Source: Bradyrhizobium sp. 195 (GTDB lineage: Bacteria > Pseudomonadota > Alphaproteobacteria > Rhizobiales > Xanthobacteraceae). From it: 64,000 nucleotides of DNA. Each line of letters opens with the position of its first letter. Position 1 is the stretch's first letter. A model generated the notes under the pieces. That model saw only the letters and a list, made by a program, of their open reading frames with translations. It was not told where the DNA came from and did no database searches. Of this stretch, positions 1-64,000 are shown one piece after another. The stretch lies in NCBI RefSeq assembly GCF_023101665.1, contig NZ_CP082161.1, forward strand, positions 1,178,001 to 1,242,000. The letters are read 5' to 3'. Position numbers and translations under genes: made by a program.

Positions 1-79
1 GACGACGCGCGTGCCGCGTCGATGGCTTCTTCAACATCAACCATGGGCTCACGATAGTCTCTAGCATCTGGAGTTTAGG

Positions 80-256
80 TTGCGGGCGTTGATGTTGCTG
101 CACCGGGATCCCGACAGGCTCATGCAATCCGTGATCGCAAGCCCCGCCGTGCGGGAATGGAGGGGGTTGATCGAGCATCGTGATAGGGTGGTTCGTAAGG
201 CCGGGCGCCTGCAAGGCGCGGTACAGTTGAACTATGGAACAGGGACGGCAGCATGA
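80..256 (+). CDS. Possible small protein just upstream of nifZ
   Basis: A 58-codon frame opens at a TTG with a good GGAG ribosome site seven bases upstream. It ends in a TGA that overlaps the nifZ ATG by four bases (ATGA), the arrangement expected of translationally coupled operon genes. The product is basic and soluble, with no cysteines and no motif I recognise. An in-frame TAG at 62-64 rules out a much longer frame. Alternatively the frame is the tail of a decayed gene. The overlap and ribosome site are the only support. Confidence 0.35.
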   Translation: MRALMLLHRDPDRLMQSVIASPAVREWRGLIEHRDRVVRKAGRLQGAVQLNYGTGTAA

Positions 257-573
257 GCAACATCGCCCGTGACAGTGACATCGTCGAGCTGACGGACGCC
301 CCCTTCTTTGATTATGGTGACAACGTGCGGGCCAACCGCACCATCCGTAACGACGGCACCTATGTGGGCAAGGAGATCGGTGAGGTTCTGGTCAAGAAAG
401 GCGAGCTTGGCTATGTCGTCTCGATCGGCACGTTCCTGCAACAATTTTATATCTATGGAGTCGAATTCCTCGGCTCCGGCAATCGCGTCGGCATGAAATG
501 CAAGGAGCTCGATCTAGTCACGCCAAGCCACGAAGGCGAGGAGCCGTTCTTGCCAGGAGCGGCACCCCGATGA
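253..573 (+). CDS. nifZ: NifZ, N-terminal-type domain
   Basis: This 106-residue protein matches the first NifZ domain: the core has VRANRTIRNDGTY, then a GELGYVVSIGTFLQQFYIYGVEF stretch (residues about 50-72) and a VGMKCKEL end. NifZ assists maturation of the nitrogenase MoFe protein, in particular formation of the second P-cluster. In Azotobacter one protein of about 150 residues carries two such halves; here the second half is a separate overlapping gene (ATGA at 570-573). It is probably part of a nifB-type operon entering from the left edge. The start is the ATG with GGGACGG upstream. Confidence 0.9.
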   Translation: MSNIARDSDIVELTDAPFFDYGDNVRANRTIRNDGTYVGKEIGEVLVKKGELGYVVSIGTFLQQFYIYGVEFLGSGNRVGMKCKELDLVTPSHEGEEPFLPGAAPR

Positions 574-809
574 TCGAACCAAGATCGCCAAAATACCGGT
601 CAGGCCAACGTGTCAAGGCGGCAATCGATCTGCTCAACGACGGTTCCTTTCCCGGCGCGTCGGCGGAAGAGTGTCTGGTCAGCGTCGGGTACATTGGTGA
701 GATCGTCCAGGTCGGTCGCCATACGGAAGCGAACCTACCCATTTATATGGTCGACTTCGGCAAGCACTTGGTGATTGGCTGCCTCGAGGCAGAAATCTCT
801 GCAGTCTAG
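570..809 (+). CDS. NifZ-like second domain as a separate protein
   Basis: This 79-residue product starts at the ATG that overlaps the nifZ stop by four bases. It resembles the C-terminal half of two-domain NifZ: a basic RSGQRVKAAIDLLNDG segment, a GYIGEIVQVG turn and a YMVDFGKHLVIG strand end. The same frame is open further upstream, but only because it reads through the first nifZ gene in another frame. By position and similarity it likely works with NifZ in P-cluster assembly. The split could be ancestral in this lineage or come from a frameshift in a once-fused gene. Function is inferred from the domain only. Confidence 0.72.
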   Translation: MIEPRSPKYRSGQRVKAAIDLLNDGSFPGASAEECLVSVGYIGEIVQVGRHTEANLPIYMVDFGKHLVIGCLEAEISAV

Positions 810-820
810 GATATCGCGCA

Positions 821-1180
821 ATGAACGCCGCAATCATCAGACGACATCATTCCGGATTGCCTGCGCATCCCAACGAGCTCGACCGGTGGCGGATCGTGCG
901 CGCGCTGACGAAGCGCGAGCACTACCGATATGTCTCGCCAAAGGTGACAGCGGTTGCTGGCGGCTATCTGGTCGAGAGCCCGTGCTGCTCAGGCAATATC
1001 AATGCGGAGGGCGGCCTCGTCGACGTCGCGCTGCTGCACCACGATAGGACTGGGGCGGCATGGCAGCTGCTCCGCAAAGATCACCGCAAGGGCGTCTGGG
1101 AGTGGCATTCGACCCATCAACGGCTTGGCTTGGCGACAGCGGTTCTGAACGCCGACCCTGAACGTTTGTTCTGGCAATAA
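821..1180 (+). CDS. DUF3024-type conserved protein
   Basis: The 119-residue soluble protein contains REHYRYVSPKV, VESPCCSGNINAEGG and a C-terminal RKDHRKG ... LNADPERLFWQ ending, which I recognise as the DUF3024 pattern. The paired cysteines of SPCCS could bind metal, though that is only inference. It lies 11 bases after the second nifZ gene on the same strand, so it is probably the last gene of the same transcript. Its biochemical role is unknown. Family assignment is moderately sure. Confidence 0.68.
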   Translation: MNAAIIRRHHSGLPAHPNELDRWRIVRALTKREHYRYVSPKVTAVAGGYLVESPCCSGNINAEGGLVDVALLHHDRTGAAWQLLRKDHRKGVWEWHSTHQRLGLATAVLNADPERLFWQ

Positions 1181-2253
1181 GGATTGTGGAGATGGTGCTA
1201 AGGCGACTTGACGGAGATCGAGCAGACGCTCGCCGCTATTGATATAGCCTCTGAGCCCTGCCTGATGCTCCGGCAGAAAGTTCCACATCTTGCCTTCTTG
1301 CGAGGCGTCCGACATGACGCAGAGTCCGTTCCGCCGGCTTGGAAAGTTCGACCTGCATCTGCTCGACAGTGGAGGTCACTGTGTACAGATCACGAATGAT
1401 CCACACCGCGCCGCCGGCATTGCTGGCCAAGCGCTCTGGCAAGTCATGATCAAGCAATCGTCTTCCGGTGCCAAGCTCACACAGGACGGCTAGGCCCGCG
1501 GGTTGCTTGCCATGCCGTAGTGCCCGGCCCGGGAAATATCACGATCAGGTCGCTCGCTCGTTCATCGGGTCCATGAGGCGGGGGCAGGCATGGTCTCGCA
1601 GAAATGTCCGCTGAAGGCGGAATTGCCTGTGTATCTCAACGCGGCTTATTAAACCAAGGATACTGCGGTAGATCAAATTTGGATGAGCGAACCGTGCTCG
1701 ATCAGCTGACGAGGAGTAACGGTCAGGCATTGCAAGAGTTGCCTTTGTGAGTACTCGCCCTTAAGTCCGCAGGACTTCAGAAAATAGGAGAAGACGTTTG
1801 CTCTTCGCGCGGTAACGCCGTGCACTCGCCGTGAAGGCCGGTTGATGATGCGCGCGCAAGTAAGGCAGTGCGACTGTCCCGGCCGATCCGTGCTACTCCA
1901 TCAATAGTATTGGCCCCTGGACATATCATTACTACGAAATTGATGAGTGAAGGCGGCGCATTCAAGCAAGAAGCGCTTTTCGAGTTGTTTTTCGAAGACG
2001 CATCGAGCGTCCCCTCTCTATGGCTTGCTTCCATGTTGAAGGGGCTGACGTGCACGTCGAAAATCGGGTTTGTCACGCGGATAAAGATCCAGAGGACAGA
2101 GGACAAATTCGCGTGTAGTTCCAGCTCTTATCTCGAAGAGAAAAATCGCTTGAGCGGTTGTCGACGACCATTGATGTGGTAATGGGAAGCAGTTGCGTGT
2201 TCGCCAAAAACAAGGCGCTACAGGCAAATGTGCAAAGCGAAATCGGAGAACAC
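1181..2253. other. Gap with no supported gene
   Basis: About 1.07 kb with only short overlapping frames on both strands and no family I recognise. Frames at 1314-1493 (+) and 1868-2182 (+) are open but lack ribosome sites and protein-like composition. No convincing sigma-54 promoter, NifA site or hairpin was seen. Probably eroded sequence. Confidence 0.5.
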
Positions 2254-2427
2254 GTGGCAAAAAGCACCAAGCGCAAAGAGTATAGTAAGGATGACGTCAA
2301 GCTGCTCAAAGAGCACTCAAAGGCCCGCACCCCTGTAGCTAGGGTTTCAAAGCTTATGAAGCGATCCGAGGGCTCTCTAAGACAGAAAGCACGTACCTTG
2401 GGGATTGGCTTGGGTCACCAGCGCTGA
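2254..2427 (+). CDS. Small Myb/SANT-like helix-turn-helix protein
   Basis: The 57-residue product starts at a GTG with GGAG five bases upstream. It reads K-rich, then EYSKDDVKLLKEHSK, TPVARVSKLMKRSEGSLRQKA and a short LGIGLG end, the pattern of small rhizobial DNA-binding proteins with one Myb/SANT-like helical unit. The open frame continues upstream to 2158, but the GTG with its ribosome site is the better start. It probably binds DNA. Target and partner are unknown, and it stands alone between two gene-poor stretches. Confidence 0.62.
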   Translation: MAKSTKRKEYSKDDVKLLKEHSKARTPVARVSKLMKRSEGSLRQKARTLGIGLGHQR

Positions 2428-3334
2428 GATACGCGTGAATGTTCGGAAATTGACCGGCGTGATGATCGGACGGCCAGGCGGCTTACGACCGCCGGGCCAT
2501 CTGATCGTTTCAGGTCCCTGCGCTCGAGGGGCAGCTCGCGCGATGAACGAGCTGACCGGTTTGCCGATAGACCAGTCAATGGCCTAAACCTCGTCGATTG
2601 TCATGGTTTCAATTCAGGGACTGATAAAGCCGACTCGTTCGTCTCACTGTGCGGCTTACATCGTGAATATAGATTTACCGAGCCCGGAAATACGGTTCGC
2701 GAGCGTGCCGGCGGATCATCATCTCGGCCGGTAGACATCATTCGGCGCTGAGCCATCTCCCTCTGCGTCCATACTTCTCGAGGCGCGGCGACTGGAACCT
2801 AGTTGCCCCAAGAGGGAGCTTGGCACCATTTTTCCGAGTCCGGCGGCCGGCATCGTCGGCCTACAGCATTAGCGGCCTGCGGCTGACGCAGATCGCTCTG
2901 ATGATGCTGCCGGCCGGCAAGCCGCAGAAAGAAGGGAATAGCCGCGGTCCGGGCTACGGCGACAACATAGGAAGTCCGGCAGGAGATGTGCGTACAGCAG
3001 GCGCAGAAGCGTACAAGTATTTTGTATGTTTATGCGAAGCCGCGCCGGCATCCTCTTGTATGCGCGATCTGTTGTGAGGTGAGCAAAGCGGTGGTGAACA
3101 TTGTTCATCGCTATCATCGGGACCGTCGATTTCGCCGCCGCGATTGCCGCGCGCGGACAGCGCGGCGGCCGCGGCAGACTCCATGGCGGCAATGAGAATT
3201 GAATTGCGGGCCGCACTCGCTAGCAGCAGCCCGCATTTGCGGTAAGATCGTCTCATCTGGTATCCGACAAACGATTGAATCTGACGTCCTTCGAATGCGG
3301 GAGCTGCTCCTTGCTGCACTTTCGATATGTTGGC
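2428..3334. other. Gap with no supported gene
   Basis: About 0.9 kb of sequence with several mutually overlapping short frames and low-complexity alanine/arginine products. No recognisable gene. It lies between the small Myb-like gene and the 3' end of ahpC, so it may hold the ahpC terminator, but I could not define a stem followed by a T-run. Confidence 0.45.
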
Positions 3335-3889
3335 TCAGGCAATTTTGAGCGTGTCGCCGCCGATTTCGCGGTTGCAAGGGCAGAGCTCATCAGTCTGTAT
3401 CGCATCCAGAACGCGTAACGTGTCCGTCGGGCTGCGGCCGACATTGAGGCTTGTCGCATAGACATGCTGGATCGTGTTCTCAGGATCGACGATGAAGGTG
3501 TAGCGATGCGCGATGCCATCTCGCGATCGCACGCCAAGGCCATCGACCAGTGCGCCCTTGGTGTCGGCAAACTGCCAGATCGATAGACGGTGCAGATCCT
3601 TGTGCTCACGCCGCCAGGCGAGCTTGCAGAACTCGTTATCGGTCGAGCCACCAAGCACGACTGCATCGCGATCGGCGAAATGCTTGGACAGGCGAGCAAA
3701 CTCAGCGATTTCGGTTGGGCAGACGAATGTGAAATCCTTCGGGTAAAAGAAGATGACTTTCCATTTTCCGGGGAAACTCCTCTCAGTCAGCGTCTCGAAG
3801 GCGCTCTGCCCGTTCTCCTCTTGCAGGTGAAAGCCGGGCTTCACGCCTGTGATGTCGAAGGGCGGCAACTTACTTCCAATTCCAGGCAT
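3335..3889 (-). CDS. ahpC: AhpC/Prx-family peroxiredoxin
   Basis: This 184-residue typical two-cysteine peroxiredoxin reduces hydrogen peroxide and organic peroxides in the cytoplasm. The peroxidatic cysteine lies in DFTFVCPTE (about residue 57). A C-terminal ELCPCNREIGGD carries the resolving cysteine (about 171-173), and GGSTDNEFCKLAW and HRYTFIVDPE follow the family pattern. The ATG at 3889 gives the usual MPGIGSKLPPF start; the longer upstream frame would run into the promoter. It is transcribed away from nifH. A sigma-54 promoter lies 52 bases upstream and the nearest NifA site sits between the two genes, so it is likely made with nitrogenase in bacteroids. Confidence 0.93.
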   Translation of the reverse strand: MPGIGSKLPPFDITGVKPGFHLQEENGQSAFETLTERSFPGKWKVIFFYPKDFTFVCPTEIAEFARLSKHFADRDAVVLGGSTDNEFCKLAWRREHKDLHRLSIWQFADTKGALVDGLGVRSRDGIAHRYTFIVDPENTIQHVYATSLNVGRSPTDTLRVLDAIQTDELCPCNREIGGDTLKIA

Positions 3890-3940
3890 ATTGTCCTCAC
3901 AACATCGCGTCACACGGAAACAGCGTTCCGGGACTGGCAA

Positions 3941-3956
3941 AGCAAGCGATATGCCA
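3941..3956 (-). promoter_or_regulatory. Sigma-54 (-24/-12) promoter of ahpC
   Basis: On the minus strand the sequence reads TGGCATATCGCTTGCT, with the invariant GG and GC dinucleotides ten bases apart and both consensus halves kept. It lies 52 bases before the ahpC ATG and points toward it. No second NifA site was found between it and the one at 4167-4182. Confidence 0.75.
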
Positions 3957-4166
3957 CCCGATCTGACGGCAAGTACCCATCATGCCGGTCGTGGAACATT
4001 CGCCTTTAATGATGGCGGTGTCCTCGAAGCCCATCTGCACCGTGTGGTCTCCTCAATTGCCTCGAGCTTACGGCCCGGCATTCCCCGTTCCGCGCTCTTT
4101 CGCCCGAGACTCGTAGTGGAATCCACGCGTCGGGCGTTGTCGGGTTTGTCTCAGAGCTCTTGCCGC

Positions 4167-4182
4167 TGTCGGGTCCGCCACA
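4167..4182. promoter_or_regulatory. NifA upstream activator site (nifH, possibly ahpC)
   Basis: TGT-CGGGTCCGCC-ACA fits the TGT-N10-ACA NifA-binding consensus exactly. It lies 68 bases upstream of the nifH -24 element and about 210 bases from the divergent ahpC promoter. The site is palindromic, so either promoter could be reached by DNA looping. Confidence 0.8.
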
Positions 4183-4249
4183 GCATCCAGTCTCGGACAC
4201 TGCGCTATTAGTCGAGCCTAGTCAGATGCTTAACGCGCTTGCGAACGAA

Positions 4250-4265
4250 TGGCACGCCAGTTGCT
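4250..4265 (+). promoter_or_regulatory. Sigma-54 (-24/-12) promoter of nifH
   Basis: TGGCACGCCAGTTGCT is a full match to the sigma-54 consensus (TGGCACG-N4-TTGCT). It lies about 160 bases before nifH, leaving a leader of about 145 bases. Confidence 0.93.
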
Positions 4266-4362
4266 AACTGGATGCAGCAACAACGAGTGAGGGCTGAGGG
4301 CACGCCGACGCCGATGGCGAGCGATGGCCTCCTTCCCGAAACCCGTGTGCCCACGTTTCTGA

Positions 4363-5313
<951 letters not shown>

Positions 5314-5379
5314 TTCATGTTGTCGGCCTTCTCGACCGGGGAAGGCCGACATCGTCCACTCAGAAGCTGGGGGACCTTC

Positions 5380-6108
5380 ATGATTGGCACACAAAGCAAA
5401 TTGGCCGATACGATGTCATCTCCTGTATCAGCAGCTCACATCGCCGAGCAGCGCGATGCAAGTGAGCTCTACGGGCTTCTGACCGGGCGCCATCCAACAG
5501 AAGTCGACATCAGCGACGATGACGATTTCGATCGCCATGTGCTCGCTTGCGTTCTCGCCGCATCCGCTATGGATGGCGGCCAACTTCCCGAACGGGCTGG
5601 CTTGACTAACCAGGAGCTCGATGCGCTCTTGGTGCAATACTTCCCATCCACCCCGGTCAGGAGTTGTACCTGGCGCGAACAGTCCGCGTTACCGGCTCCT
5701 GACGAGACGATTATGGTGCGCGACCTCCTGCTTGCGCAACGTTCCACTCATGGCGAGGTCGGCGGCTGGCTCGCGACGATGATCGCGCGGCGCGCCATGG
5801 AGCCTAATCACCTGTGGGAAGATCTCGGTCTGCGGGAGCGGGACGAATTGTCCCGCCTCCTGATGCGCCATTTCGGGCCGCTGGCGGCTCGCAACACCAA
5901 GAACATGCGCTGGAAGCGCTTCTTCTATCGCACGCTATGCGAAGATGACGGTCTGGTGATGTGTACCACGCCAGTCTGCACGGAATGCAATGATTTTGAT
6001 CTTTGCTTCGGCGAGGAGAGCGGGAAGAGCCGGATGGCCGGACGCCGGCGGGATCATCTGCGTCGTCTCGATGACTCAGTCCAAGCCATCCCAAGTTCGC
6101 AAGACTGA
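5380..6108 (+). CDS. nifQ: NifQ, molybdenum donor for FeMo-co synthesis
   Basis: The 242-residue product has the diagnostic C-terminal cysteine cluster C-TTPV-C-TE-C-NDFDL-C (Cx4Cx2Cx5C), which in NifQ holds an Mo-Fe-S cluster and passes molybdenum to NifEN/NifH during cofactor assembly. The central LLMRHFGPLAARNTKNMRWKRF region also fits. The start at 5380 has GGGGGA a few bases upstream; the open frame extends to 5317 but without a better ribosome site. It begins 66 bases after nifH and is almost surely read from the nifH promoter. Confidence 0.95.
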   Translation: MIGTQSKLADTMSSPVSAAHIAEQRDASELYGLLTGRHPTEVDISDDDDFDRHVLACVLAASAMDGGQLPERAGLTNQELDALLVQYFPSTPVRSCTWREQSALPAPDETIMVRDLLLAQRSTHGEVGGWLATMIARRAMEPNHLWEDLGLRERDELSRLLMRHFGPLAARNTKNMRWKRFFYRTLCEDDGLVMCTTPVCTECNDFDLCFGEESGKSRMAGRRRDHLRRLDDSVQAIPSSQD

Positions 6109-6577
6109 GCTCATAATGGATGCCCCCTCCTCGGCGCGAGTCCCGGTGTATCGGACGACCTTTCGGCCAGCTGCCACATGACGAGACTGAGGGTTTGAAA
6201 AGACACCGGGGTAAACAACTTTGCGCAGGCGGCCTAAGCAGGACGCGGCGGCGCCTAATGATCGCGGCTTGATAACTGGCGGAGGCGACCGTCACATTTG
6301 CCGCCGAGATGTTCTATGTTGACGCGCGATCGACGCCAACATCCGCCTCTCGATCGCGCCCCGCTGAACTTGTTTACGAACACTGACTTGTGGTTGGACC
6401 GAACCCGATGGCTCAAAACTCTTCTTCGATAAGCGCCGGAATGCACGCGCCTTCCCCGAAGTGCTGCAGCTTGAGGTGATGCCCGAACCGTTGGCCGGCT
6501 AGCAAGCTTCCAAGCTCGCCGCGTGCCTTCAGCTCGGTGGCAAGCGCACCGAACCTGGCGCTCCGCCGTTTCCACCC
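6109..6577. other. Intergenic region between nifQ and the nifV promoter
   Basis: About 470 bases. A minus-strand frame at 6413-6622 has reasonably protein-like composition but overlaps the NifA site of nifV and has no recognisable family. No clear terminator hairpin with a T-run after nifQ was found. Confidence 0.4.
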
Positions 6578-6593
6578 TGTCGGATTTGCGACA
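6578..6593. promoter_or_regulatory. NifA upstream activator site of nifV
   Basis: TGT-CGGATTTGCG-ACA matches TGT-N10-ACA. It lies 57 bases upstream of the -24 element, a little closer than usual for NifA sites but workable. Confidence 0.78.
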
Positions 6594-6650
6594 CACCCGA
6601 CTAATCTGAAATTCGGCGTCATTCACAGGTTCTTGGGAATTCGAGCGGGT

Positions 6651-6666
6651 TGGCACAGCAGTTGCT
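6651..6666 (+). promoter_or_regulatory. Sigma-54 (-24/-12) promoter of nifV-nifW
   Basis: TGGCACAGCAGTTGCT keeps the GG-N10-GC core and both halves of the consensus. The nifV ATG follows 34 bases later. The promoter shows that any nifV start codon upstream of about 6680 would be outside the transcript. Confidence 0.9.
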
Positions 6667-6700
6667 GAACAGCTTCCGGAATAAACATACGGAGCCGCTG

Positions 6701-7959
6701 ATGGCGTTCGCCGCCGCAACCACCGGGCCCGACAAAGATCGGTCGAGGTCCATAGTCCTTAATGACACCACCTTGCGCGACGGCGAACAGACACCCGGCG
6801 TGGCCTTCACGACACCGGAAAAGGTCTCGATCGCGCGTGCGCTGGCCGCGACCGGAGTCACGGAGATCGAGGCCGGAACGCCGGCGATGGGTCAGGAAGA
6901 GATTACCGCGATCCGAGCGGTCGCCGAAGCGGGCCTTGCGGCCACGATCATCGGCTGGTGCCGGATGAAACCCGCGGACGTCGATGCGGCGATCGAGGCC
7001 GGTGTTTCGATGGTCAGCCTTTCGATTCCATCGTCCGACGTGCAGATTGCGGCGAAACTCGGTGGCGGCCGCTTGGCCGCGCTGGAGCGGGTGAAGCGCG
7101 TCATGGCCTATGCTCGCACCAAGGGACTGGATGTTGCGGTGGGTGGCGAAGACTCCTCGCGTGCCGATGTCAACTTCCTGATCGACCTGATCGCAATCGC
7201 CAAGGCGGCCGGCGCGCGGCGCTTTCGTGTCGCAGATACGCTGAGCGTGCTCGATCCCGACGCGTCCTTCGCGCTCGTGGCCGCACTGCGCGCCAGCACC
7301 GATCTCGAGCTCGAATTCCACGGCCATGACGATCTTGGGCTGGCGACGGCTAATACGCTGGTGCCGATCAAGGCCGCTGCGACGTACGCCTCTGTGACGG
7401 TCATTGGACTGGGCGAGCGAGCCGGCAATGCGCCGCTGGAGGAAGTTGCCGTCGCAGTTAGGCAGCTCTACGGCCGTGATACCGGCGTGCTGCTATCCGA
7501 ACTGGAAAAACTCGCGGCCGCCGCTACAGCCGCAGCGTGCCGCACCATTGCGCTCAACAAGGCGATTGTCGGCGAGCATGTCTTTACCCATGAATCCGGC
7601 ATCCACGTCGATGGGCTGGTAAAAGACCGGCCCACCTATCCAAGCGCTGGACCCGGGGTTGCTCGGCCCCTCCCACCGCATTGTGATCGGCAAGCATTCA
7701 GGCCTTGCCGCTATCACTTCGCTCTTGTCCGAGTTGCAGCTTTCGGTCACCGCCGAGCAAACCGAAACCATTCTCGCGCACGTCAGGAAGCATGCCATCG
7801 AGCACAAAGGCCCGGTTTCCCAGGAAACGGTGGTGGCGATCTGGCGCGACATTCACGAGAGATCGCTCGTCAACCGAGCGCGATCGGGTGGTCAGCCATG
7901 CGCATCGCGCGATCAGGTTGGAACATTCGAGCCAGGACGGTTTCTCGGCGCGGATCTAA
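6701..7959 (+). pseudogene. nifV: Homocitrate synthase NifV, frameshifted
   Basis: NifV condenses acetyl-CoA and 2-oxoglutarate to homocitrate, the organic ligand of FeMo-co. The first 310 or so codons are intact and typical: [16 protein letters not shown] (metal-binding N-terminal motif), [28 protein letters not shown] and [13 protein letters not shown]. Near 7639 an extra C in TATCCAAGCG shifts the frame. The remaining product ([20 protein letters not shown], then [19 protein letters not shown]) continues in the next frame to about 7870. Correcting only this base would run the frame to 8147, into nifW, so a second change before 7957 is likely. The start at 6701 has GGAG six bases upstream and follows the promoter. 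The cause may be real decay or a sequencing error. Confidence 0.85.
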
Positions 7960-7971
7960 TGGAGGTTGAGA

Positions 7972-8304
7972 ATGACGACGGACGGGATCCTTTCGCAATT
8001 GAACAAGGCCTCGGCGGCAGAGGAGTTTTTTGCACTGCTCGGCGTCGAGTACGATGCGAAAATCATCGACGTAGCGCGCCTTCATATTCTGCGTCGCATG
8101 GGGCAATATCTCGCGGGCGAGGAGCTTACCGGTGCATCCGATTCTGACATCGCCTCGCGTTGCAAGGCCACGCTTGAGCGCGCCTATGCCGACTTCGTCA
8201 CGTCCTCGCCGATCGAACAGCGCGTGTTCAAGGTCCTGAAGGATGCGGCCGCACCACAACCGAACAAGCATCCAGCATTGGTGCAGCTCGGTTCTTTGGA
8301 GTGA
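7972..8304 (+). CDS. nifW: NifW, nitrogenase-stabilising/protective protein
   Basis: The 110-residue product matches NifW: LNKASAAEEFFALLGVEYD at the N-terminus and LERAYADFVTSSPIEQRVFKVLK near the C-terminus. NifW binds the MoFe protein and helps keep it active or assembled in the presence of oxygen. The ATG has GGAGG six bases upstream. It directly follows nifV and is probably transcribed from the nifV promoter. Nothing looks disrupted. Confidence 0.95.
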   Translation: MTTDGILSQLNKASAAEEFFALLGVEYDAKIIDVARLHILRRMGQYLAGEELTGASDSDIASRCKATLERAYADFVTSSPIEQRVFKVLKDAAAPQPNKHPALVQLGSLE

Positions 8305-8542
8305 ATTGAGTTTGTATCTCGTGCTCCGGAGCGTGAAGGTTCAGAGAACCTGCGAACCACCCAGGGCGTCGAATTAAAATGGAAGTTGCAGTTACGGCCT
8401 CGCGGATCCGCAGCTTGGACACTCGGCTCCTTAAGGTAATCACGGCTCAGCCCGGATATTTCCGTCGTTTCAAGCTGGTGCCCATGGTGCACCTATCTCC
8501 TGCAATGGTACGCCGGCAGCGGGAGCGCGGATGACTGTCTTC

Positions 8543-8558
8543 TGTCGCATTCCGGACA
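8543..8558. promoter_or_regulatory. NifA upstream activator site of the fix operon
   Basis: TGT-CGCATTCCGG-ACA fits TGT-N10-ACA exactly and sits 107 bases upstream of the -24 element at 8666. Confidence 0.8.
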
Positions 8559-8665
8559 CGGGTCCAGCACGGTTACCGAATGTTCCGATCCTCGTGAGAG
8601 GCTGCCAATCCGATTTCCTTGAGTAAGATTCTGTATTGGCGGTCAATTTTCATAGTATGCGCAAT

Positions 8666-8681
8666 TGGTACGACAATTGCT
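8666..8681 (+). promoter_or_regulatory. Sigma-54 (-24/-12) promoter of the fix operon
   Basis: TGGTACGACAATTGCT matches TGGYACG-N4-TTGCT. The first coding-like start downstream (8712) is the decayed fixA. The first intact gene, fixB, begins about 770 bases after the promoter. Confidence 0.85.
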
Positions 8682-8711
8682 GACACATGCTCAGCTAGTC
8701 TGGAGAAGCGA

Positions 8712-9437
8712 ATGCACATCTTGGTCCGCATCGAGTTTGTTTTTGACGCCGCGCAGTTTCGCGCGCGCTGCCTGTCGGCATCATGATGCGTCGCGACGCC
8801 AAAGCGATGGTTGCATATTCCGGCCTGGCTGAGCTGAAAGCTGCGCTTGATCCGCGCCAAAGATTCGTCGACGAAATCACTCCCGTTGGCCGATCTATGG
8901 CCGAGGTTTCCCGGGGGGAGCCCTTGCTCTCCAGCGCCGGTCGCGCGGCGCCGTTGACGGGCGGCTTCACCGCCGGCCCTCGTGCCCTCGCCAAGAGTTG
9001 CGGGCGTGTCGCTGCAATCGGCAAGATTGCGAGGGCATTCGGAGTAATGGATCGCGTTTTCACCGGCAAGCTCGCGGCCGACAATGGCACCAGCCGAGCC
9101 TCTGGCAGGTCCTCGATCTGTTCCAACTCGGTTGCATCTCGAAGATGAGGGGAGACCAATCGATCGGCTCGCGTGACCGGGCGGTTGCGTGCCTCACTTG
9201 TTCCATTGCCAAATGGTGGCCCCAGAATGCCGAACCCGGAAAGAAACCCAAGCGGCGTGCTTCCGGGCTCGTCGACAAAGGTCCAGCAATGGGTGTCTCG
9301 GCCCCGCGCTGCTGCCAGGCGGTGTTGAAAAAATGGCGGCGGGCACGCGGCCGCACTCTTAACTGAAGCAATCTTCACGCGCGAATTCAAAGCTGGAGGC
9401 GGAGCACGCTTCGCTGGCGAGCCGCTACTGAACACGG
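8712..9437 (+). pseudogene. fixA: Decayed fixA (electron-transfer flavoprotein beta-type)
   Basis: The stretch between the fix promoter and fixB is an eroded fixA. The start gives MHILVRIEFVFDAAQ, compared with the family start MHIVVCIKQVPDSAQ. Then, in another frame, come IMMRRDAKAMVAYSGLAELK, a GGFTAGPRALAKSC region, and IGKIARAFGVMDRVFTGK (positions about 9018-9071), which parallels the FixA segment ending in PDIVFTGK. After a frame change, VLDLFQLGCISKM follows (FixA LDLLQLTYVSKI), and near 9360-9400 LLTEAIFTREFK matches the FixA C-terminus. At least three frame changes and stop codons break it. FixA pairs with FixB, so a working fixA must lie elsewhere, as it does in Bradyrhizobium. Confidence 0.8.
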
Positions 9438-9449
9438 ATGGGAGTACAG

Positions 9450-10565
9450 ATGATGAGCACCGCACCCAAAAGCGCCGCTCCGGCCGCGGGTGGTGGTCGC
9501 GCGGCGACCAAGAGGGAGCTGCCTGAACGATTCAAGGCGTATAAGCACGTCTGGGTCTTCGTCGAGCAGGAACGCGGGATAGTGCACCCCGTCTCCTGGG
9601 AGCTGATGGGTGCCGGCCGCCGGCTCGCCGACAAGCTCAACGTTGACCTCGCCGCGGTTGTCATCGGCCCGGTCGGGGAGACAACGCAGCAGGCAATCGC
9701 CGAATCCTTCTGCTACGGCGCCGACCTCGCCTATATCGTCGCGGATGATCTCTTGGCCGATTATCGCAATGAATCCTACACCAAGGCCCTGTCAGAGCTG
9801 GTCAATACGTACAAGCCGGAAATCCTACTCCTAGGGGCAACTACACTCGGCCGCGATCTCGCCGGCTCAGTGGCCACCACACTGCTCACCGGCCTAACTG
9901 CCGACTGCACCGAGCTCGACGTCGATGCCGACGGCTCGCTTGCAGCGACCCGGCCGACGTTTGGCGGCTCACTATTGTGCACGATCTACACACTGAACTA
10001 TCGTCCACAGATGGCAACCGTCCGTTCGCGCGTGATGCCGATGCCCGAGCGCGTGACCGGCGCCGTCTGGCGCGTCATCTCGCATCCGCTCGGGCTTGTA
10101 GAGGAAGATATTGTCACGAAAGTGCTGTCGTTCCTCCCGGACCGCGATTCTACAAAGTCCAACCTTGCCTATGCCGACGTGGTCGTCGCTGGAGGGCTCG
10201 GTCTGGGATCGCCTGAGAACTTCCAACTGGTACAGCAGCTCGCGGACGTGCTTGGCGCCGAATATGGCTGTTCGCGGCCGCTGGTCCAGAAGGGCTGGGT
10301 CACCTCGGACCGACAAATCGGCCAGACCGGGAAAACCATTCGGCCAAAGCTCTATATCGCGGCCGGTATTTCCGGCGCGATCCAGCATCGCGTTGGCGTG
10401 GAGGGGGGCGACCTCATCGTTGCCATCAACACCGACAAGAACGCTCCGATCTTCGACTTCGCCCATATCGGCATCGTCACCGACGCCATTCGACTGTTGC
10501 CCGCATTGACCTCTGCATTCCGCGCGCAGCTGTCGCCGCACTCGCATGACCGCATCGCTGGCTAG
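9450..10565 (+). CDS. fixB: FixB, electron-transfer flavoprotein alpha-type subunit
   Basis: The 371-residue protein is the FAD-carrying partner of FixA in the FixABCX complex, which bifurcates electrons from NADH to quinone and to ferredoxin/flavodoxin for nitrogenase. Visible parts are the N-terminal [23 protein letters not shown], and the C-terminal FAD-binding region [14 protein letters not shown], GSxRPLV-like [33 protein letters not shown] (from about residue 285) and [17 protein letters not shown] at 9441-9444 serves ATGs at 9450 and 9453. fixC follows after 12 bases. It is read from the promoter at 8666 through the dead fixA. Confidence 0.97.
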
Positions 10566-10577
10566 GGGAGCTTTGTT

Positions 10578-11885
10578 ATGATCGAGGAAAGATTCGACGC
10601 GATCGTCGTCGGTGCTGGCATGGGCGGGAATGCGGCAGCGCTTACCATGGCCGAGCGGGGCCTAAAAGTGCTGCAGCTGGAGCGCGGGGAGTATTCGGGG
10701 TCGAAGAACGTGCAAGGCGCCATCCTCTATGCCGATATGCTGGAGAAGCTGATCCCGAATTTCCGAGAAGATGCACCGCTTGAGCGGCATCTCGTCGAGC
10801 AACGCTTCTGGATCGTGGACGATCGTTCGCACACGGGGATTCACTATCGCTCCGATGATTTCAACGAGGAGAAGCCGAACCGCTACACCATCATCCGCGC
10901 CCAGTTCGATAAATGGTTCTCGCAGAAGGTCCGCGAGGCCGGCGCCACGGTGCTGTGCGAGACCACAGTGACCGAGCTCCTCCAAGATTCCCATGGGAGG
11001 GTCGTCGGGGTGCGCACAGACCGAGATGGGGGTGAAATCCATGCAGATGTCGTCGTGCTGGCCGAGGGGGTGAACGGAGTGCTGGGGACGGCTGCGGGCT
11101 TAAGAGGGCGGCCGAAACCGGACAAGGTCGCACTCGCGGTTAAGGAGATGCATTTCCTGTCGCGCGAGACAATCGATGCTCGCTTCAATCTCAAAGGCGA
11201 CGAGGGGCTCGTCATCGAAGCCGCCGGAACCATCTCCCGCGGCATGACCGGTATGGGCTTCATCTATTCCAACAAGGAATGCATCTCGCTCGGTATCGGC
11301 TGTCTTGTTGCCGACTTCCAGCGTACCGGCGAGACACCTTACGGCCTGCTCGAGGCCTTCAAGCATCACCCGTCCGTCGCGCCGTTGATCGAGGGTTCGG
11401 AAGTAAAGGAATATTCTGCGCATTTGATCCCCGAAGGTGGATACAAGGCGATCCCGCAGCTTTGTGGTGAGGGCTGGGTCGTTGTCGGAGACGCCGCCCA
11501 GCTCAACAACGCCATCCATCGCGAGGGGTCCAATCTGGCGATGACGTCGGGCCGTATCGCCGCGGAAGCAATCTGCCTTATCAAATCGCAAAAGAATTCG
11601 ATGACGGCCAAAAATCTTTCGCTTTACAAAAAACTGCTGAATGATTCCTTCGTGATCAAGGACCTGAAGAAGTACAAGGATATGCCGGCACTGATGCATA
11701 CCCACTCGCAGAACTTCTTTCTCACATATCCGCAGCTCTTCTCCAGGGCGATGCAGGATTACGTGCGCGTCGACGGCACACCAAAGCTTGACAAAGAGAA
11801 GCTGATGCTGAGCTCGTTCGTCAAGGCGCGGTCGTGGAGTGGACTGTTCAGCGATGCCCTGCGCATTGCCCGGGCCTGGCGGTGA
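10578..11885 (+). CDS. fixC: FixC, FAD-dependent oxidoreductase of the FixABCX complex
   Basis: This 435-residue flavoprotein is related to ETF:quinone oxidoreductase and takes the high-potential electron to the quinone pool. The dinucleotide-binding motif [19 protein letters not shown] lies at residues about 10-28. The [15 protein letters not shown] segment, the [15 protein letters not shown] region and [20 protein letters not shown] (second FAD contact) are all family features. The start has GGGGAG upstream. It lies 12 bases after fixB and 42 before fixX. The reading frame is intact. Confidence 0.97.
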
Positions 11886-11927
11886 TCACACACCAAAGAA
11901 CAACGACGAACGACGGAGCCAGAAACA

Positions 11928-12224
11928 ATGCCGAGCGAGCCATCCCGACGTGTCGAGGACAAACTATTCTACAACCGCTATCTCGTTGATTCCGGCCGCG
12001 CCCATATCAAGGTGCGGCCGCACACCACACCATCCTCGCGGCTCTTATCGATGCTGAAGGCCTGCCCTGCGCGGTGCTACGAGCTCAGCGATAAAGGTCA
12101 TGTTGAGGTGACAGTCGACGGATGTATCGAGTGCGGCACCTGCCGGGTGATCTGCGAAGAAAGTGGTGATATCGAGTGGAGCTACCCACGTGGCGGTTAC
12201 GGTGTGCTATTCAAATTTGGTTAA
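11928..12224 (+). CDS. fixX: FixX, ferredoxin-like subunit of the FixABCX complex
   Basis: The 98-residue protein is the iron-sulfur partner of FixC. It has CPARCYEL and then [11 protein letters not shown], together giving the cysteine set for 4Fe-4S binding, followed by the family ending [21 protein letters not shown] precedes the ATG. It is the last gene of the fix operon. Confidence 0.96.
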
Positions 12225-12751
12225 AGCTTGGGGTGGTAGGGGCTGATTGGCAGGCTGCGGCGTTCTCGCGATGTCAATCGAGTTCCGATCTTTCCATCTG
12301 CCGGGCGGGCCCTTGCCAGGTTCCGCTATAATATGCCCGGAGATAGCCAAAGCGAGCGGATACGAAAGAGGGCGCAACGCACTGGATTAGGTCGTCCATC
12401 TCGGATCTGTCGACCGATCCTGGTTCTCTTCCCCGATATCTGGCCGGTTTCGTCCTTCTTGGAGTTCGCGGCGATCCGCCCGCCGCCATTGCCTCGCGAC
12501 GCTGCCTATCACCTACAAACGGAACGCTGAAAGCAGGACTTCGCTTCGCCATAGCCGCCGACCCGACGAACGTCCCATCGAGCGCCTTGTAGACAGACAA
12601 GCACGAGCGGACCACGAATTAGCGCTTTGTGACTCCTTCGCGCGGCCGCCGGTTGCGGGTTCGTCAGGCGGGCTGCGCGCATGCAGCACACAAATTTGCA
12701 CTTTCATTCGCCTGTATCGCCGGGATATATGATCGGCCGGAGAGCATGACG
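12225..12751. other. Gap after fixX with no supported gene
   Basis: About 530 bases with no recognisable coding frame on either strand. A terminator for the fix operon is expected here, but no stem with a T-run was clear. Confidence 0.4.
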
Positions 12752-13276
12752 ATGGTTCGATTACAAAAGAGCAGGGCAGCCGCTAACGCGCGGCGAGCAG
12801 AGGCACGCCGTGAGAGTTCGGTCGACGACATCCAGGCCCGCATAGCCGAACTGAGAAGCTTGCCGCGCGAGAACCTCGCGGATGCGGTGTTCATGCTCTC
12901 GATGAATGCAAGACGGCAGGGCGAGTTGATACGCCATGCGATCGAGAAGCGCACCGAGGTCGACTTGGACATTGATCCGCCGCCGAATGCTGATTTGGCG
13001 ACCTATCTCGCGAATGATGTGGTCTCGACCTTACGCCACCACGTCGCTGACCTTCCGACCTTGCTGGACCTGTTGGTTGAGCGAGCGCCTGACGTCTGCT
13101 TCACCGTCGATCGGGAGGACGCCGTTTCGCTGCTGGCCGCAATCATTCGCGAACAGCGGCTCGAAGGAGTCCTTGAAGGCCTCAGGCTCGCCGGGCTCCT
13201 GAACGAGCCAGCGAAGGATCGCCATGCCGGGATCGGTTCGGAAGCGGATTTGAGAGGAGCAGCCGAGGGCGCGTGA
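12752..13276 (+). CDS. Hypothetical protein downstream of fixBCX
   Basis: The 174-residue soluble protein starts at an ATG with GGAGAG seven bases upstream; an ATG at 12746 lies too close to that site. The N-terminus is strongly basic (RLQKSRAAANARRAEARRESS), then a helical region follows, with an acidic VDLDIDPPPNADLATYL and a VSTLRHHVADLPTLLDLL stretch. I recognise no family and see no membrane segment or metal motif. It stands alone on the plus strand, and its link to nitrogen fixation is by position only. Confidence 0.58.
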   Translation: MVRLQKSRAAANARRAEARRESSVDDIQARIAELRSLPRENLADAVFMLSMNARRQGELIRHAIEKRTEVDLDIDPPPNADLATYLANDVVSTLRHHVADLPTLLDLLVERAPDVCFTVDREDAVSLLAAIIREQRLEGVLEGLRLAGLLNEPAKDRHAGIGSEADLRGAAEGA

Positions 13277-14109
13277 GTGTCCAGGGCGCTTTGAGCGACA
13301 GTCCCTGCAGATGGAATGTCCAGAGCGGATGGGGACGTCAGAAAATCTCCGCGCCTCCTTGCGAGGTCAAAACCGCGTCGAAATTCGCGGCGTAGATCCT
13401 TTGTCATCCGTTTAGTGTTTATCGCTGACGCGGAGCCGCTATGCACGCCCGGTCGCAGTCCCCGGCCGCGTCAAGCTCGGTGACCTTCACGTTAGCGAGG
13501 ACGAGATCCGCATTCTGAGCTTTCATGTTCGGTTGCAGCGGGCGTTTGCGTGCTGGAGGATCATGGAACCGTTCGCTAACAGCCACGCAAGGGAAATCAC
13601 GGCAGGACACGTCGACCGAGCCGCGGCGATGTGCCAAAGCGGCGAAAGGCGGTCGCTCAACTCGGTCAGGCGTCCTGGTGAAGTCGACCGTCCTTTTTTC
13701 GGTAGTCGCTGGCTGCGCCTGGGGCGGCGGGGGAAAGGCCTGGCAAGTATTCCGCGACCGAATCGAGAATTGCAGACCAACTGAGTGGCGGCCCGCTACA
13801 AATCGGGCAAAAAGGGCTTTCTTGGGTGGCGCTGGATCGTCGACATGAACGCTCCGCCGAGCGTCTGCCATAAACACCCTATCCTTGCTCGATCGCCCGG
13901 GAAATGCGCCGAACTCGCCTCGGCTATTCGCTGTCTTCGCGAGCCGCACCGGGCTTTCGCCGAACCTCGTGTCCACTAGCACGGCGAAGACATAGCCGAA
14001 ATCCGCAGCTGAGTGCGGCCGAACGGCGCGTCCCACGTCAATGCCGGTCAGGTCGGTCAGTAGGGTCAAACCCCACGAAGGCGCCTCACGCGCTACGGTC
14101 AGCCGCACT
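13277..14109. other. Gap with no supported gene
   Basis: About 830 bases. A long minus-strand frame (13419-14150) is open but its arginine/proline-rich product resembles no family and it overlaps the 3' end of the RMND1-like gene. Probably eroded DNA. Confidence 0.45.
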
Positions 14110-14949
14110 TCAGTGAGCTGCTGTAATAATCTGAAAGCATCCGATTGCAACTTCCATCACGATCAGCACGACTATAACCCACTCAAGACGCAGCGAGCGC
14201 CGTGTATCGATGATGTCCGTCAGTGCGTTAGCCGTTCCTGAGATGGCCGACAGCTTGCGCTCGAGCATCTCAAGACGCTCCTTCAGTTCGTATTCGTCTT
14301 TCAGACGCGAATAGAGCCGCTCGAGTTCCGGCTTCTCCCAGAGTGCGTCGGGCTTTTCGGCAATGGCGACGCGGCCCGCGACGCGCTGCTGGACCAGGAG
14401 CGCATTGCCGATCAGTTGGAGAATGCCCTTCCGGCCCCGCGGCGTCCGGCCATGCTCGGCTAGTTCGCGTGCAAAGGGTTCGATCACGTCGAACACCGCG
14501 GCGATACGGCGCTCATCTCGCTCCAGCGCCGTGCTCTTGGCTAGCGTATCGGCGATCAGCAGCAGCCGATCGTCGCTAAATTCTCTGAGACAAATCCGTC
14601 CGCCCGGCAGGATGACCTCGGCGCTCTGGTCGTTGCAGAGCTGCGCCTGCGCGCTCTCCTCCTCGTAGGAGCTGAGTTCACCGATGACCCGCGATATCAG
14701 CGTTTCGATCAGAGCGGTTTCTTCCGAGGGCGACAATCCGATGAGCACTACAACGCCATAGCGGAAGATCACGACAAGGCCCGCATGAATGCGGAAAGCG
14801 ACCGGCGTCGAGGACACCAGCGGTCCGATTTCGAGAGCCGACGGGTTGATGCGATCGCCCAGCATGACTGCGCGAATGCTCAGCATCGAGGCGGCCGCCG
14901 TCTGTTCGGAGACGGCAGGCTTACCGGGCGTAAGTTGATCCAGGTTCAC
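14110..14949 (-). CDS. RMND1/DUF155 family membrane-anchored protein
   Basis: The 279-residue protein follows the RMD1/YagE (DUF155) pattern: an N-terminal domain with FRYGVVVLIGLSPSEE and EVILPGGRICLREFSDDRLLLIADTLAKS, a helical middle (ERRIAAVFDVIEP), a coiled-coil-like charged stretch (YSRLKDEYELKERLEMLERKL), and one C-terminal membrane helix LRLEWVIVVLIVMEVAIGC. Homologues are membrane proteins, and the mitochondrial member RMND1 supports translation; a bacterial role is not established. The GTG start overlaps the stop of the small gene at 14946-15116 (GTGA), so the two are probably translated together. Confidence 0.86.
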   Translation of the reverse strand: MNLDQLTPGKPAVSEQTAAASMLSIRAVMLGDRINPSALEIGPLVSSTPVAFRIHAGLVVIFRYGVVVLIGLSPSEETALIETLISRVIGELSSYEEESAQAQLCNDQSAEVILPGGRICLREFSDDRLLLIADTLAKSTALERDERRIAAVFDVIEPFARELAEHGRTPRGRKGILQLIGNALLVQQRVAGRVAIAEKPDALWEKPELERLYSRLKDEYELKERLEMLERKLSAISGTANALTDIIDTRRSLRLEWVIVVLIVMEVAIGCFQIITAAH

Positions 14950-15116
14950 TTTAGCATCCGGTTTGATTGCGACACGATAGCGTTGGGACCGTCAAACGCG
15001 TCCAGAACTTCGTCGCAGATGGTGCAGCGGAATTTGCCGGGCGCGTCGCTGAGAGATGATGCTACGATCCAGAAAATGCCGGCTCCAAGTTTGGATGGGT
15101 GCGTCGCCATTTCCAT
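14946..15116 (-). CDS. Small CxxC protein coupled to the RMND1-like gene
   Basis: A 56-codon frame ends in a TGA that overlaps the GTG of the RMND1-like gene by four bases, typical of translational coupling. The product has a short hydrophobic stretch (AGIFWIVASSL) and then FRCTICDEVLDAFDG, a CxxC pair that could be half of a zinc ribbon. I do not recognise the family with certainty. No strong ribosome site precedes the ATG, and a second ATG two codons on is possible. The overlap is the best support. Confidence 0.55.
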   Translation of the reverse strand: MEMATHPSKLGAGIFWIVASSLSDAPGKFRCTICDEVLDAFDGPNAIVSQSNRMLK

Positions 15117-15658
15117 GTTCGTGCATGCTTGGCCGCAAGATCAATCGAACGACCCAGCAAGCTCTTGGAGGAATTCGACGACCCGGGCCGCCAAACATTT
15201 GGCTGCGCCGTAGGCGCCGTCCTCGAACAAGGTCGAGCAAGATTGATGCCGAACCGGTGTCTTCGCGCCAGCGGCGTCAGGATTTTCCGCTTCAACGGGC
15301 GAGCGAAAATGATTGTTTGAAACGGCACGGGTTGACCAAAGACTGGCCGCGATGTGTGTTCAATTTCCTCCAGAGCGTGTCGGCTACAGAACACGGCGAA
15401 TCCTGCGCGCCGCGGGATGTTTCAAGGCAATCAGAGCCTTAACCGCCGCAGCGGCGCTGGCATAGCTGTTGCTATCAAATGTCGCAATGACCGAGCGAAG
15501 GCGGAGTGCACATCCGGTCCGATCTGGCGAAAACAGGACGTTACCAGTGGACCGAGGGTGGCGAAGGTGAAGTGCCGTTTCCAACCGTCAGCCGCACGAC
15601 GGTCCCGGCAAATTCTTGAGCCAAGGCCCGAGTACAACGGCAGGAAGGACTTGAGACC
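15117..15658. other. Gap with no supported gene
   Basis: About 540 bases. Several short frames overlap each other on both strands, none with a ribosome site or known motif. It separates the minus-strand RMND1 pair from the plus-strand CbiM-like gene, so promoters for both should lie here, but none was clear. Confidence 0.4.
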
Positions 15659-16405
15659 GTGCATATCGAACCGGGACTAGTAACAGGCGCCAAGCTCGTG
15701 TTGAGGTACGCGAGAGGCATTGCGACGGGCTGCGTCATCGCCAAGCTTGTGGTCGAGAGCATACGCGAGCGGGGCGCAATGTCATTTGCTATGCAAGCCA
15801 GCGCCGCGACGGGCCTTGTGTTCACGTTTTTCGAAATCCTGCCGCACTTTGCGGTTGGGATGCCCGAAGTGCACTTCGTCCTGCGCTCAACGCTGTCACT
15901 GTTGTTCGGCGCGGCGCCGGCTGCCTTTGGTCTTGCGCTCGGCCTTTTGCTGCAAGGCGTCCTCTTTTTTCCGACCGACCTGCCGCAATATGGTATGAAT
16001 GCCACGACACTTCTAGTGCCGCTCTTTGCGATCCGGGCGCTCGCCAAGCGGCTCATTCCATCCAAGGCCGCCTATCGCGATCTGCAGTACCGTAACGCGA
16101 TTGCGCTCTCGACTGCGTATCAATCTGCTATCGTTGTCTCGGTCGCGTTTTGGGCGCTTTATGGCGCGGGCTTCGGCGCCGCCAACCTCGGTCACGTCGC
16201 ATCGTTCGCGGTTTCCTATGCAGTTGTGGCCTTGGTCGAGCTGGTGGCTGATCTGGCTGTGCCGGCGCTCGCGAAACAAATCGGGCGACGTGAGTGCGAG
16301 GGGATCTGTCGCCCACCGCTTTTAGAAGGCATGTTGCTGTTGATAGCAACGATGGCCGCCATGTCGCCCGTTTTGCTCAAGCGATGCGTACGCTTTCCCC
16401 GATAG
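15659..16405 (+). CDS. CbiM-like energy-coupling-factor permease (probable cobalt uptake)
   Basis: The 248-residue polytopic membrane protein starts MHIEPG (GTG start), the histidine-containing N-terminus that in CbiM coordinates the metal. About six hydrophobic segments follow, with family phrases LPHFAVGMPEVHFVLRSTL, GAAPAAFGLALGLLLQG, FFPTDLPQYGMNATTLLVPL and AFWALYGAGFGAANL. CbiM is the substrate-specific subunit of cobalt ECF transporters, and cobalt is needed for the B12 enzymes of bacteroids. No CbiQ/CbiO partner is adjacent. The last 35 residues look unlike the family and may reflect a late frame change. Confidence 0.83.
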   Translation: MHIEPGLVTGAKLVLRYARGIATGCVIAKLVVESIRERGAMSFAMQASAATGLVFTFFEILPHFAVGMPEVHFVLRSTLSLLFGAAPAAFGLALGLLLQGVLFFPTDLPQYGMNATTLLVPLFAIRALAKRLIPSKAAYRDLQYRNAIALSTAYQSAIVVSVAFWALYGAGFGAANLGHVASFAVSYAVVALVELVADLAVPALAKQIGRRECEGICRPPLLEGMLLLIATMAAMSPVLLKRCVRFPR

Positions 16406-16859
16406 CAGCCGGTTGCCGCGATCCCGGGCGACGCTCGCTCGCTGCTATCCGTGGCAGCGAGGGGGTCGAGCTTATGCTCATTCCGCACAAGGCGACCAGG
16501 AAATCATATCTCGCCGACTTGCGGCCGGCCGTCTGCGTCGGCCCGGTCGCTAATGAGCGGACGCGCTCTACCGAGTTCGACCTGCTGGTGCGTGATGCGG
16601 CCAAGGCGAACTGCCGCAACGACGTGGAGGAATGGCGGGATGCGGTCAGCGCAGCAGCCTGGTCGCAGAGCATCGGGGGCGAAGTTGGACACGAGGGGCG
16701 TCTTGCGCTGCTGATACACGGGGATTCATCCGTCGAACGAGCTTACCCATGCAACATTAGCAGCCTCCTAAGCACAGCCGCGATGGCACGCCGTTCGGCG
16801 GCTTCCCATGCTCTGCTGCACTCGGCCGGAATGTTCGCAGTTCGACAAAGAAGATCGCC
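16406..16859. other. Gap with no supported gene
   Basis: About 450 bases. A plus-strand frame from 16294 to 16872 is open through it and contains a fairly protein-like stretch (positions about 16473-16620), but it overlaps the CbiM-like gene and matches no family I know. Confidence 0.35.
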
Positions 16860-17381
16860 ATGTATGGATTGATCGTGGTGTTGACCATGCTCGCACTGTG
16901 CAGCATCGTGTTTGCCGGCGAATTGATGGGCCCGGCAAAGGTCATCAGCACCGACACCCTTGAAATTCACGGGACACGCGTTCGGCTCTGGGGCATCGAC
17001 GCGCCGGACAAGACTCAAATGTGCCGAGATATCAACGTCAATCCATATCGATGTGGCCTCAGGGCCGCGAGCGATCTTGAAAGCTTCGTTGCAGAGCGCG
17101 AAGTCAGTTGTCTGTCAGTCCTGGAGGATGAGTGTGGACGGACGATGGCGATCTGTTCAGCTGACGGCATCGATCTCGGAGAATGGTTGGTGCGTAACGG
17201 TCTCGTGCTCGATTGGGCGCGATACTCCAGGGGACGATACCACGCTGCGCAACGCGCGGCCGATCGTGCCGGACGGGGCTTGTGGGCGGGCAGCTTTGCC
17301 GTACCTTGGCTATATCGAGCGTGCATTCGGTTAGGTGGTCGACCAGCCAGCTGTTCAGACGACGCGAATGCACACCCTTGA
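16860..17381 (+). CDS. Secreted thermonuclease-family (SNase-like) protein
   Basis: The 173-residue protein has a signal peptide (MYGLIVVLTMLALCSIVFA, cleavage before GE), then an OB-fold nuclease domain: DTLEIHGTRVRLWGIDAPDKTQ with the active-site region, LVRNGLVLDWARYSRGRY and AADRAGRGLWAG. A cysteine-rich C-terminus ends in CSDDANAHP. It is probably a periplasmic or exported nuclease. The substrate-metal aspartate of IDGDTL is replaced by S (ISTDTL), so activity may be changed. A broken paralogue with the same ending lies at 41416-41890. Confidence 0.88.
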   Translation: MYGLIVVLTMLALCSIVFAGELMGPAKVISTDTLEIHGTRVRLWGIDAPDKTQMCRDINVNPYRCGLRAASDLESFVAEREVSCLSVLEDECGRTMAICSADGIDLGEWLVRNGLVLDWARYSRGRYHAAQRAADRAGRGLWAGSFAVPWLYRACIRLGGRPASCSDDANAHP

Positions 17382-18944
17382 CTCGTATTCCCCACACCAG
17401 AATAAATGCCAGAGTGGGTTCCGCACAAAGTGACAGTCACGGGCGAGCTGGCGTCGACCGGCAGTGAGCAAGCTTACCACTGCCGCCCAACCATGCTCAA
17501 AGAAGTAGGATGTCTCAAGCTCTCGTAAGCGCGAAAGTCGAAAGACAGAAAATCGCGAGCTCCGCAGGAACGCCATCGTTCTCGGCGTAATTCTTCGGAA
17601 CCATGGACTCGCGGCCATGCCAAGGCGGCGCTTTTTCGAGTTCGAGAGAGAGCCGCATTTACTCGGAAAAATGGCGGGCTCTCCGGAGCCTAAACAAGAC
17701 AAAGGCGTGGCACGGAACAACAATCAGATTCCGCCGGGTACAGGTTGAGCGGAAGAAAGAAGGCCAGTGGCGTTCAAGGCACCACTGGGCGAGGTAGGCA
17801 ACACGAATGAGGCTTGGGATGCAGCCTACCTCCACTCCATTCGCCTCAAACTTTCAGGTTTTGACTTGCCCAGAGCGCGCAGCTTGATTCCCAGAGGTCG
17901 CCAGATGCTGTCCGCCAAAACTCATACACTCGCACTCAAATCTGATGGACCAAGCAGGTGCGAGCGCTTGCTCAAAGCCGGCTCCGAGGGGCCCATCAAA
18001 ACGACGAGAATTGCGCGCTTTGCCGCGGGAACGCCGCATAGGTACCTTCCCGGACTTCGCTGCTGTTGGCGATATCGGCCGCGATTGCCTTTTCAAGCCA
18101 CGGCTGCTCCAGCATATGGCCGGGCGGGTAAGAAGCCTAACACCACACGTGCGGTTTCGGTGACAAGGACGTGTGGACCTGCCTTGCAGGCGCCGATCAC
18201 AACAATGCCACACAATGCAGCTGTTCGTTGGGTTGGAAACAGCATGGCTCGCTGACGATTGGCTGGAGATCCGCTGAATGAGCAACACCGCATGCGACAA
18301 GCGCAACTGCTGCGGCAGCCCGAACAAGAACGTCAGATCGCATGTCACCTTCCGAACGCGAAGTGCGCGCCTTCCAGAATGAAGCGTGAGCCACTGAACA
18401 CGCAGCGTCGCTCCCATGCCCTCGTTGTTGTGTGCAGACTCTGTGCCGACGGGCACGATGCAAGCTCCCGGCGTTTTTCGATCGCGATGTCGTCTACGCG
18501 ACAATTGCGGTCGTTGTTCAAACAAGCCGGGGGCCTGAGGTCGAACACGAATCGAATGCCGTGCGCCGGCACCGCCAGTTCGATGATTTCATGAACGCTC
18601 CTGCGAAAGAGATTGGGTGATCGAGCTTCTTTGCAACCACACAATGAAGTCGCACCGGTAATTCGAGGCGCGGAGCTGAGCTCAGTCAGAGATCGCAAGC
18701 TTACCTGACTGCGATCTAAGAGACGAACTGGTCGGCAGTCCCCGATGGTGCCGACGCGGGATGGTCGGAAGCAGCTCGGAGCAAACGAACACGATCTGCC
18801 GGTCTGCATCTTCTCCCCTGCTGCTCCGGAGATCAGGCATCGTATAACTCCGCAAGCGAGCTTTCTTGACCGTCGCCCGGAGGTCAGCCAGCATAGCTGG
18901 GTTTCATTGCCGTTCTATTCGTAGGGCGATCTCGGCAGCGAATT
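17382..18944. other. Long gap with no supported gene
   Basis: About 1.56 kb. Long antisense-style frames exist (for example 17854-18525 on the minus strand) but have arginine/serine-rich, low-complexity products and no ribosome sites. Probably remnants too eroded to name by eye. Confidence 0.45.
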
Positions 18945-19235
18945 CTTCGTGCCGTTCTGGGTGGTGCTATTGTGCCAGACCGATGCCGGTGGGACCGTGA
19001 TGGGCGGCTGGCGTATCGTCCGCACTAGGGCTTCGCGTCACGACCAGGTCGCGGCCAGATGGTCTCGGCCCAGAGGCCTTGCATCAGCATGTTGTTCTTG
19101 GCGACTTTCCTCGCCATTATCGGCGCCGCGCACCTCGGCGGTGCGCTGGAGCGTGGCCAGCTCGATCGTCTATGCCTGGAGAATTACGTGCCGGCCTCGG
19201 CGATCGTTGCGGCGCTGACCTCGTGGGGTCAATGC
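18945..19235 (+). pseudogene. PiT-family phosphate transporter, C-terminal remnant
   Basis: Scattered over two frames are pieces of a PiT inorganic phosphate permease: TDAGGTVMGGWRIVRT (the family has a GTxxGGWRIVKTMG motif), LFLATFLAI, then SAVRWSVASSIVYAW and NYVPASAIVAAL, which follow the order of the family C-terminus. Frame changes and missing segments break it, and no N-terminal half is present. It is a dead fragment. Confidence 0.62.
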
Positions 19236-19249
19236 TTTCGATGTTTTCG

Positions 19250-19564
19250 TCAGGACACGAGCTTCAGCCCGACAATGCCGGCGACGATCAGTCCGATGCT
19301 GGCAAGGCGAAACGCGGCGGCCGGTTCTCCGAACAGGATGATCCCGAGCGCTGCGGTGCCGACCGCACCGATGCCGGTCCAGACCGCATAAGCAGTTCCA
19401 ATGGGCAGCGTCTTTAGAGCAAGGCCGAGCAGGATCACGCTGCCGGCCATGGCCGCGAGCGTGAGCACGGACGGAACGGGCTTGGTAAAGCCCTCGGTGT
19501 ATTTGAGGCCGATTGCCCAGGCGATCTCCAGCAGGCCGGCGACCAACAAAATGCTCCAGGCCAC
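19250..19564 (-). CDS. gdx: SMR-family guanidinium exporter (Gdx/SugE type)
   Basis: The 104-residue protein has four membrane helices and the SMR signature: the membrane glutamate in [21 protein letters not shown] (helix 1, E13), [18 protein letters not shown] (helix 3) and a G-rich helix 4. The [11 protein letters not shown] pattern marks the SugE/Gdx branch, which exports guanidinium in exchange for protons, rather than the EmrE multidrug branch. GTG start with GGAGGG five bases upstream. A guanidine-II riboswitch-like pair of hairpins sits just before the ribosome site, which supports the substrate call. Confidence 0.9.
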
Positions 19565-19582
19565 GGCGGCCCTCCGTTCATG

Positions 19583-19637
19583 GCAGGGTCGTCCCCGCGG
19601 CTGATGTGGTGATGAGCTGGAAGGTCATCCTTGCCAG
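19583..19637 (-). promoter_or_regulatory. Guanidine-II (mini-ykkC) riboswitch
   Basis: On the minus strand two small stem-loops lie before the exporter. P1 (19617-19637) reads CTGG-C-AAGG-ATGA-CCTT-CCAG. P2 (19583-19598) reads GCGGGG-ACGA-CCCTGC. Mini-ykkC RNAs have two hairpins with ACGR loops; P2 fits exactly and P1 has ATGA. P2 ends eight bases from the GGAGGG ribosome site, so ligand-stabilised pairing would affect translation. Confidence 0.7.
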
Positions 19638-19680
19638 GGCTCGCGATTCGCTTCGAGCAGGGGTCAACTTCTCTCAAAGA

Positions 19681-20541
19681 TCAGAATTGCGGCGTTATTG
19701 GCTCGGCGAATTCACACGATCGACAAAGCAGAAAGCCGTCCGTTCCGTTCATGCGATCGGCAATGTTGCAAAAAGCTGTCCCTTCAAAGAGATCCTTGTA
19801 CCTGACGCGGAGGAGGTTGCCCAAAACGTGTCGTCGCTCAAAATCCATGCAGCAGAAAGTAACGTCGCCGTTTGGGAGAAGAACATTACGATATTGCCGT
19901 TCGTCAGGACATGTCAGTGCTCCAACGATTGGCTGCCGCGCTCCAACCATCTTCTTGCCGTTGCCAGCCCTGCTGCGCGGCGGACGCGAGCGAACCAGCG
20001 CTTCGTCAGGAATTATGCCGACAAGTTCGGGATGCACCTCGCCCATGACTATGAAGAGCAACGATGAAATGTCGGCATCGACAAGTTGGCGCATTAAATC
20101 GACATAGTTGCGCGTGGCGAGACCATTGTCCATGTGCGTGCCGTCATCAAAAACATGCACCAGGAAAACGCGGAACTGCAGCGCACGCAAGCGTTTTAGA
20201 TCCCGTCCGTTCATTCCTACCAGGGTTGTGAAAATCCGCATTCCATGGCCACACGCATAGGCATGCTCAACCATTTCGGTGCAAGCCGGATTGAGCCAAG
20301 GCTCCGAAAACCCGGAAAAGCTGATGTCGACCGGTGCTGGTACGCGCGCCAGACATCGCTTGAAATCTTGGAGAGAAAAATGCTTCACGTCGGATATCGC
20401 TCTTTGCCGTTCGGCAAACTTGTCCTGCGGGCAATAAGAACATCCGACGACACAGCCCGTTGTCGTAGTTATCTCCAAGACCCTGCCGCCGCTGATTGCA
20501 GAGCGCAGCTCCTGTAGAGTCATCGATTCTATATTGTCCAC
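19681..20541 (-). CDS. Radical SAM/SPASM-type protein
   Basis: The 286-residue protein has TTTGCVVGCSYCPQDK (Cx3Cx2C, the SAM-binding 4Fe-4S cluster) near residue 29, a TIM-barrel-like middle (DISFSGFSEPWLNP), and a C-terminal cysteine region with LPNGDVTFCCMDFERRHVLGNL and LCRSCEFAEP, typical of SPASM auxiliary clusters. Such enzymes modify peptides or sugars, but no substrate gene is visible nearby. ATGs at 20541 and 20523 are both possible starts. It faces the same way as the SMR gene, with about 45 bases between its stop and the riboswitch. Confidence 0.87.
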   Translation of the reverse strand: MDNIESMTLQELRSAISGGRVLEITTTTGCVVGCSYCPQDKFAERQRAISDVKHFSLQDFKRCLARVPAPVDISFSGFSEPWLNPACTEMVEHAYACGHGMRIFTTLVGMNGRDLKRLRALQFRVFLVHVFDDGTHMDNGLATRNYVDLMRQLVDADISSLLFIVMGEVHPELVGIIPDEALVRSRPPRSRAGNGKKMVGARQPIVGALTCPDERQYRNVLLPNGDVTFCCMDFERRHVLGNLLRVRYKDLFEGTAFCNIADRMNGTDGFLLCRSCEFAEPITPQF

Positions 20542-20917
20542 TTCCGCGCTCCGCGTTTGACAAAGAGATATTGAGGGGACCGTCGATTTTCATCTCATGC
20601 CGGTTCGCTCATGCATCATTCTCGATTCTTCGTCCATCAGCGCGACACGGCACCGTCGCAAACGCGGTCGCGACAGATGAAGAAAGCGCCACGGCTCTCT
20701 CCCCTTAGCGCCCCAGTCCAGCAGGATTGGACGGCTGCCGAATGCACATGTGTCGATGGGGTTGGTCTAACGTCTCGTTTGTTCCAACAAGCATCACTCA
20801 TGCCATTGGCGGTACTGTCCATAACTCGACACGTCCACGATAGCTGTCGTCCCAAATGCTGCAACCGAAGCGCAACTCTACGCGATCGATAGCGTACAAT
20901 ATGACGCTACGTACGAT
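20542..20917. other. Gap with no supported gene
   Basis: About 375 bases upstream of the radical SAM gene. No gene or clear promoter was seen. Confidence 0.4.
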
Positions 20918-21097
20918 TCAAGCTCTCTTGAAAAATGAGTTGAATGGCAGCTTTCTTATGAAATGTGACGGCGTTGCCCGCCCCGAGCGCCACGTCATCA
21001 TGATCAACGTGGTCGGCATCGACCCGCGAAGTTCCGATTGCGAGTGCCCCCCAGCAAGCAGCTGATCCAAAATCTCAGGTGAAAAATCCGTAGCCAT
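20918..21097 (-). CDS. Short protein with IS256-like N-terminus
   Basis: A 59-codon frame starts at an ATG with a strong AGGAGA ribosome site. The first 15 residues, MATDFSPEILDQLLAGG, resemble the start of IS256/mutator transposases; the rest does not. It may be the leader of a truncated transposase or a real short protein. The ribosome site is the main reason to list it. Confidence 0.38.
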   Translation of the reverse strand: MATDFSPEILDQLLAGGHSQSELRGSMPTTLIMMTWRSGRATPSHFIRKLPFNSFFKRA

Positions 21098-21210
21098 GTG
21101 TATCTCCTGTCAAAGATAAACTCAGAGAAGCCAACTTACACTGTGCTACTGACACTCTCGGACGCGGCCAGCCTAAGCCGCCGCCCTTGGTCTCATTAGG
21201 AGTCACGCAA

Positions 21211-21375
21211 ATGGTAGGTCCTCTGGCTCAGGAGGACGTCGAGCGCCGCGCATATCACCTGTGGGAGCAAGCCGGAATGCCTAAGGGGCGCGATCAAGAG
21301 TTCTATCTAGAAGCGGAACGACAGCTGAACGAAGAGCTGATCCGCCATGAACTCAAGACGCCGGACACGCTGTAG
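21211..21375 (+). CDS. DUF2934 small protein
   Basis: The 54-residue product reads EDVERRAYHLWEQAGMPKG and then GRDQEFYLEAERQL, the core of DUF2934, a common small soluble domain in rhizobia with no known function. The ATG has AGGAG eight bases upstream; an upstream GTG frame has none. It stands alone. Confidence 0.8.
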   Translation: MVGPLAQEDVERRAYHLWEQAGMPKGRDQEFYLEAERQLNEELIRHELKTPDTL

Positions 21376-21520
21376 AAAACCGGAAGAGAAGTCTGAGCGC
21401 CTTTTAGGCGTCGAGATCAATCCACTAGCTGTTGCAACGATCCACCGGTTGCCCCAACGCACGATGGAGTCGATCCGACCAATACCCGGCACGGTGTCGC
21501 CGCGTGTTGCCGTCCGAACG

Positions 21521-21748
21521 TCATCGTGTCCTCCATCCGAGCACAAACCCAACAATCAGTGCGCCTGCGACCGCGCAAATGGTGCGCGTTCGATCGCCGT
21601 CTGGCTTCAATAACGCCAGAACCTCTTCTCGACTGGACTTGAGAGATCTCCCTGGTTCAGCGCCACACGCGGCAGTGGGACGTCGCTGACTCTTGTCAGC
21701 GACCGTCACCTCGATCTCTTCGAAGGTATTTGCCTGGTGCAATCGCAT
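21521..21748 (-). CDS. Putative small membrane protein
   Basis: The 75-residue product has a polar N-terminal part with FEEIEVTVADKSQ and one C-terminal membrane helix (RTICAVAGALIVGFVLGWRTR). AGGGA precedes the ATG. No family was recognised. The tail-anchored layout is like that of small stress-related membrane proteins, but that is only resemblance. Confidence 0.42.
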   Translation of the reverse strand: MRLHQANTFEEIEVTVADKSQRRPTAACGAEPGRSLKSSREEVLALLKPDGDRTRTICAVAGALIVGFVLGWRTR

Positions 21749-21852
21749 GATCGGATCCCTTGCGGCTCCCCAATGATCATGCTGCGAACTAAATCAATGA
21801 TTAACGGCAAACGAGCCGGAAAACGAACAATGATTAGAAGCGGCGACTAGGC

Positions 21853-22188
21853 TTGTTGCAGGATGGTGCACTCGTCCTATCACCGCGAGGTAAGTCGCTC
21901 GCCTCAAACTGGGAGAGCCGGGGTAACGAACTGCTCTTAGAAGCCGTAGACGCGTATCTCCTCAAGAGAGGCATGACGCGGGACGAATTAATCAATGCAA
22001 CTCAACGCGTGCTACAAAATCGTCGGATACCGACCAAACATGAGGTGGCGGATAGCTTAAGCCTCACCACCTACCGACTGCCAAAATGGGACATTGGCCT
22101 TCTACTGGATTTGCTTGCCTACGCGGGTGTCCTTCAGGTCGCGGAGCAACGCGCATATTTTCCGTGGGTAACTAGCAACTCCCGTTAG
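21853..22188 (+). CDS. Unrecognised protein fragment
   Basis: The frame has protein-like composition (ELLLEAVDAYLLKRGMTRDEL, RRIPTKHEVADSLSLTTYRL and WDIGLLLDLLAYAGVLQVA) but starts only at a TTG pair without a ribosome site. It looks like the C-terminal part of a larger protein whose 5' end has been lost. No family was recognised. Confidence 0.4.
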   Translation: MLQDGALVLSPRGKSLASNWESRGNELLLEAVDAYLLKRGMTRDELINATQRVLQNRRIPTKHEVADSLSLTTYRLPKWDIGLLLDLLAYAGVLQVAEQRAYFPWVTSNSR

Positions 22189-22562
22189 GCCTGACGCTGA
22201 TTTCATGCAGGTCTTCATCTCAGGTCGGTAGTAGTGGTTGCGATGTGGCAGTCGCTGGCCCGCTCAGAACCTGGGGAGGCCCCCGGCCGAGAAGTCGGCA
22301 CCGCTGCTGTAACCTCGGCGGCGGCTGCGCCCTTTAAGCCCGGTCATTTGAAGCCGGGGGTGGGTGGAAGCCCCAATTAGGATCCAGTGTCAGAAGGGCG
22401 CCCACAAAATTCTCAGCGAGGTCTGCGCGCGGGCGTACCCCAACGTCTACCCATGGTGCCTGCATTCCGATCGCCCCTCTTCCCAACGATTGCCTGTGCC
22501 TAAACAGCGGTGTACTCAGGCGGAAACTCGCGCTGTTGAAGTGTTGCAAGGAAAATTCTGGA
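22189..22562. other. Gap holding a GC-rich hairpin
   Basis: About 370 bases. Near 22338-22358 CCCGG and CCGGG flank a ten-base loop, a stable short hairpin that may be a terminator or part of a structured RNA. Nothing else was seen. Confidence 0.4.
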
Positions 22563-23008
22563 ATGGGCTTTCGTTTTTACGTTTGCACAGACGAAGGGCT
22601 GAGGCGGATCGCAAGAGAGGTTTTCGAAAATCGCGCTTCGCTTCCCCAGTTCGCAAATACTGGCAAAGGACTGTTGAAGCAGTTACGCAGCGTCGTGACG
22701 GGCGGCTGTTCGCCCGGACTTACGGGACCTATTCCGAATTTGACGCCGATGGTTGCCTCTGTGTTCCACTCAAGACGATGCTGAGTGCGTACCAGCTTGT
22801 CGAGGCGTCTGAAGCAATCGAACGAGAGCGTCTTGAGCAACCAAAAGTCGTGGAGATTGGCCTACGCCGTCGTCACAACCAGTTGCAAAGCTCGATGCAA
22901 TGGACACTCTCCGCGGCGGAAAAGCAGGCCATCGCTGCAGACTTATTAGGCTCAGACAGGCCGAGAGGAACAAAACCTATTCCTATCTTACGAAGCCATC
23001 ACCTCTAA
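22563..23008 (+). pseudogene. Frameshifted hypothetical protein
   Basis: An ATG at 22563 opens MGFRFYVCTDEGLRRIAREVF ... LPQFANT. From about 22670 the sense continues in another frame: QRRDGRLFARTYGTYSEFDADG, a SAYQLVEASEAIERERL segment, and WTLSAAEKQAIAADLLG to the stop at 23008. The two pieces make one coherent protein of about 148 residues once the frame is corrected. Function is unknown. Decay or a sequence error near 22670 are both possible. Confidence 0.5.
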
Positions 23009-23186
23009 TGCCTTCCTTGGGAAACCAACACTGCTGCTGTGAGGCGGGCGGCGGCGACAGGCTTTAGCCAGAGGAACTTCGAAACCGCGTTGCGATGAAG
23101 GCCAAATTAGGATCCATGCGAGAAAGGGAGGCTCATTTTTTCCATGAGGGCCCATTGATTTCGATGGCTACCTCCAGCCGTCCCGC

Positions 23187-23309
23187 TCAAGTGCAGCGCA
23201 CGAGCAGCCAAACTCCGACGCCGCCGACCGCCGCTGCGAGCCCAATGCGCTCGAACGAGACGAGGACGGTGGCAATCATGACCGGCACAGATCCGTCTAT
23301 CACGTGCAT
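23187..23309 (-). CDS. Possible 40-residue membrane peptide
   Basis: A 40-codon frame begins 12 bases after the stop of the serine recombinase on the same strand. The product has a mostly hydrophobic core (VPVMIATVLVSFERIGLAAA and GGVGVWLLV). No ribosome site is obvious. It could be read on the recombinase transcript. Composition is the only support. Confidence 0.3.
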   Translation of the reverse strand: MHVIDGSVPVMIATVLVSFERIGLAAAVGGVGVWLLVRCT

Positions 23310-23320
23310 GTTGGCCTTTC

Positions 23321-23989
23321 TTACGCCCGCTCAAGGATGTTGCTAACGGACGTGGCGTGCCACAGACCACCGCGAGCCGTGGCGACCCCTCGGGCGTTTA
23401 GTACAGCTGCAATGTCCCTCAGCGTGGTAGCGCCCGCCTTCTGGGCTTCGCGGATGATGGGTAGAACGTTGGCGGCGAACTTGTCAGCCGAGGCCGTCAC
23501 CGTCTCCACTGCGCTCCTACGGGCTAGGTGGAGCCTTGGGTTTCCAAGCGCCACCCCACGAGCCTTTGCTGCCGCGAGAGCCTGCCGGGTCCGTGTGCTG
23601 ATAAGCGCGCGTTCCTTCTCGGCGAGGGCGGCAAACAGGTGCAGCACGAAGGGGTCCACGTCTGACCCAAGCTCAGCGACCCAAAAGGGCACCTTATGAG
23701 CCATCAAGCCGCTGATGAAATGCACATCGCGGCTCAGCCGATCCAGCTTGGAAACAGCAATATGGCATCGGTGCTTCCTGGCCGATGCAAGAGCGGCTTT
23801 GAGCTGAGGCCGTCGCTCCAGCGCGTCCGTACCCTTGCCGGTCTCGACCTCAACATATTCGCCTAGGACCTCGATTCCCTCGGCTCGGACAAAATGCTGC
23901 AGTGCTTGCCTTTGTGCTTCAATCCCTAGACCGGAGCGGCCCTGCTGCGCAGTAGATACCCGGATATAAAAGAACGCTTTATTTGACAT
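23321..23989 (-). CDS. Serine recombinase (resolvase/invertase family)
   Basis: The 222-residue protein has the catalytic [11 protein letters not shown] (nucleophile serine near residue 12), [28 protein letters not shown] with the conserved arginines, and [15 protein letters not shown]. The C-terminus ([20 protein letters not shown], then [10 protein letters not shown]) is the DNA-binding/recombinase region. It probably acts in site-specific recombination or resolution of a mobile element. It is transcribed away from gajA and may have brought the defence genes in. Confidence 0.9.
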
Positions 23990-24180
23990 GATTGCCGCTC
24001 GCTTTGGCCTTGTACAAGAATCATACGAGCGTTTAGATTGTGGACAACACGCATTTGCGAATCGCAGGGATTCCGTTCTGCATAGCTTCGGCCATTCTTG
24101 ACGCTCGATAGCCAGCGAGTGCGCAACGGAATTCGCTCGGTGAAAGTGCTTGGGCCTGAGCGGATCGAGAGTTTTGCAAA

Positions 24181-25926
24181 ATGCGCATTGTGTATGTCGA
24201 AGTAGATAATTTTAGGGGCATTAAGAGCCTTCGCTGGGCCCCTAGCCCAAAGGTGAATTGTCTGATTGGCCCCGGCGATTCCACCAAGACGACAATTTTG
24301 GACGCAATCGAATTTGCAATGAATCCCAGGTCTTATTCCATTGCTGATGATTCCGATTTCTACAATCTAGATTATGATCAGCCGATTAGAGTCGTCGTGA
24401 CAGTTGGCGGGTTGCCCACCGAGTTCACTGCGGACGACCGTTATGGCATGCACTTGCGCGGTTGGAATCCCGAAACTCTGAGTATTGAGGACGAGCCAAG
24501 GTCAGGGCTCGAAGACGTCCTGTCCCTCCGAGCAATCGTCGATAAAACCCACGAAGTGCGTTGGTCGCTGCATAACGACCGCATTGAAGCGGACACCGAA
24601 GTAGACCCTCCCTCGGTGAGACACAAAGACATCGCTAGCTTTGCTACCACACGGCTCGGTCCGTACGCGGAACGCCACTTGAGTTGGGGCCGTCTATCTG
24701 TTCTCAATCGTTTAGGTGATGATGCCGAAGCCCTCCGAGGGCAACTGGCAGACGCAAGCCGTGCCGCCCGAGCTGCATTCGCGGCAGGAAATCCTAACGC
24801 TTTCGAAGAAATCGTTCGGCGCGCAGAATATCTGAGCAAGCAGTTTGGTGTTCCGGTGCGCGAGAGATATGCCGCTCAGCTGGACGTTCAAGGTGTGAAT
24901 ATCACGGCGAGCGGAATTTCCCTACACGATGGCAAGTTGCCTCTTCGGCGGCTCGGCGCAGGATCGTCGCGGCTGATCGTATCGGCACTCCAGCACGAGG
25001 CGGGTGGATCGCATGTCGCATTGATTGATGAAATCGAGCATGGGCTAGAACCTCATCGCATAGCGCGACTCCTTAAACACCTAAGTTCGCCATCGACAAA
25101 AGAATCGGGCGCTGACACACAACCACAGATATTTTGCACGACCCATTCTCCCGTAGTTCTCCGAGAATTGACGGCCGGAGAGCTTTGGGCCGTTCGTTGT
25201 TCAAATGGAAAAACGAAAGTCCAATCAATTTCGGCCGCAGCAAAAACCAATGGGGTTGCCCAACGACATTTGCGCCAAGAGCCGGGGGCGTTTTTGGCCC
25301 ACAGGATCGTGGTCTGCGAGGGCCGCACCGAACAAGGCCTCGCGCGAGGGCTTGACCATTATTGGGCTGCGAAAGGGGAACTAGACTCTTTCGCCGTTAA
25401 GGGCGCTGTCGCCATCGATGGGCACGGCAACGGCAGTGCTCCCATTCTGGCTGATCACCTTATCAGCCTCGGCTATGAGGTTTTGCTGTTGCTCGATACC
25501 GACGAGAAGGTCGACGATGTAGTTTTGCAAGCACTGAAAGCCAAGGGTGTTGTCGTTCTTGAATGGCCCGGTGGATGCTCTACCGAGGAACGAATGTTCC
25601 TTGATTTGCCTTGGTCCGTAGTAATCAAACTCGTGGCGTTTGCGGCAGAGTGCGTTACGGCGGACAGCGTCAAGGCCCAAATCAATAGAGAGTGCAAGGC
25701 GAGCGATTTGTCCGAATTGGCTGGCCTCGATTTGCCCGCGACTTTGAACAGTACCGCGTTCCGAGCCGTCTTAGGGCGCGCGGCCAAGAACGAAAACCGC
25801 GGTTGGTTTAAGGACATCACGCGCGGCGAGCAGCTCGCAGAAATTCTAGCGCCCCACCTTGATCAAATCGCTGACAAGCCCCTTTCTCAGGGAATAGCTC
25901 TGCTTCGGAATTGGATCGATGCTTGA
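24181..25926 (+). CDS. gajA: Gabija protein GajA (OLD-like ATPase with Toprim nuclease)
   Basis: The 581-residue protein, very close to the 578 of the reference GajA, has an N-terminal ABC-type ATPase with [18 protein letters not shown] (Walker A, residues about 29-38, T in place of the usual G before K), the [13 protein letters not shown] signature-like loop, and [15 protein letters not shown] (Walker B) followed by [10 protein letters not shown]. The C-terminal Toprim domain has [11 protein letters not shown] and [12 protein letters not shown], the glutamate and DxD metal ligands. GajA is the nucleotide-gated DNA nickase of the Gabija anti-phage system. It overlaps gajB by eight bases. The region is visibly more AT-rich than the nif genes. 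Confidence 0.93.
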
Positions 25927-27373
25927 GGCGGCGGCCGACAGCGAGATTGCAAGGGCCGCCGTATCGGTTCGTCTCGGGAGCATCCTTGCTGCTGCGGGTT
26001 GCGGTAAGACTGAGCAGATAGCTATTGCCACACTAGAGAGCCCAGGTCGCCGGCTCATTCTGACGCACAGCCACGCAGGCGTGGACGTTCTAAGGCAGCG
26101 CCTCAAAAAGCTGAGTGTACCAAGACGCAGGTTCCGGCTGGAGACGATTGCAGGGTGGTGCTTGCGCTACGCATCGTCATTCCCTACGCGGTCTGGACTG
26201 CAAAAGTTTGATCCCCGGGCCGAGGGTGAATGGAACGAGGTTTATCGTTCAGGAGCGCAGCTTATTAGCAGTGGCGCGATAGATTCAGTGCTTTCGACTT
26301 CTTATAGCGGCGTTTTCGTTGACGAGTACCAGGATTGCTCGCTTGAGCAACACAACGTCGTGACGGCACTTTCAAGGTTGCTCCCAGTCTGTGTCTTCGG
26401 CGATCCACTGCAAGCCATCTTCGATTTCAAGGGGCAACGGCCGGTAGATTGGGCGACGCATGTTTATCCCACGTTCGCCAAGGCCGGTGAACTCACGACC
26501 CCATGGCGGTGGAAGGATAACTCGACGCTGGCTGTATGGCTGAAAAAGATGCGTAGGGCGATTGAATCGCGCGGTGAAATCAATCTTGCCGGATGTCCGG
26601 ATTGCGTGAGATGGGAGGTTCTGCCTGTTGATCCGAGATACAGAACTAACAAGATTGTTGAAGTTTGTAAGCGTACTCGTGGCAAAGTCGGCGATGGGAC
26701 ACTGGTCGTTATTGCTGATGCCGCGAGCATCGGAGCGCGCGCGCATATCACTCAGAAGTTGGCGAAGGTGGGATTTTCCCAAATAGAGCCGATAGGCTGC
26801 ACGACGCTTTACAATGCAGCCAAGCAATTCGAGAATACGCAAGATATGAAGCACTTGATGGCGGTGATGAAGTTCATTGGCGATTGCATGACCGGCTCCA
26901 GCGCAACGCCCTATCTGCGGGCGGTGGAGGCTTGCCGGAAAGGCTTGAGGAAAGGAACGGCGGAGTTTGGATCGCTAATCGATCTAGGAGTTGCCCTTTT
27001 GGATGACCAAACGCCATCGTCGAGGCTGGCGTTGCTCGAAGGATTCTATGGTCGTGACGATGCTTATTGTTTCCGACGCGAAATGTATCATGCGATGCGG
27101 GCCGCTCTGCTTATATGCATAAGCCGGCCTTCCTGCCTACTAACGAACGCTCTTTGGGAGGTTCAGTCGAACGCGCGACATGCCGGTCGAATTGTTGGGA
27201 GACGGTGCGTAGGCAGCACCTTGCTTGTGAAGGGGTTGGAGTTTGATCATTCAGTACTGATCCATGCGCCGAGCATGACCCGAAAGGATTGGTACGTGGC
27301 GCTCACGCGAGCCAGTAAGACGTTGACCCTTCTCGTGCCTGCTCAACGATTTTCGTTGGCTTCCGACCGATAA
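25919..27373 (+). CDS. gajB: Gabija protein GajB (UvrD-like helicase)
   Basis: The 484-residue protein (reference about 494) is a UvrD/Rep-type superfamily 1 helicase: SILAAAGCGKTEQIA (Walker A, about residues 22-36), GVFVDEYQDCSLEQH (Walker B), CVFGDPLQAIFDF (motif III), a late LLVKGLEFDHSVLI, and WYVALTRASKTL (motif VI). GajB associates with the GajA tetramer and senses DNA ends made during phage attack. The ATG lies inside the end of gajA (eight-base overlap), so the two are translationally coupled. Confidence 0.93.
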   Translation: MLEAAADSEIARAAVSVRLGSILAAAGCGKTEQIAIATLESPGRRLILTHSHAGVDVLRQRLKKLSVPRRRFRLETIAGWCLRYASSFPTRSGLQKFDPRAEGEWNEVYRSGAQLISSGAIDSVLSTSYSGVFVDEYQDCSLEQHNVVTALSRLLPVCVFGDPLQAIFDFKGQRPVDWATHVYPTFAKAGELTTPWRWKDNSTLAVWLKKMRRAIESRGEINLAGCPDCVRWEVLPVDPRYRTNKIVEVCKRTRGKVGDGTLVVIADAASIGARAHITQKLAKVGFSQIEPIGCTTLYNAAKQFENTQDMKHLMAVMKFIGDCMTGSSATPYLRAVEACRKGLRKGTAEFGSLIDLGVALLDDQTPSSRLALLEGFYGRDDAYCFRREMYHAMRAALLICISRPSCLLTNALWEVQSNARHAGRIVGRRCVGSTLLVKGLEFDHSVLIHAPSMTRKDWYVALTRASKTLTLLVPAQRFSLASDR

Positions 27374-27609
27374 TTATAATTACTTGTACGGATGTCGGCT
27401 AAGCTGGCGAGCGCTACAGAACCTCGCTACAAAGCCAGAACCAATTCTTTCGATGGGCAAGGCGCGCTTGCTTAGTTTCCCTACAATCGCTCCACCAAGT
27501 CTATAAACGAACGTTACATGCACTTGCAACAAGGTTGTGTCTTGGAGAAAATTCGCGCTATGGTGTCGCTAGGAATCCATTTGCGTTCCTCGGGCGGGGC
27601 GATGCCGGC

Positions 27610-28266
27610 ATGTCAATTGATGTGACCCAACTAGAATCAAATGGTTTCGCCTGGGCGCGTGGCGTCCACGAAACCGACCTGCTCGAAACTGTCCAACATC
27701 TGGGAAATGTCAGGGTTGACCCGCGGAGTCCAATCTCTGTGCGCGATATCCGCCCCCAGCCTCCAAGCTCTGCAAAGGAAAACACGCTATCGAGCCGCTA
27801 TGGCACCAATGCATTTCCGTTTCATACGGACAGTGCGCATTGGGATCAGCCGGCTCGGTACTTAGTGTTGTTCTGCGTCGATCCGGGCGAGGGAGAGCGT
27901 GCGACCCTTCTGCAGGACTCTCGGGCGTGGCAACTCCGAGATGACGAAATTGAGTTGGCGTGTCGAGCTCTATGGAGGACTGGACACGTGCGGCCTCGGC
28001 TTTGCACGCTCGCCGAACGTTCAGCCGAAGGCATGGAAGTCCGTTACGATAATGATTGTATGCGCCCTATGACTAGGGAAGCGTGGGAACTAGGGGCGCT
28101 TGTTGAGGAGCGAATCAATCGTTCTGAGAAGACCCACGTCTCTTGGGAGCCGGAATGCCTACTGGTCATCGACAATCGACGCATGATTCATGCGCGGGGA
28201 ACAAGCAAGCGGCCCGACGCGAACCGGGTGCTTAAACGTATCTTGATTGGGGGGAGGATGACGTGA
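27610..28266 (+). CDS. TauD/TfdA-like Fe(II)/2-oxoglutarate dioxygenase
   Basis: The protein (218 residues from the ATG at 27610; the frame is open back to a TTG at 27535) has NAFPFHTDSAHWDQPARYLVL with the HxD iron ligands, a VDPGEGERATLLQD turn, and a C-terminal VIDNRRMIHARG with the distal histidine and then an arginine (KRIL) for 2-oxoglutarate. This is the TauD fold. The substrate is unknown. Its stop overlaps the next gene by four bases, and it follows gajB after about 240 bases, so it sits in a defence setting where such enzymes are not a standard Gabija part. Confidence 0.75.
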   Translation: MSIDVTQLESNGFAWARGVHETDLLETVQHLGNVRVDPRSPISVRDIRPQPPSSAKENTLSSRYGTNAFPFHTDSAHWDQPARYLVLFCVDPGEGERATLLQDSRAWQLRDDEIELACRALWRTGHVRPRLCTLAERSAEGMEVRYDNDCMRPMTREAWELGALVEERINRSEKTHVSWEPECLLVIDNRRMIHARGTSKRPDANRVLKRILIGGRMT

Positions 28267-29162
28267 AGGCTTGGGACTCGGAAGGGCTATGGAAGAAAGC
28301 GAAGCTGTTTATGGACCAAGCGAACGAAAGCGACCATGGTTCATCGGAGTTCGCCTTCTTTGCATCCTTGGCGCTTGAATGCTTGGCTAGAAGTGCTCTC
28401 ACGAAGGTGCATCCAGTCCTAAATGCGGACCCGAGAGATGATTCTAATGTCCTCTACGCCTGCGGCTACACATTCGCAAAACCGCGCTCCTTGCCAGCGC
28501 ATTCGGTCTATCTCCGGGTAGAAAAAATCATCGACCCATTTCAAGCGCAGCATCGAGAATTGTGTGAATTTCTTGCTTTGCAACGGAACGCTCATGTTCA
28601 CACCGCAGACCTTCCGTATGAAAATCTTGGCACCGACAAGTGGCTCGCCCGATTTTTCGAGACTGTCTCGGTGCTGCACGATTTCATGGGAAAGCCAATG
28701 TCCGACTTTCTTGGCAAAGACGAGGCCAAGATGGCAAAGGAGTTGATAAAGACTCTCAATCAAAGCGTTCTTAGCGGCGTCAAGTCCAAGGTAGCCGCGC
28801 ACCATAAGGTCTTCGAGGCAAAGTCCGACGACGAAAAGAAGAAGCTGCAGGATGCCGCCTCGTCTCCATTTGCCTTTCCGGGACATAATCAACGCGCCTG
28901 CGCATGTCCCGCGTGCACGAATAAAGCGCTGTTGACCGGACGAAGGTTCAAAGAGCTGCCCGAACAGTACTCAGATGGTGAACTCTTCAACGAAGTCGAA
29001 TATCTAGCAACATCATTTAAGTGTACCTCGTGCGACTTGTCATTCAGTTCAATCGAAGAAATTGCGCATGCGGGCCTTCCGACTCATTTCAAGAAAGTAG
29101 AATCCACGAGCCTGCATGATCTGTATGAGCCCGAGCACTATGAGGAATATGATAATATGTAG
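28263..29162 (+). CDS. HEPN-like protein with C-terminal zinc ribbon
   Basis: The 299-residue protein starts at a GTG overlapping the dioxygenase stop (GTGA). The N-terminal half is helical (FFASLALECLARSALTKVHP) and has a LCEFLALQRNAHVHTADL stretch, whose RNxxxH pattern (R, N, then H) resembles the catalytic RxxxxH region of HEPN RNases. The C-terminal part has ACACPACTNKALL and then FKCTSCDLSFSS, two cysteine pairs of a zinc ribbon. I do not know a named family with this layout. It probably works with the dioxygenase gene. Confidence 0.68.
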   Translation: MKAWDSEGLWKKAKLFMDQANESDHGSSEFAFFASLALECLARSALTKVHPVLNADPRDDSNVLYACGYTFAKPRSLPAHSVYLRVEKIIDPFQAQHRELCEFLALQRNAHVHTADLPYENLGTDKWLARFFETVSVLHDFMGKPMSDFLGKDEAKMAKELIKTLNQSVLSGVKSKVAAHHKVFEAKSDDEKKKLQDAASSPFAFPGHNQRACACPACTNKALLTGRRFKELPEQYSDGELFNEVEYLATSFKCTSCDLSFSSIEEIAHAGLPTHFKKVESTSLHDLYEPEHYEEYDNM

Positions 29163-29203
29163 GACGCGTCGGAGGTCACGGTTCAGATCGAAAGGCCTTG
29201 GCA

Positions 29204-29647
29204 ATGAATCAAAAGCTCGGGAAGAGGAAACGTAGAAGGCTTGCCGCAAGAGGTGGGTCGAAAATTCCGGGGCAGAGCGATCAGCGGCCATACTTTCACG
29301 GAGGCAATGCTGGCCTTGAGGTCGGAGGACATATTCTGCCACCATTGGAGACCAACGCACCGCAGAATGGTGATGTGCCTTCTCACATTCGTGGAAAGAA
29401 CCACATCTACATGGTCCGGGATTTCATCGAGGCTGCCCCATGGGCGGCCCATCACCCGAACCCGATCATCTATGAGGTCAAGCCTGAGGGTATCGTCGAA
29501 AATGACCCAGACGTTGAAAAGCCCGGGCTGTCTTATCGATGCCTAAGGGCGAAAATTGTCGCGGTGCATCAGATCCCAGCTAATCTACTTGTCGCTGCCC
29601 AACTCGCATTGCTTCGATTGAAGCCTGCTGTCGGCCGATGCTTGTAG
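29204..29647 (+). CDS. Arr-like (rifampin-type) ADP-ribosyltransferase
   Basis: The 147-residue protein has a very basic N-terminal tail (KLGKRKRRRLAARGG), then PYFHGGNAGLEVGGHILPP, HIYMVRDFIEAAPWAA, YEVKPEGIVENDPDVEKPG and LSYRCLRAKIVAVHQ. This order follows Arr enzymes: the H near the start for NAD, the Y-x-T-x-like core, and a final D-x-N/SYRS segment. Arr transfers ADP-ribose to rifampin; related domains act as toxins. Placed 41 bases after the HEPN-like gene, it may be a defence effector. The start at the ATG is preferred to the TTG two codons upstream. Confidence 0.63.
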   Translation: MNQKLGKRKRRRLAARGGSKIPGQSDQRPYFHGGNAGLEVGGHILPPLETNAPQNGDVPSHIRGKNHIYMVRDFIEAAPWAAHHPNPIIYEVKPEGIVENDPDVEKPGLSYRCLRAKIVAVHQIPANLLVAAQLALLRLKPAVGRCL

Positions 29648-29981
29648 CATGGTAGCAGGCTGCTCGCAGTTTGAGCTGATTTGCTATATTTTCTCAGTGT
29701 TTTCCGGCGCTGACCTTCGTCTCCCCGGTGGAGCGTTACGGGCGCGGTCGGTCGCCGGCGAGGCTCCCGTCAGTATCCGCAGTATACGACGCGTATTTTG
29801 GAATCCCTGCGATTCCGTTTTGCATACGTGGGCTTCAATAGCCCACAGCTGGCTAATTCCTTGCGAATAGCCGCCGAAGTACCAACCTTATCGACGGCCT
29901 CTGCAGCTCCGAACGGGGCGGCTAGTGGGCTTTTCCTTCTGAAAGAAGATCATTCGAAGTCGAGCTTGCGAGAGGATGAAC

Positions 29982-32219
29982 TCAAAGCACATAGCGCCAC
30001 CATTTGGGCAAAGAGGTTTCTGGAACGCCGCGCATCTCTCGCAGTCGTTGATGGGGCGGGCGGATACCGAGCATCACTAATCCGATATCGTTCAGGATCG
30101 AACGCCTTGAAGCAAAAACGGAATGCCCAAGTCCAAGTATCTCCCCGCCTATCGCAGTTACATCTATCGAGTCTATTCCGTCCACGAGCAATGGCCCAGA
30201 AGCGGGCACGTCACCGGCGCGCGGAATACCACCCGCAATACGCTTTGCGATCAATAAGGCCCTGTCGGCTGCCGAAGCGTACATCGTGGCTCCAAATGCG
30301 TCGGCAGTTTTCGGTGCTATCGAAAGGTAATGATGCGAATCCAGGTCTGGTGCTGCCATCATCATCTCGCCTATGGCGAGTTTTTTCAGCTGAGTTTTAG
30401 TGCAGCCATTAAATGCGTCGAGCGCTAAAAAATTGCCCATGCTGTGGGCTAACAGATGTATCCGATTTATACCCGACGAGCGGAGCGTTTTCAGGACCGA
30501 AATGAAGGCACCTCGGGCTCCAAGCGCGCTTTCACGATCATAACCATAGTCGAGTATTTGACCACGGGACGGCCATGAGAAAAGGACAGGGACGCCTTTG
30601 TACTGGAGGTCCCAAGTGATTTGAGCGACTCGATATAGAGCGTCTCGGAACGCTACATTGAAGCCATGCACGAATACGAATGCTTCGCTCAGAGAGGAGT
30701 TAGCAATCAGACTCTTCCATTCTTCCTCGGACAGGACGTCCACGGCCTCGATTATGAAGTGACGACTTGGATCAAGCGACTGTTCGAATAGAGGGATTGA
30801 AAGAACTGAAAACGTACGCGGCAACTCGACTCTTCCGATACGGTGCCGTTCTGGAATACGCACCTTTGCTGTTCCGAAAGTAATGTTCTTGGATCGCTCG
30901 CCTGTGAAATAGCTAACCTCACTTGCGTCTCTCTCGCGAGAGGTCGCGTAAAAAATTCCGACGCGTCTGCCATCACCGCTTTCGCGAGCTCCTTCCACCT
31001 CTTCTAACGGCGCCGGGCTCGAAAATCCTTCAGGCCCAGGACCTCCAACGACCGCACCAGGTGCCGTTGGATTCCGCAGTGGTCCTTGGGGCATCAAGCG
31101 CCCGTGGAGCGCGTCGGAGGGCGAGTAGTTAGCAATAACCGACAGCATCGACGGGGCAGAGAAGGCCAAGTCGGTCCGACCCGCTGCAGGCGCTTCGTGC
31201 GGTTCGATCTGCACCGACATTTTGAGCTGGATGGGGATCGAAAGGCCGAGGGCTTCGGAGGCTTTCCGTTCTTCCCCTCCGGGAGAGCTTGGGCGCGATT
31301 TGAGCCATGGTCGCTCGGCCAGATAGTGACGTATTGCTGATGCTTTGATGAAGTAGCTCTTGAAGGGATCTGGGCTCGCGAATTGTAGCCCGAGCACGCA
31401 GCCCTGACGCAGGTCGACGACTGCCGCACCAGAATTGCCCCCCATCGAATTGCAGTCATGAGTCGCCCATCCATGATCATCAGCTAGAAGGCGGCCCGGC
31501 GAAACCCGCTTGATGTCGAACGGGCCTTCTAAATCATCAAGAATGCTGCCCGACGCGGGCTGGCGGGGGTGGCCGATCGTGACGATTGTTTCGCCCGGTG
31601 CGAGATCAACTGAAGCCAGAGGAGCTAGTTCGTACTTCGGATAGGCAAACGCCTCGCTCTCAATCTTGAAAAAAGCGATGTCAGCCCTTGTGGCGTCAGG
31701 TTCGAACCACAAGAGATCGGTAATTCGGTACGTTACTCTAAGGGAGCCCAGCTCTCGTTTAACATTGAAATCTAGCTTTAGTGGCTCGCCAAAAAAACCA
31801 CTCTTGAGACGAAATTCCCCTCCATCACAAGAGCCGACCATCTCTGCCACGTGTCGGTTGGTAACGAGAATATCTTCGGCGACGGGCCAAGCGGTCCCGA
31901 TAATAGAAGCGGAATTTGGTAGATTGGAAACCTCAATGCACCCAACTGAACGACTTATCTGATCTATCTCAGTACGATTGCTTTCAAGCAAATCGAAGAA
32001 CGGTGGGCGCAAATCACCGTCGGGAAGACTTAAATATCCGCTCTGAATAGGAAATGTTGGACGAAGCTGCCGCACAAGCCGGTAAATTTGCTCATCAGAC
32101 ATCTCGGGCAAAGAAGCCATCGCGTCGTCGATTTGTAGTGAGTTTGGGTCGCTCGCGCCTAGCGAAGCCTCCTTTTGTTGATCCAGCCACGTCCGAAGCG
32201 CCTCCTTGTAAGCCTCCAT
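29982..32219 (-). CDS. Trypsin-like protease fused to a DUF900 alpha/beta hydrolase
   Basis: The 745-residue protein joins two enzymes. The N-terminal half is a trypsin-like serine protease: VTNRHVAE (His about 123), ADIAFFKI (Asp about 180) and SMGGNSGAAV (Ser about 263). A proline-rich linker (PGAVVGGPGPEGFSSPAPLEE) leads to a DUF900-type alpha/beta hydrolase with GIFYATSRER, FVFVHGFNVAFRDALYR, VLFSWPSRG and HLLAHSMGNFLALDA (nucleophile serine). No signal peptide is visible. The ATG at 32219 gives the natural start. It is transcribed toward the Gabija-associated genes. Protease-hydrolase fusions occur in defence and conflict loci, but its role here is unknown. Confidence 0.86.
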   Translation of the reverse strand: MEAYKEALRTWLDQQKEASLGASDPNSLQIDDAMASLPEMSDEQIYRLVRQLRPTFPIQSGYLSLPDGDLRPPFFDLLESNRTEIDQISRSVGCIEVSNLPNSASIIGTAWPVAEDILVTNRHVAEMVGSCDGGEFRLKSGFFGEPLKLDFNVKRELGSLRVTYRITDLLWFEPDATRADIAFFKIESEAFAYPKYELAPLASVDLAPGETIVTIGHPRQPASGSILDDLEGPFDIKRVSPGRLLADDHGWATHDCNSMGGNSGAAVVDLRQGCVLGLQFASPDPFKSYFIKASAIRHYLAERPWLKSRPSSPGGEERKASEALGLSIPIQLKMSVQIEPHEAPAAGRTDLAFSAPSMLSVIANYSPSDALHGRLMPQGPLRNPTAPGAVVGGPGPEGFSSPAPLEEVEGARESGDGRRVGIFYATSRERDASEVSYFTGERSKNITFGTAKVRIPERHRIGRVELPRTFSVLSIPLFEQSLDPSRHFIIEAVDVLSEEEWKSLIANSSLSEAFVFVHGFNVAFRDALYRVAQITWDLQYKGVPVLFSWPSRGQILDYGYDRESALGARGAFISVLKTLRSSGINRIHLLAHSMGNFLALDAFNGCTKTQLKKLAIGEMMMAAPDLDSHHYLSIAPKTADAFGATMYASAADRALLIAKRIAGGIPRAGDVPASGPLLVDGIDSIDVTAIGGEILGLGHSVFASRRSILNDIGLVMLGIRPPHQRLREMRGVPETSLPKWWRYVL

Positions 32220-32912
32220 TGGTTTGCTCCAAAGCAAAGTGACGTAGTGGGCCGCATTTTTTCGTCTATTGGTTGTCCGGTCAAGCAGGTGTACTGGTCT
32301 GGGTGTTGCTCGATTAACGGCATTACCCGGCAGAGATGACTGATTACAAATAATTGGCGGCCAAGGCGAGCACAGCTCCCGATTAGGGCTTTTGCAGGTT
32401 GGGCGGGATTTCCTTTTCGGTGGTAGCAAGACGTGGTAGCAATGAGGCAGCAGTCATGCCGATTTGTGCTTGTTTGTCAGGGTCTTCTTGGGTCGCCCTT
32501 CGTTTCCCCTAGGGAGCGCCAGCAATCTCAGGCACTTAAGTAGCCATCAACCGCGTTCATTGAATAATGGTTGAATAACACGGTGGTGAACAGCGGCGAA
32601 TGCTTGCGGAATTTGCTGCCGATATTGGTAGACTAGGCTCGGCGCGGTGCCTCACTGCCGGTGGCGCGTTCGCAAAAAAATTTGCTCGTCGCCCTTTGGT
32701 GTCCGGAAATATTCAAACCGCCGCTGACGTGCGCTGTCGTACGCGAGCGCCCTCGGATGCTCGCATTGACGTTGCTCATCGCACAGTCGACTCTCGTCCT
32801 GTCGAGCTTTGTGCGAGGAGGAGGGCGCGTGAGATACCATTGACGAGAGAACACTGGCGGACAACAGTCACAAGTCAGGCTATCCGCTCCGAAAGCCGCA
32901 GAACCGAGCTTG
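32220..32912. other. Gap with no supported gene
   Basis: About 690 bases between divergently oriented genes. TGGTAGCAA occurs twice in close succession near 32420-32440, and nothing else stands out. Short frames on both strands have no known motif. Confidence 0.4.
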
Positions 32913-33095
32913 ATGCCGTTCGCCCAGCGGCTCACCTGCACGATTGACGATGCATGCGAAGCGACCGGCTTGGGACGCACGAAGCTTTACGAGTTAATAG
33001 GTGCTGGGCGTATCGTCACGACAACGATCGGACGTCGGCGACTAGTAGTGGTGGGCTCACTTCTGGAGCTCCTTGACACCAACATGTCGAACTAA
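32913..33095 (+). CDS. Excisionase/AlpA-like helix-turn-helix protein
   Basis: The 60-residue product has TIDDACEATGLGRTKLYELIGAGRI followed by a small wing (TTTIGRRRLVVVGSLLELL), the layout of MerR-like winged HTH proteins of the excisionase/AlpA type. These regulate mobile elements or direct recombination. It stands alone, so the element it once served may be degraded. ATG at 32913 is preferred over the adjoining TTG. Confidence 0.75.
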   Translation: MPFAQRLTCTIDDACEATGLGRTKLYELIGAGRIVTTTIGRRRLVVVGSLLELLDTNMSN

Positions 33096-33430
33096 TGGAC
33101 GTGCGACTTAGGCGGCAGCCCACTTTGAGCGCGCTTTTCCTCATCATTATTATGACACGACCGTGCTCACTTGGTCGAGCTCGGTCGCCCACTATCGCAT
33201 CATCCGCAGGCGCCCCTGCCAGAATTCGGCGGCATGGATATAGGCGCCATGGATCTCATTCGCCTCCTGATGCGCAGGTTAACGTTTGATCGCATCCGCT
33301 TGCTACTTGCCGCTTTCGTGCAGGAGCGTTGACGCGGTGGATCGCAGGCCATGAATGGTCAATTCGATCTGCTCTCGGCGCAGCGACCGGCGGATTCGTG
33401 AGAATGATTTCGTCCAATGAGTCTGCGTTA
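33096..33430. other. Gap with no supported gene
   Basis: About 335 bases downstream of the PIN gene. A 32-codon frame at 33233 is open but unsupported. Confidence 0.4.
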
Positions 33431-34054
33431 TCATCGATGAGTTACCGCCTTTGTTCTGAATGCGCGCGGAAGGCACTCGCACATCGCCGCGCGTTCTGCT
33501 CCGATCAGCTCAACCACCCATTTCAACAAAGAGGGCGGGACCCGCATCCGGGCAAGCCGGAGTGCGTTGAAAACCGCATCGGCGGTGGCGCCCTTACCCA
33601 ATGCCGCCAGCACGGCAGGGTGGGTGAGTAAATCAAAAGAATTTCCAACGGTCAGGCGCGGGTACCGTTCACCGCAGATTCGCGTTGCCTTCCGCTCGTC
33701 GATCAGGGTGATCGCTCCCTTCTCGACGCCATAAGCGATTGTCGCGGCTTCGCCGTCGTCGAGGGTTGCGTCGCCCCGCCCGATCACCAGATCCTCGAAA
33801 TGGGACTCGGTGAGATCGTCAAGTTTCGCAACGGAGATAAGACTTGGCCCAACAAGATCGGCGACCAGTTGCCCGTCGTTGCGACCATTGCGGCGGTCTT
33901 CGAGGAGTTCTCCCTGCACGACATCCGTAATGATAAAGGGATTCGGAATGGCTCTTAGAATGCGCGGCCCGCAGGCCGTTGCATTCAGATTGATCACGGT
34001 ACTCGCATCGATCACAACCGGCGCCGTGGGGTCAATCAGGCATGAGAGCCCCAT
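33431..34054 (-). CDS. PIN-domain nuclease-like protein
   Basis: The 207-residue protein begins PVVIDASTVINLNA (first PIN aspartate), continues with IITDVVQGELLEDRR (conserved glutamate) and has LDDGEAATIAYGVEKGAITLIDERKATRI (second acidic cluster). This is a PIN fold with the expected metal-binding acids, as in VapC RNases. It overlaps the end of the XRE-ImmA/IrrE gene by 23 bases and is the last gene of the four-gene QueC-like operon. It could be the toxic nuclease effector, held by the upstream regulator-protease. Confidence 0.82.
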   Translation of the reverse strand: MGLSCLIDPTAPVVIDASTVINLNATACGPRILRAIPNPFIITDVVQGELLEDRRNGRNDGQLVADLVGPSLISVAKLDDLTESHFEDLVIGRGDATLDDGEAATIAYGVEKGAITLIDERKATRICGERYPRLTVGNSFDLLTHPAVLAALGKGATADAVFNALRLARMRVPPSLLKWVVELIGAERAAMCECLPRAFRTKAVTHR

Positions 34055-35213
34055 CGGCTTCGCTCCCTTCTATTTCTAGGCCATCAAACATGCGCCGCAG
34101 CTCGACACGGTTCAGATGGAGCATGCGCGCGAGTTGGCCTTCGCTGAGCATCCCACGGCGCCAGGCTTCCCCGGCGAGGAGCCCGAGCCGAAGCGTCGTC
34201 GGCCTGTCCGCATCCGCTTTATGAAGGTCGGGCCCCGAAAGATCGCCCAGCACCTGGACAGCGTGCTGATCGCTAATGCCGCCGTTCGCCTGAAACCAAT
34301 CCCACGTTCCAGACTTCGCCAGCTTAAGTTCCTCCAACCGCCTGACGATCGCTTCACGTGAAACGCCGAAGAAATGGGCGAGCACGATGACATGCCGCCG
34401 GGTCAGCTTTTCCGATCCGACAGTAATTTCCTTGAATTTTTGCATGACCGCGCGGGCGGGAGTCATGAAGGCTCGGCCGAACGTGTTGGCGTAACGCTCC
34501 TCGCGGGAGTTTTCAGTGACGCCCTCTTCCAGCACCTCCGGCTCACGCCGCGTCGAAACCAGATGACCGAGCTCGTGGGCTGCCGTTTGAGCGCGGCGAT
34601 CGCGCGGGTGATTGCCGTTAAGGAGGATGCAGGCGCCGAGCGCCTCGTCGTACGCGAATACGCCAGAGATTCCGCCATCGATCCGCCGGATGTAGACGCG
34701 CACACCAAGCTCAAGCTCCAGCAGCGTTACAATGTCGGAGATCGGGCTCAGGCCTAGTCCGAGCCGCTGCCGCAATTCGAGCGCGTCCTGCTCCGCCTGC
34801 GCTCGAACATCGCCGGGCAGAATGGGGCGTTCCGGCGGATAATTGCGCAGTGGCTGAACGCCGAGAAGCTGTTCCAGCTCCGCCTCGGCACGGGCCAAAT
34901 CCTCCAGCTGCTTCACAGCGAGCTCGACCGCATCATCCTCCTGTTGGAACAGTTTACGGAATTTGGGCGTGAGTTCCGCGTGGATCGCCTCCTGCCGCAT
35001 CAGCTCGTTGATGGACGTTTGGTAAAGACTCGCGAGTTTGCGGAGCTCGTCGATGCGGACGCGTCGTTGCCCTTGCTCGATCGCAATCAGAGTGGTCCGC
35101 GACAGCCCAACGGATTCCGCTGCTTCCGCTTGCTTGAGCTTCACACGGTCGCGCGCTCCGCGGAGGCGCTCTCCGACTTCCACCGGCGGCATGGTATCAA
35201 GCAGACTGGTCAT
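34032..35213 (-). CDS. XRE regulator fused to ImmA/IrrE metalloprotease
   Basis: The 393-residue protein has an N-terminal XRE helix-turn-helix (QAEAAESVGLSRTTLIAIEQG) and a central zinc protease domain with AAHELGHLVSTRREPE, where HELGH is the HExxH motif, followed by ENSREERYANTFGRAFMTP with the third ligand region typical of ImmA/IrrE. A C-terminal helical domain with LGLLAGEAWRRGMLSEGQLARML follows. Such proteins cleave or inactivate a repressor on a signal. Translation begins within the end of the QueC-like gene (17-base overlap at ATG 35213). It is probably the sensor/regulator of the operon. Confidence 0.92.
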   Translation of the reverse strand: MTSLLDTMPPVEVGERLRGARDRVKLKQAEAAESVGLSRTTLIAIEQGQRRVRIDELRKLASLYQTSINELMRQEAIHAELTPKFRKLFQQEDDAVELAVKQLEDLARAEAELEQLLGVQPLRNYPPERPILPGDVRAQAEQDALELRQRLGLGLSPISDIVTLLELELGVRVYIRRIDGGISGVFAYDEALGACILLNGNHPRDRRAQTAAHELGHLVSTRREPEVLEEGVTENSREERYANTFGRAFMTPARAVMQKFKEITVGSEKLTRRHVIVLAHFFGVSREAIVRRLEELKLAKSGTWDWFQANGGISDQHAVQVLGDLSGPDLHKADADRPTTLRLGLLAGEAWRRGMLSEGQLARMLHLNRVELRRMFDGLEIEGSEADGALMPD

Positions 35214-36579
35214 TGTCGGCCCACTGAGCAACGAATGACTGTGGTCCCAGAGAACTCATATAAGTCTTCCATTCTTTTTGGTGTTGGGAAAGCAGTCGGT
35301 CCAGCTTTGGCCGGATGACCGCTTCCGTCTCTCCGAGCGCGCGTGCCAGCTGAAAGGCCGCGAGACTGAGCGGCCGCTCTGCCGCGCGCGACTGCGTTAG
35401 ATACGCCAGGTGATCGAGATGCAACGTGCCTGCGATTGCATATTGTTTTTGCGCGCGGGTCTTTTTGTTGAAACCTTCGGCGGCGCCCGCATCAAAAGTT
35501 GGCGCAGAGAGATTTTCCCAGACATAGGTATCTGCAGGTTCCGTGAGATCTGCCGCATGAACGCTTAGTCGCCGCAGCATGCAGGCCGCGCAAATGCCGC
35601 ACTGGCGACGGTGATTGTCGACCGACACATGGCGGTTATCCTGCCAGCATGATCTCGTCTCCGACCACTCGGTATCCTTTCCGTTGCTCAGCGCCATGTA
35701 CTCTTTGAGGGTTTCACCTTTGGTGAACCACAGACGCGGGAATACGAAAGCAATGTCAACGCCGAGAAGGGCTTTGAAGAACGCCGTCATGTGTTTCATG
35801 AATCGGGGATGATTGCGATAATCTTCATACGCTTGACCGACCGGAACAAGCGTTGGACCAAGCGCACCTTGTCCGCTCTCCGGCACGATGACCTTGCCCG
35901 CTTTGGCAAAATACGCGGCCGATCCGCTCAACACGGCAAATTTGAATCCGCGAGACCGGGCGCTTGATTCGACAAAGTGGGATGCGCCGGGCTTCACTTG
36001 ATATGGCAGCGCCATGAAAGGCTGCTTTCGGCCGAACGAATCTTTCGGTTGATCTTTCTTCTTTGATCCGAGCCGAACACGGATCAGCCGGCTGCCGTAT
36101 TCCTCTGCCATCAACGCGCCAACCGCGCGGGAGTCGAGTCCGTCGCTAAAAGGAATGACCGCCTCGGCACCCGTTTCCAGATAGAAAAGTTCCTGTGCCG
36201 GTTCAGCGGCAGGCTTCTTACGCTTTATGAAGGTGACTTTCCATTGATCACCCGTCAGGAGCTCCAGTGCTTCATGCAAGGCGTCAGACACAGCCTTCTG
36301 ATTCCATACGTCTGGATCATGCACCGGCAAGCGCAGGTCAAAGGCACGGCCCCATCCTAAGGCTGGGCGACGTTGTATGCGATCACAGAATTCAACGGAT
36401 GCAGCGAGCAGCATCAGATCGAATACGACCGGCTCCCATTTCGCAAAGAAATACGCCGCAAGATTATGCGTCTTGAAGATGAGATTGGTATCGATCTCGC
36501 AAGAGATCCGGCCTGCGCGGGCGCGTCCGCCGGCTTCGTGCACATCGACCAGGAGTCCAGGCAGTTCATCGTCGTTCAT
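35197..36579 (-). CDS. QueC-like PP-loop enzyme
   Basis: The 460-residue protein has a PP-loop ATP-pyrophosphatase motif VIPFSDGLDSRAVG (residues 145-150 SDGLDS) and a C-terminal zinc site CWQDNRHVSVDNH followed by QCGICAACMLRR, as in QueC, which makes the 7-deazaguanine preQ0. It is about twice the length of housekeeping QueC, with an extra N-terminal domain. Long QueC-like proteins are known parts of the Qat defence system and type IV CBASS. Here the neighbours differ (ImmA/IrrE and PIN). It overlaps the preceding gene by four bases (ATGA). Confidence 0.87.
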   Translation of the reverse strand: MNDDELPGLLVDVHEAGGRARAGRISCEIDTNLIFKTHNLAAYFFAKWEPVVFDLMLLAASVEFCDRIQRRPALGWGRAFDLRLPVHDPDVWNQKAVSDALHEALELLTGDQWKVTFIKRKKPAAEPAQELFYLETGAEAVIPFSDGLDSRAVGALMAEEYGSRLIRVRLGSKKKDQPKDSFGRKQPFMALPYQVKPGASHFVESSARSRGFKFAVLSGSAAYFAKAGKVIVPESGQGALGPTLVPVGQAYEDYRNHPRFMKHMTAFFKALLGVDIAFVFPRLWFTKGETLKEYMALSNGKDTEWSETRSCWQDNRHVSVDNHRRQCGICAACMLRRLSVHAADLTEPADTYVWENLSAPTFDAGAAEGFNKKTRAQKQYAIAGTLHLDHLAYLTQSRAAERPLSLAAFQLARALGETEAVIRPKLDRLLSQHQKEWKTYMSSLGPQSFVAQWADNDQSA

Positions 36580-37154
36580 GGCAGCCTCACGCCGTCTTCA
36601 AGCCCTTGCTGCTTGACGGATTGGGGTTGGGTAGCAGCGTCCAGACCCGACAGACGACGAGCGAGACCCGCAATCGGAGCACTCGCGACAGCGTCCTCCA
36701 TCCGGTTTCTGACACGGGTCGCCATCGCTTCGGGGCTCTGCTTGCGCAGGTAATGTTCTTCCACTTGCCGGGGCCCCCGCGCGGCGCGATCGCGTAGGGT
36801 ATTTTCGACACCGTCGCAAACCGCGTCGATGCCGAGCTTTCCACTCGCCGCAGATTGGATGACGTGATCGACGATCAGGCGCCGCATCGGGTATCCGGCA
36901 GAAAGATCCCGCCGCGCGGCTTCCAGTTCCACTGTCTTCTCTCGTCCGAACAAATCGGTCTGCCGGGCGTCGCTCAGGATCGTTCGGATGGCGCGGACGA
37001 CTTCGCCGCAGCCTTCGTCATGCCACGTCTCTTCCAGTGCAGGGACGACACGTCCGGCAACTTCGTCAGGCTCAAATGCAGCCTTGTGCGCCCATTCAGC
37101 AAACTTCTTCCAGGCGCGCGTCATGTTCAAACTTTTATACGGACCATCACTCAT
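36576..37154 (-). CDS. Unknown first protein of the QueC-like operon
   Basis: The 192-residue protein starts MSDGPYKSLNMTRAWKKFAE, with FEPDEVAGRVVPALEETW and LIVDHVIQSAASGKLGID further on. It is soluble and mostly helical, with no catalytic motif that I recognise. The ATG at 37154 has GGAG about eight bases upstream and lies just after a strong promoter. It overlaps the QueC-like gene by four bases. It may be a partner or substrate of that enzyme, analogous in position to QatB, but I see no clear similarity to QatB. Confidence 0.75.
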   Translation of the reverse strand: MSDGPYKSLNMTRAWKKFAEWAHKAAFEPDEVAGRVVPALEETWHDEGCGEVVRAIRTILSDARQTDLFGREKTVELEAARRDLSAGYPMRRLIVDHVIQSAASGKLGIDAVCDGVENTLRDRAARGPRQVEEHYLRKQSPEAMATRVRNRMEDAVASAPIAGLARRLSGLDAATQPQSVKQQGLEDGVRLP

Positions 37155-37173
37155 GGCGATTCTCCATGTCAAA

Positions 37174-37202
37174 AATATACCATAAAAGTCTGACAATGTC
37201 AA
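37174..37202 (-). promoter_or_regulatory. Sigma-70 promoter of the QueC-like operon
   Basis: On the minus strand TTGACA (37197-37202) and TATATT (37174-37179) are 17 bases apart, a near-perfect housekeeping promoter. The -35 overlaps a small palindrome, TGACA-T-TGTCA (37191-37201), a likely operator for the XRE protein. Confidence 0.72.
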
Positions 37203-37220
37203 ATACGGAGATTGAGCCCA

Positions 37221-37249
37221 TTATTCACCGCAGAATTTGCGGAGAATAA
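37221..37249. repeat. Palindromic operator, copy 1
   Basis: A 29-base inverted repeat with arms TTATTC-ACCGCA and TGCGGA-GAATAA around a five-base centre; one mismatch between the inner arms. It lies between the QueC-like operon and fic. Confidence 0.62.
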
Positions 37250-37275
37250 ACTTGCAGATGCGGCGAATAGCTCCC

Positions 37276-37304
37276 ATAATCACCGCAAGAGGTGCGGAGA
37301 ATGC
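37276..37304. repeat. Palindromic operator, copy 2, over the fic start
   Basis: The same core, ACCGCA-N5-TGCGGA-GAAT, repeats 55 bases after copy 1 and covers the fic ATG (37301). Binding here would block fic transcription or translation, suggesting autoregulation, perhaps through the winged-helix end of the Fic protein. Confidence 0.62.
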
Positions 37305-38419
37305 CGAAATACATCTACGAACAAACAGACTGGCCCGATTTCCGATGGAGCTCCGAGGCTCTGGCTCAACAACTTGCTGCAGTACGTCACCGGCAGGGAC
37401 GGCTCATCGGCCGCATGCAGGCGCTTGGCTTTCCTTTGCGGGAAGAGGCGGTCTTAAAAACTCTGACCGAGGACGTTCTTAAATCCAGTGAGATTGAAGG
37501 CGAGATTCTAGACAAGGATCAAGTCCGGTCTTCCATCGCCCGGCGCTTGGGGATGGATGTCGGCGCGCTTCCGGCCGCCGACCGCAACGTCGACGGCGTC
37601 GTCGAGATGATGCTCGACGCCACGCAGCGTTTCAAAGAGCCGCTCACGGACGAGCGGTTATTCGGCTGGCATGGCGCGCTCTTTCCGACCGGACGCAGCG
37701 GCTTGAGCAAGATCAAAGTCGGCGCATGGCGGGACGCGGCATCCGGTCCTATGCAGGTTCTCTCCGGTCCATATGGTCGCGAAAAGGTCCATTACGAAGC
37801 GCCCGGCGCCGACCGGCTCGATCACGACATGAAGGCCTTTCTCGTCTGGTACAACGCGGATGATAAACTTGATCCCGTTATCAAAGCTGCGCTCGCGCAT
37901 TTGTGGTTCGTGACCATCCATCCCTTCGATGATGGCAATGGACGCATTGCACGCGCGATTGCCGACATGTCGCTCGCGCGATCAGAAGACAGCCCGCAAC
38001 GTTTCTACAGCATGTCGGCACAGATCCGGCTGGAACGAAACGCCTATTACGACATGCTTGAAGCAACGCAGAAGCGAGACCTCGATGTCACCTCATGGCT
38101 TGAATGGTTTCTCGCATGCCTCGATCGGGCGTTTGACGGCGCTGAAGCGGTTCTGGCGAATGTCTTCCACAAAGCAGAGTTCTGGAAGAACTACGCACAG
38201 GCGCCGCTCAACAAGCGTCAGCGCGATATTCTCAATCGTCTCCTCGACGGATTCGAGGGCAAGCTGACATCGTCCAAATACGCGAAGATCGAAAAATGCT
38301 CGGCCGATACGGCGCTACGCGACATCAGTGAACTGGTCGAACACGGCATGCTGGTGAAGGACGAGGGGGGTGGCCGCAATACAAGCTACTCGCTCACGGA
38401 GATCAAGACCAATGACTGA
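37301..38419 (+). CDS. fic: Fic-family AMP-transferase with winged-helix C-terminus
   Basis: The 372-residue protein has an N-terminal DUF4172-like region (YIYEQTDWPDFRW), the inhibitory motif SSEIEG (S/TxxxE-G/N form) that blocks ATP in class II Fic proteins, the catalytic loop TIHPFDDGNGRIARAIAD with the key histidine, and a C-terminal winged helix (RQRDILNRLLDGF, then CSADTALRDISELVEHGML). Fic proteins AMPylate target proteins and some are toxins kept silent by the inhibitory helix. The C-terminal HTH fits binding to the two palindromes around its own promoter. It overlaps the RES-like fragment by eight bases. Confidence 0.94.
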   Translation: MPKYIYEQTDWPDFRWSSEALAQQLAAVRHRQGRLIGRMQALGFPLREEAVLKTLTEDVLKSSEIEGEILDKDQVRSSIARRLGMDVGALPAADRNVDGVVEMMLDATQRFKEPLTDERLFGWHGALFPTGRSGLSKIKVGAWRDAASGPMQVLSGPYGREKVHYEAPGADRLDHDMKAFLVWYNADDKLDPVIKAALAHLWFVTIHPFDDGNGRIARAIADMSLARSEDSPQRFYSMSAQIRLERNAYYDMLEATQKRDLDVTSWLEWFLACLDRAFDGAEAVLANVFHKAEFWKNYAQAPLNKRQRDILNRLLDGFEGKLTSSKYAKIEKCSADTALRDISELVEHGMLVKDEGGGRNTSYSLTEIKTND

Positions 38420-38640
38420 TCCGCACACAACTGAGACTTTTGAAGGCTGGGACAGTTTTTGGCTTTTCCGGTCTGAATCCTCGCGCCACTCCCGCTTTAT
38501 TCGCTCCGAGAAGAGTGAGCGTTTCCTTCGAGCTGGATACCTGCTCCGACCGCATCGTCAAATTGAAGAAGATCGGATATTCTGGAGGGCGCAGCTGGGG
38601 CATGACTGGCAACTCGAAGAAAAATCGGCGAGGAAGTTCC
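38412..38640 (+). pseudogene. RES-domain protein, N-terminal part cut by IS66
   Basis: An ATG overlapping the end of fic by eight bases opens a frame reading FEGWDSFWLFRSESSRHSRF, then FLRAGYLLRPHRQIEEDRIFWRAQLGHDW. The FWRAQLGHDW piece with the preceding basic region is the start of a RES domain (an NAD-cleaving toxin fold with conserved R, E and S). The frame then runs into IS66 sequence and the catalytic glutamate and serine part is gone. It was probably co-transcribed with fic as a toxin-related pair. Confidence 0.62.
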
Positions 38641-38645
38641 CGGCG

Positions 38646-39006
38646 CTCCTCCGAGGTCCTGAAGCCTATGAACTACATGCTCAGGCGCTGGGACGACTTC
38701 GCCCGCTTCCTCGACGATGGCAGGATCTGCTTGACCAACAATTGCGCTGAGCGCGCATTGAGGGGCATCGCATTGGGAAGGCGCAACTGGACCTTCGCCG
38801 GCAGCCAGCGTGGCGCCGACCGTGCCGCCATCATGCTGACGATGATCACGACCTGTCGCCTCAACGACGTCGATCCCAAGGCCTGGCTCGCCGACGTCCT
38901 CGCCCATATCGCCGATCTTCCCGCGTCGCGTCTGCACGAACTGCTGCCCTGGGAATGGAAGCTCCTGCGCCAAGCCGACAAGCCCGCCGGTCAGCAGGCC
39001 GCCTGA
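38646..39006 (+). mobile_element. IS66 transposase, C-terminal remnant
   Basis: The frame gives NYMLRRWDDFARFLDDGRI, CLTNNCAERALRGIALGRRN, WTFAGSQRGADRAAIMLTMI and a PKAWLADVLAHIADLPASRL end, the conserved C-terminus of IS66-family transposase (the E of AERALR is catalytic). The N-terminal two-thirds and TnpA/TnpB are absent, so the copy is dead. Its insertion truncated the RES-like gene. Confidence 0.9.
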
Positions 39007-39320
39007 CCTTCACGCAACGCCATCATAGAGCTCGCCGTGCCCGCGCGCATGCGTCAATCAGGCGGTCCTCGTCGTATGCGTACAAGAAATGTCGGCTGGC
39101 GGGTTTTACAAATGGTCCAAGCGATACCGAGAGCTTACGCTCTCAAAGCCGTACAAGATTCATGAGCTGCTGATTTCGATAAAGCAGCGGACTGCCAGAA
39201 GCATGGCCGGCTATAATTGGCCTGCGGCGAGCGTCGCGAGCTTCGTGCCTCAATGATTTAATTTCCGTAAGATACATTAATCACTCTGCGAATTATAGCT
39301 TTAAGTCAGCTCCTTTACGA

Positions 39321-39719
39321 ATGGTTGTTCCCATAATGAAATTCCAAACGCCGCATCCGGGTGTAGAGTTTGAAATTCCTGACGATTGGTGGCTCTTCGC
39401 CGGCATGGATGAATTTAGAATATCCGGCGGCGGGTTCTTTCCGCCGAATACTCCGGATTGCGAACTTGTCCCGCTCGATCAGATCGAGCCACCGCGACGT
39501 AACGCGACCACGCCTTTGTTCAGGAAGTATAAGATGGTGCCGGTCCTGTTTGCACTCATGTCGCCGGAGTGTGCGTTGCCACCTGTCGAACTCAACCCGG
39601 TCGAAGGCTCAGGCCGTTATCGATACAAAGTCCATAACGGCTTCCATCGGTACTATGCCTCTGTAGCGGCTGGTTACACGCAACTGCCCGTGACAATTCA
39701 CGAGGAGTTCATTCCATAG
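39321..39719 (+). CDS. ParB-like small hypothetical protein
   Basis: The product (132 residues, or 127 from the ATG at 39336) has VPLDQIEPPRRN, KYKMVPVLFALMSPECALPPVE and YKVHNGFHRYYASVAAGYTQLP. The VPLDQI and NGxHRxxA elements resemble the ParB/sulfiredoxin nuclease-type fold (box II G-x-H/RR). No DNA-binding domain is attached. No strong ribosome site. Neighbours are IS fragments and another unknown gene, so its role is open. Confidence 0.62.
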   Translation: MVVPIMKFQTPHPGVEFEIPDDWWLFAGMDEFRISGGGFFPPNTPDCELVPLDQIEPPRRNATTPLFRKYKMVPVLFALMSPECALPPVELNPVEGSGRYRYKVHNGFHRYYASVAAGYTQLPVTIHEEFIP

Positions 39720-39775
39720 TTTGGGCAAACCAACATTGGGTAATTGCCCTCAGAGAAATTCGGGCAGACCTTACT

Positions 39776-40426
39776 TCAGTTTCGCCCAATGGGCTTTTGC
39801 CGGAAGACTTCCTGTAAGACGGTTTCCACCGAGCCCGCAGCGCATGAAATCTCTCCGGTAACGCGATGGGGGTGCCCGTTACACTCCTCATCGCGATAGC
39901 TTGATTCAAACTCCTGATAAGCCTCGGATTCCGGCGTTAAGTCGGCTGATTGAACCGCCTCGAATACGTCGACCGATCCATTGAAAACACATGGCTGAAT
40001 ATTGACGACGGTGCCGTACCATTTGAACGCTCCCCTGATGGCGTCGCGCTGTTCCGGCTTTTCCCGTTGTATTGCGCGCTCCACGACGGAGCGATCAACG
40101 AGGCATACGATACCGTAATCGATCACGATGAGCGGCAACCTCTCCGCGGGAATGATTTTTATCTCATGCAACAATTCCATTTCGTGGTGAAACAGATTGC
40201 GAAGTGCTTTCAGCGCCATGAAATCGGCGAAGCCGAACAGGTCTCCTTTTCCGGCCTTTCGCAACTTGTCGTTAAAGCTGTGAAGTGCGTCGAGATATCC
40301 GAAAAGCGTGTCTTCATCCGGTTCAAGACAATGTTGCGCATAGGTGCGAAAAACCCGATCGGCCGCTGAATTTATCGTCTGCACAAAATCATCCGTAGCC
40401 CGACTGTGGCCAGTTGGTTGCCCCAT
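39776..40426 (-). CDS. Hypothetical protein, helical
   Basis: The 216-residue soluble protein has an N-terminal helical region with FADFMALKALRNLFHHEMELL and LPLIVIDYGIVCLVDRSVVER, then an acidic C-terminus. ALRNLFHHE is reminiscent of HEPN/abortive-infection-like RN..H patterns, but this is weak. No family is recognised. It converges on the ParB-like gene. A role in the defence island is only suggested by position. Confidence 0.62.
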   Translation of the reverse strand: MGQPTGHSRATDDFVQTINSAADRVFRTYAQHCLEPDEDTLFGYLDALHSFNDKLRKAGKGDLFGFADFMALKALRNLFHHEMELLHEIKIIPAERLPLIVIDYGIVCLVDRSVVERAIQREKPEQRDAIRGAFKWYGTVVNIQPCVFNGSVDVFEAVQSADLTPESEAYQEFESSYRDEECNGHPHRVTGEISCAAGSVETVLQEVFRQKPIGRN

Positions 40427-40782
40427 TCAAGCATATCACATGGTTTCAGCTCATTCATTGCAGTTCTGAGCGCGGCTCGCTGCCCCTCATCGAAGCGCTC
40501 CATCGCCCGTGCAGGGAAGATCTGGATGCCCACGGTATCTCAGCCAAATGTCTCCGGAGCACCGAGATAACGCTCAATAATATGCAATGCGGAAATATGG
40601 CGCCAATGGACATCGTCGTTGCCGCAATCACACTGCTCTGGGTGAGCCTCGCGCGTCCATAAGCCGTCGGGGCCCCCTTGTGGGCTCGCTACAGCCCGCA
40701 TTCGGGGCACAGCATGGGTAGTATGGGAATTCGACCGCATATTCGGCCAATTTCATTGCCGAGCACAATTTGATGCGAAAGC
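40427..40782. other. Gap with no supported gene
   Basis: About 355 bases leading into an IS701 fragment. No gene recognised; probably more of the decayed insertion sequence. Confidence 0.4.
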
Positions 40783-41131
40783 ATGTCGGAGTGATGAGCG
40801 AGTTCGGGCTCGATCACAACGAGAGCAGGTCCTGGCATGGCTGGCATCGCCACGTGTCCCTGGTGATGCTCGCCTTCGCCATGATGGCGGCGATCCGCCA
40901 TCGCGCCAATCCGCCACCGCCCAAAAAAACCAAACCTCGCCCCCCGGCAAAAGCCAAAGCACACCCACGCCGCCGCTGATCCGTTGGTCAATCCAGGAAA
41001 TCCGCCGCATCGCCATCAGGCTTGCTCGAAAGCGGATCGAACCCGCGCATGTCATCGCATGGTCATTCTGGCGCAGAGCTCACCAGGCTGCCGCTCAGCG
41101 CGCGCATCTCAAAGCAAAACGGCAACTGTAA
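40783..41131 (+). mobile_element. IS701-family transposase, C-terminal remnant
   Basis: The sequence gives EFGLDHNESRSWHGWHRHVS and LVMLAFAMMAAI in one frame, then, after a shift near an A-run at 40921-40927, PLIRWSIQEIRRIAIRLARK, RIEPAHVIAWSFWRRAHQAA and a stop at 41131. This is the conserved tail of IS701-type transposases. The rest is missing, so it is a fragment. Confidence 0.76.
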
Positions 41132-41415
41132 TGCTAGATCGCTCCTCCGCGCGGGACGAATCTTTGCAACCCTCGATTCGTTCCGGCTGCTAACAGAGAG
41201 CAGGGATTCCAAATCGTCGGGGCAGAGCCGTAGCTTTGTGCAAAACCAGCCGCGCAGCAATCTTGCCTTCCTTGTCTGCGTCGCGCATGACGACTGGCTG
41301 CGCGGCACAGAGTTTCACTATCCCGAGCGGCCAGAGAACCTGCCGGCGCTGAAACCACTCGAGAACTGGTCGAAATCCGATCTGCGAGATTTGCGGTAGC
41401 TACAAGGTCCTTGGA

Positions 41416-41890
41416 ATGCATCGAACCTCTGTCGCTTTGATTCTCGCCATTCTGTCGAGCGTGGCGCTGGCCGTCGATTTTGTCGGACAGGCCAGCGTGA
41501 TCGACGGCGACACGTTGGAAATGCATGGAGCGCGTATCCGGCTTTGGGGCATCGATGCACCGGAGAGCAGTCAGCTGTGTCGCGGCGAAGACAGCTTGCA
41601 ATATCGTTGCGGTGCGCAGGCCGCGAACGACCTTGACGCCTTCATTGCCGGCCGTCCCGTCAAATGTGTTCCATTCAGCCTCGACCCGTATGGCCGCACC
41701 GCACAAGGGCCTTGCGTTGGATTGGCCTCAATACTCGAAGGGCAGATATCGCGAAGCTCAGCGCGAGGCTGAGCGTACCGGCCAGGGACTCTGGAAGGGC
41801 AGCTACGTCGAGCCGTGGCTCTATCGTGCATGCATCCGGGCAAGTGGAAAGCCGGCCACCTGCTCGGATGATGCAAATGCCCATCCTTGA
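41416..41890 (+). pseudogene. Broken thermonuclease-family paralogue
   Basis: This copy starts with a signal peptide (MHRTSVALILAILSSVALA) and VIDGDTLEMHGARIRLWGID, keeping the IDGDTL metal aspartates lost in the intact copy at 16860. After DPYGRT the middle of the domain (about 18 codons) is deleted with a frame change, and ALDWPQYSKGRYREAQ, RTGQGLWKGSYVEPWLYRAC and the CSDDANAHP end follow in another frame. The two copies share the same length of C-terminal tail, so they are duplicates. Confidence 0.85.
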
Positions 41891-42023
41891 TGCGATCCCG
41901 GAGAGATGCCGATCCACAACGTGTGTTGGCCTATCACCGCACTTGGGCAGGTGGCTCTGGTGCGGTTTGGGCGACTCACGCTACCCATCATTCCCAATCA
42001 CCTCACTGCACAATGGGAATGAA

Positions 42024-42206
42024 ATGGTTGCAGTCACCCGTGAATTGCCGGCCTCTGGTTACGCGCTTGAAGTCGACGGCCGGTTCAAAGCCGAATTTGC
42101 AACCAGAGACGGTGCCAGGGCAGGCGGAGAAGAACTAAAGAAGCGTTTTCCCATGCTTCAGATCAGGATCTATGACGCCCAGACGCATGCGCGCGAGGAA
42201 ATCTAG
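42024..42206 (+). CDS. Small conserved hypothetical protein
   Basis: The 60-residue product reads MVAVTRELPASGYALEVDG, then KAEFATRDGARAGGEELKKR and FPMLQIRIYDAQ. This is a known pattern of small soluble Bradyrhizobium proteins of unknown function. The ATG follows GGGAAT; longer upstream starts in the frame would overlap the thermonuclease remnant. It stands alone before an IS110 element. Confidence 0.66.
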   Translation: MVAVTRELPASGYALEVDGRFKAEFATRDGARAGGEELKKRFPMLQIRIYDAQTHAREEI

Positions 42207-42326
42207 GTCCCCCGACTTAAGCCTTAGTGTCTTCTGCTTGCGCGCGTGCGGCTCCGCCGCATCGGGCTCTCGTGTTGGGGTGGACGGCCCCCTTCCGCCG
42301 GTCTGCGTGGCAGGATGGGGTCGTCG

Positions 42327-43397
42327 ATGACCTCAAAGAAGGAGCCGCCCGTGGAAACAATTGTTTGCATCGGTTTGGACACGTCAAAGAGCGTATTTCA
42401 ATTGCATGGCGTTGACCGGATGGAGCAGCCGGTCTTGCGACGTAAGCTGAAACGCAGTCAGGTTCTGGCGTTCTTCGGTCGTTTGCCGCCTGCGTTTGTC
42501 GCGATGGAGGCTTGCGGAGCATCGCACTATTGGGCGCGGGAGCTGCGATCGCTGGGGCATGAGGTGGCGATGATCCCGCCGCAATATGTCAAACCGTACG
42601 TACAGCGCGGGAAGTCCGACGCTGCGGACGCCGAGGCGATTTGCGAGGCGGCGAGTCGACCCAAATTGCGCAAGAACTTTGTGCCGATCAAAAGTCCCGA
42701 GCAACAGGGCGCACAGATGCTGACGCGCGTGCGTACCCAGTTCATCGGTAGGCGCGCCCAGCTCGCCAATTCGATCCGCGGTTACGCCGCAGAGTTCGGC
42801 TTTACCGCGCCCAAGGGGCTTTCGCGGCTTCAGCAATTGCTGATCGATATTCGGGCCGACGCGACAGTCCCCGAATTGGCAATGGAGTTGGTGGAGGCGT
42901 TGGCGACCGAACTGGCACGTGTTGATGATCAGATCGCCACGCTCGACAAAAAGCTCATGCAACTCCATCGGGGTAACGAGATGAGCCGACGACTGGCGGC
43001 TATTCCAGGAGTTGGTCCGATCGGCGCGACTTTGCTATCAATAAAGGTCGTAGACGCGCGCGGCTTCAAGTCGGCAAGAAACTTTGCGGCCTGGCTCGGC
43101 TTGACGCCAAAAAACCACTCAACGGCAGGCAAGAACCGGCTCGGTGTTATCACGCGCGCCGGTGATGAGATGCTAAGAAGCGTCTTAGTCGCAGGCGCTA
43201 CCGCGGTCATCGGCGACCTACGCCGGGGCGGCAGTAGGATGTGGCCTTGGTTAAAAGCTTTAATCGCGCGGAAGCCACCAAAACTCGTCGCGGTAGCATT
43301 GGCCAACAAGATGGCTCGGATCGCTTGGAAATTGATGATCAGCGGGGAGCGCTATCGACCCATTGGCAAGGCAGTTCCAATGGCAACACCGATATAG
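42327..43397 (+). mobile_element. IS110-family transposase, intact
   Basis: The 356-residue DEDD transposase has CIGLDTSKSVFQLHGVD (first aspartate), VAMEACGASHYWARE (glutamate), KSDAADAEAICEA (two aspartates), and the C-terminal domain RLAAIPGVGPIGATLL with ARNFAAWLGLTPKNHSTAGK, where the catalytic serine region lies. IS110 elements have no long terminal inverted repeats and use a bridge RNA from the flanking non-coding part, so the ends could not be fixed by eye. The reading frame is full length and could be active. Confidence 0.95.
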
Positions 43398-44060
43398 GCA
43401 TGAACGAAATGCAAAGTTTGGCGTCAGCACCGCAGGTCTGACGCTAAGGCTGGAACTTGCAGGATAGGAAGAGGTGGTGTGATCGGCGCAAGCCGAACAG
43501 GGAGAGTTTCCGCTCGGTTCACCGGCAGCAAATGCCGTTCTCGTGTTTGGATCTCACTGTTCGCGAAGCCCATCTTGGCCAGTGGTCGCAGACCCAATCG
43601 TAGGCCGGACATATGAGCGCAAGCGATCCGAGCATGCTGCCCAAGCCAATCCTTGCAAGTCGGGGGCCGTCCACATATGAACCGAGCCGCTTTGCGTCTC
43701 GGCCGTGCGGCGTCGATCCCTCGCGCAAACACTGCGGAGCTCCTCGCCGGGGGCACTCGGGAAAGGGGCTCGCCTTCGGCGATCGCTATCACTGCCCCTG
43801 TCCCGGGTGCCGCTGTTAACCGTTCTCGTCGCTGCACTCGGACCCGCGTGCCCCTTCGGGTCGCTATGCTCACGCTCTCCGGGTGCCATTTCCCGTAGAG
43901 GCGATGCGCCTTTGGCGCACGCCTGGTCGGGGCCTGCGGCCCTAAATTAGGCATCTCAATGCCAAATCAAATGAAGACTTGGCGGAAGGCGGGCTGCGTC
44001 GCAGATTTCGCACTCTCTCGCTGAGAGGCTGAGAGTAAGAGTGTCGCGCGGTTTTGCCGT
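43398..44060. other. Gap between IS110 and the ICE backbone
   Basis: About 660 bases. The first part probably holds the non-coding end and bridge RNA of the IS110 element. Before ardC there is an AT-richer stretch. No gene recognised. Confidence 0.42.
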
Positions 44061-44113
44061 GATGGGTTACGGGCTGCGAGAGAGGCTCGCGGCGTCCGTC
44101 GCGGAGATCCACG
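44061..44113 (+). repeat. ICE leader repeat, copy before ardC
   Basis: The leader reads CCGTGATGGGTTACGGGCTG, then CGAGAGAGGCTCGCGGCGTC and CGTCGCGGAGATCC before the ardC ATG. The same layout (CCGCGACGGGTTGGAGGCCG, AGAGAGAGGCTCCCGGCTGC, CCGTCGTGGAGAATC) precedes the parB-like gene. It includes the ribosome site. Confidence 0.6.
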
Positions 44114-45094
44114 ATGTCCAGACATCATCCTCGGGCGTGCACCGGTGAGGACCGGACAAGCCTTTATGACGAAATCACCGACAAGATCATCGCCGAGCTG
44201 GAGGCCGGCCGCGTGCCGTGGGCGCAGCCTTGGGGCACCGCGGCGGCGAAGGCGCCTTTGGCCATGCCGAAAAACGCAGCGACCGGCCGTCAATATAGCG
44301 GCATTAACATTTTAGTTCTCTGGGGTGCGGCGATCGAACACGGATTCACAGGTCAGAGCTGGCTTACCTTCCGCCAGGCGCTGTCGCTCGGTGGTCACGT
44401 CCGCAAGGGCGAGCGCGGCACGACCATCGTCTATGCCGACCGGTTTGTCCCAGTCGACGAACAGCGCCGCGCACACGAGACCGGCGAGGAGGCACAAGCT
44501 GTTCCATTCCTCAAGCGCTTTAGCGTCTTTAACGCCGATCAGTGCGACGGCCTCCCTCCAGAGATCGCGACGACCGCGCCGCCTCCGCCCCCAGGTCTGA
44601 TCGAGCCACGCGTCGAAAACCTGATCAAGGCGACCGGCATCGACTTCCGCATCGGCGGTAACCGGGCCTTCTATGTGCCGGCAGAAGATTATGTGCAGGT
44701 GCCGCCACCGCAGGCCTATTTCGAACTGATCAATTGGCATCGAACGGCCTTGCATGAGCTGGCGCATGCCAGCGGTCATCCGTCACGTCTCAACCGCGAC
44801 TTGTCGGGCAGCTTTGGGACCAAGAAGTATGCCTTTGAGGAGTTGGTTGCGGAAATCGCCTCTGCGTTCGGTTGTGCGTCGCTCGGTGTCGTGCCCACGG
44901 TCCGGCACGCCGACTATATCGGCTCGTGGCTTGAAGTCATGCGCGAGGACAATCGTGCAATTATCCGGGCCGCTTCCCACGCCAGCAAGGTCGCGGACTA
45001 TCTCCTTGGCTTTCTCCCAGAACCCGCTGTCGATATGCCGGAGGACCCAGCAGGCGGCGTGAGGCTCTGCTCGGTGGCCGCGGCACGAGAGTGA
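44114..45094 (+). CDS. ardC: ArdC-like antirestriction protein
   Basis: The 326-residue protein has an N-terminal ssDNA-binding domain (LYDEITDKIIAELEAGRVPW and ATGRQYSGINILVLW) and a C-terminal zincin-like domain with ALHELAHASGHPSRLNRD (HExxH) and YAFEELVAEIASAF. This is the ArdC/DUF1738 family, which protects incoming single-stranded DNA from host restriction during conjugation. It opens the ICE backbone block and starts just after the leader repeat. Confidence 0.93.
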   Translation: MSRHHPRACTGEDRTSLYDEITDKIIAELEAGRVPWAQPWGTAAAKAPLAMPKNAATGRQYSGINILVLWGAAIEHGFTGQSWLTFRQALSLGGHVRKGERGTTIVYADRFVPVDEQRRAHETGEEAQAVPFLKRFSVFNADQCDGLPPEIATTAPPPPPGLIEPRVENLIKATGIDFRIGGNRAFYVPAEDYVQVPPPQAYFELINWHRTALHELAHASGHPSRLNRDLSGSFGTKKYAFEELVAEIASAFGCASLGVVPTVRHADYIGSWLEVMREDNRAIIRAASHASKVADYLLGFLPEPAVDMPEDPAGGVRLCSVAAARE

Positions 45095-45108
45095 GAGGGC
45101 GGGGTCGT

Positions 45109-45169
45109 TTTCCGCGACGGGTTGGAGGCCGAGAGAGAGGCTCCCGGCTGCCCGTCGTGGAGAATCGAT
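45109..45169 (+). repeat. ICE leader repeat, copy before the parB-like gene
   Basis: Second copy of the leader found before ardC. The shared core is GAGAGAGGCTC-x-CGGC, then CCGTCG-x-GGAGA just before the start codon. The repetition suggests a common control element for backbone genes. A weaker version (TGAGAGGGAGAGTCGGGCCG) lies at about 47345, before the helicase gene. Confidence 0.6.
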
Positions 45170-47261
45170 ATGACGAAGGCTGTCCAAAAGATCACGCTGT
45201 CCCCCTCACGAGACATTCCGTTCAACAAACTGGTCCTCAGCCAGTCCAACGTCCGGCATGTGAAGGCGGGCGTTTCGATCGAGCAACTCGCCGAAAGCAT
45301 CGCGCAGGGCACGCTGCTGCAAAGTCTCAACGTGCGGGCGGTCGTGGACGCCGAAGGCAATGAGACCGGCATGTTCGAGGTGCCGGCAGGTGGCCGGCGC
45401 TATCGCGCGCTGGAGCTTCTGGTGAAGCAGAAGCGCATGGCAAAGACGCAAGTCGTTCCTTGTGTCGTGCGCGAGGGGGCATCGCTGAAGACGACTCGCT
45501 CGCAGAGAATGACGAGCGGGTAGGGCTTCATCCGCTCGATCAGTTCCGAGCCTTTCAGACCTTGAGTGGCGCCGGGTTATCCGACGAGGATATCGCGGCT
45601 CGGCATTTCGTGACACCGGCCATCGTGAAGCAACGGCTGCGGCTGGCATCCGTGTCCCCAAAGCTGCACGACGTCTATGCCGAAGACGGCATGACCCTCG
45701 AGCAGCTCATGGCTTTCTCTGTTACGGCCGACCACGCCAGACAGGAGCAGGTCTGGGAGAATGTCAGCCGATCCGGCTATGACGAGCCCTATCAGATCCG
45801 GCGAATGCTCACGGAAAATACCGTGCGCGCATCCGATCGCCGCGTGCAGTTCATTGGCCTGGATGCTCACGAGCAGGCGGTGGCGGCGTTTTGCGGGATC
45901 TGTTCGAGCACGATGATGGCGGCTGGCTTCAGGACGTTGCTTTGCTCGACCGTCTCGTGACGGAAAAGCTCAAAGCCGAGGCTGAGACGATTGCAGCCGA
46001 AGGCTGGAAGTGGATTTCGGTCGCCGTGGAGTTCCCCTACGGCCGCACGGATGGCCTGCGCGAGCTGGACGGCAAACCTGTCGATCTCTCCCCAGAGGAG
46101 CAGACCACCATCGACGCACTCAACGCCGAGCAAGCCAAGCTTGAATCCGATTATCAGGATGCCGACGAGTTGCCCGATGAGGTCGATCAACGTCTCGGCG
46201 AAATCGAGGCGGCACTGGTCGCGTTCGAAGACCGGCCGATGATTTACGATCCGGCTGAGATCACCCGGGCTGGCGTCTTCGTCAGTATCGATTCCGAAGG
46301 GCGCCTCTCGGTGGACCGGGTTATGTCCGGCCGGAGGACGACCTGTCGGCAACTGATCCTGACGTCGGGCAGGACGGCGATACACAGTCGATCGAGCGGC
46401 AGGCGGGTGGTGCTTCCGTCCAGCGCACGGTCATCGTGGCCGGCGGCGCTGCTGATCCCGGAGAAGATGATGAGGACGCGACGAAACCTCTGCCGGATCG
46501 GCTCATCACCGAATTGACAGCACATCGCACGCTGGCATTGCGGGATGCGCTGGCAGAAAATCCTGCGATTGCGTTCCAGGCGGTGCTGCACAACTTCGTG
46601 CTGATGGCCTTTTACCGGTTCGCATCGTCCGGAAGCTGCCTTGAGATCGGACTTCGCACGCCGACCTTCCCTGCTCAAGCGCCCGGAAAGCGCGTCCGCG
46701 AAGGCCGTTGAGACGCGGCATGAATCCTGGAAGGCACGGTTGCCGAAGGGCGAGAACGATTTCTGGAATGCACTCACAGCTCTCGACGGCGTCGCACAGG
46801 CATCCCTGTTCGCTCACTGTGCGTCGTTTGCGGTCAACGCCGTCTATGAGCCGGCCAACCGCTACAATCAGGGCCGCCTCTCGGCTCACGGCGTTCGCAC
46901 GCGACTTGACCAGGCTGATGTGCTTGCGCGCGCCGTCGGCCTCGACATGGCTCAAGCGGGGTGGAAGCCCTCGTCGACAACTATCTCGGCCGGGTCCAAG
47001 TCTCGCATTCTGGAGGCAGTGCGGGAAGCAAGAGGCGAATCGTCCGCCCAATTGATCGACCATCTGAAGAAGGCCGACATGGCCAAAGAGGCCGAGCGTC
47101 TTCTCGATGGTTCGGGTTGGTTGCCGGAGCCGCTGCGTCTCGCAGACACCACCTCGTCGTCAATGGAGGAAAGTGAAGCGGGCTCGCTGCCCGAATTCCT
47201 CGGCGAGGACGAGGAGAACGCGGGCGACGATGATCCGCAACAGGTCGACGCGGCTGAATGA
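45170..47261 (+). pseudogene. ParB/RepB-like partition protein, multiply frameshifted
   Basis: The start (MTKAVQKITLSPSRDIPFNK, LVLSQSNVRHVK, AGGRRYRALELLVKQKRM) is a ParB N-terminal domain, with a following HTH region (LSDEDIAARHFVTPAIVKQR). The sense then continues through at least four frame changes, near 45475, 45890, 46320 and 46640, to a C-terminal part with AETIAAEGWKWISVAVEF and RHESWKARLPKGENDFWNAL, ending at 47261. Corrected, it would be about 690 residues, the size of ParB-like proteins in ICEs. It may partition or stabilise the excised element. So many shifts suggest real decay, but errors cannot be excluded. Confidence 0.8.
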
Positions 47262-47442
47262 CGTCGTAGAAGGACGGCTCCGGCCGTTCCCGCGATTTGC
47301 TTGGGGACCGGTGTCTCGCGCCGGTCCCCACTTTTATGGTGGGACTGAGAGGGAGAGTCGGGCCGGGAAGGGTTTGAATCGTCAGGCTTTAAAGAGAGCG
47401 CCTGATGGTTCGACCCATTCCTGCTCTCCGAAAGAACCTGTC

Positions 47443-50400
47443 ATGACCGAATCTCTCGCCGGCGGCGCTGCCGCCGCGCCGCTCTCGATGCGCGCCGCTG
47501 CAACTTTCACCTCCGCCGCCGTCAGGGCCGCGCGACAGCTCGCGATCGATCTCGAGCGCGGACGTCGCATCGATGCCGCTGTCCTGCGTAGCGCCATGGA
47601 AGCTGCCTTCGGCGGTTCCGACGCCATTGGCGCCTGGAGCTGGAAGACCGACTATGACGTCTGCGAGGCGGCAACCGTTCTGTTCCTTCGCAAGTTCGGC
47701 CCGGCCATCCGCGTCAAGGCCGGCTCGACGGCCGCGATGCTGCCGGTGCTCGCGAGAATCGCGTGCTATCTGCCGACCCACACGCGGCGCTCCGAGGACA
47801 GCCAAGCCCTTCAACAATTCTCGACGCCGATCCCGCTTGGGCTCGCCGCATGCACCGCGGCCGGCATCACACCGACCGACCGCGTTCTGGAGCCCTCAGC
47901 GGGGACCGGCTTGCTCGCCATCTTTGCCGAGCTTGCCGGCGGCGCCTTGGTGTTGAACGAGCTGGCGGAGGCCCGCGCGGCGTTGCTCGATCAACTGTTC
48001 GCCAACGTTAAGGTCACGCGGTTCGACGCCGCCCAGATCGATGATCACCTCGATGCGGGTGTCGTACCGAGCGTCGCCCTGATGAACCCGCCGTTCTCGG
48101 CATTGGCGAATGTCGACCGACGGATGGCGGACGCGGCGCTCCGGCACATCGCCTCAGCCTTGGCGCGTCTTTGCGAGGGTGGACGTCTGGTTGCCATCAC
48201 AGGCGCAAGTCTTGCGCCTGACGATCCGGCATGGCGAGCTGCCTTCGTTCGCCTCCAGCAGCGCGGGCGGGTGGTGTTTTCTGCCGCCATCGATGGCGCG
48301 GTCTACGCGAAGCACGGAACGCAGACCGACATCAGGCTCCTTGTGATCGACAAGCAGGCTGCCGCAGATCCGAAGGTCTTTGCGGCCTCGCTGGGCATGG
48401 CGGACGATGTCGCCACCTTGCTCGACTGGGTGATCCAGCATGTGCCTCCAAGGCTGCCAGTCGCCACCCCCGTCGTGGTCGACGTCATCAAGCGCCCTGC
48501 GACGTCGCGGCCGGCCGGCGCCTTTACACCCAGCCCATCGTCCCCTTCGGGAGATAGTGCGCCAGAGGGCGTCGAGCTCATCTACGGGACGGTCGAGTGG
48601 ACACCTCCGGAAAGCCCTCGATTGACCGACGCGCTTTATGAGGAATATGCACTGCAGGCGATCCGTATCCCGGACGCGCATGCGCATCCGACAAAACTCG
48701 TGCAGTCCGCTGCGATGGCCTCGGTCGCGCCGCCGAAGCCGTCTTACCGGCCACATTTGCCGGTCAATCTCGTGGCGGATGGCATCCTGTCCGACGGCCA
48801 GCTCGAGAGCGTCGTCTATGCCGGCCAGGCGCATTCCGAGTTTCTCGCGGGCTCGTGGACGGTCGATGTGACCTTCGACGTTGTAGCGGCCGCGCGCGAC
48901 GATGCAGAAAACGCCGTCCGCTTTCGTCGCGGCTGGTTCTTGGGCGATGGCACCGGCGCGGGCAAGGGGCGACAGATCGCCGGCATCCTGCTCGACAACT
49001 GGCTCAAGGGCCGCCGCCGGGCGGTCTGGATCAGTAAATCTGACAAGCTGATCGAGGATGCGCAGCGCGACTGGGCCGCACTCGGCATGGAGCGGCTGCT
49101 CGTGACGCCGCTGTCACGTTTCCGCCAGGGCACGCCGATCCGGCTTTCGGAAGGCGTCCTATTCACCACCTACGCTACGCTGCGCACCGACGAGCGCGGC
49201 GAGAAGCTTTCGCGCGTTCAGCAAATCGTCGAATGGTTGGGCTCCGATTTCAATGGAGTAATCGTCTTCGACGAGAGCCACGCGATGCAGAACGCGGCAG
49301 GCCAGAAGGGCGAGCGTGGCGATCAGGCGGCCTCTCAGCAGGGGCGTGCTGGCTTGAGGCTCCAGCACGCGTTGCCGGATGCCCGCGTCGTCTATGTCTC
49401 GGCGACCGGTGCCACCACGGTGCACAATCTGGCTTACGCTCAGCGGTTGGGTTTGTGGGGAGGTACAGATTTCCCGTTCGCTACCCGCGCCGAGTTCGTC
49501 GAGGCGATCGAGGAGGGCGGCGTCGCGGCGATGGAGGTGCTCGCGCGCGACCTCAAGGCGCTCGGTCTCTACGCGGCGAGGTCTCTATCTTACGAGGGCG
49601 TCGCGTATGAACTCATCGAGCACCAGCTCACGCCAGAGCAAGTACGGATATATGACGCCTACGCCGGTGCGTTCAGCGTCATCCATAACAATCTCGATGC
49701 GGCAATGCGGGCTGCGAATATCACAGGCGAGACCGGCACGCTGAACGGCCAGGCCAAATCGGCCGCGCGATCCGCCTTCGAGAGCGCCAAGCAGCGCTTT
49801 TTTGGCCACCTCCTGACCTCAATGAAAGCGCCGTCCTTGATCCGCTCGATCGAGCGCGACCTCGAATCCGGCCACGCCGCCGTCATCCAGATTGTCTCGA
49901 CCGGCGAGGCGCTGATGGAGCGCCGGCTCGCCGCGATACCAACGGAGGACTGGGGCGACGTCCAGGTCGACATCACCCCACGCGAGTATGTCCTTGACTA
50001 TCTCGCCCATTCCTTTCCGGTCCAGCTCTACGAGCCCTTCACGGACCCGGATGGCAATCTCTGCTCCCGGCCTGTCTATCGTGACGGACAGCCGGTCGAG
50101 AGCCGGGAAGCGGTCGCTCGCCGCGACCGCCTCATTGAGAAGCTCGCCTCGCTGCCGCCGGTCCGGGGAGCGCTGGACCAGGTCGTCCAGCAGTTCGGCG
50201 CTGACATGGTCGCGGAGGTGACCGGCCGCTCACGTCGCATCGTTCGCAAGGCCGACCGGCTGGTGGTCGAAAACCGTGCCGGTTCGGCCAACCTCGCCGA
50301 GACCTCGGCGTTCATGGACGACGTCAAGCGGATCCTCGTGTTCTCCGACGCGGGCGGCACGGGGAGGAGCTACCATGCTGAGCTGTCAGCGCGGAATCGC

Positions 50401-51765
50401 CGCCTGCGGGTCCACTATCTGCTCGAGCCTGGCTGGAAGGCGGACGCCGCGATCCAGGGGCTCGGCCGCACCAACCGGACCAACCAGGCGCAGCCGCCGC
50501 TGTTTCGTCCCATCGCGACGGACGTGACGGCCGAAAAGCGCTTCCTCAGCACCATTGCGCGCCGGCTCGATACGTTGGGAGCGATCACGCGTGGCCAGCG
50601 CCAGACCGGAGGGCAGGGCCTGTTTCGGCCCGAAGACAATCTCGAAAGCCAGTATGGCCGCGACGCGTTGCGCCAACTCTACACGCTGCTGGCGCGCGGC
50701 AAGGTCGAGGGCTGCTCGATCGGGCGGTTCGAGGATGCGACCGGCTTGAAGCTCACGGATGCCAACGGGCTCAGGGACGACTTGCCGCCGATCACGACTT
50801 TCCTGAACAGGTTGCTGGCGCTCACGATCGAGCTTCAGAATATCCTGTTCACCGTCTTCGAGCAGCTCCTGGCCACTCGGATCGAAGGCGCGGTTGCCTC
50901 AGGCACCTATGACCTCGGGCTGGAAACGCTCCGCGCCGAGAGCTTTTTCGTCACCGACCGGCGCACGATTTACGTCCATGCCGGCACTGGCGCCGAAACC
51001 CGGCTTCTCACGGTCACCCAACACCAGCGTAATCATCCAGTGAGCCTGGATGATGCTCTTGCTCGCGTCTCCGATCACCATTCCGTCCTGCTAATCAATG
51101 AGCGCTCGGGACGAGCCGCCGTGCAGGTCGCGGCGGCGAGTGCCATGCTCAACGACGGCGAGATCGAGCGGCGCGTCCGCCTGATCCGGCCGATGGAGCA
51201 GCATAACGTTCCCTTGAACATGATGGCAGAGAGCCACTGGGTGGAAGCAGATCGTGAGCGCTTCGCCGCGGCATGGCTGGCAGAGCTTGACGAGGTCCCC
51301 GAGTACACGGACAGCACGATCCAAATCGTGGCTGGCTTGCTGCTCCCGATCTGGAAGCGGCTACCGAACGAATCGACCCGCGTCTACCGGCTCCAGACCG
51401 ATGCGGGCGAACGCGTCATCGGCCGCAAGGTGTCGGCCTCCTGGGTCGCGAACGCCCTCGCGACGGACGCGCCGGCGTTGACGCCGGACACTGCCTTTGC
51501 CGCGCTGATGGAGGGACGGACCGTCCTCGAGCTTACGGAGGGGCTCCAGCTTCGCCGTGTCCGGGTGATGGGCGCACACCGCATCGAACTGGCGGGCTTC
51601 AACGACACCATGCGTGATCGCTTGCGGGCCTACGGCCTCTTTGGAGAGATCATCTCCTGGAAGCTGCGCATGTTCGTGCCTGCGGATGCAAGCGGTCGTG
51701 AGGTCTTGTCGAAGGTGCTCGACCACTATCCGGTCGCGCGCATCAGCGAACGGGAGGCCGCCTGA
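47443..51765 (+). CDS. N6-adenine methylase / strawberry-notch helicase fusion
   Basis: The 1440-residue protein has an N-terminal SAM methyltransferase domain (VLEPSAGTGLLAIFAELAGG, then VALMNPPFS, the NPPF adenine-methylase motif, residues about 150-210), and a large superfamily 2 helicase of the strawberry-notch type: GDGTGAGKGRQIAG (Walker A, about residue 505), LFTTYATLRTDERG, VIVFDESHAMQNA (DExH, about residue 608), and RTNRTNQAQPP (C-terminal helicase motif VI). Such proteins are ICE and phage cargo thought to modify and unwind element DNA. The frame upstream to 47107 overlaps the parB remnant and is not used. It overlaps the next gene at the stop (TGATG). Confidence 0.92.
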   Translation: MTESLAGGAAAAPLSMRAAATFTSAAVRAARQLAIDLERGRRIDAAVLRSAMEAAFGGSDAIGAWSWKTDYDVCEAATVLFLRKFGPAIRVKAGSTAAMLPVLARIACYLPTHTRRSEDSQALQQFSTPIPLGLAACTAAGITPTDRVLEPSAGTGLLAIFAELAGGALVLNELAEARAALLDQLFANVKVTRFDAAQIDDHLDAGVVPSVALMNPPFSALANVDRRMADAALRHIASALARLCEGGRLVAITGASLAPDDPAWRAAFVRLQQRGRVVFSAAIDGAVYAKHGTQTDIRLLVIDKQAAADPKVFAASLGMADDVATLLDWVIQHVPPRLPVATPVVVDVIKRPATSRPAGAFTPSPSSPSGDSAPEGVELIYGTVEWTPPESPRLTDALYEEYALQAIRIPDAHAHPTKLVQSAAMASVAPPKPSYRPHLPVNLVADGILSDGQLESVVYAGQAHSEFLAGSWTVDVTFDVVAAARDDAENAVRFRRGWFLGDGTGAGKGRQIAGILLDNWLKGRRRAVWISKSDKLIEDAQRDWAALGMERLLVTPLSRFRQGTPIRLSEGVLFTTYATLRTDERGEKLSRVQQIVEWLGSDFNGVIVFDESHAMQNAAGQKGERGDQAASQQGRAGLRLQHALPDARVVYVSATGATTVHNLAYAQRLGLWGGTDFPFATRAEFVEAIEEGGVAAMEVLARDLKALGLYAARSLSYEGVAYELIEHQLTPEQVRIYDAYAGAFSVIHNNLDAAMRAANITGETGTLNGQAKSAARSAFESAKQRFFGHLLTSMKAPSLIRSIERDLESGHAAVIQIVSTGEALMERRLAAIPTEDWGDVQVDITPREYVLDYLAHSFPVQLYEPFTDPDGNLCSRPVYRDGQPVESREAVARRDRLIEKLASLPPVRGALDQVVQQFGADMVAEVTGRSRRIVRKADRLVVENRAGSANLAETSAFMDDVKRILVFSDAGGTGRSYHAELSARNRRLRVHYLLEPGWKADAAIQGLGRTNRTNQAQPPLFRPIATDVTAEKRFLSTIARRLDTLGAITRGQRQTGGQGLFRPEDNLESQYGRDALRQLYTLLARGKVEGCSIGRFEDATGLKLTDANGLRDDLPPITTFLNRLLALTIELQNILFTVFEQLLATRIEGAVASGTYDLGLETLRAESFFVTDRRTIYVHAGTGAETRLLTVTQHQRNHPVSLDDALARVSDHHSVLLINERSGRAAVQVAAASAMLNDGEIERRVRLIRPMEQHNVPLNMMAESHWVEADRERFAAAWLAELDEVPEYTDSTIQIVAGLLLPIWKRLPNESTRVYRLQTDAGERVIGRKVSASWVANALATDAPALTPDTAFAALMEGRTVLELTEGLQLRRVRVMGAHRIELAGFNDTMRDRLRAYGLFGEIISWKLRMFVPADASGREVLSKVLDHYPVARISEREAA

Positions 51766-52826
51766 TGCCCCGCGATGCTAGCGACCTGGCACGCCGCCTC
51801 GCGCGCGACGCCGAGGCGGTGTGCCGGCATTATCTCTCCCACGGCAAACGGGCAGGGCGGTACTGGCTGGTTGGCGACGTCCACAACACGCCGGGCCGCT
51901 CACTGTTCGTGCGGCTCCAGGGATCGCCGAAGCGGCCGCCTGGCAAGTGGACCGATGCGGCGACGGGAGAACATGGCGACCTCCTCGACATCATCCGCAA
52001 AAGCCTGGGTCTGCGAGACTTCCGCGAGGTCGCCGAGGAAGCGAGGCGGTTTCTAAGGCTGCCTCGTTCAGAGCAGCAACCGGCGCCGAAACCCGTTCGT
52101 TCGCTCATTCCGATCGGGTCGCAGGAATCCGCCCGACGGCTCCTCGCGATATCCAGCCCCATCGAAGGCACGGTGGTCGAAACCTATTTGCGGCATCGTG
52201 GGATAGTCCGCATCCACCATGGGGGCAGCCTTCGCTTCCACCCACGCTGCTACTATCGTCCGGACGACAATCTGCCGACTGAAACCTGGCCGGCGATGAT
52301 CGCTTGCGTCACGGATCTCGAAGGCAGGATCACCGGTGCACACCGCACGTGGCTCGATCCGGACGGCTTTGATCGCATTCGGCTCGGCAAGGCCCCGGTC
52401 GACACGCCGCGACGCGCCATGGGCGACCTGCTCGGTAACGCCGTCCGCTTCGGCGTTGCGGACGACGTGCTCGCTGCCGGCGAGGGGATCGAGACCATGC
52501 TGTCGTTGCGCTACGTGCTGCCGACGATGCCGATGGCCGCTGCGCTTTCGGCCAATCACCTCTCGGCCATGTTGCTGCCGTCTGGCCTGCGCCGGCTCTA
52601 CATCGCCCGCGATGCCGATGCCGCCGGGGACACGGTACAGGCTATTCTCACCCAGCGCGCAGCAGACGCCGGTATTGAAGCGATCGCGCTGCTGCCCCGG
52701 TTGGGGGACTTCAACGAGGATCTGCACATCTTCGGTCCCGATGCCCTCCGAACAGCCTTGCGGCTTCAGCTCGCGCCAGAGGACGTCGTTCGCTTTCTGC
52801 ATTCCTCGATGGCGGTCGCAGAATAG
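51765..52826 (+). CDS. Toprim-domain (DUF7146-like) primase-type protein
   Basis: The 353-residue protein overlaps the helicase stop. It has an N-terminal zinc-less CHC2-like region (NTPGRSLFVRLQG, KWTDAATGEHGDLLDIIR) and a C-terminal Toprim domain with AAGEGIETMLSLRYVLP (glutamate) and LYIARDADAAGD (DxD). This is the Toprim protein usual in Rhizobiales ICE backbones, probably a primase for the transferred strand. The EGIET and DAD acids are intact. Confidence 0.86.
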   Translation: MPRDASDLARRLARDAEAVCRHYLSHGKRAGRYWLVGDVHNTPGRSLFVRLQGSPKRPPGKWTDAATGEHGDLLDIIRKSLGLRDFREVAEEARRFLRLPRSEQQPAPKPVRSLIPIGSQESARRLLAISSPIEGTVVETYLRHRGIVRIHHGGSLRFHPRCYYRPDDNLPTETWPAMIACVTDLEGRITGAHRTWLDPDGFDRIRLGKAPVDTPRRAMGDLLGNAVRFGVADDVLAAGEGIETMLSLRYVLPTMPMAAALSANHLSAMLLPSGLRRLYIARDADAAGDTVQAILTQRAADAGIEAIALLPRLGDFNEDLHIFGPDALRTALRLQLAPEDVVRFLHSSMAVAE

Positions 52827-52950
52827 CTCCCGGTGTCCGATCGATGCTGCCAGGTCGGTCATAGGCGAGGCCAATACCGGAAAAGGACGCGACCTCGGCC
52901 TTCTAGAGGGCGATCGGACGGCAAGCGGCCCGGGCCGGCAATGGCTGCGT

Positions 52951-53036
52951 CCGGCTATTTTCCGCCGCGCGCCAGCGATGTGAAGACACATCATACGGTT
53001 GGCCGCGCGCTTTGCATCGCGAAGCAAAATAGCCGG
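52951..53036. repeat. Inverted repeat with 64-base spacer
   Basis: CCGGCTATTTT (52951-52961) and AAAATAGCCGG (53026-53036) are perfect 11-base complements. They lie between the Toprim and DUF2493 genes and could form a long hairpin in the transcript. Confidence 0.52.
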
Positions 53037-53116
53037 CCTCCGCCATCCTCCGCTGCCGCTTCGGCCCTTTCGGGTTCTGGCCCGTTCCGCCTGCCGTCAG
53101 AGGATCGCCACGAAGG

Positions 53117-53131
53117 CCGCGATGGTCGCGG
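53117..53131. repeat. Palindrome before the DUF2493 gene
   Basis: CCGCGA-TGG-TCGCGG is a perfect inverted repeat, 25 bases before the DUF2493 start. An identical 15-mer lies at 55200-55214 before the DUF736 gene, within a longer similar context (GATCGCCA and GGCCGCGATGGTCGCGG). Confidence 0.58.
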
Positions 53132-53156
53132 CCGATCCGGCAAAGGACCTCTTCCC

Positions 53157-54080
53157 ATGACCGACCATGACGACATCGAACCGCCGCACGCCACATCTCC
53201 GACCGACCACGTCCTCACCGAATTACAGCTGTTCGGCTATCGTCCCTTCGACGACCAGCCCGATCTAAGACCGCTCCCCGAGGGCAAGATGATCGTGGGC
53301 GGCGTGGTCGATATCTTTGACGCCCTTGTTGCGACGTTGAGCGACACGCGGCTTGAGCCGGACCTTGACGATCTGCTCTGGTCGACCGTCAACCTGTTCC
53401 ATCGGGCCGTCGATCGCATCGAACGGCAGCTCGATGACAACGAACAGGCGCAGCACAAGAGCCAGCGCGAGCAGAACGGCTCAGAAGTGCGATCGGTCGA
53501 ACTCGAGCGCCTGACGGCCGAAGGCATCACGCTGATCGAGCGCCGCAATTGCCTGGAGCTCTTCCGCGACCAAGCCATCGAGCGATTTGAGATCCACACC
53601 GGTTCCTCCTGGCGTCCGCGGTCGGGATCACTGGTCAACCACCGCACGCTCACCGCGGCAATGATCGACTCCCGCGACTTCATCGCAGCGAAACGCCGCG
53701 CCGAGACCGAGGTCCTGGTGCCGCCAGGACCCAAGATCGCACTCACCGGCGGGCTCGACTTCAACGACCACCACCTCATCTGGGATCGCCTCGACAAGGT
53801 TCACGCCAAGCATCTCGACATGGTCCTGCTCCATGGCGGCTCGCCGAAAGGCGCCGAACTGATCGCCTCCAAATGGGCGATCAATCGCAAGGTACCGCAG
53901 ATCGCCTTCAAGCCCGACTGGACCAAGCACGCCAAGGCGGCACCCTTCAAGCGCAACGACGCCATGCTCGAGCTCCTGCCGATCGGCGTCATGCACTTTC
54001 CGGGCACGGGAATTCAAGACAATCTAGCTGACAAGGCGAAGCGGCTCGGCATCTCCGTCTGGAGGTTCGGCGGGGCGTGA
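53157..54080 (+). CDS. DUF2493 (SLOG-superfamily) protein
   Basis: The 307-residue protein has an N-terminal helical region (LWSTVNLFHRAVDRIERQLD) and a C-terminal SLOG/DUF2493 Rossmann-like domain: KIALTGGLDFNDHHLIWDRL, MVLLHGGSPKGAELIASKWA and a QIAFKPDWTKH segment. The GG loop and GSPKGAE are nucleotide-binding features of the fold. Members are common ICE cargo, with a presumed role in nucleotide or ligand sensing. The ATG at 53157 follows the palindrome; the longer frame upstream would read through the non-coding repeats. Confidence 0.88.
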   Translation: MTDHDDIEPPHATSPTDHVLTELQLFGYRPFDDQPDLRPLPEGKMIVGGVVDIFDALVATLSDTRLEPDLDDLLWSTVNLFHRAVDRIERQLDDNEQAQHKSQREQNGSEVRSVELERLTAEGITLIERRNCLELFRDQAIERFEIHTGSSWRPRSGSLVNHRTLTAAMIDSRDFIAAKRRAETEVLVPPGPKIALTGGLDFNDHHLIWDRLDKVHAKHLDMVLLHGGSPKGAELIASKWAINRKVPQIAFKPDWTKHAKAAPFKRNDAMLELLPIGVMHFPGTGIQDNLADKAKRLGISVWRFGGA

Positions 54081-54105
54081 GCGCCGTCGCCTCAAAGACG
54101 CCAGG

Positions 54106-54693
54106 GTGGAGTTGCACGCCGCAACTCCGCCTCGTTTCGATTTTAGGTCCGAAGCCGTGCCGCGGTGGTGGTGGAAGGCGCGACCAGTACATCTATGCAT
54201 TGGAGCCACCGCCATGCTCGCCTTTGGGCTTGTGCTCAACACACTCGGCATCGGTTTATTCTGCTGGCTGATTTTTGCGCTGGCGGTCTATGCCTTGCCG
54301 TTTTTCGTCGCACTCAGCATCGGGATGTTGGCATTTCGTGATGGCGCGGGCGTTTTCGACGCACTGCTCATCGGAATTGCTTCTGGCGCGCTGACGCTTG
54401 CCGCTGGTCAGGTCGCCATCGCTGCTAGTCAGTCCTTGACTTTGCGCGTCGCGATCGCAAGCGCATTTGCCGTCCCTGCGGCAATCGCCGGCTATCAAGC
54501 GGTGTTTGCGCTTTCGCAGATCGGGGGGGCTTCGCTGGCTTGGCGCGAGGCCTTCGCTTGCGTAGGTGCGGTTTGCATTGGCGGCGCGGCATGGACGCGC
54601 TTGAGAGTTTTGGCGAAGACCCGCCCGCTCGAGTCAGGTCGGGCGGTGGAGCGGTCCCAGCCAGTTTTTACGGCCACTATCCGCAAGGGATGA
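54106..54693 (+). CDS. Hypothetical membrane protein of the ICE backbone
   Basis: The 195-residue protein (from a GTG; the ATG at 54214 is an alternative) has about four to five hydrophobic segments: GLVLNTLGIGLFCWLIFALA, AVYALPFFVALSIGMLAF, an alanine-rich helix LLIGIASGALTLAAGQVAIA, and AWREAFACVGAVCIGGAAW. The N-terminal RWWWKARPVHLCIG looks like an amphipathic start. No family recognised. The gene lies between the DUF2493 and DUF736 genes on the same strand, so probably it is co-transcribed with them. Confidence 0.66.
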   Translation: MELHAATPPRFDFRSEAVPRWWWKARPVHLCIGATAMLAFGLVLNTLGIGLFCWLIFALAVYALPFFVALSIGMLAFRDGAGVFDALLIGIASGALTLAAGQVAIAASQSLTLRVAIASAFAVPAAIAGYQAVFALSQIGGASLAWREAFACVGAVCIGGAAWTRLRVLAKTRPLESGRAVERSQPVFTATIRKG

Positions 54694-54860
54694 CCCTTGC
54701 GCCTTCATCATTGAACAGGTTCGCGTAGATCGGTGCGTTGAAGGAGGGATCATCGGGACGCGAGCGGGGAGCCAGTCCTTCTCGGAGTGGCTTGACCAAT
54801 CCGCGTCCATCTCGGCCCAACCCACGTAGCTGCAGCGGTGCGGCGTGCCCTTGATCATTC
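54680..54860 (-). pseudogene. Decayed DUF736 copy, inverted
   Basis: On the minus strand the sequence reads a broken DUF736: YVGWAEMDADWSSHSEKDWL in one frame, then DDPSFNAPIYANLFNDEGA in another. It is an inverted, degraded duplicate of the intact gene at 55242, and the two form a long imperfect inverted repeat (54690-54760 against 55458-55525). Confidence 0.66.
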
Positions 54861-55199
54861 CTTCGAAGAGGACACCGCCCTTTGCAGCAGATTGTTTCTC
54901 TTTCTACGCCGGATCGTTCGCCGCTCTTGCTTAGAAGAACCGAGATACGCCACGTCTTCTCCTTAAGATTGCGGTTCAGCACGCGACGCACGTGGCCTCT
55001 TTGATGGCTTGATCTGGCCCAAGACCGGCTGCGCCTCGATCGTCTGAGCCGCAACGCCGTTGATGCGACTTTCTTCCCCTGGGCTTCGCCCATTCCTCGC
55101 GAGACAAGAAAGTCGCCACAACGGCGTCCTCCGCTGCGCTCCGGCCCGTAGACCGCGGGTGCGTCGCCGATCGTCTTCGGCTTCAGATCGCCATCGAGG

Positions 55200-55214
55200 C
55201 CGCGATGGTCGCGG
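55200..55214. repeat. Palindrome before the DUF736 gene
   Basis: Second copy of CCGCGA-TGG-TCGCGG, 27 bases before the DUF736 start. The wider context also matches the copy at 53117. Confidence 0.58.
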
Positions 55215-55241
55215 GCTCGAAACACAAACAGGAGAAGTAAC

Positions 55242-55562
55242 ATGGCTAACATCGGTTCATTCAAGAAGGTCGGTAACGAGTTTCACGGCGAAATCGTCAC
55301 CCTGAGCCTTCAGACCAAGGGCGTCCGCATCGTCGCCGAAACCAACCGCTCCAGCGACAACGCGCCCAGCCACCGCATCTACGTGGGCCGGGCGGAGATC
55401 GGGGCAGCCTGGTCGAAGCGCTCCGAGGAGGGCCGCGACTACCTCTCGCTCAAGCTCGACGATCCCTCCTTCAACGCACCGATCTACGCGAACCTGTTCG
55501 ATGACGAAAGCGGCGAGGGGTACACCCTGCTCTGGTCGCGGCCGCGCAAGAACGGCGAGTGA
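55242..55562 (+). CDS. DUF736 family protein
   Basis: The 106-residue protein starts MANIGSFKKVGNEFHGEIVTLSLQ and has HRIYVGRAEIGAAWSKRSEE and DDPSFNAPIYANLFDDESGE, the DUF736 core. It is a small soluble beta-rich protein found on nearly every Rhizobiales plasmid and ICE backbone, function unknown. GGAG precedes the ATG. Two dead copies lie at 54680 and 60150. Confidence 0.93.
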   Translation: MANIGSFKKVGNEFHGEIVTLSLQTKGVRIVAETNRSSDNAPSHRIYVGRAEIGAAWSKRSEEGRDYLSLKLDDPSFNAPIYANLFDDESGEGYTLLWSRPRKNGE

Positions 55563-56230
55563 GACTCGCTCTAAAGCCCGCCCGAGTTGATCGGGCGGGT
55601 TCCTTTTGGAGCCTAAAGTCGAAAACATCAACGCTGCGCCGCTGCATCGGCGCAGTCGATTTTCGTGATTTCGCCTTCTAGAGCTCGCAGTGCCACTACC
55701 GATCTGGGTGGTCATAAAGTTGCTCTTACGCAGCAGTGCTATTTCTTCTTGGAGCGTGGCTCGCCGGCTTGCGACCCTTAGGCGAAGTCCTTCGGTGTTG
55801 TCGGCTCCTCTGGGTGGCTGAACAGAGCCTTCGGCATAAGTGAACACCCAGCGTGTCGGCCAGCCAGTCGAGAAACATCAATTCTCCGGTTCTCAGAATG
55901 CCTCTCGAGGCCACCATATATGAGTGGTCACTGCCGACACTGTAGGCACGTGGCTCTTGGGGAACCGATGCCTTGCCGATGCTGGTGCCAGTCGTGCGGA
56001 GCGCGTCTGCCTCGCCGCTGCGCAACCGTCTGCTGATCTTGCATCGGGCAGCAACAGACAGGCACCCGACCGTTGGTGTGCTGTAGTGCGCATTCAGGGA
56101 GAGCAACATCAGCTTTGGTTCAAAAATGCGCCGCGGCCGGTGTCCCGAGCCACAAGTCCGCAATCGTAGATTTGCATTAGATTTGCATCGCTGTGCCAAG
56201 ATGGAGGATGTAGCAGGGACGGAGAATGTG
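55563..56230. other. Gap between DUF736 and IS630
   Basis: About 670 bases. GCCCGCCCGAGTTGATCGGG, just after the DUF736 stop (near 55577), forms a CCCG/CGGG hairpin followed by TTCCTTTT and is a likely terminator. Long minus-strand frames here are antisense to IS debris and unsupported. Confidence 0.5.
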
Positions 56231-57298
56231 ATGGCGCTCCGGCAACTTGCCTCCCTGACATTGAGCGATGAAGTTCGTGCCGAACAAGTCGCTGACGACG
56301 CGGCGGAAGACGGTTCTGGTGCTGGCGCTGCGAGCGCGAATCGTGCTGACCTGCGCGGAAGGCGGTCAGAACAAGGAAGTGGCGGCCAAGCTGGGCCTTG
56401 ACGGATCGAGGGTAGGCGGCGGCGTTTTGTGGAGCGGCGCGTGGACGGGCTGCAAGACGAGCCACGCTTCGGGCGCCGCGTACGGTTGAGGATGCCCGCA
56501 TCGAAGCCGCGATCGTGAGGACATTGGAGAGTTGCCCTGAGAACGCCATCCATCGGAGTTCCCGCGGCATGGCGAAGGCCAGCGGCCTGTCGGTGTCGAC
56601 CGTGCAACGCATCTGGCCGGCCTTCGGGCTCCAGCCGCACCGGACGGAGACCTTCAAACTCTCCACGATCCAAACTTCATGGCCAAAGTGCGCGACGCTG
56701 TGGGCCTTTACGTCCGGCCGCCGGAGCTCGGTGTCGTTCTATGCGTGGATGAGAAGTCCCAATCCGGGCGCTGGACCGCAGCCACCATGCTGCCGATGCG
56801 TCCCGGCCAGCCGGCCCGAAGGAAGGATGACTACAGAAGACATGGCACCACATCGCTGTTCGCCGCTCTCGACATTGCGACAGCACGAGCCAACGGCGAA
56901 GTGCTAGCGAGTTCGCCGTGCTGCCAAATTCCGTCAGTTCCTCGACGAGATCGAGGCCGCTGTGCCGCGCGAACTCAAGGTCCATCTCGTCATGGACAAT
57001 TACGCCACGCATAAGTCCGCACTGATCCAATGATGGATGGCTAAAAGACCGCGCTGGCACGTGCACCTGACCCCGACCAGTTCGTCATGGCTCAACCAGG
57101 TCGGGCCTTTCTTCGTTCTCCTCCCGGATAAAAAGATCAGGCGGGCGCAGCGTCGCCGCCCTCCGGGCAGACATCACTTCGTTTATTGATCGACACAACG
57201 CCGATCCCAAACCGTCCCGATGGAGGAAGTCCGCCGATCACATCCTTCCATTCATCGAACGCTTCTACCGGTACAATGCCCCGACAAACACAATGTGA
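56231..57298 (+). mobile_element. IS630-family transposase, decayed
   Basis: Pieces in several frames add up to an IS630 transposase: MALRQLASLTLSDEVRAE, ALRARIVLTCAEGGQNKEVA, SSRGMAKASGLSVSTVQRIW (HTH), then VLCVDEKSQ (first catalytic aspartate), [24 protein letters not shown] (second aspartate) and FYRYNAPTNT at the stop. Frame changes and an internal stop break it. IS630 inserts at TA, but the ends could not be placed. Confidence 0.86.
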
Positions 57299-58124
57299 TG
57301 TTGCGATCTTGTTCAGGACAGGGCCTTCTATTCCGCCGAACTGCCGCTCGATGCAGACCTTGAAGTCCGTGCCCATGTCTCTTGTGCTTCCGCTTCGGTC
57401 CTTGCTTGAGGGAGGCTGAAAGCACGCGGCTATCTGCATCGGACCGAGCATGTGCCGTCATGACAAGGCCGCTGTCCGGGAAAGTTCGGGACCATGTGCG
57501 GCGTGAAATCCATCGCAGAAGGTGGCCAAGATGCAGGATTTAGCCGTGAACACGCGCCTCATTGCATTAAGCAGAATCGCAGAGTTGTTACAGTCAGCTT
57601 GAGCAATCACGCGCGGTCGAAAGAATCATGTTCAGGGGATTGATATCTCGGAGCGTCGATCCTCGTTGGGGTTCCCGTTTCAATAGCGTTGTAACTGAGC
57701 GCAAGGTCCAGGCGAGATGGAAGAGGTATTTTGTACGAAACGCTCCACTGAAGCCGAGACAGCACACTCAGGTACGAAACGAGATTGTTTGTTCGCTATG
57801 TACTGTGTTTGTCGGAGAAAATTCGCCCAAATCTGGCACTGCGTCTGCTCGAGGAGGGGCACGGCCACTCGGCCGGGAGTGAGCTGGCAAAGCCAGCCTA
57901 CCGGCCCGCGTGAACTGGGGAAAGTTCATCTGGGAGGTGGCGGGCGGAAGAGTAAAGCGGTTGGATAATCTACGTGAATGGGCAGCGCCTGATTGATCGC
58001 TACAGGAGGCGCACAGGCCGATCTTCCAATGAAAGACAAAGCGGTTGTGGGCGCGAAGCTATCGGTCCGACTCTACTTCATCGAGAGCATCATCTGGTGC
58101 TTGTGGTATGATCATTCGGAAAAC
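57299..58124. other. Gap upstream of the ferredoxin reductase
   Basis: About 825 bases. Short frames only, no recognisable gene. No TGT-N10-ACA NifA site was found here. Confidence 0.42.
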
Positions 58125-58140
58125 TGGTGCAAACTTTGCG
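58125..58140 (+). promoter_or_regulatory. Sigma-54-like promoter of the ferredoxin reductase gene
   Basis: TGGTGCAAACTTTGCG keeps the GG-N10-GC core but departs from consensus at two positions (TG for CA). It lies 52 bases before the start codon in the right orientation. Without a NifA site upstream it is only a candidate. Confidence 0.45.
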
Positions 58141-58192
58141 CGAACGCGGCCCGTGGATTCGGATCATGCCTTAGTTTCGCCGGGACGGTGAG

Positions 58193-59002
58193 ATGAGCAA
58201 GTTCAGCCAGGAAAAAGTACTGAGCGTCCGTCACTGGACCGACAATCTCTTCAGCTTCACCACGACCCGGAATCCGTCGTTCTGCTTCCGTAGCGGTGAA
58301 TTCACGATGATCGGGTGCAAGGTCGACGAGAAGCCGCTGCTGCGGGCCTACAGCCTCGCCAGCGCTCATTACGAGAACCGGTTGGAATTCTTCTCGATCA
58401 AGGCACCGGATGGTCCCTTAACCTCGCGTCTGCAGCATCTGAAGGAGGGTGACGAGATCATCGTCAGCCGCACGGCGACGGGGACGCTGGTCATCGATAA
58501 CCTCGAGGACGGGCGCAATCTGTATCTGATCGGCACCGGCACCGGGCTTGCGCCGTTCCTGAGCGTCATCAAGGATCCCGAAACCTATTTGCGATTCGAG
58601 AATGTCGTGCTGCTGCATGGCTGCCGCCGCGTCGCCGAGCTCGCCTATGGCGAGATGATCACGGAAAAACTGCCGTGCGACGAACTGGTCGGCGACTTCG
58701 TGCGCTACCAGCTGATCTATTATCCGACCGTGACGCGCGATCGCTTCTGTAACCGCGGCCGGGCCACCGATCTGATTGTTTCAGGCAAGCTGTTTGCGGA
58801 GATCGAACTGCCGGAACTGGAGCCTCAGCATGACCGCATCATGATCTGTGGCAGCCCCGGCTTGGTGCGCGACGCCCGCGAGCTATTGGTGGCGAAGGGG
58901 TTTGTCGAAGGGAATCAAGGCAAGCCGGCGCAATTCGTGTTCGAAAAGGAGTTCGCAGAACGAAATAGGTTCGTCTCGGAGAAGGAGGGCAGTGAACCAT
59001 GA
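58193..59002 (+). CDS. fpr: Ferredoxin-NADP(+) reductase
   Basis: The 269-residue flavoenzyme moves electrons between NADPH and ferredoxin or flavodoxin. It has RAYSLASAHYENRLEFFSIK (FAD-binding RxYS), GPLTSRLQHLKEGDEI, LIGTGTGLAPFLSVIKDPE (NADP-binding), VVLLHGCRRVAELAY, and RIMICGSPGLVRDARELL, and ends in the bacterial-type FVFEKEFAERN. This is subclass I/II Fpr. In a symbiosis island it may help supply reduced ferredoxin to nitrogenase. The stop overlaps the next small gene by four bases. Confidence 0.94.
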   Translation: MSKFSQEKVLSVRHWTDNLFSFTTTRNPSFCFRSGEFTMIGCKVDEKPLLRAYSLASAHYENRLEFFSIKAPDGPLTSRLQHLKEGDEIIVSRTATGTLVIDNLEDGRNLYLIGTGTGLAPFLSVIKDPETYLRFENVVLLHGCRRVAELAYGEMITEKLPCDELVGDFVRYQLIYYPTVTRDRFCNRGRATDLIVSGKLFAEIELPELEPQHDRIMICGSPGLVRDARELLVAKGFVEGNQGKPAQFVFEKEFAERNRFVSEKEGSEP

Positions 59003-59193
59003 CGACAAGTACAAATCGCCATGAAGCGTCGACGATGACAGACGAAGAGCGCGAGCTAGAACGCTGCAAGCAAGAAATTCTTCGTCTCACACAGCTGGTT
59101 GTGTTTCTCAAACGGCAGGTTGTGCAGCTTTCTGAAATCGTCTTACGCAACGTCGTAAAGAGCGTCGGGGGCGGAAAGTCGGAACGCTCATGA
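58999..59193 (+). CDS. Small coiled-coil protein after fpr
   Basis: The 64-residue product begins at an ATG overlapping the fpr stop (ATGA). It has an acidic ERELERCKQEILRLTQLVVF segment and LKRQVVQLSEIVLRN, a clear heptad pattern, so it is likely a short coiled coil. No family recognised. The overlap favours a real, coupled gene. Confidence 0.52.
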   Translation: MTTSTNRHEASTMTDEERELERCKQEILRLTQLVVFLKRQVVQLSEIVLRNVVKSVGGGKSERS

Positions 59194-60149
59194 GTCTGTG
59201 AGCGACGCCGAAGTAGCGCGCTGTTTCCCAGCAGCGTGCTCCCTCGCTGTGGGCGGCGGGGAGCGGTCCATCCTTGCGCTCATCGGGCCGGGCTCTCAAT
59301 TTTCAGTCGGAAGCGCGGTGCATATGAGGACTAATCTTCAACCGTGACCGTGACTTTTTGCCTCAACTTGCGGCCTCACTACGCTTTGCTTGTCCAGTTG
59401 TCCCTGTCGTGCAGCATTGGTCAACTTCTAACAGGGACCAATCTTGAGCTTTCTCTTAACCGCGGATGAGAGAGCATCGGGTACGTTTTTTCATAGATTG
59501 CGCGCGCCAAAGCGAAAGAATGGCGGAGCGATCGAACGGAATCCGCTACGGGGCCAGCCGGGAACATGGAGTTGCACCAAAGTCATCTCCTCTTATGCGG
59601 ATTTGGCGAGACAAGGCTGGGCGATTTCAATTGAGTGCGGCCTCATTGCGGGCGGGATTTCTGCTATTGTTGGCCTTGCGCTGACTCTTCTTGGCACCAA
59701 CCGCAATGTAGCTTGCAGTTCGTCACCTTCCCAAACTGTTCAACGCGCCAGCCCGAGAAGTTGGATCTCGTACCTGAACCCAGCAATAGTAGGAAAAGGC
59801 GAATGACCGTCAGCAAGTATCAGTTCAGGCACGAGCTGCGGCTGTTGATCGACACGCAGATCAGCTCCTCGAGCACGTTCGAAGACTACGTGAGTCACAT
59901 GGGAGCTGGAAAAGGCGAAGAACAGGCTGTAGCTGGACGCCGAGAAATTCCCGGTGGAGGAGGTCGACGCCTGTGAATGATAGCGCCGGGCCGGCCCGAC
60001 CGCTTAGCACTCGTTGATCAATCCTCGGGCGGAGGCTGTGTTGGAATGGTAAAGCCCGCCTTTAGGCAGCCTATTATGAGCATGGTCTTGAAGCCCTAAT
60101 TTCCGGGTCCTCATAGAAGAATTGCCGGGTAAACGGCTCATAATCTTGC
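59194..60149. other. Gap with no supported gene
   Basis: About 955 bases. Overlapping frames at 59444-59806 and 59803-59976 are open, the latter starting MTVSKYQFRHELRLLIDTQI, but neither has a known motif. Confidence 0.42.
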
Positions 60150-60333
60150 TATTTGGTGCGCAATATGATCGCAAGATAGGCGCAGTGTGGTCAACGCGCT
60201 CCGAAGGAAGCGCGAATACCTCTCACACGAGCTTGACGATCCCCCTCGACGCGCCGACATGCGCGAACCTATTCGATGACGAAGGCGGCGAAGGCTACAC
60301 CCTGGCGGAGCTTCGTGTTCGAGCCATGCAGCA
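60150..60333 (+). pseudogene. Second decayed DUF736 copy
   Basis: The frame gives KIGAVWSTRSEGS and then APTCANLFDDEGGEGYTL, the middle and C-terminal part of DUF736, without the N-terminus and with a damaged core. A dead duplicate of the gene at 55242. Confidence 0.62.
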
Positions 60334-60374
60334 ACTGCCGAGCAACTGGAAACAAGCGTCTGGCCGAAGTCCTC

Positions 60375-60626
60375 TCATTTGTGCTTCGGCGCCTTGGTTC
60401 GCTCTTTGCAGAATTCCTCATCAGGCAACACGAGATCGACGTGGCTAACGCCTAGTGTGCTCGCGAGTTCGAACAGCGTCACTACCGTGGGATTGCGCCG
60501 ACCACGCTCTAAATCGCTGATGTATTGCTGAGTAAAGCCGGACGCCTCGGAGAATTTCTCCTGCGTGAAGCCTTTTTGCTTCCGGAACTTAGCGAAATTC
60601 CGCCCCACCAACTTGCGCATGTCCAT
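60375..60626 (-). CDS. qseC: QseC-like XRE repressor
   Basis: The 83-residue protein is almost wholly an XRE helix-turn-helix: GRNFAKFRKQKGFTQEKFSE, ASGFTQQYISDLERGRRNPT and VVTLFELASTLGVSHVDLVL. It is divergent from a DUF2285-type gene across a 160-base region with a strong palindrome. That matches qseC-qseM of the Mesorhizobium symbiosis ICE, where QseC sets the on/off expression of the antiactivator QseM. The name rests on this layout plus the domain, not on sequence comparison. Confidence 0.82.
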   Translation of the reverse strand: MDMRKLVGRNFAKFRKQKGFTQEKFSEASGFTQQYISDLERGRRNPTVVTLFELASTLGVSHVDLVLPDEEFCKERTKAPKHK

Positions 60627-60645
60627 CAGCGCAAGTTGCGGGTTT

Positions 60646-60677
60646 ACATACTATGGGGTTTATCTCCTATAGTATGT
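60646..60677. promoter_or_regulatory. Palindromic operator between qseC-like and qseM-like genes
   Basis: ACATACTAT (60646-60654) and ATAGTATGT (60669-60677) are perfect inverted nine-base arms with a 14-base spacer. They lie just upstream of the XRE gene and also contain -10-like TATACT/TATAGT elements, so binding would affect both divergent promoters. Confidence 0.67.
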
Positions 60678-60786
60678 ATTCCCAAGTGTGAGCGCCTTGG
60701 GAGCGAGGCCAGCGGACTTTCAGCTAACGCCCGCTGAGCGTACCGTGGCTGCGGGCACTCTTATTGTTTTTCTTGCGAGATTCTTG

Positions 60787-61065
60787 ATGCAAACACCGCC
60801 GCTTGACCCGGATGTCGCGGATTTGGCGCCCAACGATGCGGTGCTCACCTCCTATGACGAGCAGCATCTGGTGACCTACTGGCGCCTGCTCGATGCCGAG
60901 GCTGTTGGCGCGCACTGGAAAGAAGTTGCCCTGATCGTGTTGCATATCGATCCGGATCGCGAACCGGCGCGAGCCCGCAATGCATTTGACAGCCATCTGG
61001 CGCGAGCAAAATGGATAGCAGACCACGGCTACCGCGACTTGCTTCGCGGCGGCGCCAATAAATAG
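60787..61065 (+). CDS. qseM: QseM-like DUF2285 antiactivator
   Basis: The 92-residue protein reads PPLDPDVADLAPNDAVLTSY, then WRLLDAEAVGAHWKEVALIV and ARAKWIADHGYRDLLRGG, the compact DUF2285 fold. In ICEMlSym of M. loti, QseM of this family binds both TraR and FseA and so holds conjugative transfer off. Position after a divergent XRE gene and before an fseA-like gene fits. The ATG at 60787 gives the domain start; the frame is open farther upstream to 60688. The name is by synteny and domain. Confidence 0.78.
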   Translation: MQTPPLDPDVADLAPNDAVLTSYDEQHLVTYWRLLDAEAVGAHWKEVALIVLHIDPDREPARARNAFDSHLARAKWIADHGYRDLLRGGANK

Positions 61066-61227
61066 CAAAGATTCTATCGTCTCGAATTCCAAATCGAGAA
61101 CAGATTTCTCCCGTTCAAAACGTGATCGCCTGCGCGCATCGCGCAATGCACATTTGGTGACTTCCCCGACAACCCACGGCTTTATAGACATTTCGCGGCA
61201 ATCGATTTACGGCAGGGGATCAGAGTA

Positions 61228-61999
61228 ATGTCTGAGTTCGACTGGCGCTCACCCGAGGCGTATCGGCACGCCATCAAGTCGGCGGAGATGCCGGACTTCG
61301 CCTGGGAGTCACTCCGACGCAGTCCTAACTATCGAGCTTCCTTTCGGGAAGCTCGCTCGAAAGGCGGGCAGGCGACGTCCGAATTCCGGAGGAGATGGGG
61401 CGTCTGCTTTCGCTCATGACCCGCAGCGGTCCTTTTACCAACAGACGATCTTCTGGGCGCCCGAGACCTTGCCAAGCGTCGTCTCGGTCGTGCGCAGCGC
61501 GTCAGCATCACGAGCGATCGGCCTTGAGCTACCGCTTGCCGATCTCGGATCGGCAAGCATCAGACAGGCATCTGACGGCTGGCATGCGGTGTTGCGGATT
61601 CAGGGGGCGCAACATCACCTGTGGCTGAAAGAGGCGCCGCAGCTGGGTGTATCTTATGCGGCTGAACTGCCGCTCGACGGCGATTACGAGATCCGCGTGC
61701 ACGCTTCACGTCGGTTGTGGCGCGCTATCACCGGCCGCGCCCCAGGACCCCCCTTTTATCAGCTTTCGGCGCAGCGACGCGAACGATTGGCCTTGGCGCT
61801 ACGCGCGCTCGATGGGCACTTGGATGGCGCTTCTTATCGGGTCATTGCCGAAGTGCTGTTCGGCCGAAAACGCATCCCTGAACGCGCCTGGAAAACCCAT
61901 GAGCTGCGCAGCCGGACCATCCGCCTGGTGCAGGCCGGCTTGGCTCTGATGCGCGGCGGCTATCGCGCATTACTGCATCCCTCATCTCGCAGGGAGTAG
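61228..61999 (+). CDS. fseA: FseA-like excision activator made by +1 frameshifting
   Basis: Two overlapping frames make one protein. Frame 1 (61228-61419) is a DUF6499 domain: FDWRSPEAYRHAIKSAEMPD, FAWESLRRSPNYRASFREA, then RRWGVCF before a TGA. Frame 2 continues AHDPQRSFYQQTIFWAPETL, then a DUF2285 domain (WHAVLRIQGAQHHLWLKEAP, GSASIRQASDG) to a stop at 61999. In M. loti R7A the equivalents (msi172 and msi171) are joined by a programmed +1 ribosomal frameshift to give FseA, which activates the excision genes. Joined at TTT-C (61408-61411) the product has 256 residues. An indel pseudogene is the alternative. Confidence 0.85.
61408..61411 (+). other. Putative +1 ribosomal frameshift site in fseA
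   Basis: In frame 1 the codons read TGC TTT CGC TCA TGA. Skipping the C at 61411 after the TTT codon gives TTT GCT CAT GAC, which restores the conserved FAHDPQ join of the two domains. A UUU followed by C, nine bases before a stop, suits slippage of the tRNA. Confidence 0.68.
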
Positions 62000-62123
62000 A
62001 GCAGGGGTGCTGAAAACCATCGGTCCATCTTCGGCATCCCCCTGAGCACTCCTACTCCGTCATGGTGACCGTCGACGCGCGACCGAACCCGGTCGCGCTC
62101 CAGACGACCACGGAGCCTTGCAA

Positions 62124-62402
62124 ATGCCCGATCCGAACGCCGGCTTGCCGCCGCGATACCTGCGCACGCCCGAGGCGGCGCGCTTTCTCGGACTGTCCGG
62201 TCGCACCCTCGAAAAGCACCGCACCTATGGCACAGGCCCGACGTACCGGAAGCTGGGCGGCCGCGTTGTGTATGCGCTCGAAGACCTGACGGCGTGGGTT
62301 GACCGCGGCGCCAAAACGTCCACCAGCGATCCTGGCGCAGGCACAGTCCTGCCCGCGAAACGGCACACGCCGATTCCGTATGCGGGCAAGGAGCGGCGCT
62401 GA
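62124..62402 (+). CDS. rdfS: RdfS-like excisionase (recombination directionality factor)
   Basis: The 92-residue protein has YLRTPEAARFLGLSGRTLEK, HRTYGTGPTYRKLGGRVVYA and LEDLTAWVDRGAK, the winged-helix AlpA/excisionase pattern. In ICEMlSym the RdfS protein turns integrases toward excision and is activated by FseA. Its place just after the fseA-like gene agrees. GGAG lies eight bases before the ATG. repA follows after three bases. Confidence 0.86.
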   Translation: MPDPNAGLPPRYLRTPEAARFLGLSGRTLEKHRTYGTGPTYRKLGGRVVYALEDLTAWVDRGAKTSTSDPGAGTVLPAKRHTPIPYAGKERR

Positions 62403-62405
62403 CCT

Positions 62406-63308
62406 ATGCCGGACCGCAACTCAACTGCAGCCGGGAGGCGGCGGTCAGAGCGCGACCAACTCGATCTGTTTCGCGCGCTTCCTGGCGATCTCGCTGCACG
62501 TGACGCGCAAGACTTGATGGCGTATCCGTTCTTTTCGCTAGCAAAGTCGAAGCGGATCGTCCCGATCGACTTCCGCGCAGGCACCATCACCATCCGTGTC
62601 GAAGCGGTGGCGGAACATGGCCTGGCCACGATCTGGGACGCGGACGTTCTGATCTGGGCTGCCTCACAGATTGTCCAGGCCCGCGATGCCGGGTTGAAAA
62701 CCTCGCGCCTGATGTCCACCACCCCCTACGAGATCCTGACCTTCGTCGGCCGCGGCACCAGCGTACGCGACTACGACCGCCTCAAGGCTGCGCTCGATCG
62801 ATTGCAATCAACCAGCGTGATGACCTCAATCCGGCAACCGACAGAACGGTCGCGGCATCGCTTCTCCTGGATAAACGAATGGAAGCACACAAGCGATGTG
62901 CACGGGCGTGCCCGTGGGATTGAGTTGATCTTACCCGATTGGTTCTATACGGGCGTTCTAAACGAATCGCTCGTGCTGACCATTGACCGCGCGTATTTCG
63001 ATCTGACCGGTGGACTGGAACGTTGGCTCTATCGCCTTGTCCGCAAGCACGGGGGTCATCAGCATGGCGGTTGGAGCTTCGGGCTCGTGCACCTGCATGC
63101 CAAGTCCGGGAGCCTCTCGCCGCTGAAGCACTTCGCCTATGACCTGCGTCAGATCGTGCATCATCAGACCTTGCCGGGCTATCGGTTGGCTATCACACAC
63201 GACCTGAATGGCGAAGGACGATTGAATTTCGCACCCGTCCCGATCGATCCGCCTACGCAGCGATTGCGAAAGCGTGGCCTTATCAGCCCTGCGGGGGATA
63301 AGCTGTGA
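62406..63308 (+). CDS. repA: Replication initiator protein A
   Basis: The 300-residue protein is the plasmid/ICE RepA type: DLMAYPFFSLAKSKRIVPID, TIWDADVLIWAASQIVQARD, TPYEILTFVGRGTSVRDYDR, FSWINEWKHTSD, then LTGGLERWLYRLVRKHGG and FAYDLRQIVHHQTLPGYRL. It would start replication at the adjacent iterons and help keep the excised element. It lies three bases after rdfS, in one transcript. Confidence 0.93.
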   Translation: MPDRNSTAAGRRRSERDQLDLFRALPGDLAARDAQDLMAYPFFSLAKSKRIVPIDFRAGTITIRVEAVAEHGLATIWDADVLIWAASQIVQARDAGLKTSRLMSTTPYEILTFVGRGTSVRDYDRLKAALDRLQSTSVMTSIRQPTERSRHRFSWINEWKHTSDVHGRARGIELILPDWFYTGVLNESLVLTIDRAYFDLTGGLERWLYRLVRKHGGHQHGGWSFGLVHLHAKSGSLSPLKHFAYDLRQIVHHQTLPGYRLAITHDLNGEGRLNFAPVPIDPPTQRLRKRGLISPAGDKL

Positions 63309-63317
63309 ATTCGCTCA

Positions 63318-63377
63318 TGCTATCAGGGACTGGAAGTCTCGTGCCATCGGGGACCCGATCCGCGTGCTATCGAGGAC
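63318..63377 (+). repeat. Three RepA iterons (origin candidate)
   Basis: The 13-base units TGCTATCAGGGAC (63318), TGCCATCGGGGAC (63342) and TGCTATCGAGGAC (63365) fit TGCYATCRRGGAC and are spaced 24 and 23 bases apart, about two turns of DNA. They begin nine bases after the repA stop. An AT-rich stretch follows at 63420-63450. Confidence 0.72.
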
Positions 63378-63895
63378 CGAAATCACACCTAAAGCACTGC
63401 GACGCCAATCTTTCCAGCTCTCTTAACTTTACTAACGTACTGACACTAACGTCTTGTTGTGAATCAGTGCGTTGTGAACAAGTTAGCCGCGCGGGCAACG
63501 AGGATGCCTCATGCGCTTACTCTCTCACGCGCAAGACCTTCCTGCAATGCGATTCTTGTCGCGAGCGCACGCGCGCGGACGCGATTGCGCGCAAAATCAC
63601 GCGATCAGCAGCATCGTTGTCACTCCCGCGTAACGCTCGTTCGTTTCCGTTGCGCCAGCTCGCGCGTCGAGGAGAACTCGCTAAGGTCCGTGGTTGGCAC
63701 GGCCGCGACCACATGCCGGAATCTGAAGAAGGGGCGGTCAGGCTAACCAGTGCCGTGCTTGATGGCTTCAAAAGTGTGCATGAAGCCACTGGCAGCAAAA
63801 GTAGCGATCTCACCCAAGTCCCCGTCTGGTTGGGAGACGCCGCTCCGCCGTGGCGGAAGAAGCCGCTCGTGGAAACGGCCGGGTCGCGGAGGCCC
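63378..63895. other. Gap between the iterons and an IS110 end
   Basis: About 520 bases. One frame on the plus strand is open over most of it but has no known motif. It probably holds the rest of the replication region. Confidence 0.42.
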
Positions 63896-64000
63896 TCAGA
63901 CCACCGCAGCGAGCCGGCCGCGCTTCACGCCCGCGCCAAACCGGAAGGTCCTGCCATCGATCCAGATCTTGTGCAGCAGCACGGCGAGCGCGCCCGCCAC
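63896..64000 (-). mobile_element. Transposase C-terminal end, probably IS110-type
   Basis: The minus strand entering from the right edge ends AGALAVLLHKIWIDGRTFRF, then GAGVKRGRLAAVV and a stop. LAVLLHKIWIDG.xF is the usual ending of IS110-family transposases. The 5' end is beyond the window. Confidence 0.68.

Follow-up and report, generated by a model that had tools for sequence, protein, structure and literature searches.

The window is a stretch of 64,000 nucleotides, and four overlapping minus-strand genes within it, A, B, C and D, were analyzed. Gene A (36576..37154) encodes an all-helical protein of 192 amino acids that stands in a QatB-like place and is proposed as the substrate of B; gene B (35197..36579) encodes a QueC-like protein of 460 amino acids, gene C (34032..35213) a protein of 393 amino acids with an XRE HTH, an ImmA/IrrE (M78) protease and a C-terminal UPF0175-like segment, and gene D (33431..34054) a PIN-family nuclease of 207 amino acids, the proposed toxin. 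The successive overlaps of 4, 17 and 23 bases given in the earlier note were reproduced from the gene coordinates. Its single strong sigma-70 promoter was likewise recovered (TTGACA-17-TATATT, 37174..37202, minus strand; 11/12 consensus match, spacer of 17, TG before the -10 box); the region contains three promoter-like sites (1.4 expected), and the remaining two match at 9/12. The 5′ end of gene A, formerly placed at 37202, was moved: the TTG there lies within the -35 box, whereas the ATG conserved in homologues lies at 37154 and gives 192 amino acids.

B was searched by tblastn against 72,556 plasmids, giving 128 records, of which 25 spanned 80% of B or more. D was found in 26 records of the same plasmids, including all 25 that carry B; the extra one, from Microvirga, showed no trace of A, B or C in approximately 6 kb to each side. 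Of 385 genomes sampled from the class, 13 had B-like matches at E 1e-10, three at full strength (at least 590 bits) and the others at 137 bits or less, and full-strength D was present in the same three genomes, an overlap with a chance of about 1 in 9 million if the two were independent. The only other D match in this sample (genome G280, E 6e-9) belonged to a remote XRE-ImmA/PIN pair that lacks A-B. Sampling 398 genomes of the phylum gave five B matches at E 1e-30, all in the same class, four of them at full strength and one of another type (G714); a genus sample of 242 genomes gave 23, all of which were examined. Loci were taken from 19 of the 25 plasmid regions, together with 7 from genome contigs, and removal of duplicates (L103, L104, L105 and L113) and of the D-only Microvirga locus from the pooled wide loci left 48 distinct B loci, all alphaproteobacterial and many of them close relatives. 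C and D were located directly 3′ of B in 48/48 loci, each as one open frame spanning nearly the whole profile, while A was detected by profile in 47 and by its start motif in the other (L095). The fixed-order co-occurrence of the four families, put forward earlier as a check, was thus confirmed, and A-B-C-D is a conserved unit beyond chance.

B matched PF06508 (QueC) at 29.7 bits (cut-off 22), QatC at E 9.6e-32 (9vlk) and E 2e-30 (9zee), the PADLOC QatC model at 116.7 bits and the NCBIfam QatC equivalog at 125.1 bits, under its cut-off of 280; judged by these profile matches, B is a divergent QatC relative. Its ATP-pyrophosphate loop, SDGLDS (36130..36147, minus strand), was identified from the B alignment. 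The strict SGGxDS loop described as a QatC feature in PMC13329287 was not found in B, the first Gly being D, E, N or K across the 48 loci. From the B/QatC alignments, the pocket loop DYRNHP (35806..35823, minus strand) was assigned to the TRTTHP region of QatC. According to PMC13279940, the base is held by Tyr and Asp in QueC and Cap9 and by two Thr in QatC, where the paired Thr of the TRT loop is essential. This pair is not present in the window protein (D-Y-R-N); the loop read DYRN in 42 loci, DYRV in L064, DHRN in L013, DLRT in L017 and HRTT, followed by HP, in the three basal loci L094-L096. Among relatives outside the unit, a TR[TS][TA]HP loop was found in 15/15 distinct loci in which this part could be read (12 Qat-type or unclassed and 3 MGH-type, one truncated locus being counted and L041 and L067 being unreadable). 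By alignment, then, the pocket loop of B is rebuilt relative to QatC. The case for B having regained the base-stacking Tyr of QueC was weakened, as the Tyr/Asp assignment hinges on the placement of a one-residue gap: two HMM alignments to QatC put Tyr254 of B at Thr278, with the gap after the shared Arg, whereas counting from the shared His-Pro puts Asp253 there instead.

In A, M1, D3 and G4 were invariant in 22/22 homologues and belong to an N-terminal MSDGP motif (37140..37154, minus strand; homologue alignment). Conservation of this N-terminus (M-[S/T]-D-G-P) greatly exceeds that of the body of A; by homologue comparison, an E/D-D-G-V motif was also located at the C-terminus (36588..36599, minus strand). 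The tip read SDGP in 33, TDGP in 9, RDDI in 3 and RDGI in 1 of the 46 located starts, the residue after Met being Ser or Thr in 42 and Arg in 4, and the Arg-bearing starts were exactly those of L017 and L094-L096. In L097 and L098 the start motif of A was absent, and B was broken in both. A tree built from 56 enzymes grouped the 41 intact B proteins in a single clade (support 0.93); those with Tyr or His in the loop, 37 in number, also grouped together (support 0.98), and L017 and L094-L096 branched below them. The change in the B loop and the change in the A tip lie on one branch and therefore represent one event, with no repeated coevolution; because the basal loci keep the other loop and Arg at position 2 of A, the change is open to comparative study.

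As its N-terminal tip outlasts its body and the tip change shares a branch with the loop change in B, A probably takes the place of QatB, the putative QatC substrate. If A is the substrate of the QueC-like enzyme, as is probable, the likely target would therefore be its N-terminus. The earlier label of A as an unknown protein is retained in that A had no Pfam match of its own, and is revised in that A is probably the substrate of B. Sequence homology of A to QatB was looked for and not found, profile comparison with 10 QatB proteins giving nothing better than E 0.097 over 12 columns. Weak matches were obtained to three MGH-type proteins, over 43 columns close to the N-terminus (probability 3.9%, E 0.011), and to 2fe1, PAE0151 (E 0.0013); a Foldseek search with the predicted model of A gave none at E 0.001, which does not imply a new fold.

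Compared with known systems, A-B resembles QatB-QatC in having first a small helical protein and then a QueC-like enzyme that is extended at its N- and C-termini, a conserved N-terminal tip on the small protein, and the enzyme motifs ExG, TK, RxRxxxF and CGxC in common. It differs in having SxGxDS where QatC has SGGxDS, in lacking the TRTTHP loop, in its tip (the QatB-type MGTS was found in 0/46 located starts) and in the partners of B, which are C and D; neither qatA (KAP NTPase) nor qatD (TatD) was found adjoining, whether among the window ORFs, the Pfam matches of the four proteins or the names in 15 annotated plasmid regions. Assignment to Qat was rejected on the features tested (NCBIfam cut-off, SGGxDS, paired Thr, MGTS, qatA/qatD). 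Type IV CBASS is similar in that a QueC-like enzyme adjoins a protein with a conserved N-terminus, with possible nucleobase-protein conjugation. The length of B (460 amino acids versus approximately 185 for Cap9) and the tip of A, which is not MGGS, set the unit apart, and no CD-NTase or Cap10 (TGT-like) was found among the four proteins by Pfam or by name in the annotated regions; assignment to type IV CBASS was rejected on these features. The unit may nevertheless plausibly operate in the manner of these two systems. The earlier note had listed QatA, QatD, CD-NTase and TGT-like genes as missing, and these searches agree with it. In PMC13329287, qatA adjoins 34.3% of the QatC cluster, and relatives of the unit may therefore sit unremarked in that set.

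C matched HTH_3 and Peptidase_M78 (61 bits) in Pfam, and in PADLOC matched RmrA best (90.5 bits), followed by capP (45.4 bits) and capH (29.3 bits). The zinc-protease motif HELGH (34563..34577, minus strand) was present with H213, E214 and H217 in 48/48 loci. Residues 345-373 (34095..34181, minus strand) form the UPF0175-like segment, the proposed antitoxin part, which was below cut-off in the window protein (E 0.016); 13/20 C homologues gave UPF0175 matches at E 1 or better, the best at 3.6e-5. D had no Pfam match of its own in the window protein, a weak match to the PADLOC candidate family PDC-S70 (E 9e-7) and, as a profile, none among solved structures at E 0.1; PIN matches at E 1 or better were obtained for 9/20 D homologues (best 5.2e-6). 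The partner families named earlier were in this way upheld, QueC for B and HTH plus M78 for C by Pfam, and PIN for D through its homologues. D16, E49, D100, E102 and D119 of D (33698..34009, minus strand), which we take to be typical PIN acids, were each present in 48/48 loci. The D N-terminus was considered as an acceptor and dropped because it varies (MGLS in the window; MRLS, MSLS, MTFS, MRQP, MTYS and others elsewhere), while the A tip is conserved.

In Makarova et al. 2009 (PMC2701414), COG2886 (UPF0175) proteins are classed as PIN-associated antitoxins, and XRE-COG2856 fusions that adjoin a PIN or RelE gene are interpreted as a probable toxin-antitoxin system of three components. In C-D, an HTH is fused to an HExxH zinc protease and adjoins a PIN gene. 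By its predicted domains, C-D resembles these XRE-protease/PIN modules, sharing the fused HTH-zinc protease gene that overlaps a PIN gene and, less surely, a UPF0175/COG2886-like segment; it differs in that C holds repressor, protease and antitoxin-like parts in one chain and that C-D was preceded by A-B in all 48 loci. CapH/CapP and PADLOC RmrA also combine an HTH with an M78 protease, but they match C only partially, the unit has no CBASS genes and C has the extra C-terminal segment. No name for the four-gene unit was found in PADLOC, NCBIfam models or the literature, with most subscription journals and supplements outside the scope. The suggestion of an undescribed system holds insofar as no database model or paper was found naming the unit, and does not extend to C-D, whose type was predicted in 2009; each half is of a known kind, and the novelty lies in how the two are combined, in the acceptor tip and in the loop.

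C-D may be viewed as an ordinary XRE-ImmA/PIN addiction module stabilising mobile DNA, with A-B an independent, co-transcribed QatBC-like defence pair biochemically unlinked to it. Broken frames were found in B in 7/48 loci (L006, L007, L022 and L097-L100) and in A in 2/48 (L020 and L097), and never in C or D, as would be expected if addiction keeps C-D; assembly errors may account for some of these breaks, and others were inherited from a common ancestor. The remote pair in G280 is C-D-like without A-B, and Qat and the MGH type provide A-B-like pairs that lack C-D. Since D was nearly always accompanied by B at this similarity (25/26 plasmids, 3/4 genomes) and 0/48 B loci were without C-D, we consider two unlinked halves unlikely.

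Upstream regions were compared for shared motifs, and TTGACATTGTCA, containing the palindrome TGACATTGTCA, was found across the -35 box (37191..37202, minus strand), where it is proposed as the operator of C. This sequence or either of two variants, taken from these same loci, was present with at most one mismatch in 40/46 loci with a located A start and with two mismatches in the remaining 6, 35 to 52 bases 5′ of the A start; 0.25% of shuffled upstream regions contained it at this stringency. The site is probably under selection because it is kept while the identity of A homologues to the window protein drops to 13%. A second TGACAT half-site lies just 5′ of the ribosome-binding site (37166..37171, minus strand) in most, though not all, homologues. 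The HTH of C resembles the ICEBs1 regulator (7t8i, E 5.9e-8), ArdC, RPA and resolvase genes were identified in the window by Pfam, and 14/26 D-bearing plasmids were typed conjugative, all of which would suit an operon with no defence role that, in the manner of ImmA/ImmR of ICEBs1, controls the transfer or excision of the mobile element carrying it. The palindrome is located at the operon's own promoter, however, and neighbours vary between loci, with no fixed transfer gene set in the annotated regions, and we think this explanation very improbable.

The four-gene unit, its families, catalytic residues, upstream palindrome and A N-terminus are all conserved, and we give an even chance to a defence-type operon of two modules carried on mobile DNA, in which a QatBC-like A-B senses or licenses toxin release from C-D. 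From homology and conservation, B would join a small group to A at the expense of ATP, a 7-deazaguanine-type base being the likeliest, with the acceptor being the N-terminal Ser or Thr exposed once Met is removed; modification of a protein with a deazaguanine-type group by B, raised in the earlier note, is a sensible model. From what is known of the families, C would repress the operon by binding TTGACATTGTCA, its C-terminal segment would keep D inactive and, upon a trigger, its ImmA-type protease would inactivate C, releasing D, which would then cleave RNA and halt the cell. The strict conservation of the operon suggests the link between the modules, with A-B as a sensor or licence and the state of A telling C when to act; tagging might either arm or restrain the toxin. 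The more specific version, in which a nucleobase on the Ser/Thr of A (7-deazaguanine or a new relative picked by the rebuilt loop) is the switch by which C releases the PIN toxin, is put forward tentatively, as a possibility that we rate as somewhat doubtful, and slightly more so given the weakened case for the Tyr in the B loop.

Protein tagging by QueC-like enzymes was reported in CBASS only recently. To our knowledge, the acceptor known so far for such conjugation is glycine. If true, the proposed switch would be a toxin-antitoxin system governed by nucleobase-protein conjugation with an acceptor other than glycine. The unit would add a further QueC-like tagging system, one whose acceptor tip differs, whose pocket loop is rebuilt and whose effector can be identified, and offers a testable idea of what such modules control, namely toxin release. 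Alternatively, the substrate of B could be a small molecule or a nucleic acid, modified to mark self, with the PIN nuclease attacking unmarked RNA or DNA and A serving as specificity adaptor. Canonical QueC makes a base for tRNA and DNA modification, and QueC is not replaceable by QatC in E. coli, both according to PMC13329287, the first in keeping with a self mark and the second against it. The C-D-like pair of G280 adjoins a gene that matches Nmad2 (nucleotide modification associated) below the cut-off, but no transglycosylase gene was found among the four by Pfam and the conserved A tip suits a protein acceptor better; marking of this kind appears quite unlikely beside the proposed tagging of A.

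The source is a nitrogen-fixing soil bacterium, and the operon lies on a mobile island; nif and fix genes were recognized in the window by reading. Also encoded in this genome are a canonical QueC (234.6 bits) and two PTPS genes, and the base pathway is therefore probably present. A second QatC-like gene occurs there in a seemingly complete qat locus with MGTS. The window also carries a Gabija pair, with GajA at 642 bits and GajB at 486 bits, along with a Fic gene that matches SoFic at 158 bits, and some homologous loci lie near AbiE, Shedu, restriction or DUF262 genes.

Long QueC-like enzymes were also found in two-gene modules at three loci (L050, 4256-6863; L051, 345-2991; L061, 4221-6915), in which the first gene encodes a protein of about 260 amino acids with the N-terminus MGHxxLG, and the second a QueC-like enzyme of 615-685 amino acids with the loop TR[TS]THP. 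Neither qatA nor qatD was recognised with these modules, as judged by reading. The MGHxxLG protein and its long QueC-like enzyme possibly constitute a further QueC-based system. An apparently complete canonical qat locus, also identified by reading, lies elsewhere in the window's own genome (L031, 2208-7435; about 4.94 Mb on G000:C1), and its QatB begins MGTS.

A remote XRE-ImmA/PIN pair in genome G280 (L056, 2588-4788) occurs without A and B; the adjoining gene gave an Nmad2 match below the cut-off. On a Microvirga plasmid, D is found alone (L065, 5944-6585), with CGATCGGGACGAT-type repeats immediately upstream.

A and its homologues share a conserved D/E-D/N/Q/E-G-V/P motif at the C-terminal end (36588-36599 in the window), which echoes the DG of the A N-terminus.

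Within the window, model scores identified a plus-strand Gabija pair (24181-27373), consisting of overlapping genes for GajA-like (581 amino acids, 642 bits) and GajB-like (484 amino acids, 486 bits) proteins. The minus-strand gene at 29982-32429 encodes a trypsin-like protease fused to a DUF900 alpha/beta hydrolase (about 800 amino acids). A DUF4172-Fic protein (37292-38419, plus strand; SoFic, 158 bits) is encoded divergently from the four-gene operon; in Methylocystis MJC1 (L012), a Fic gene likewise lies upstream of the operon.
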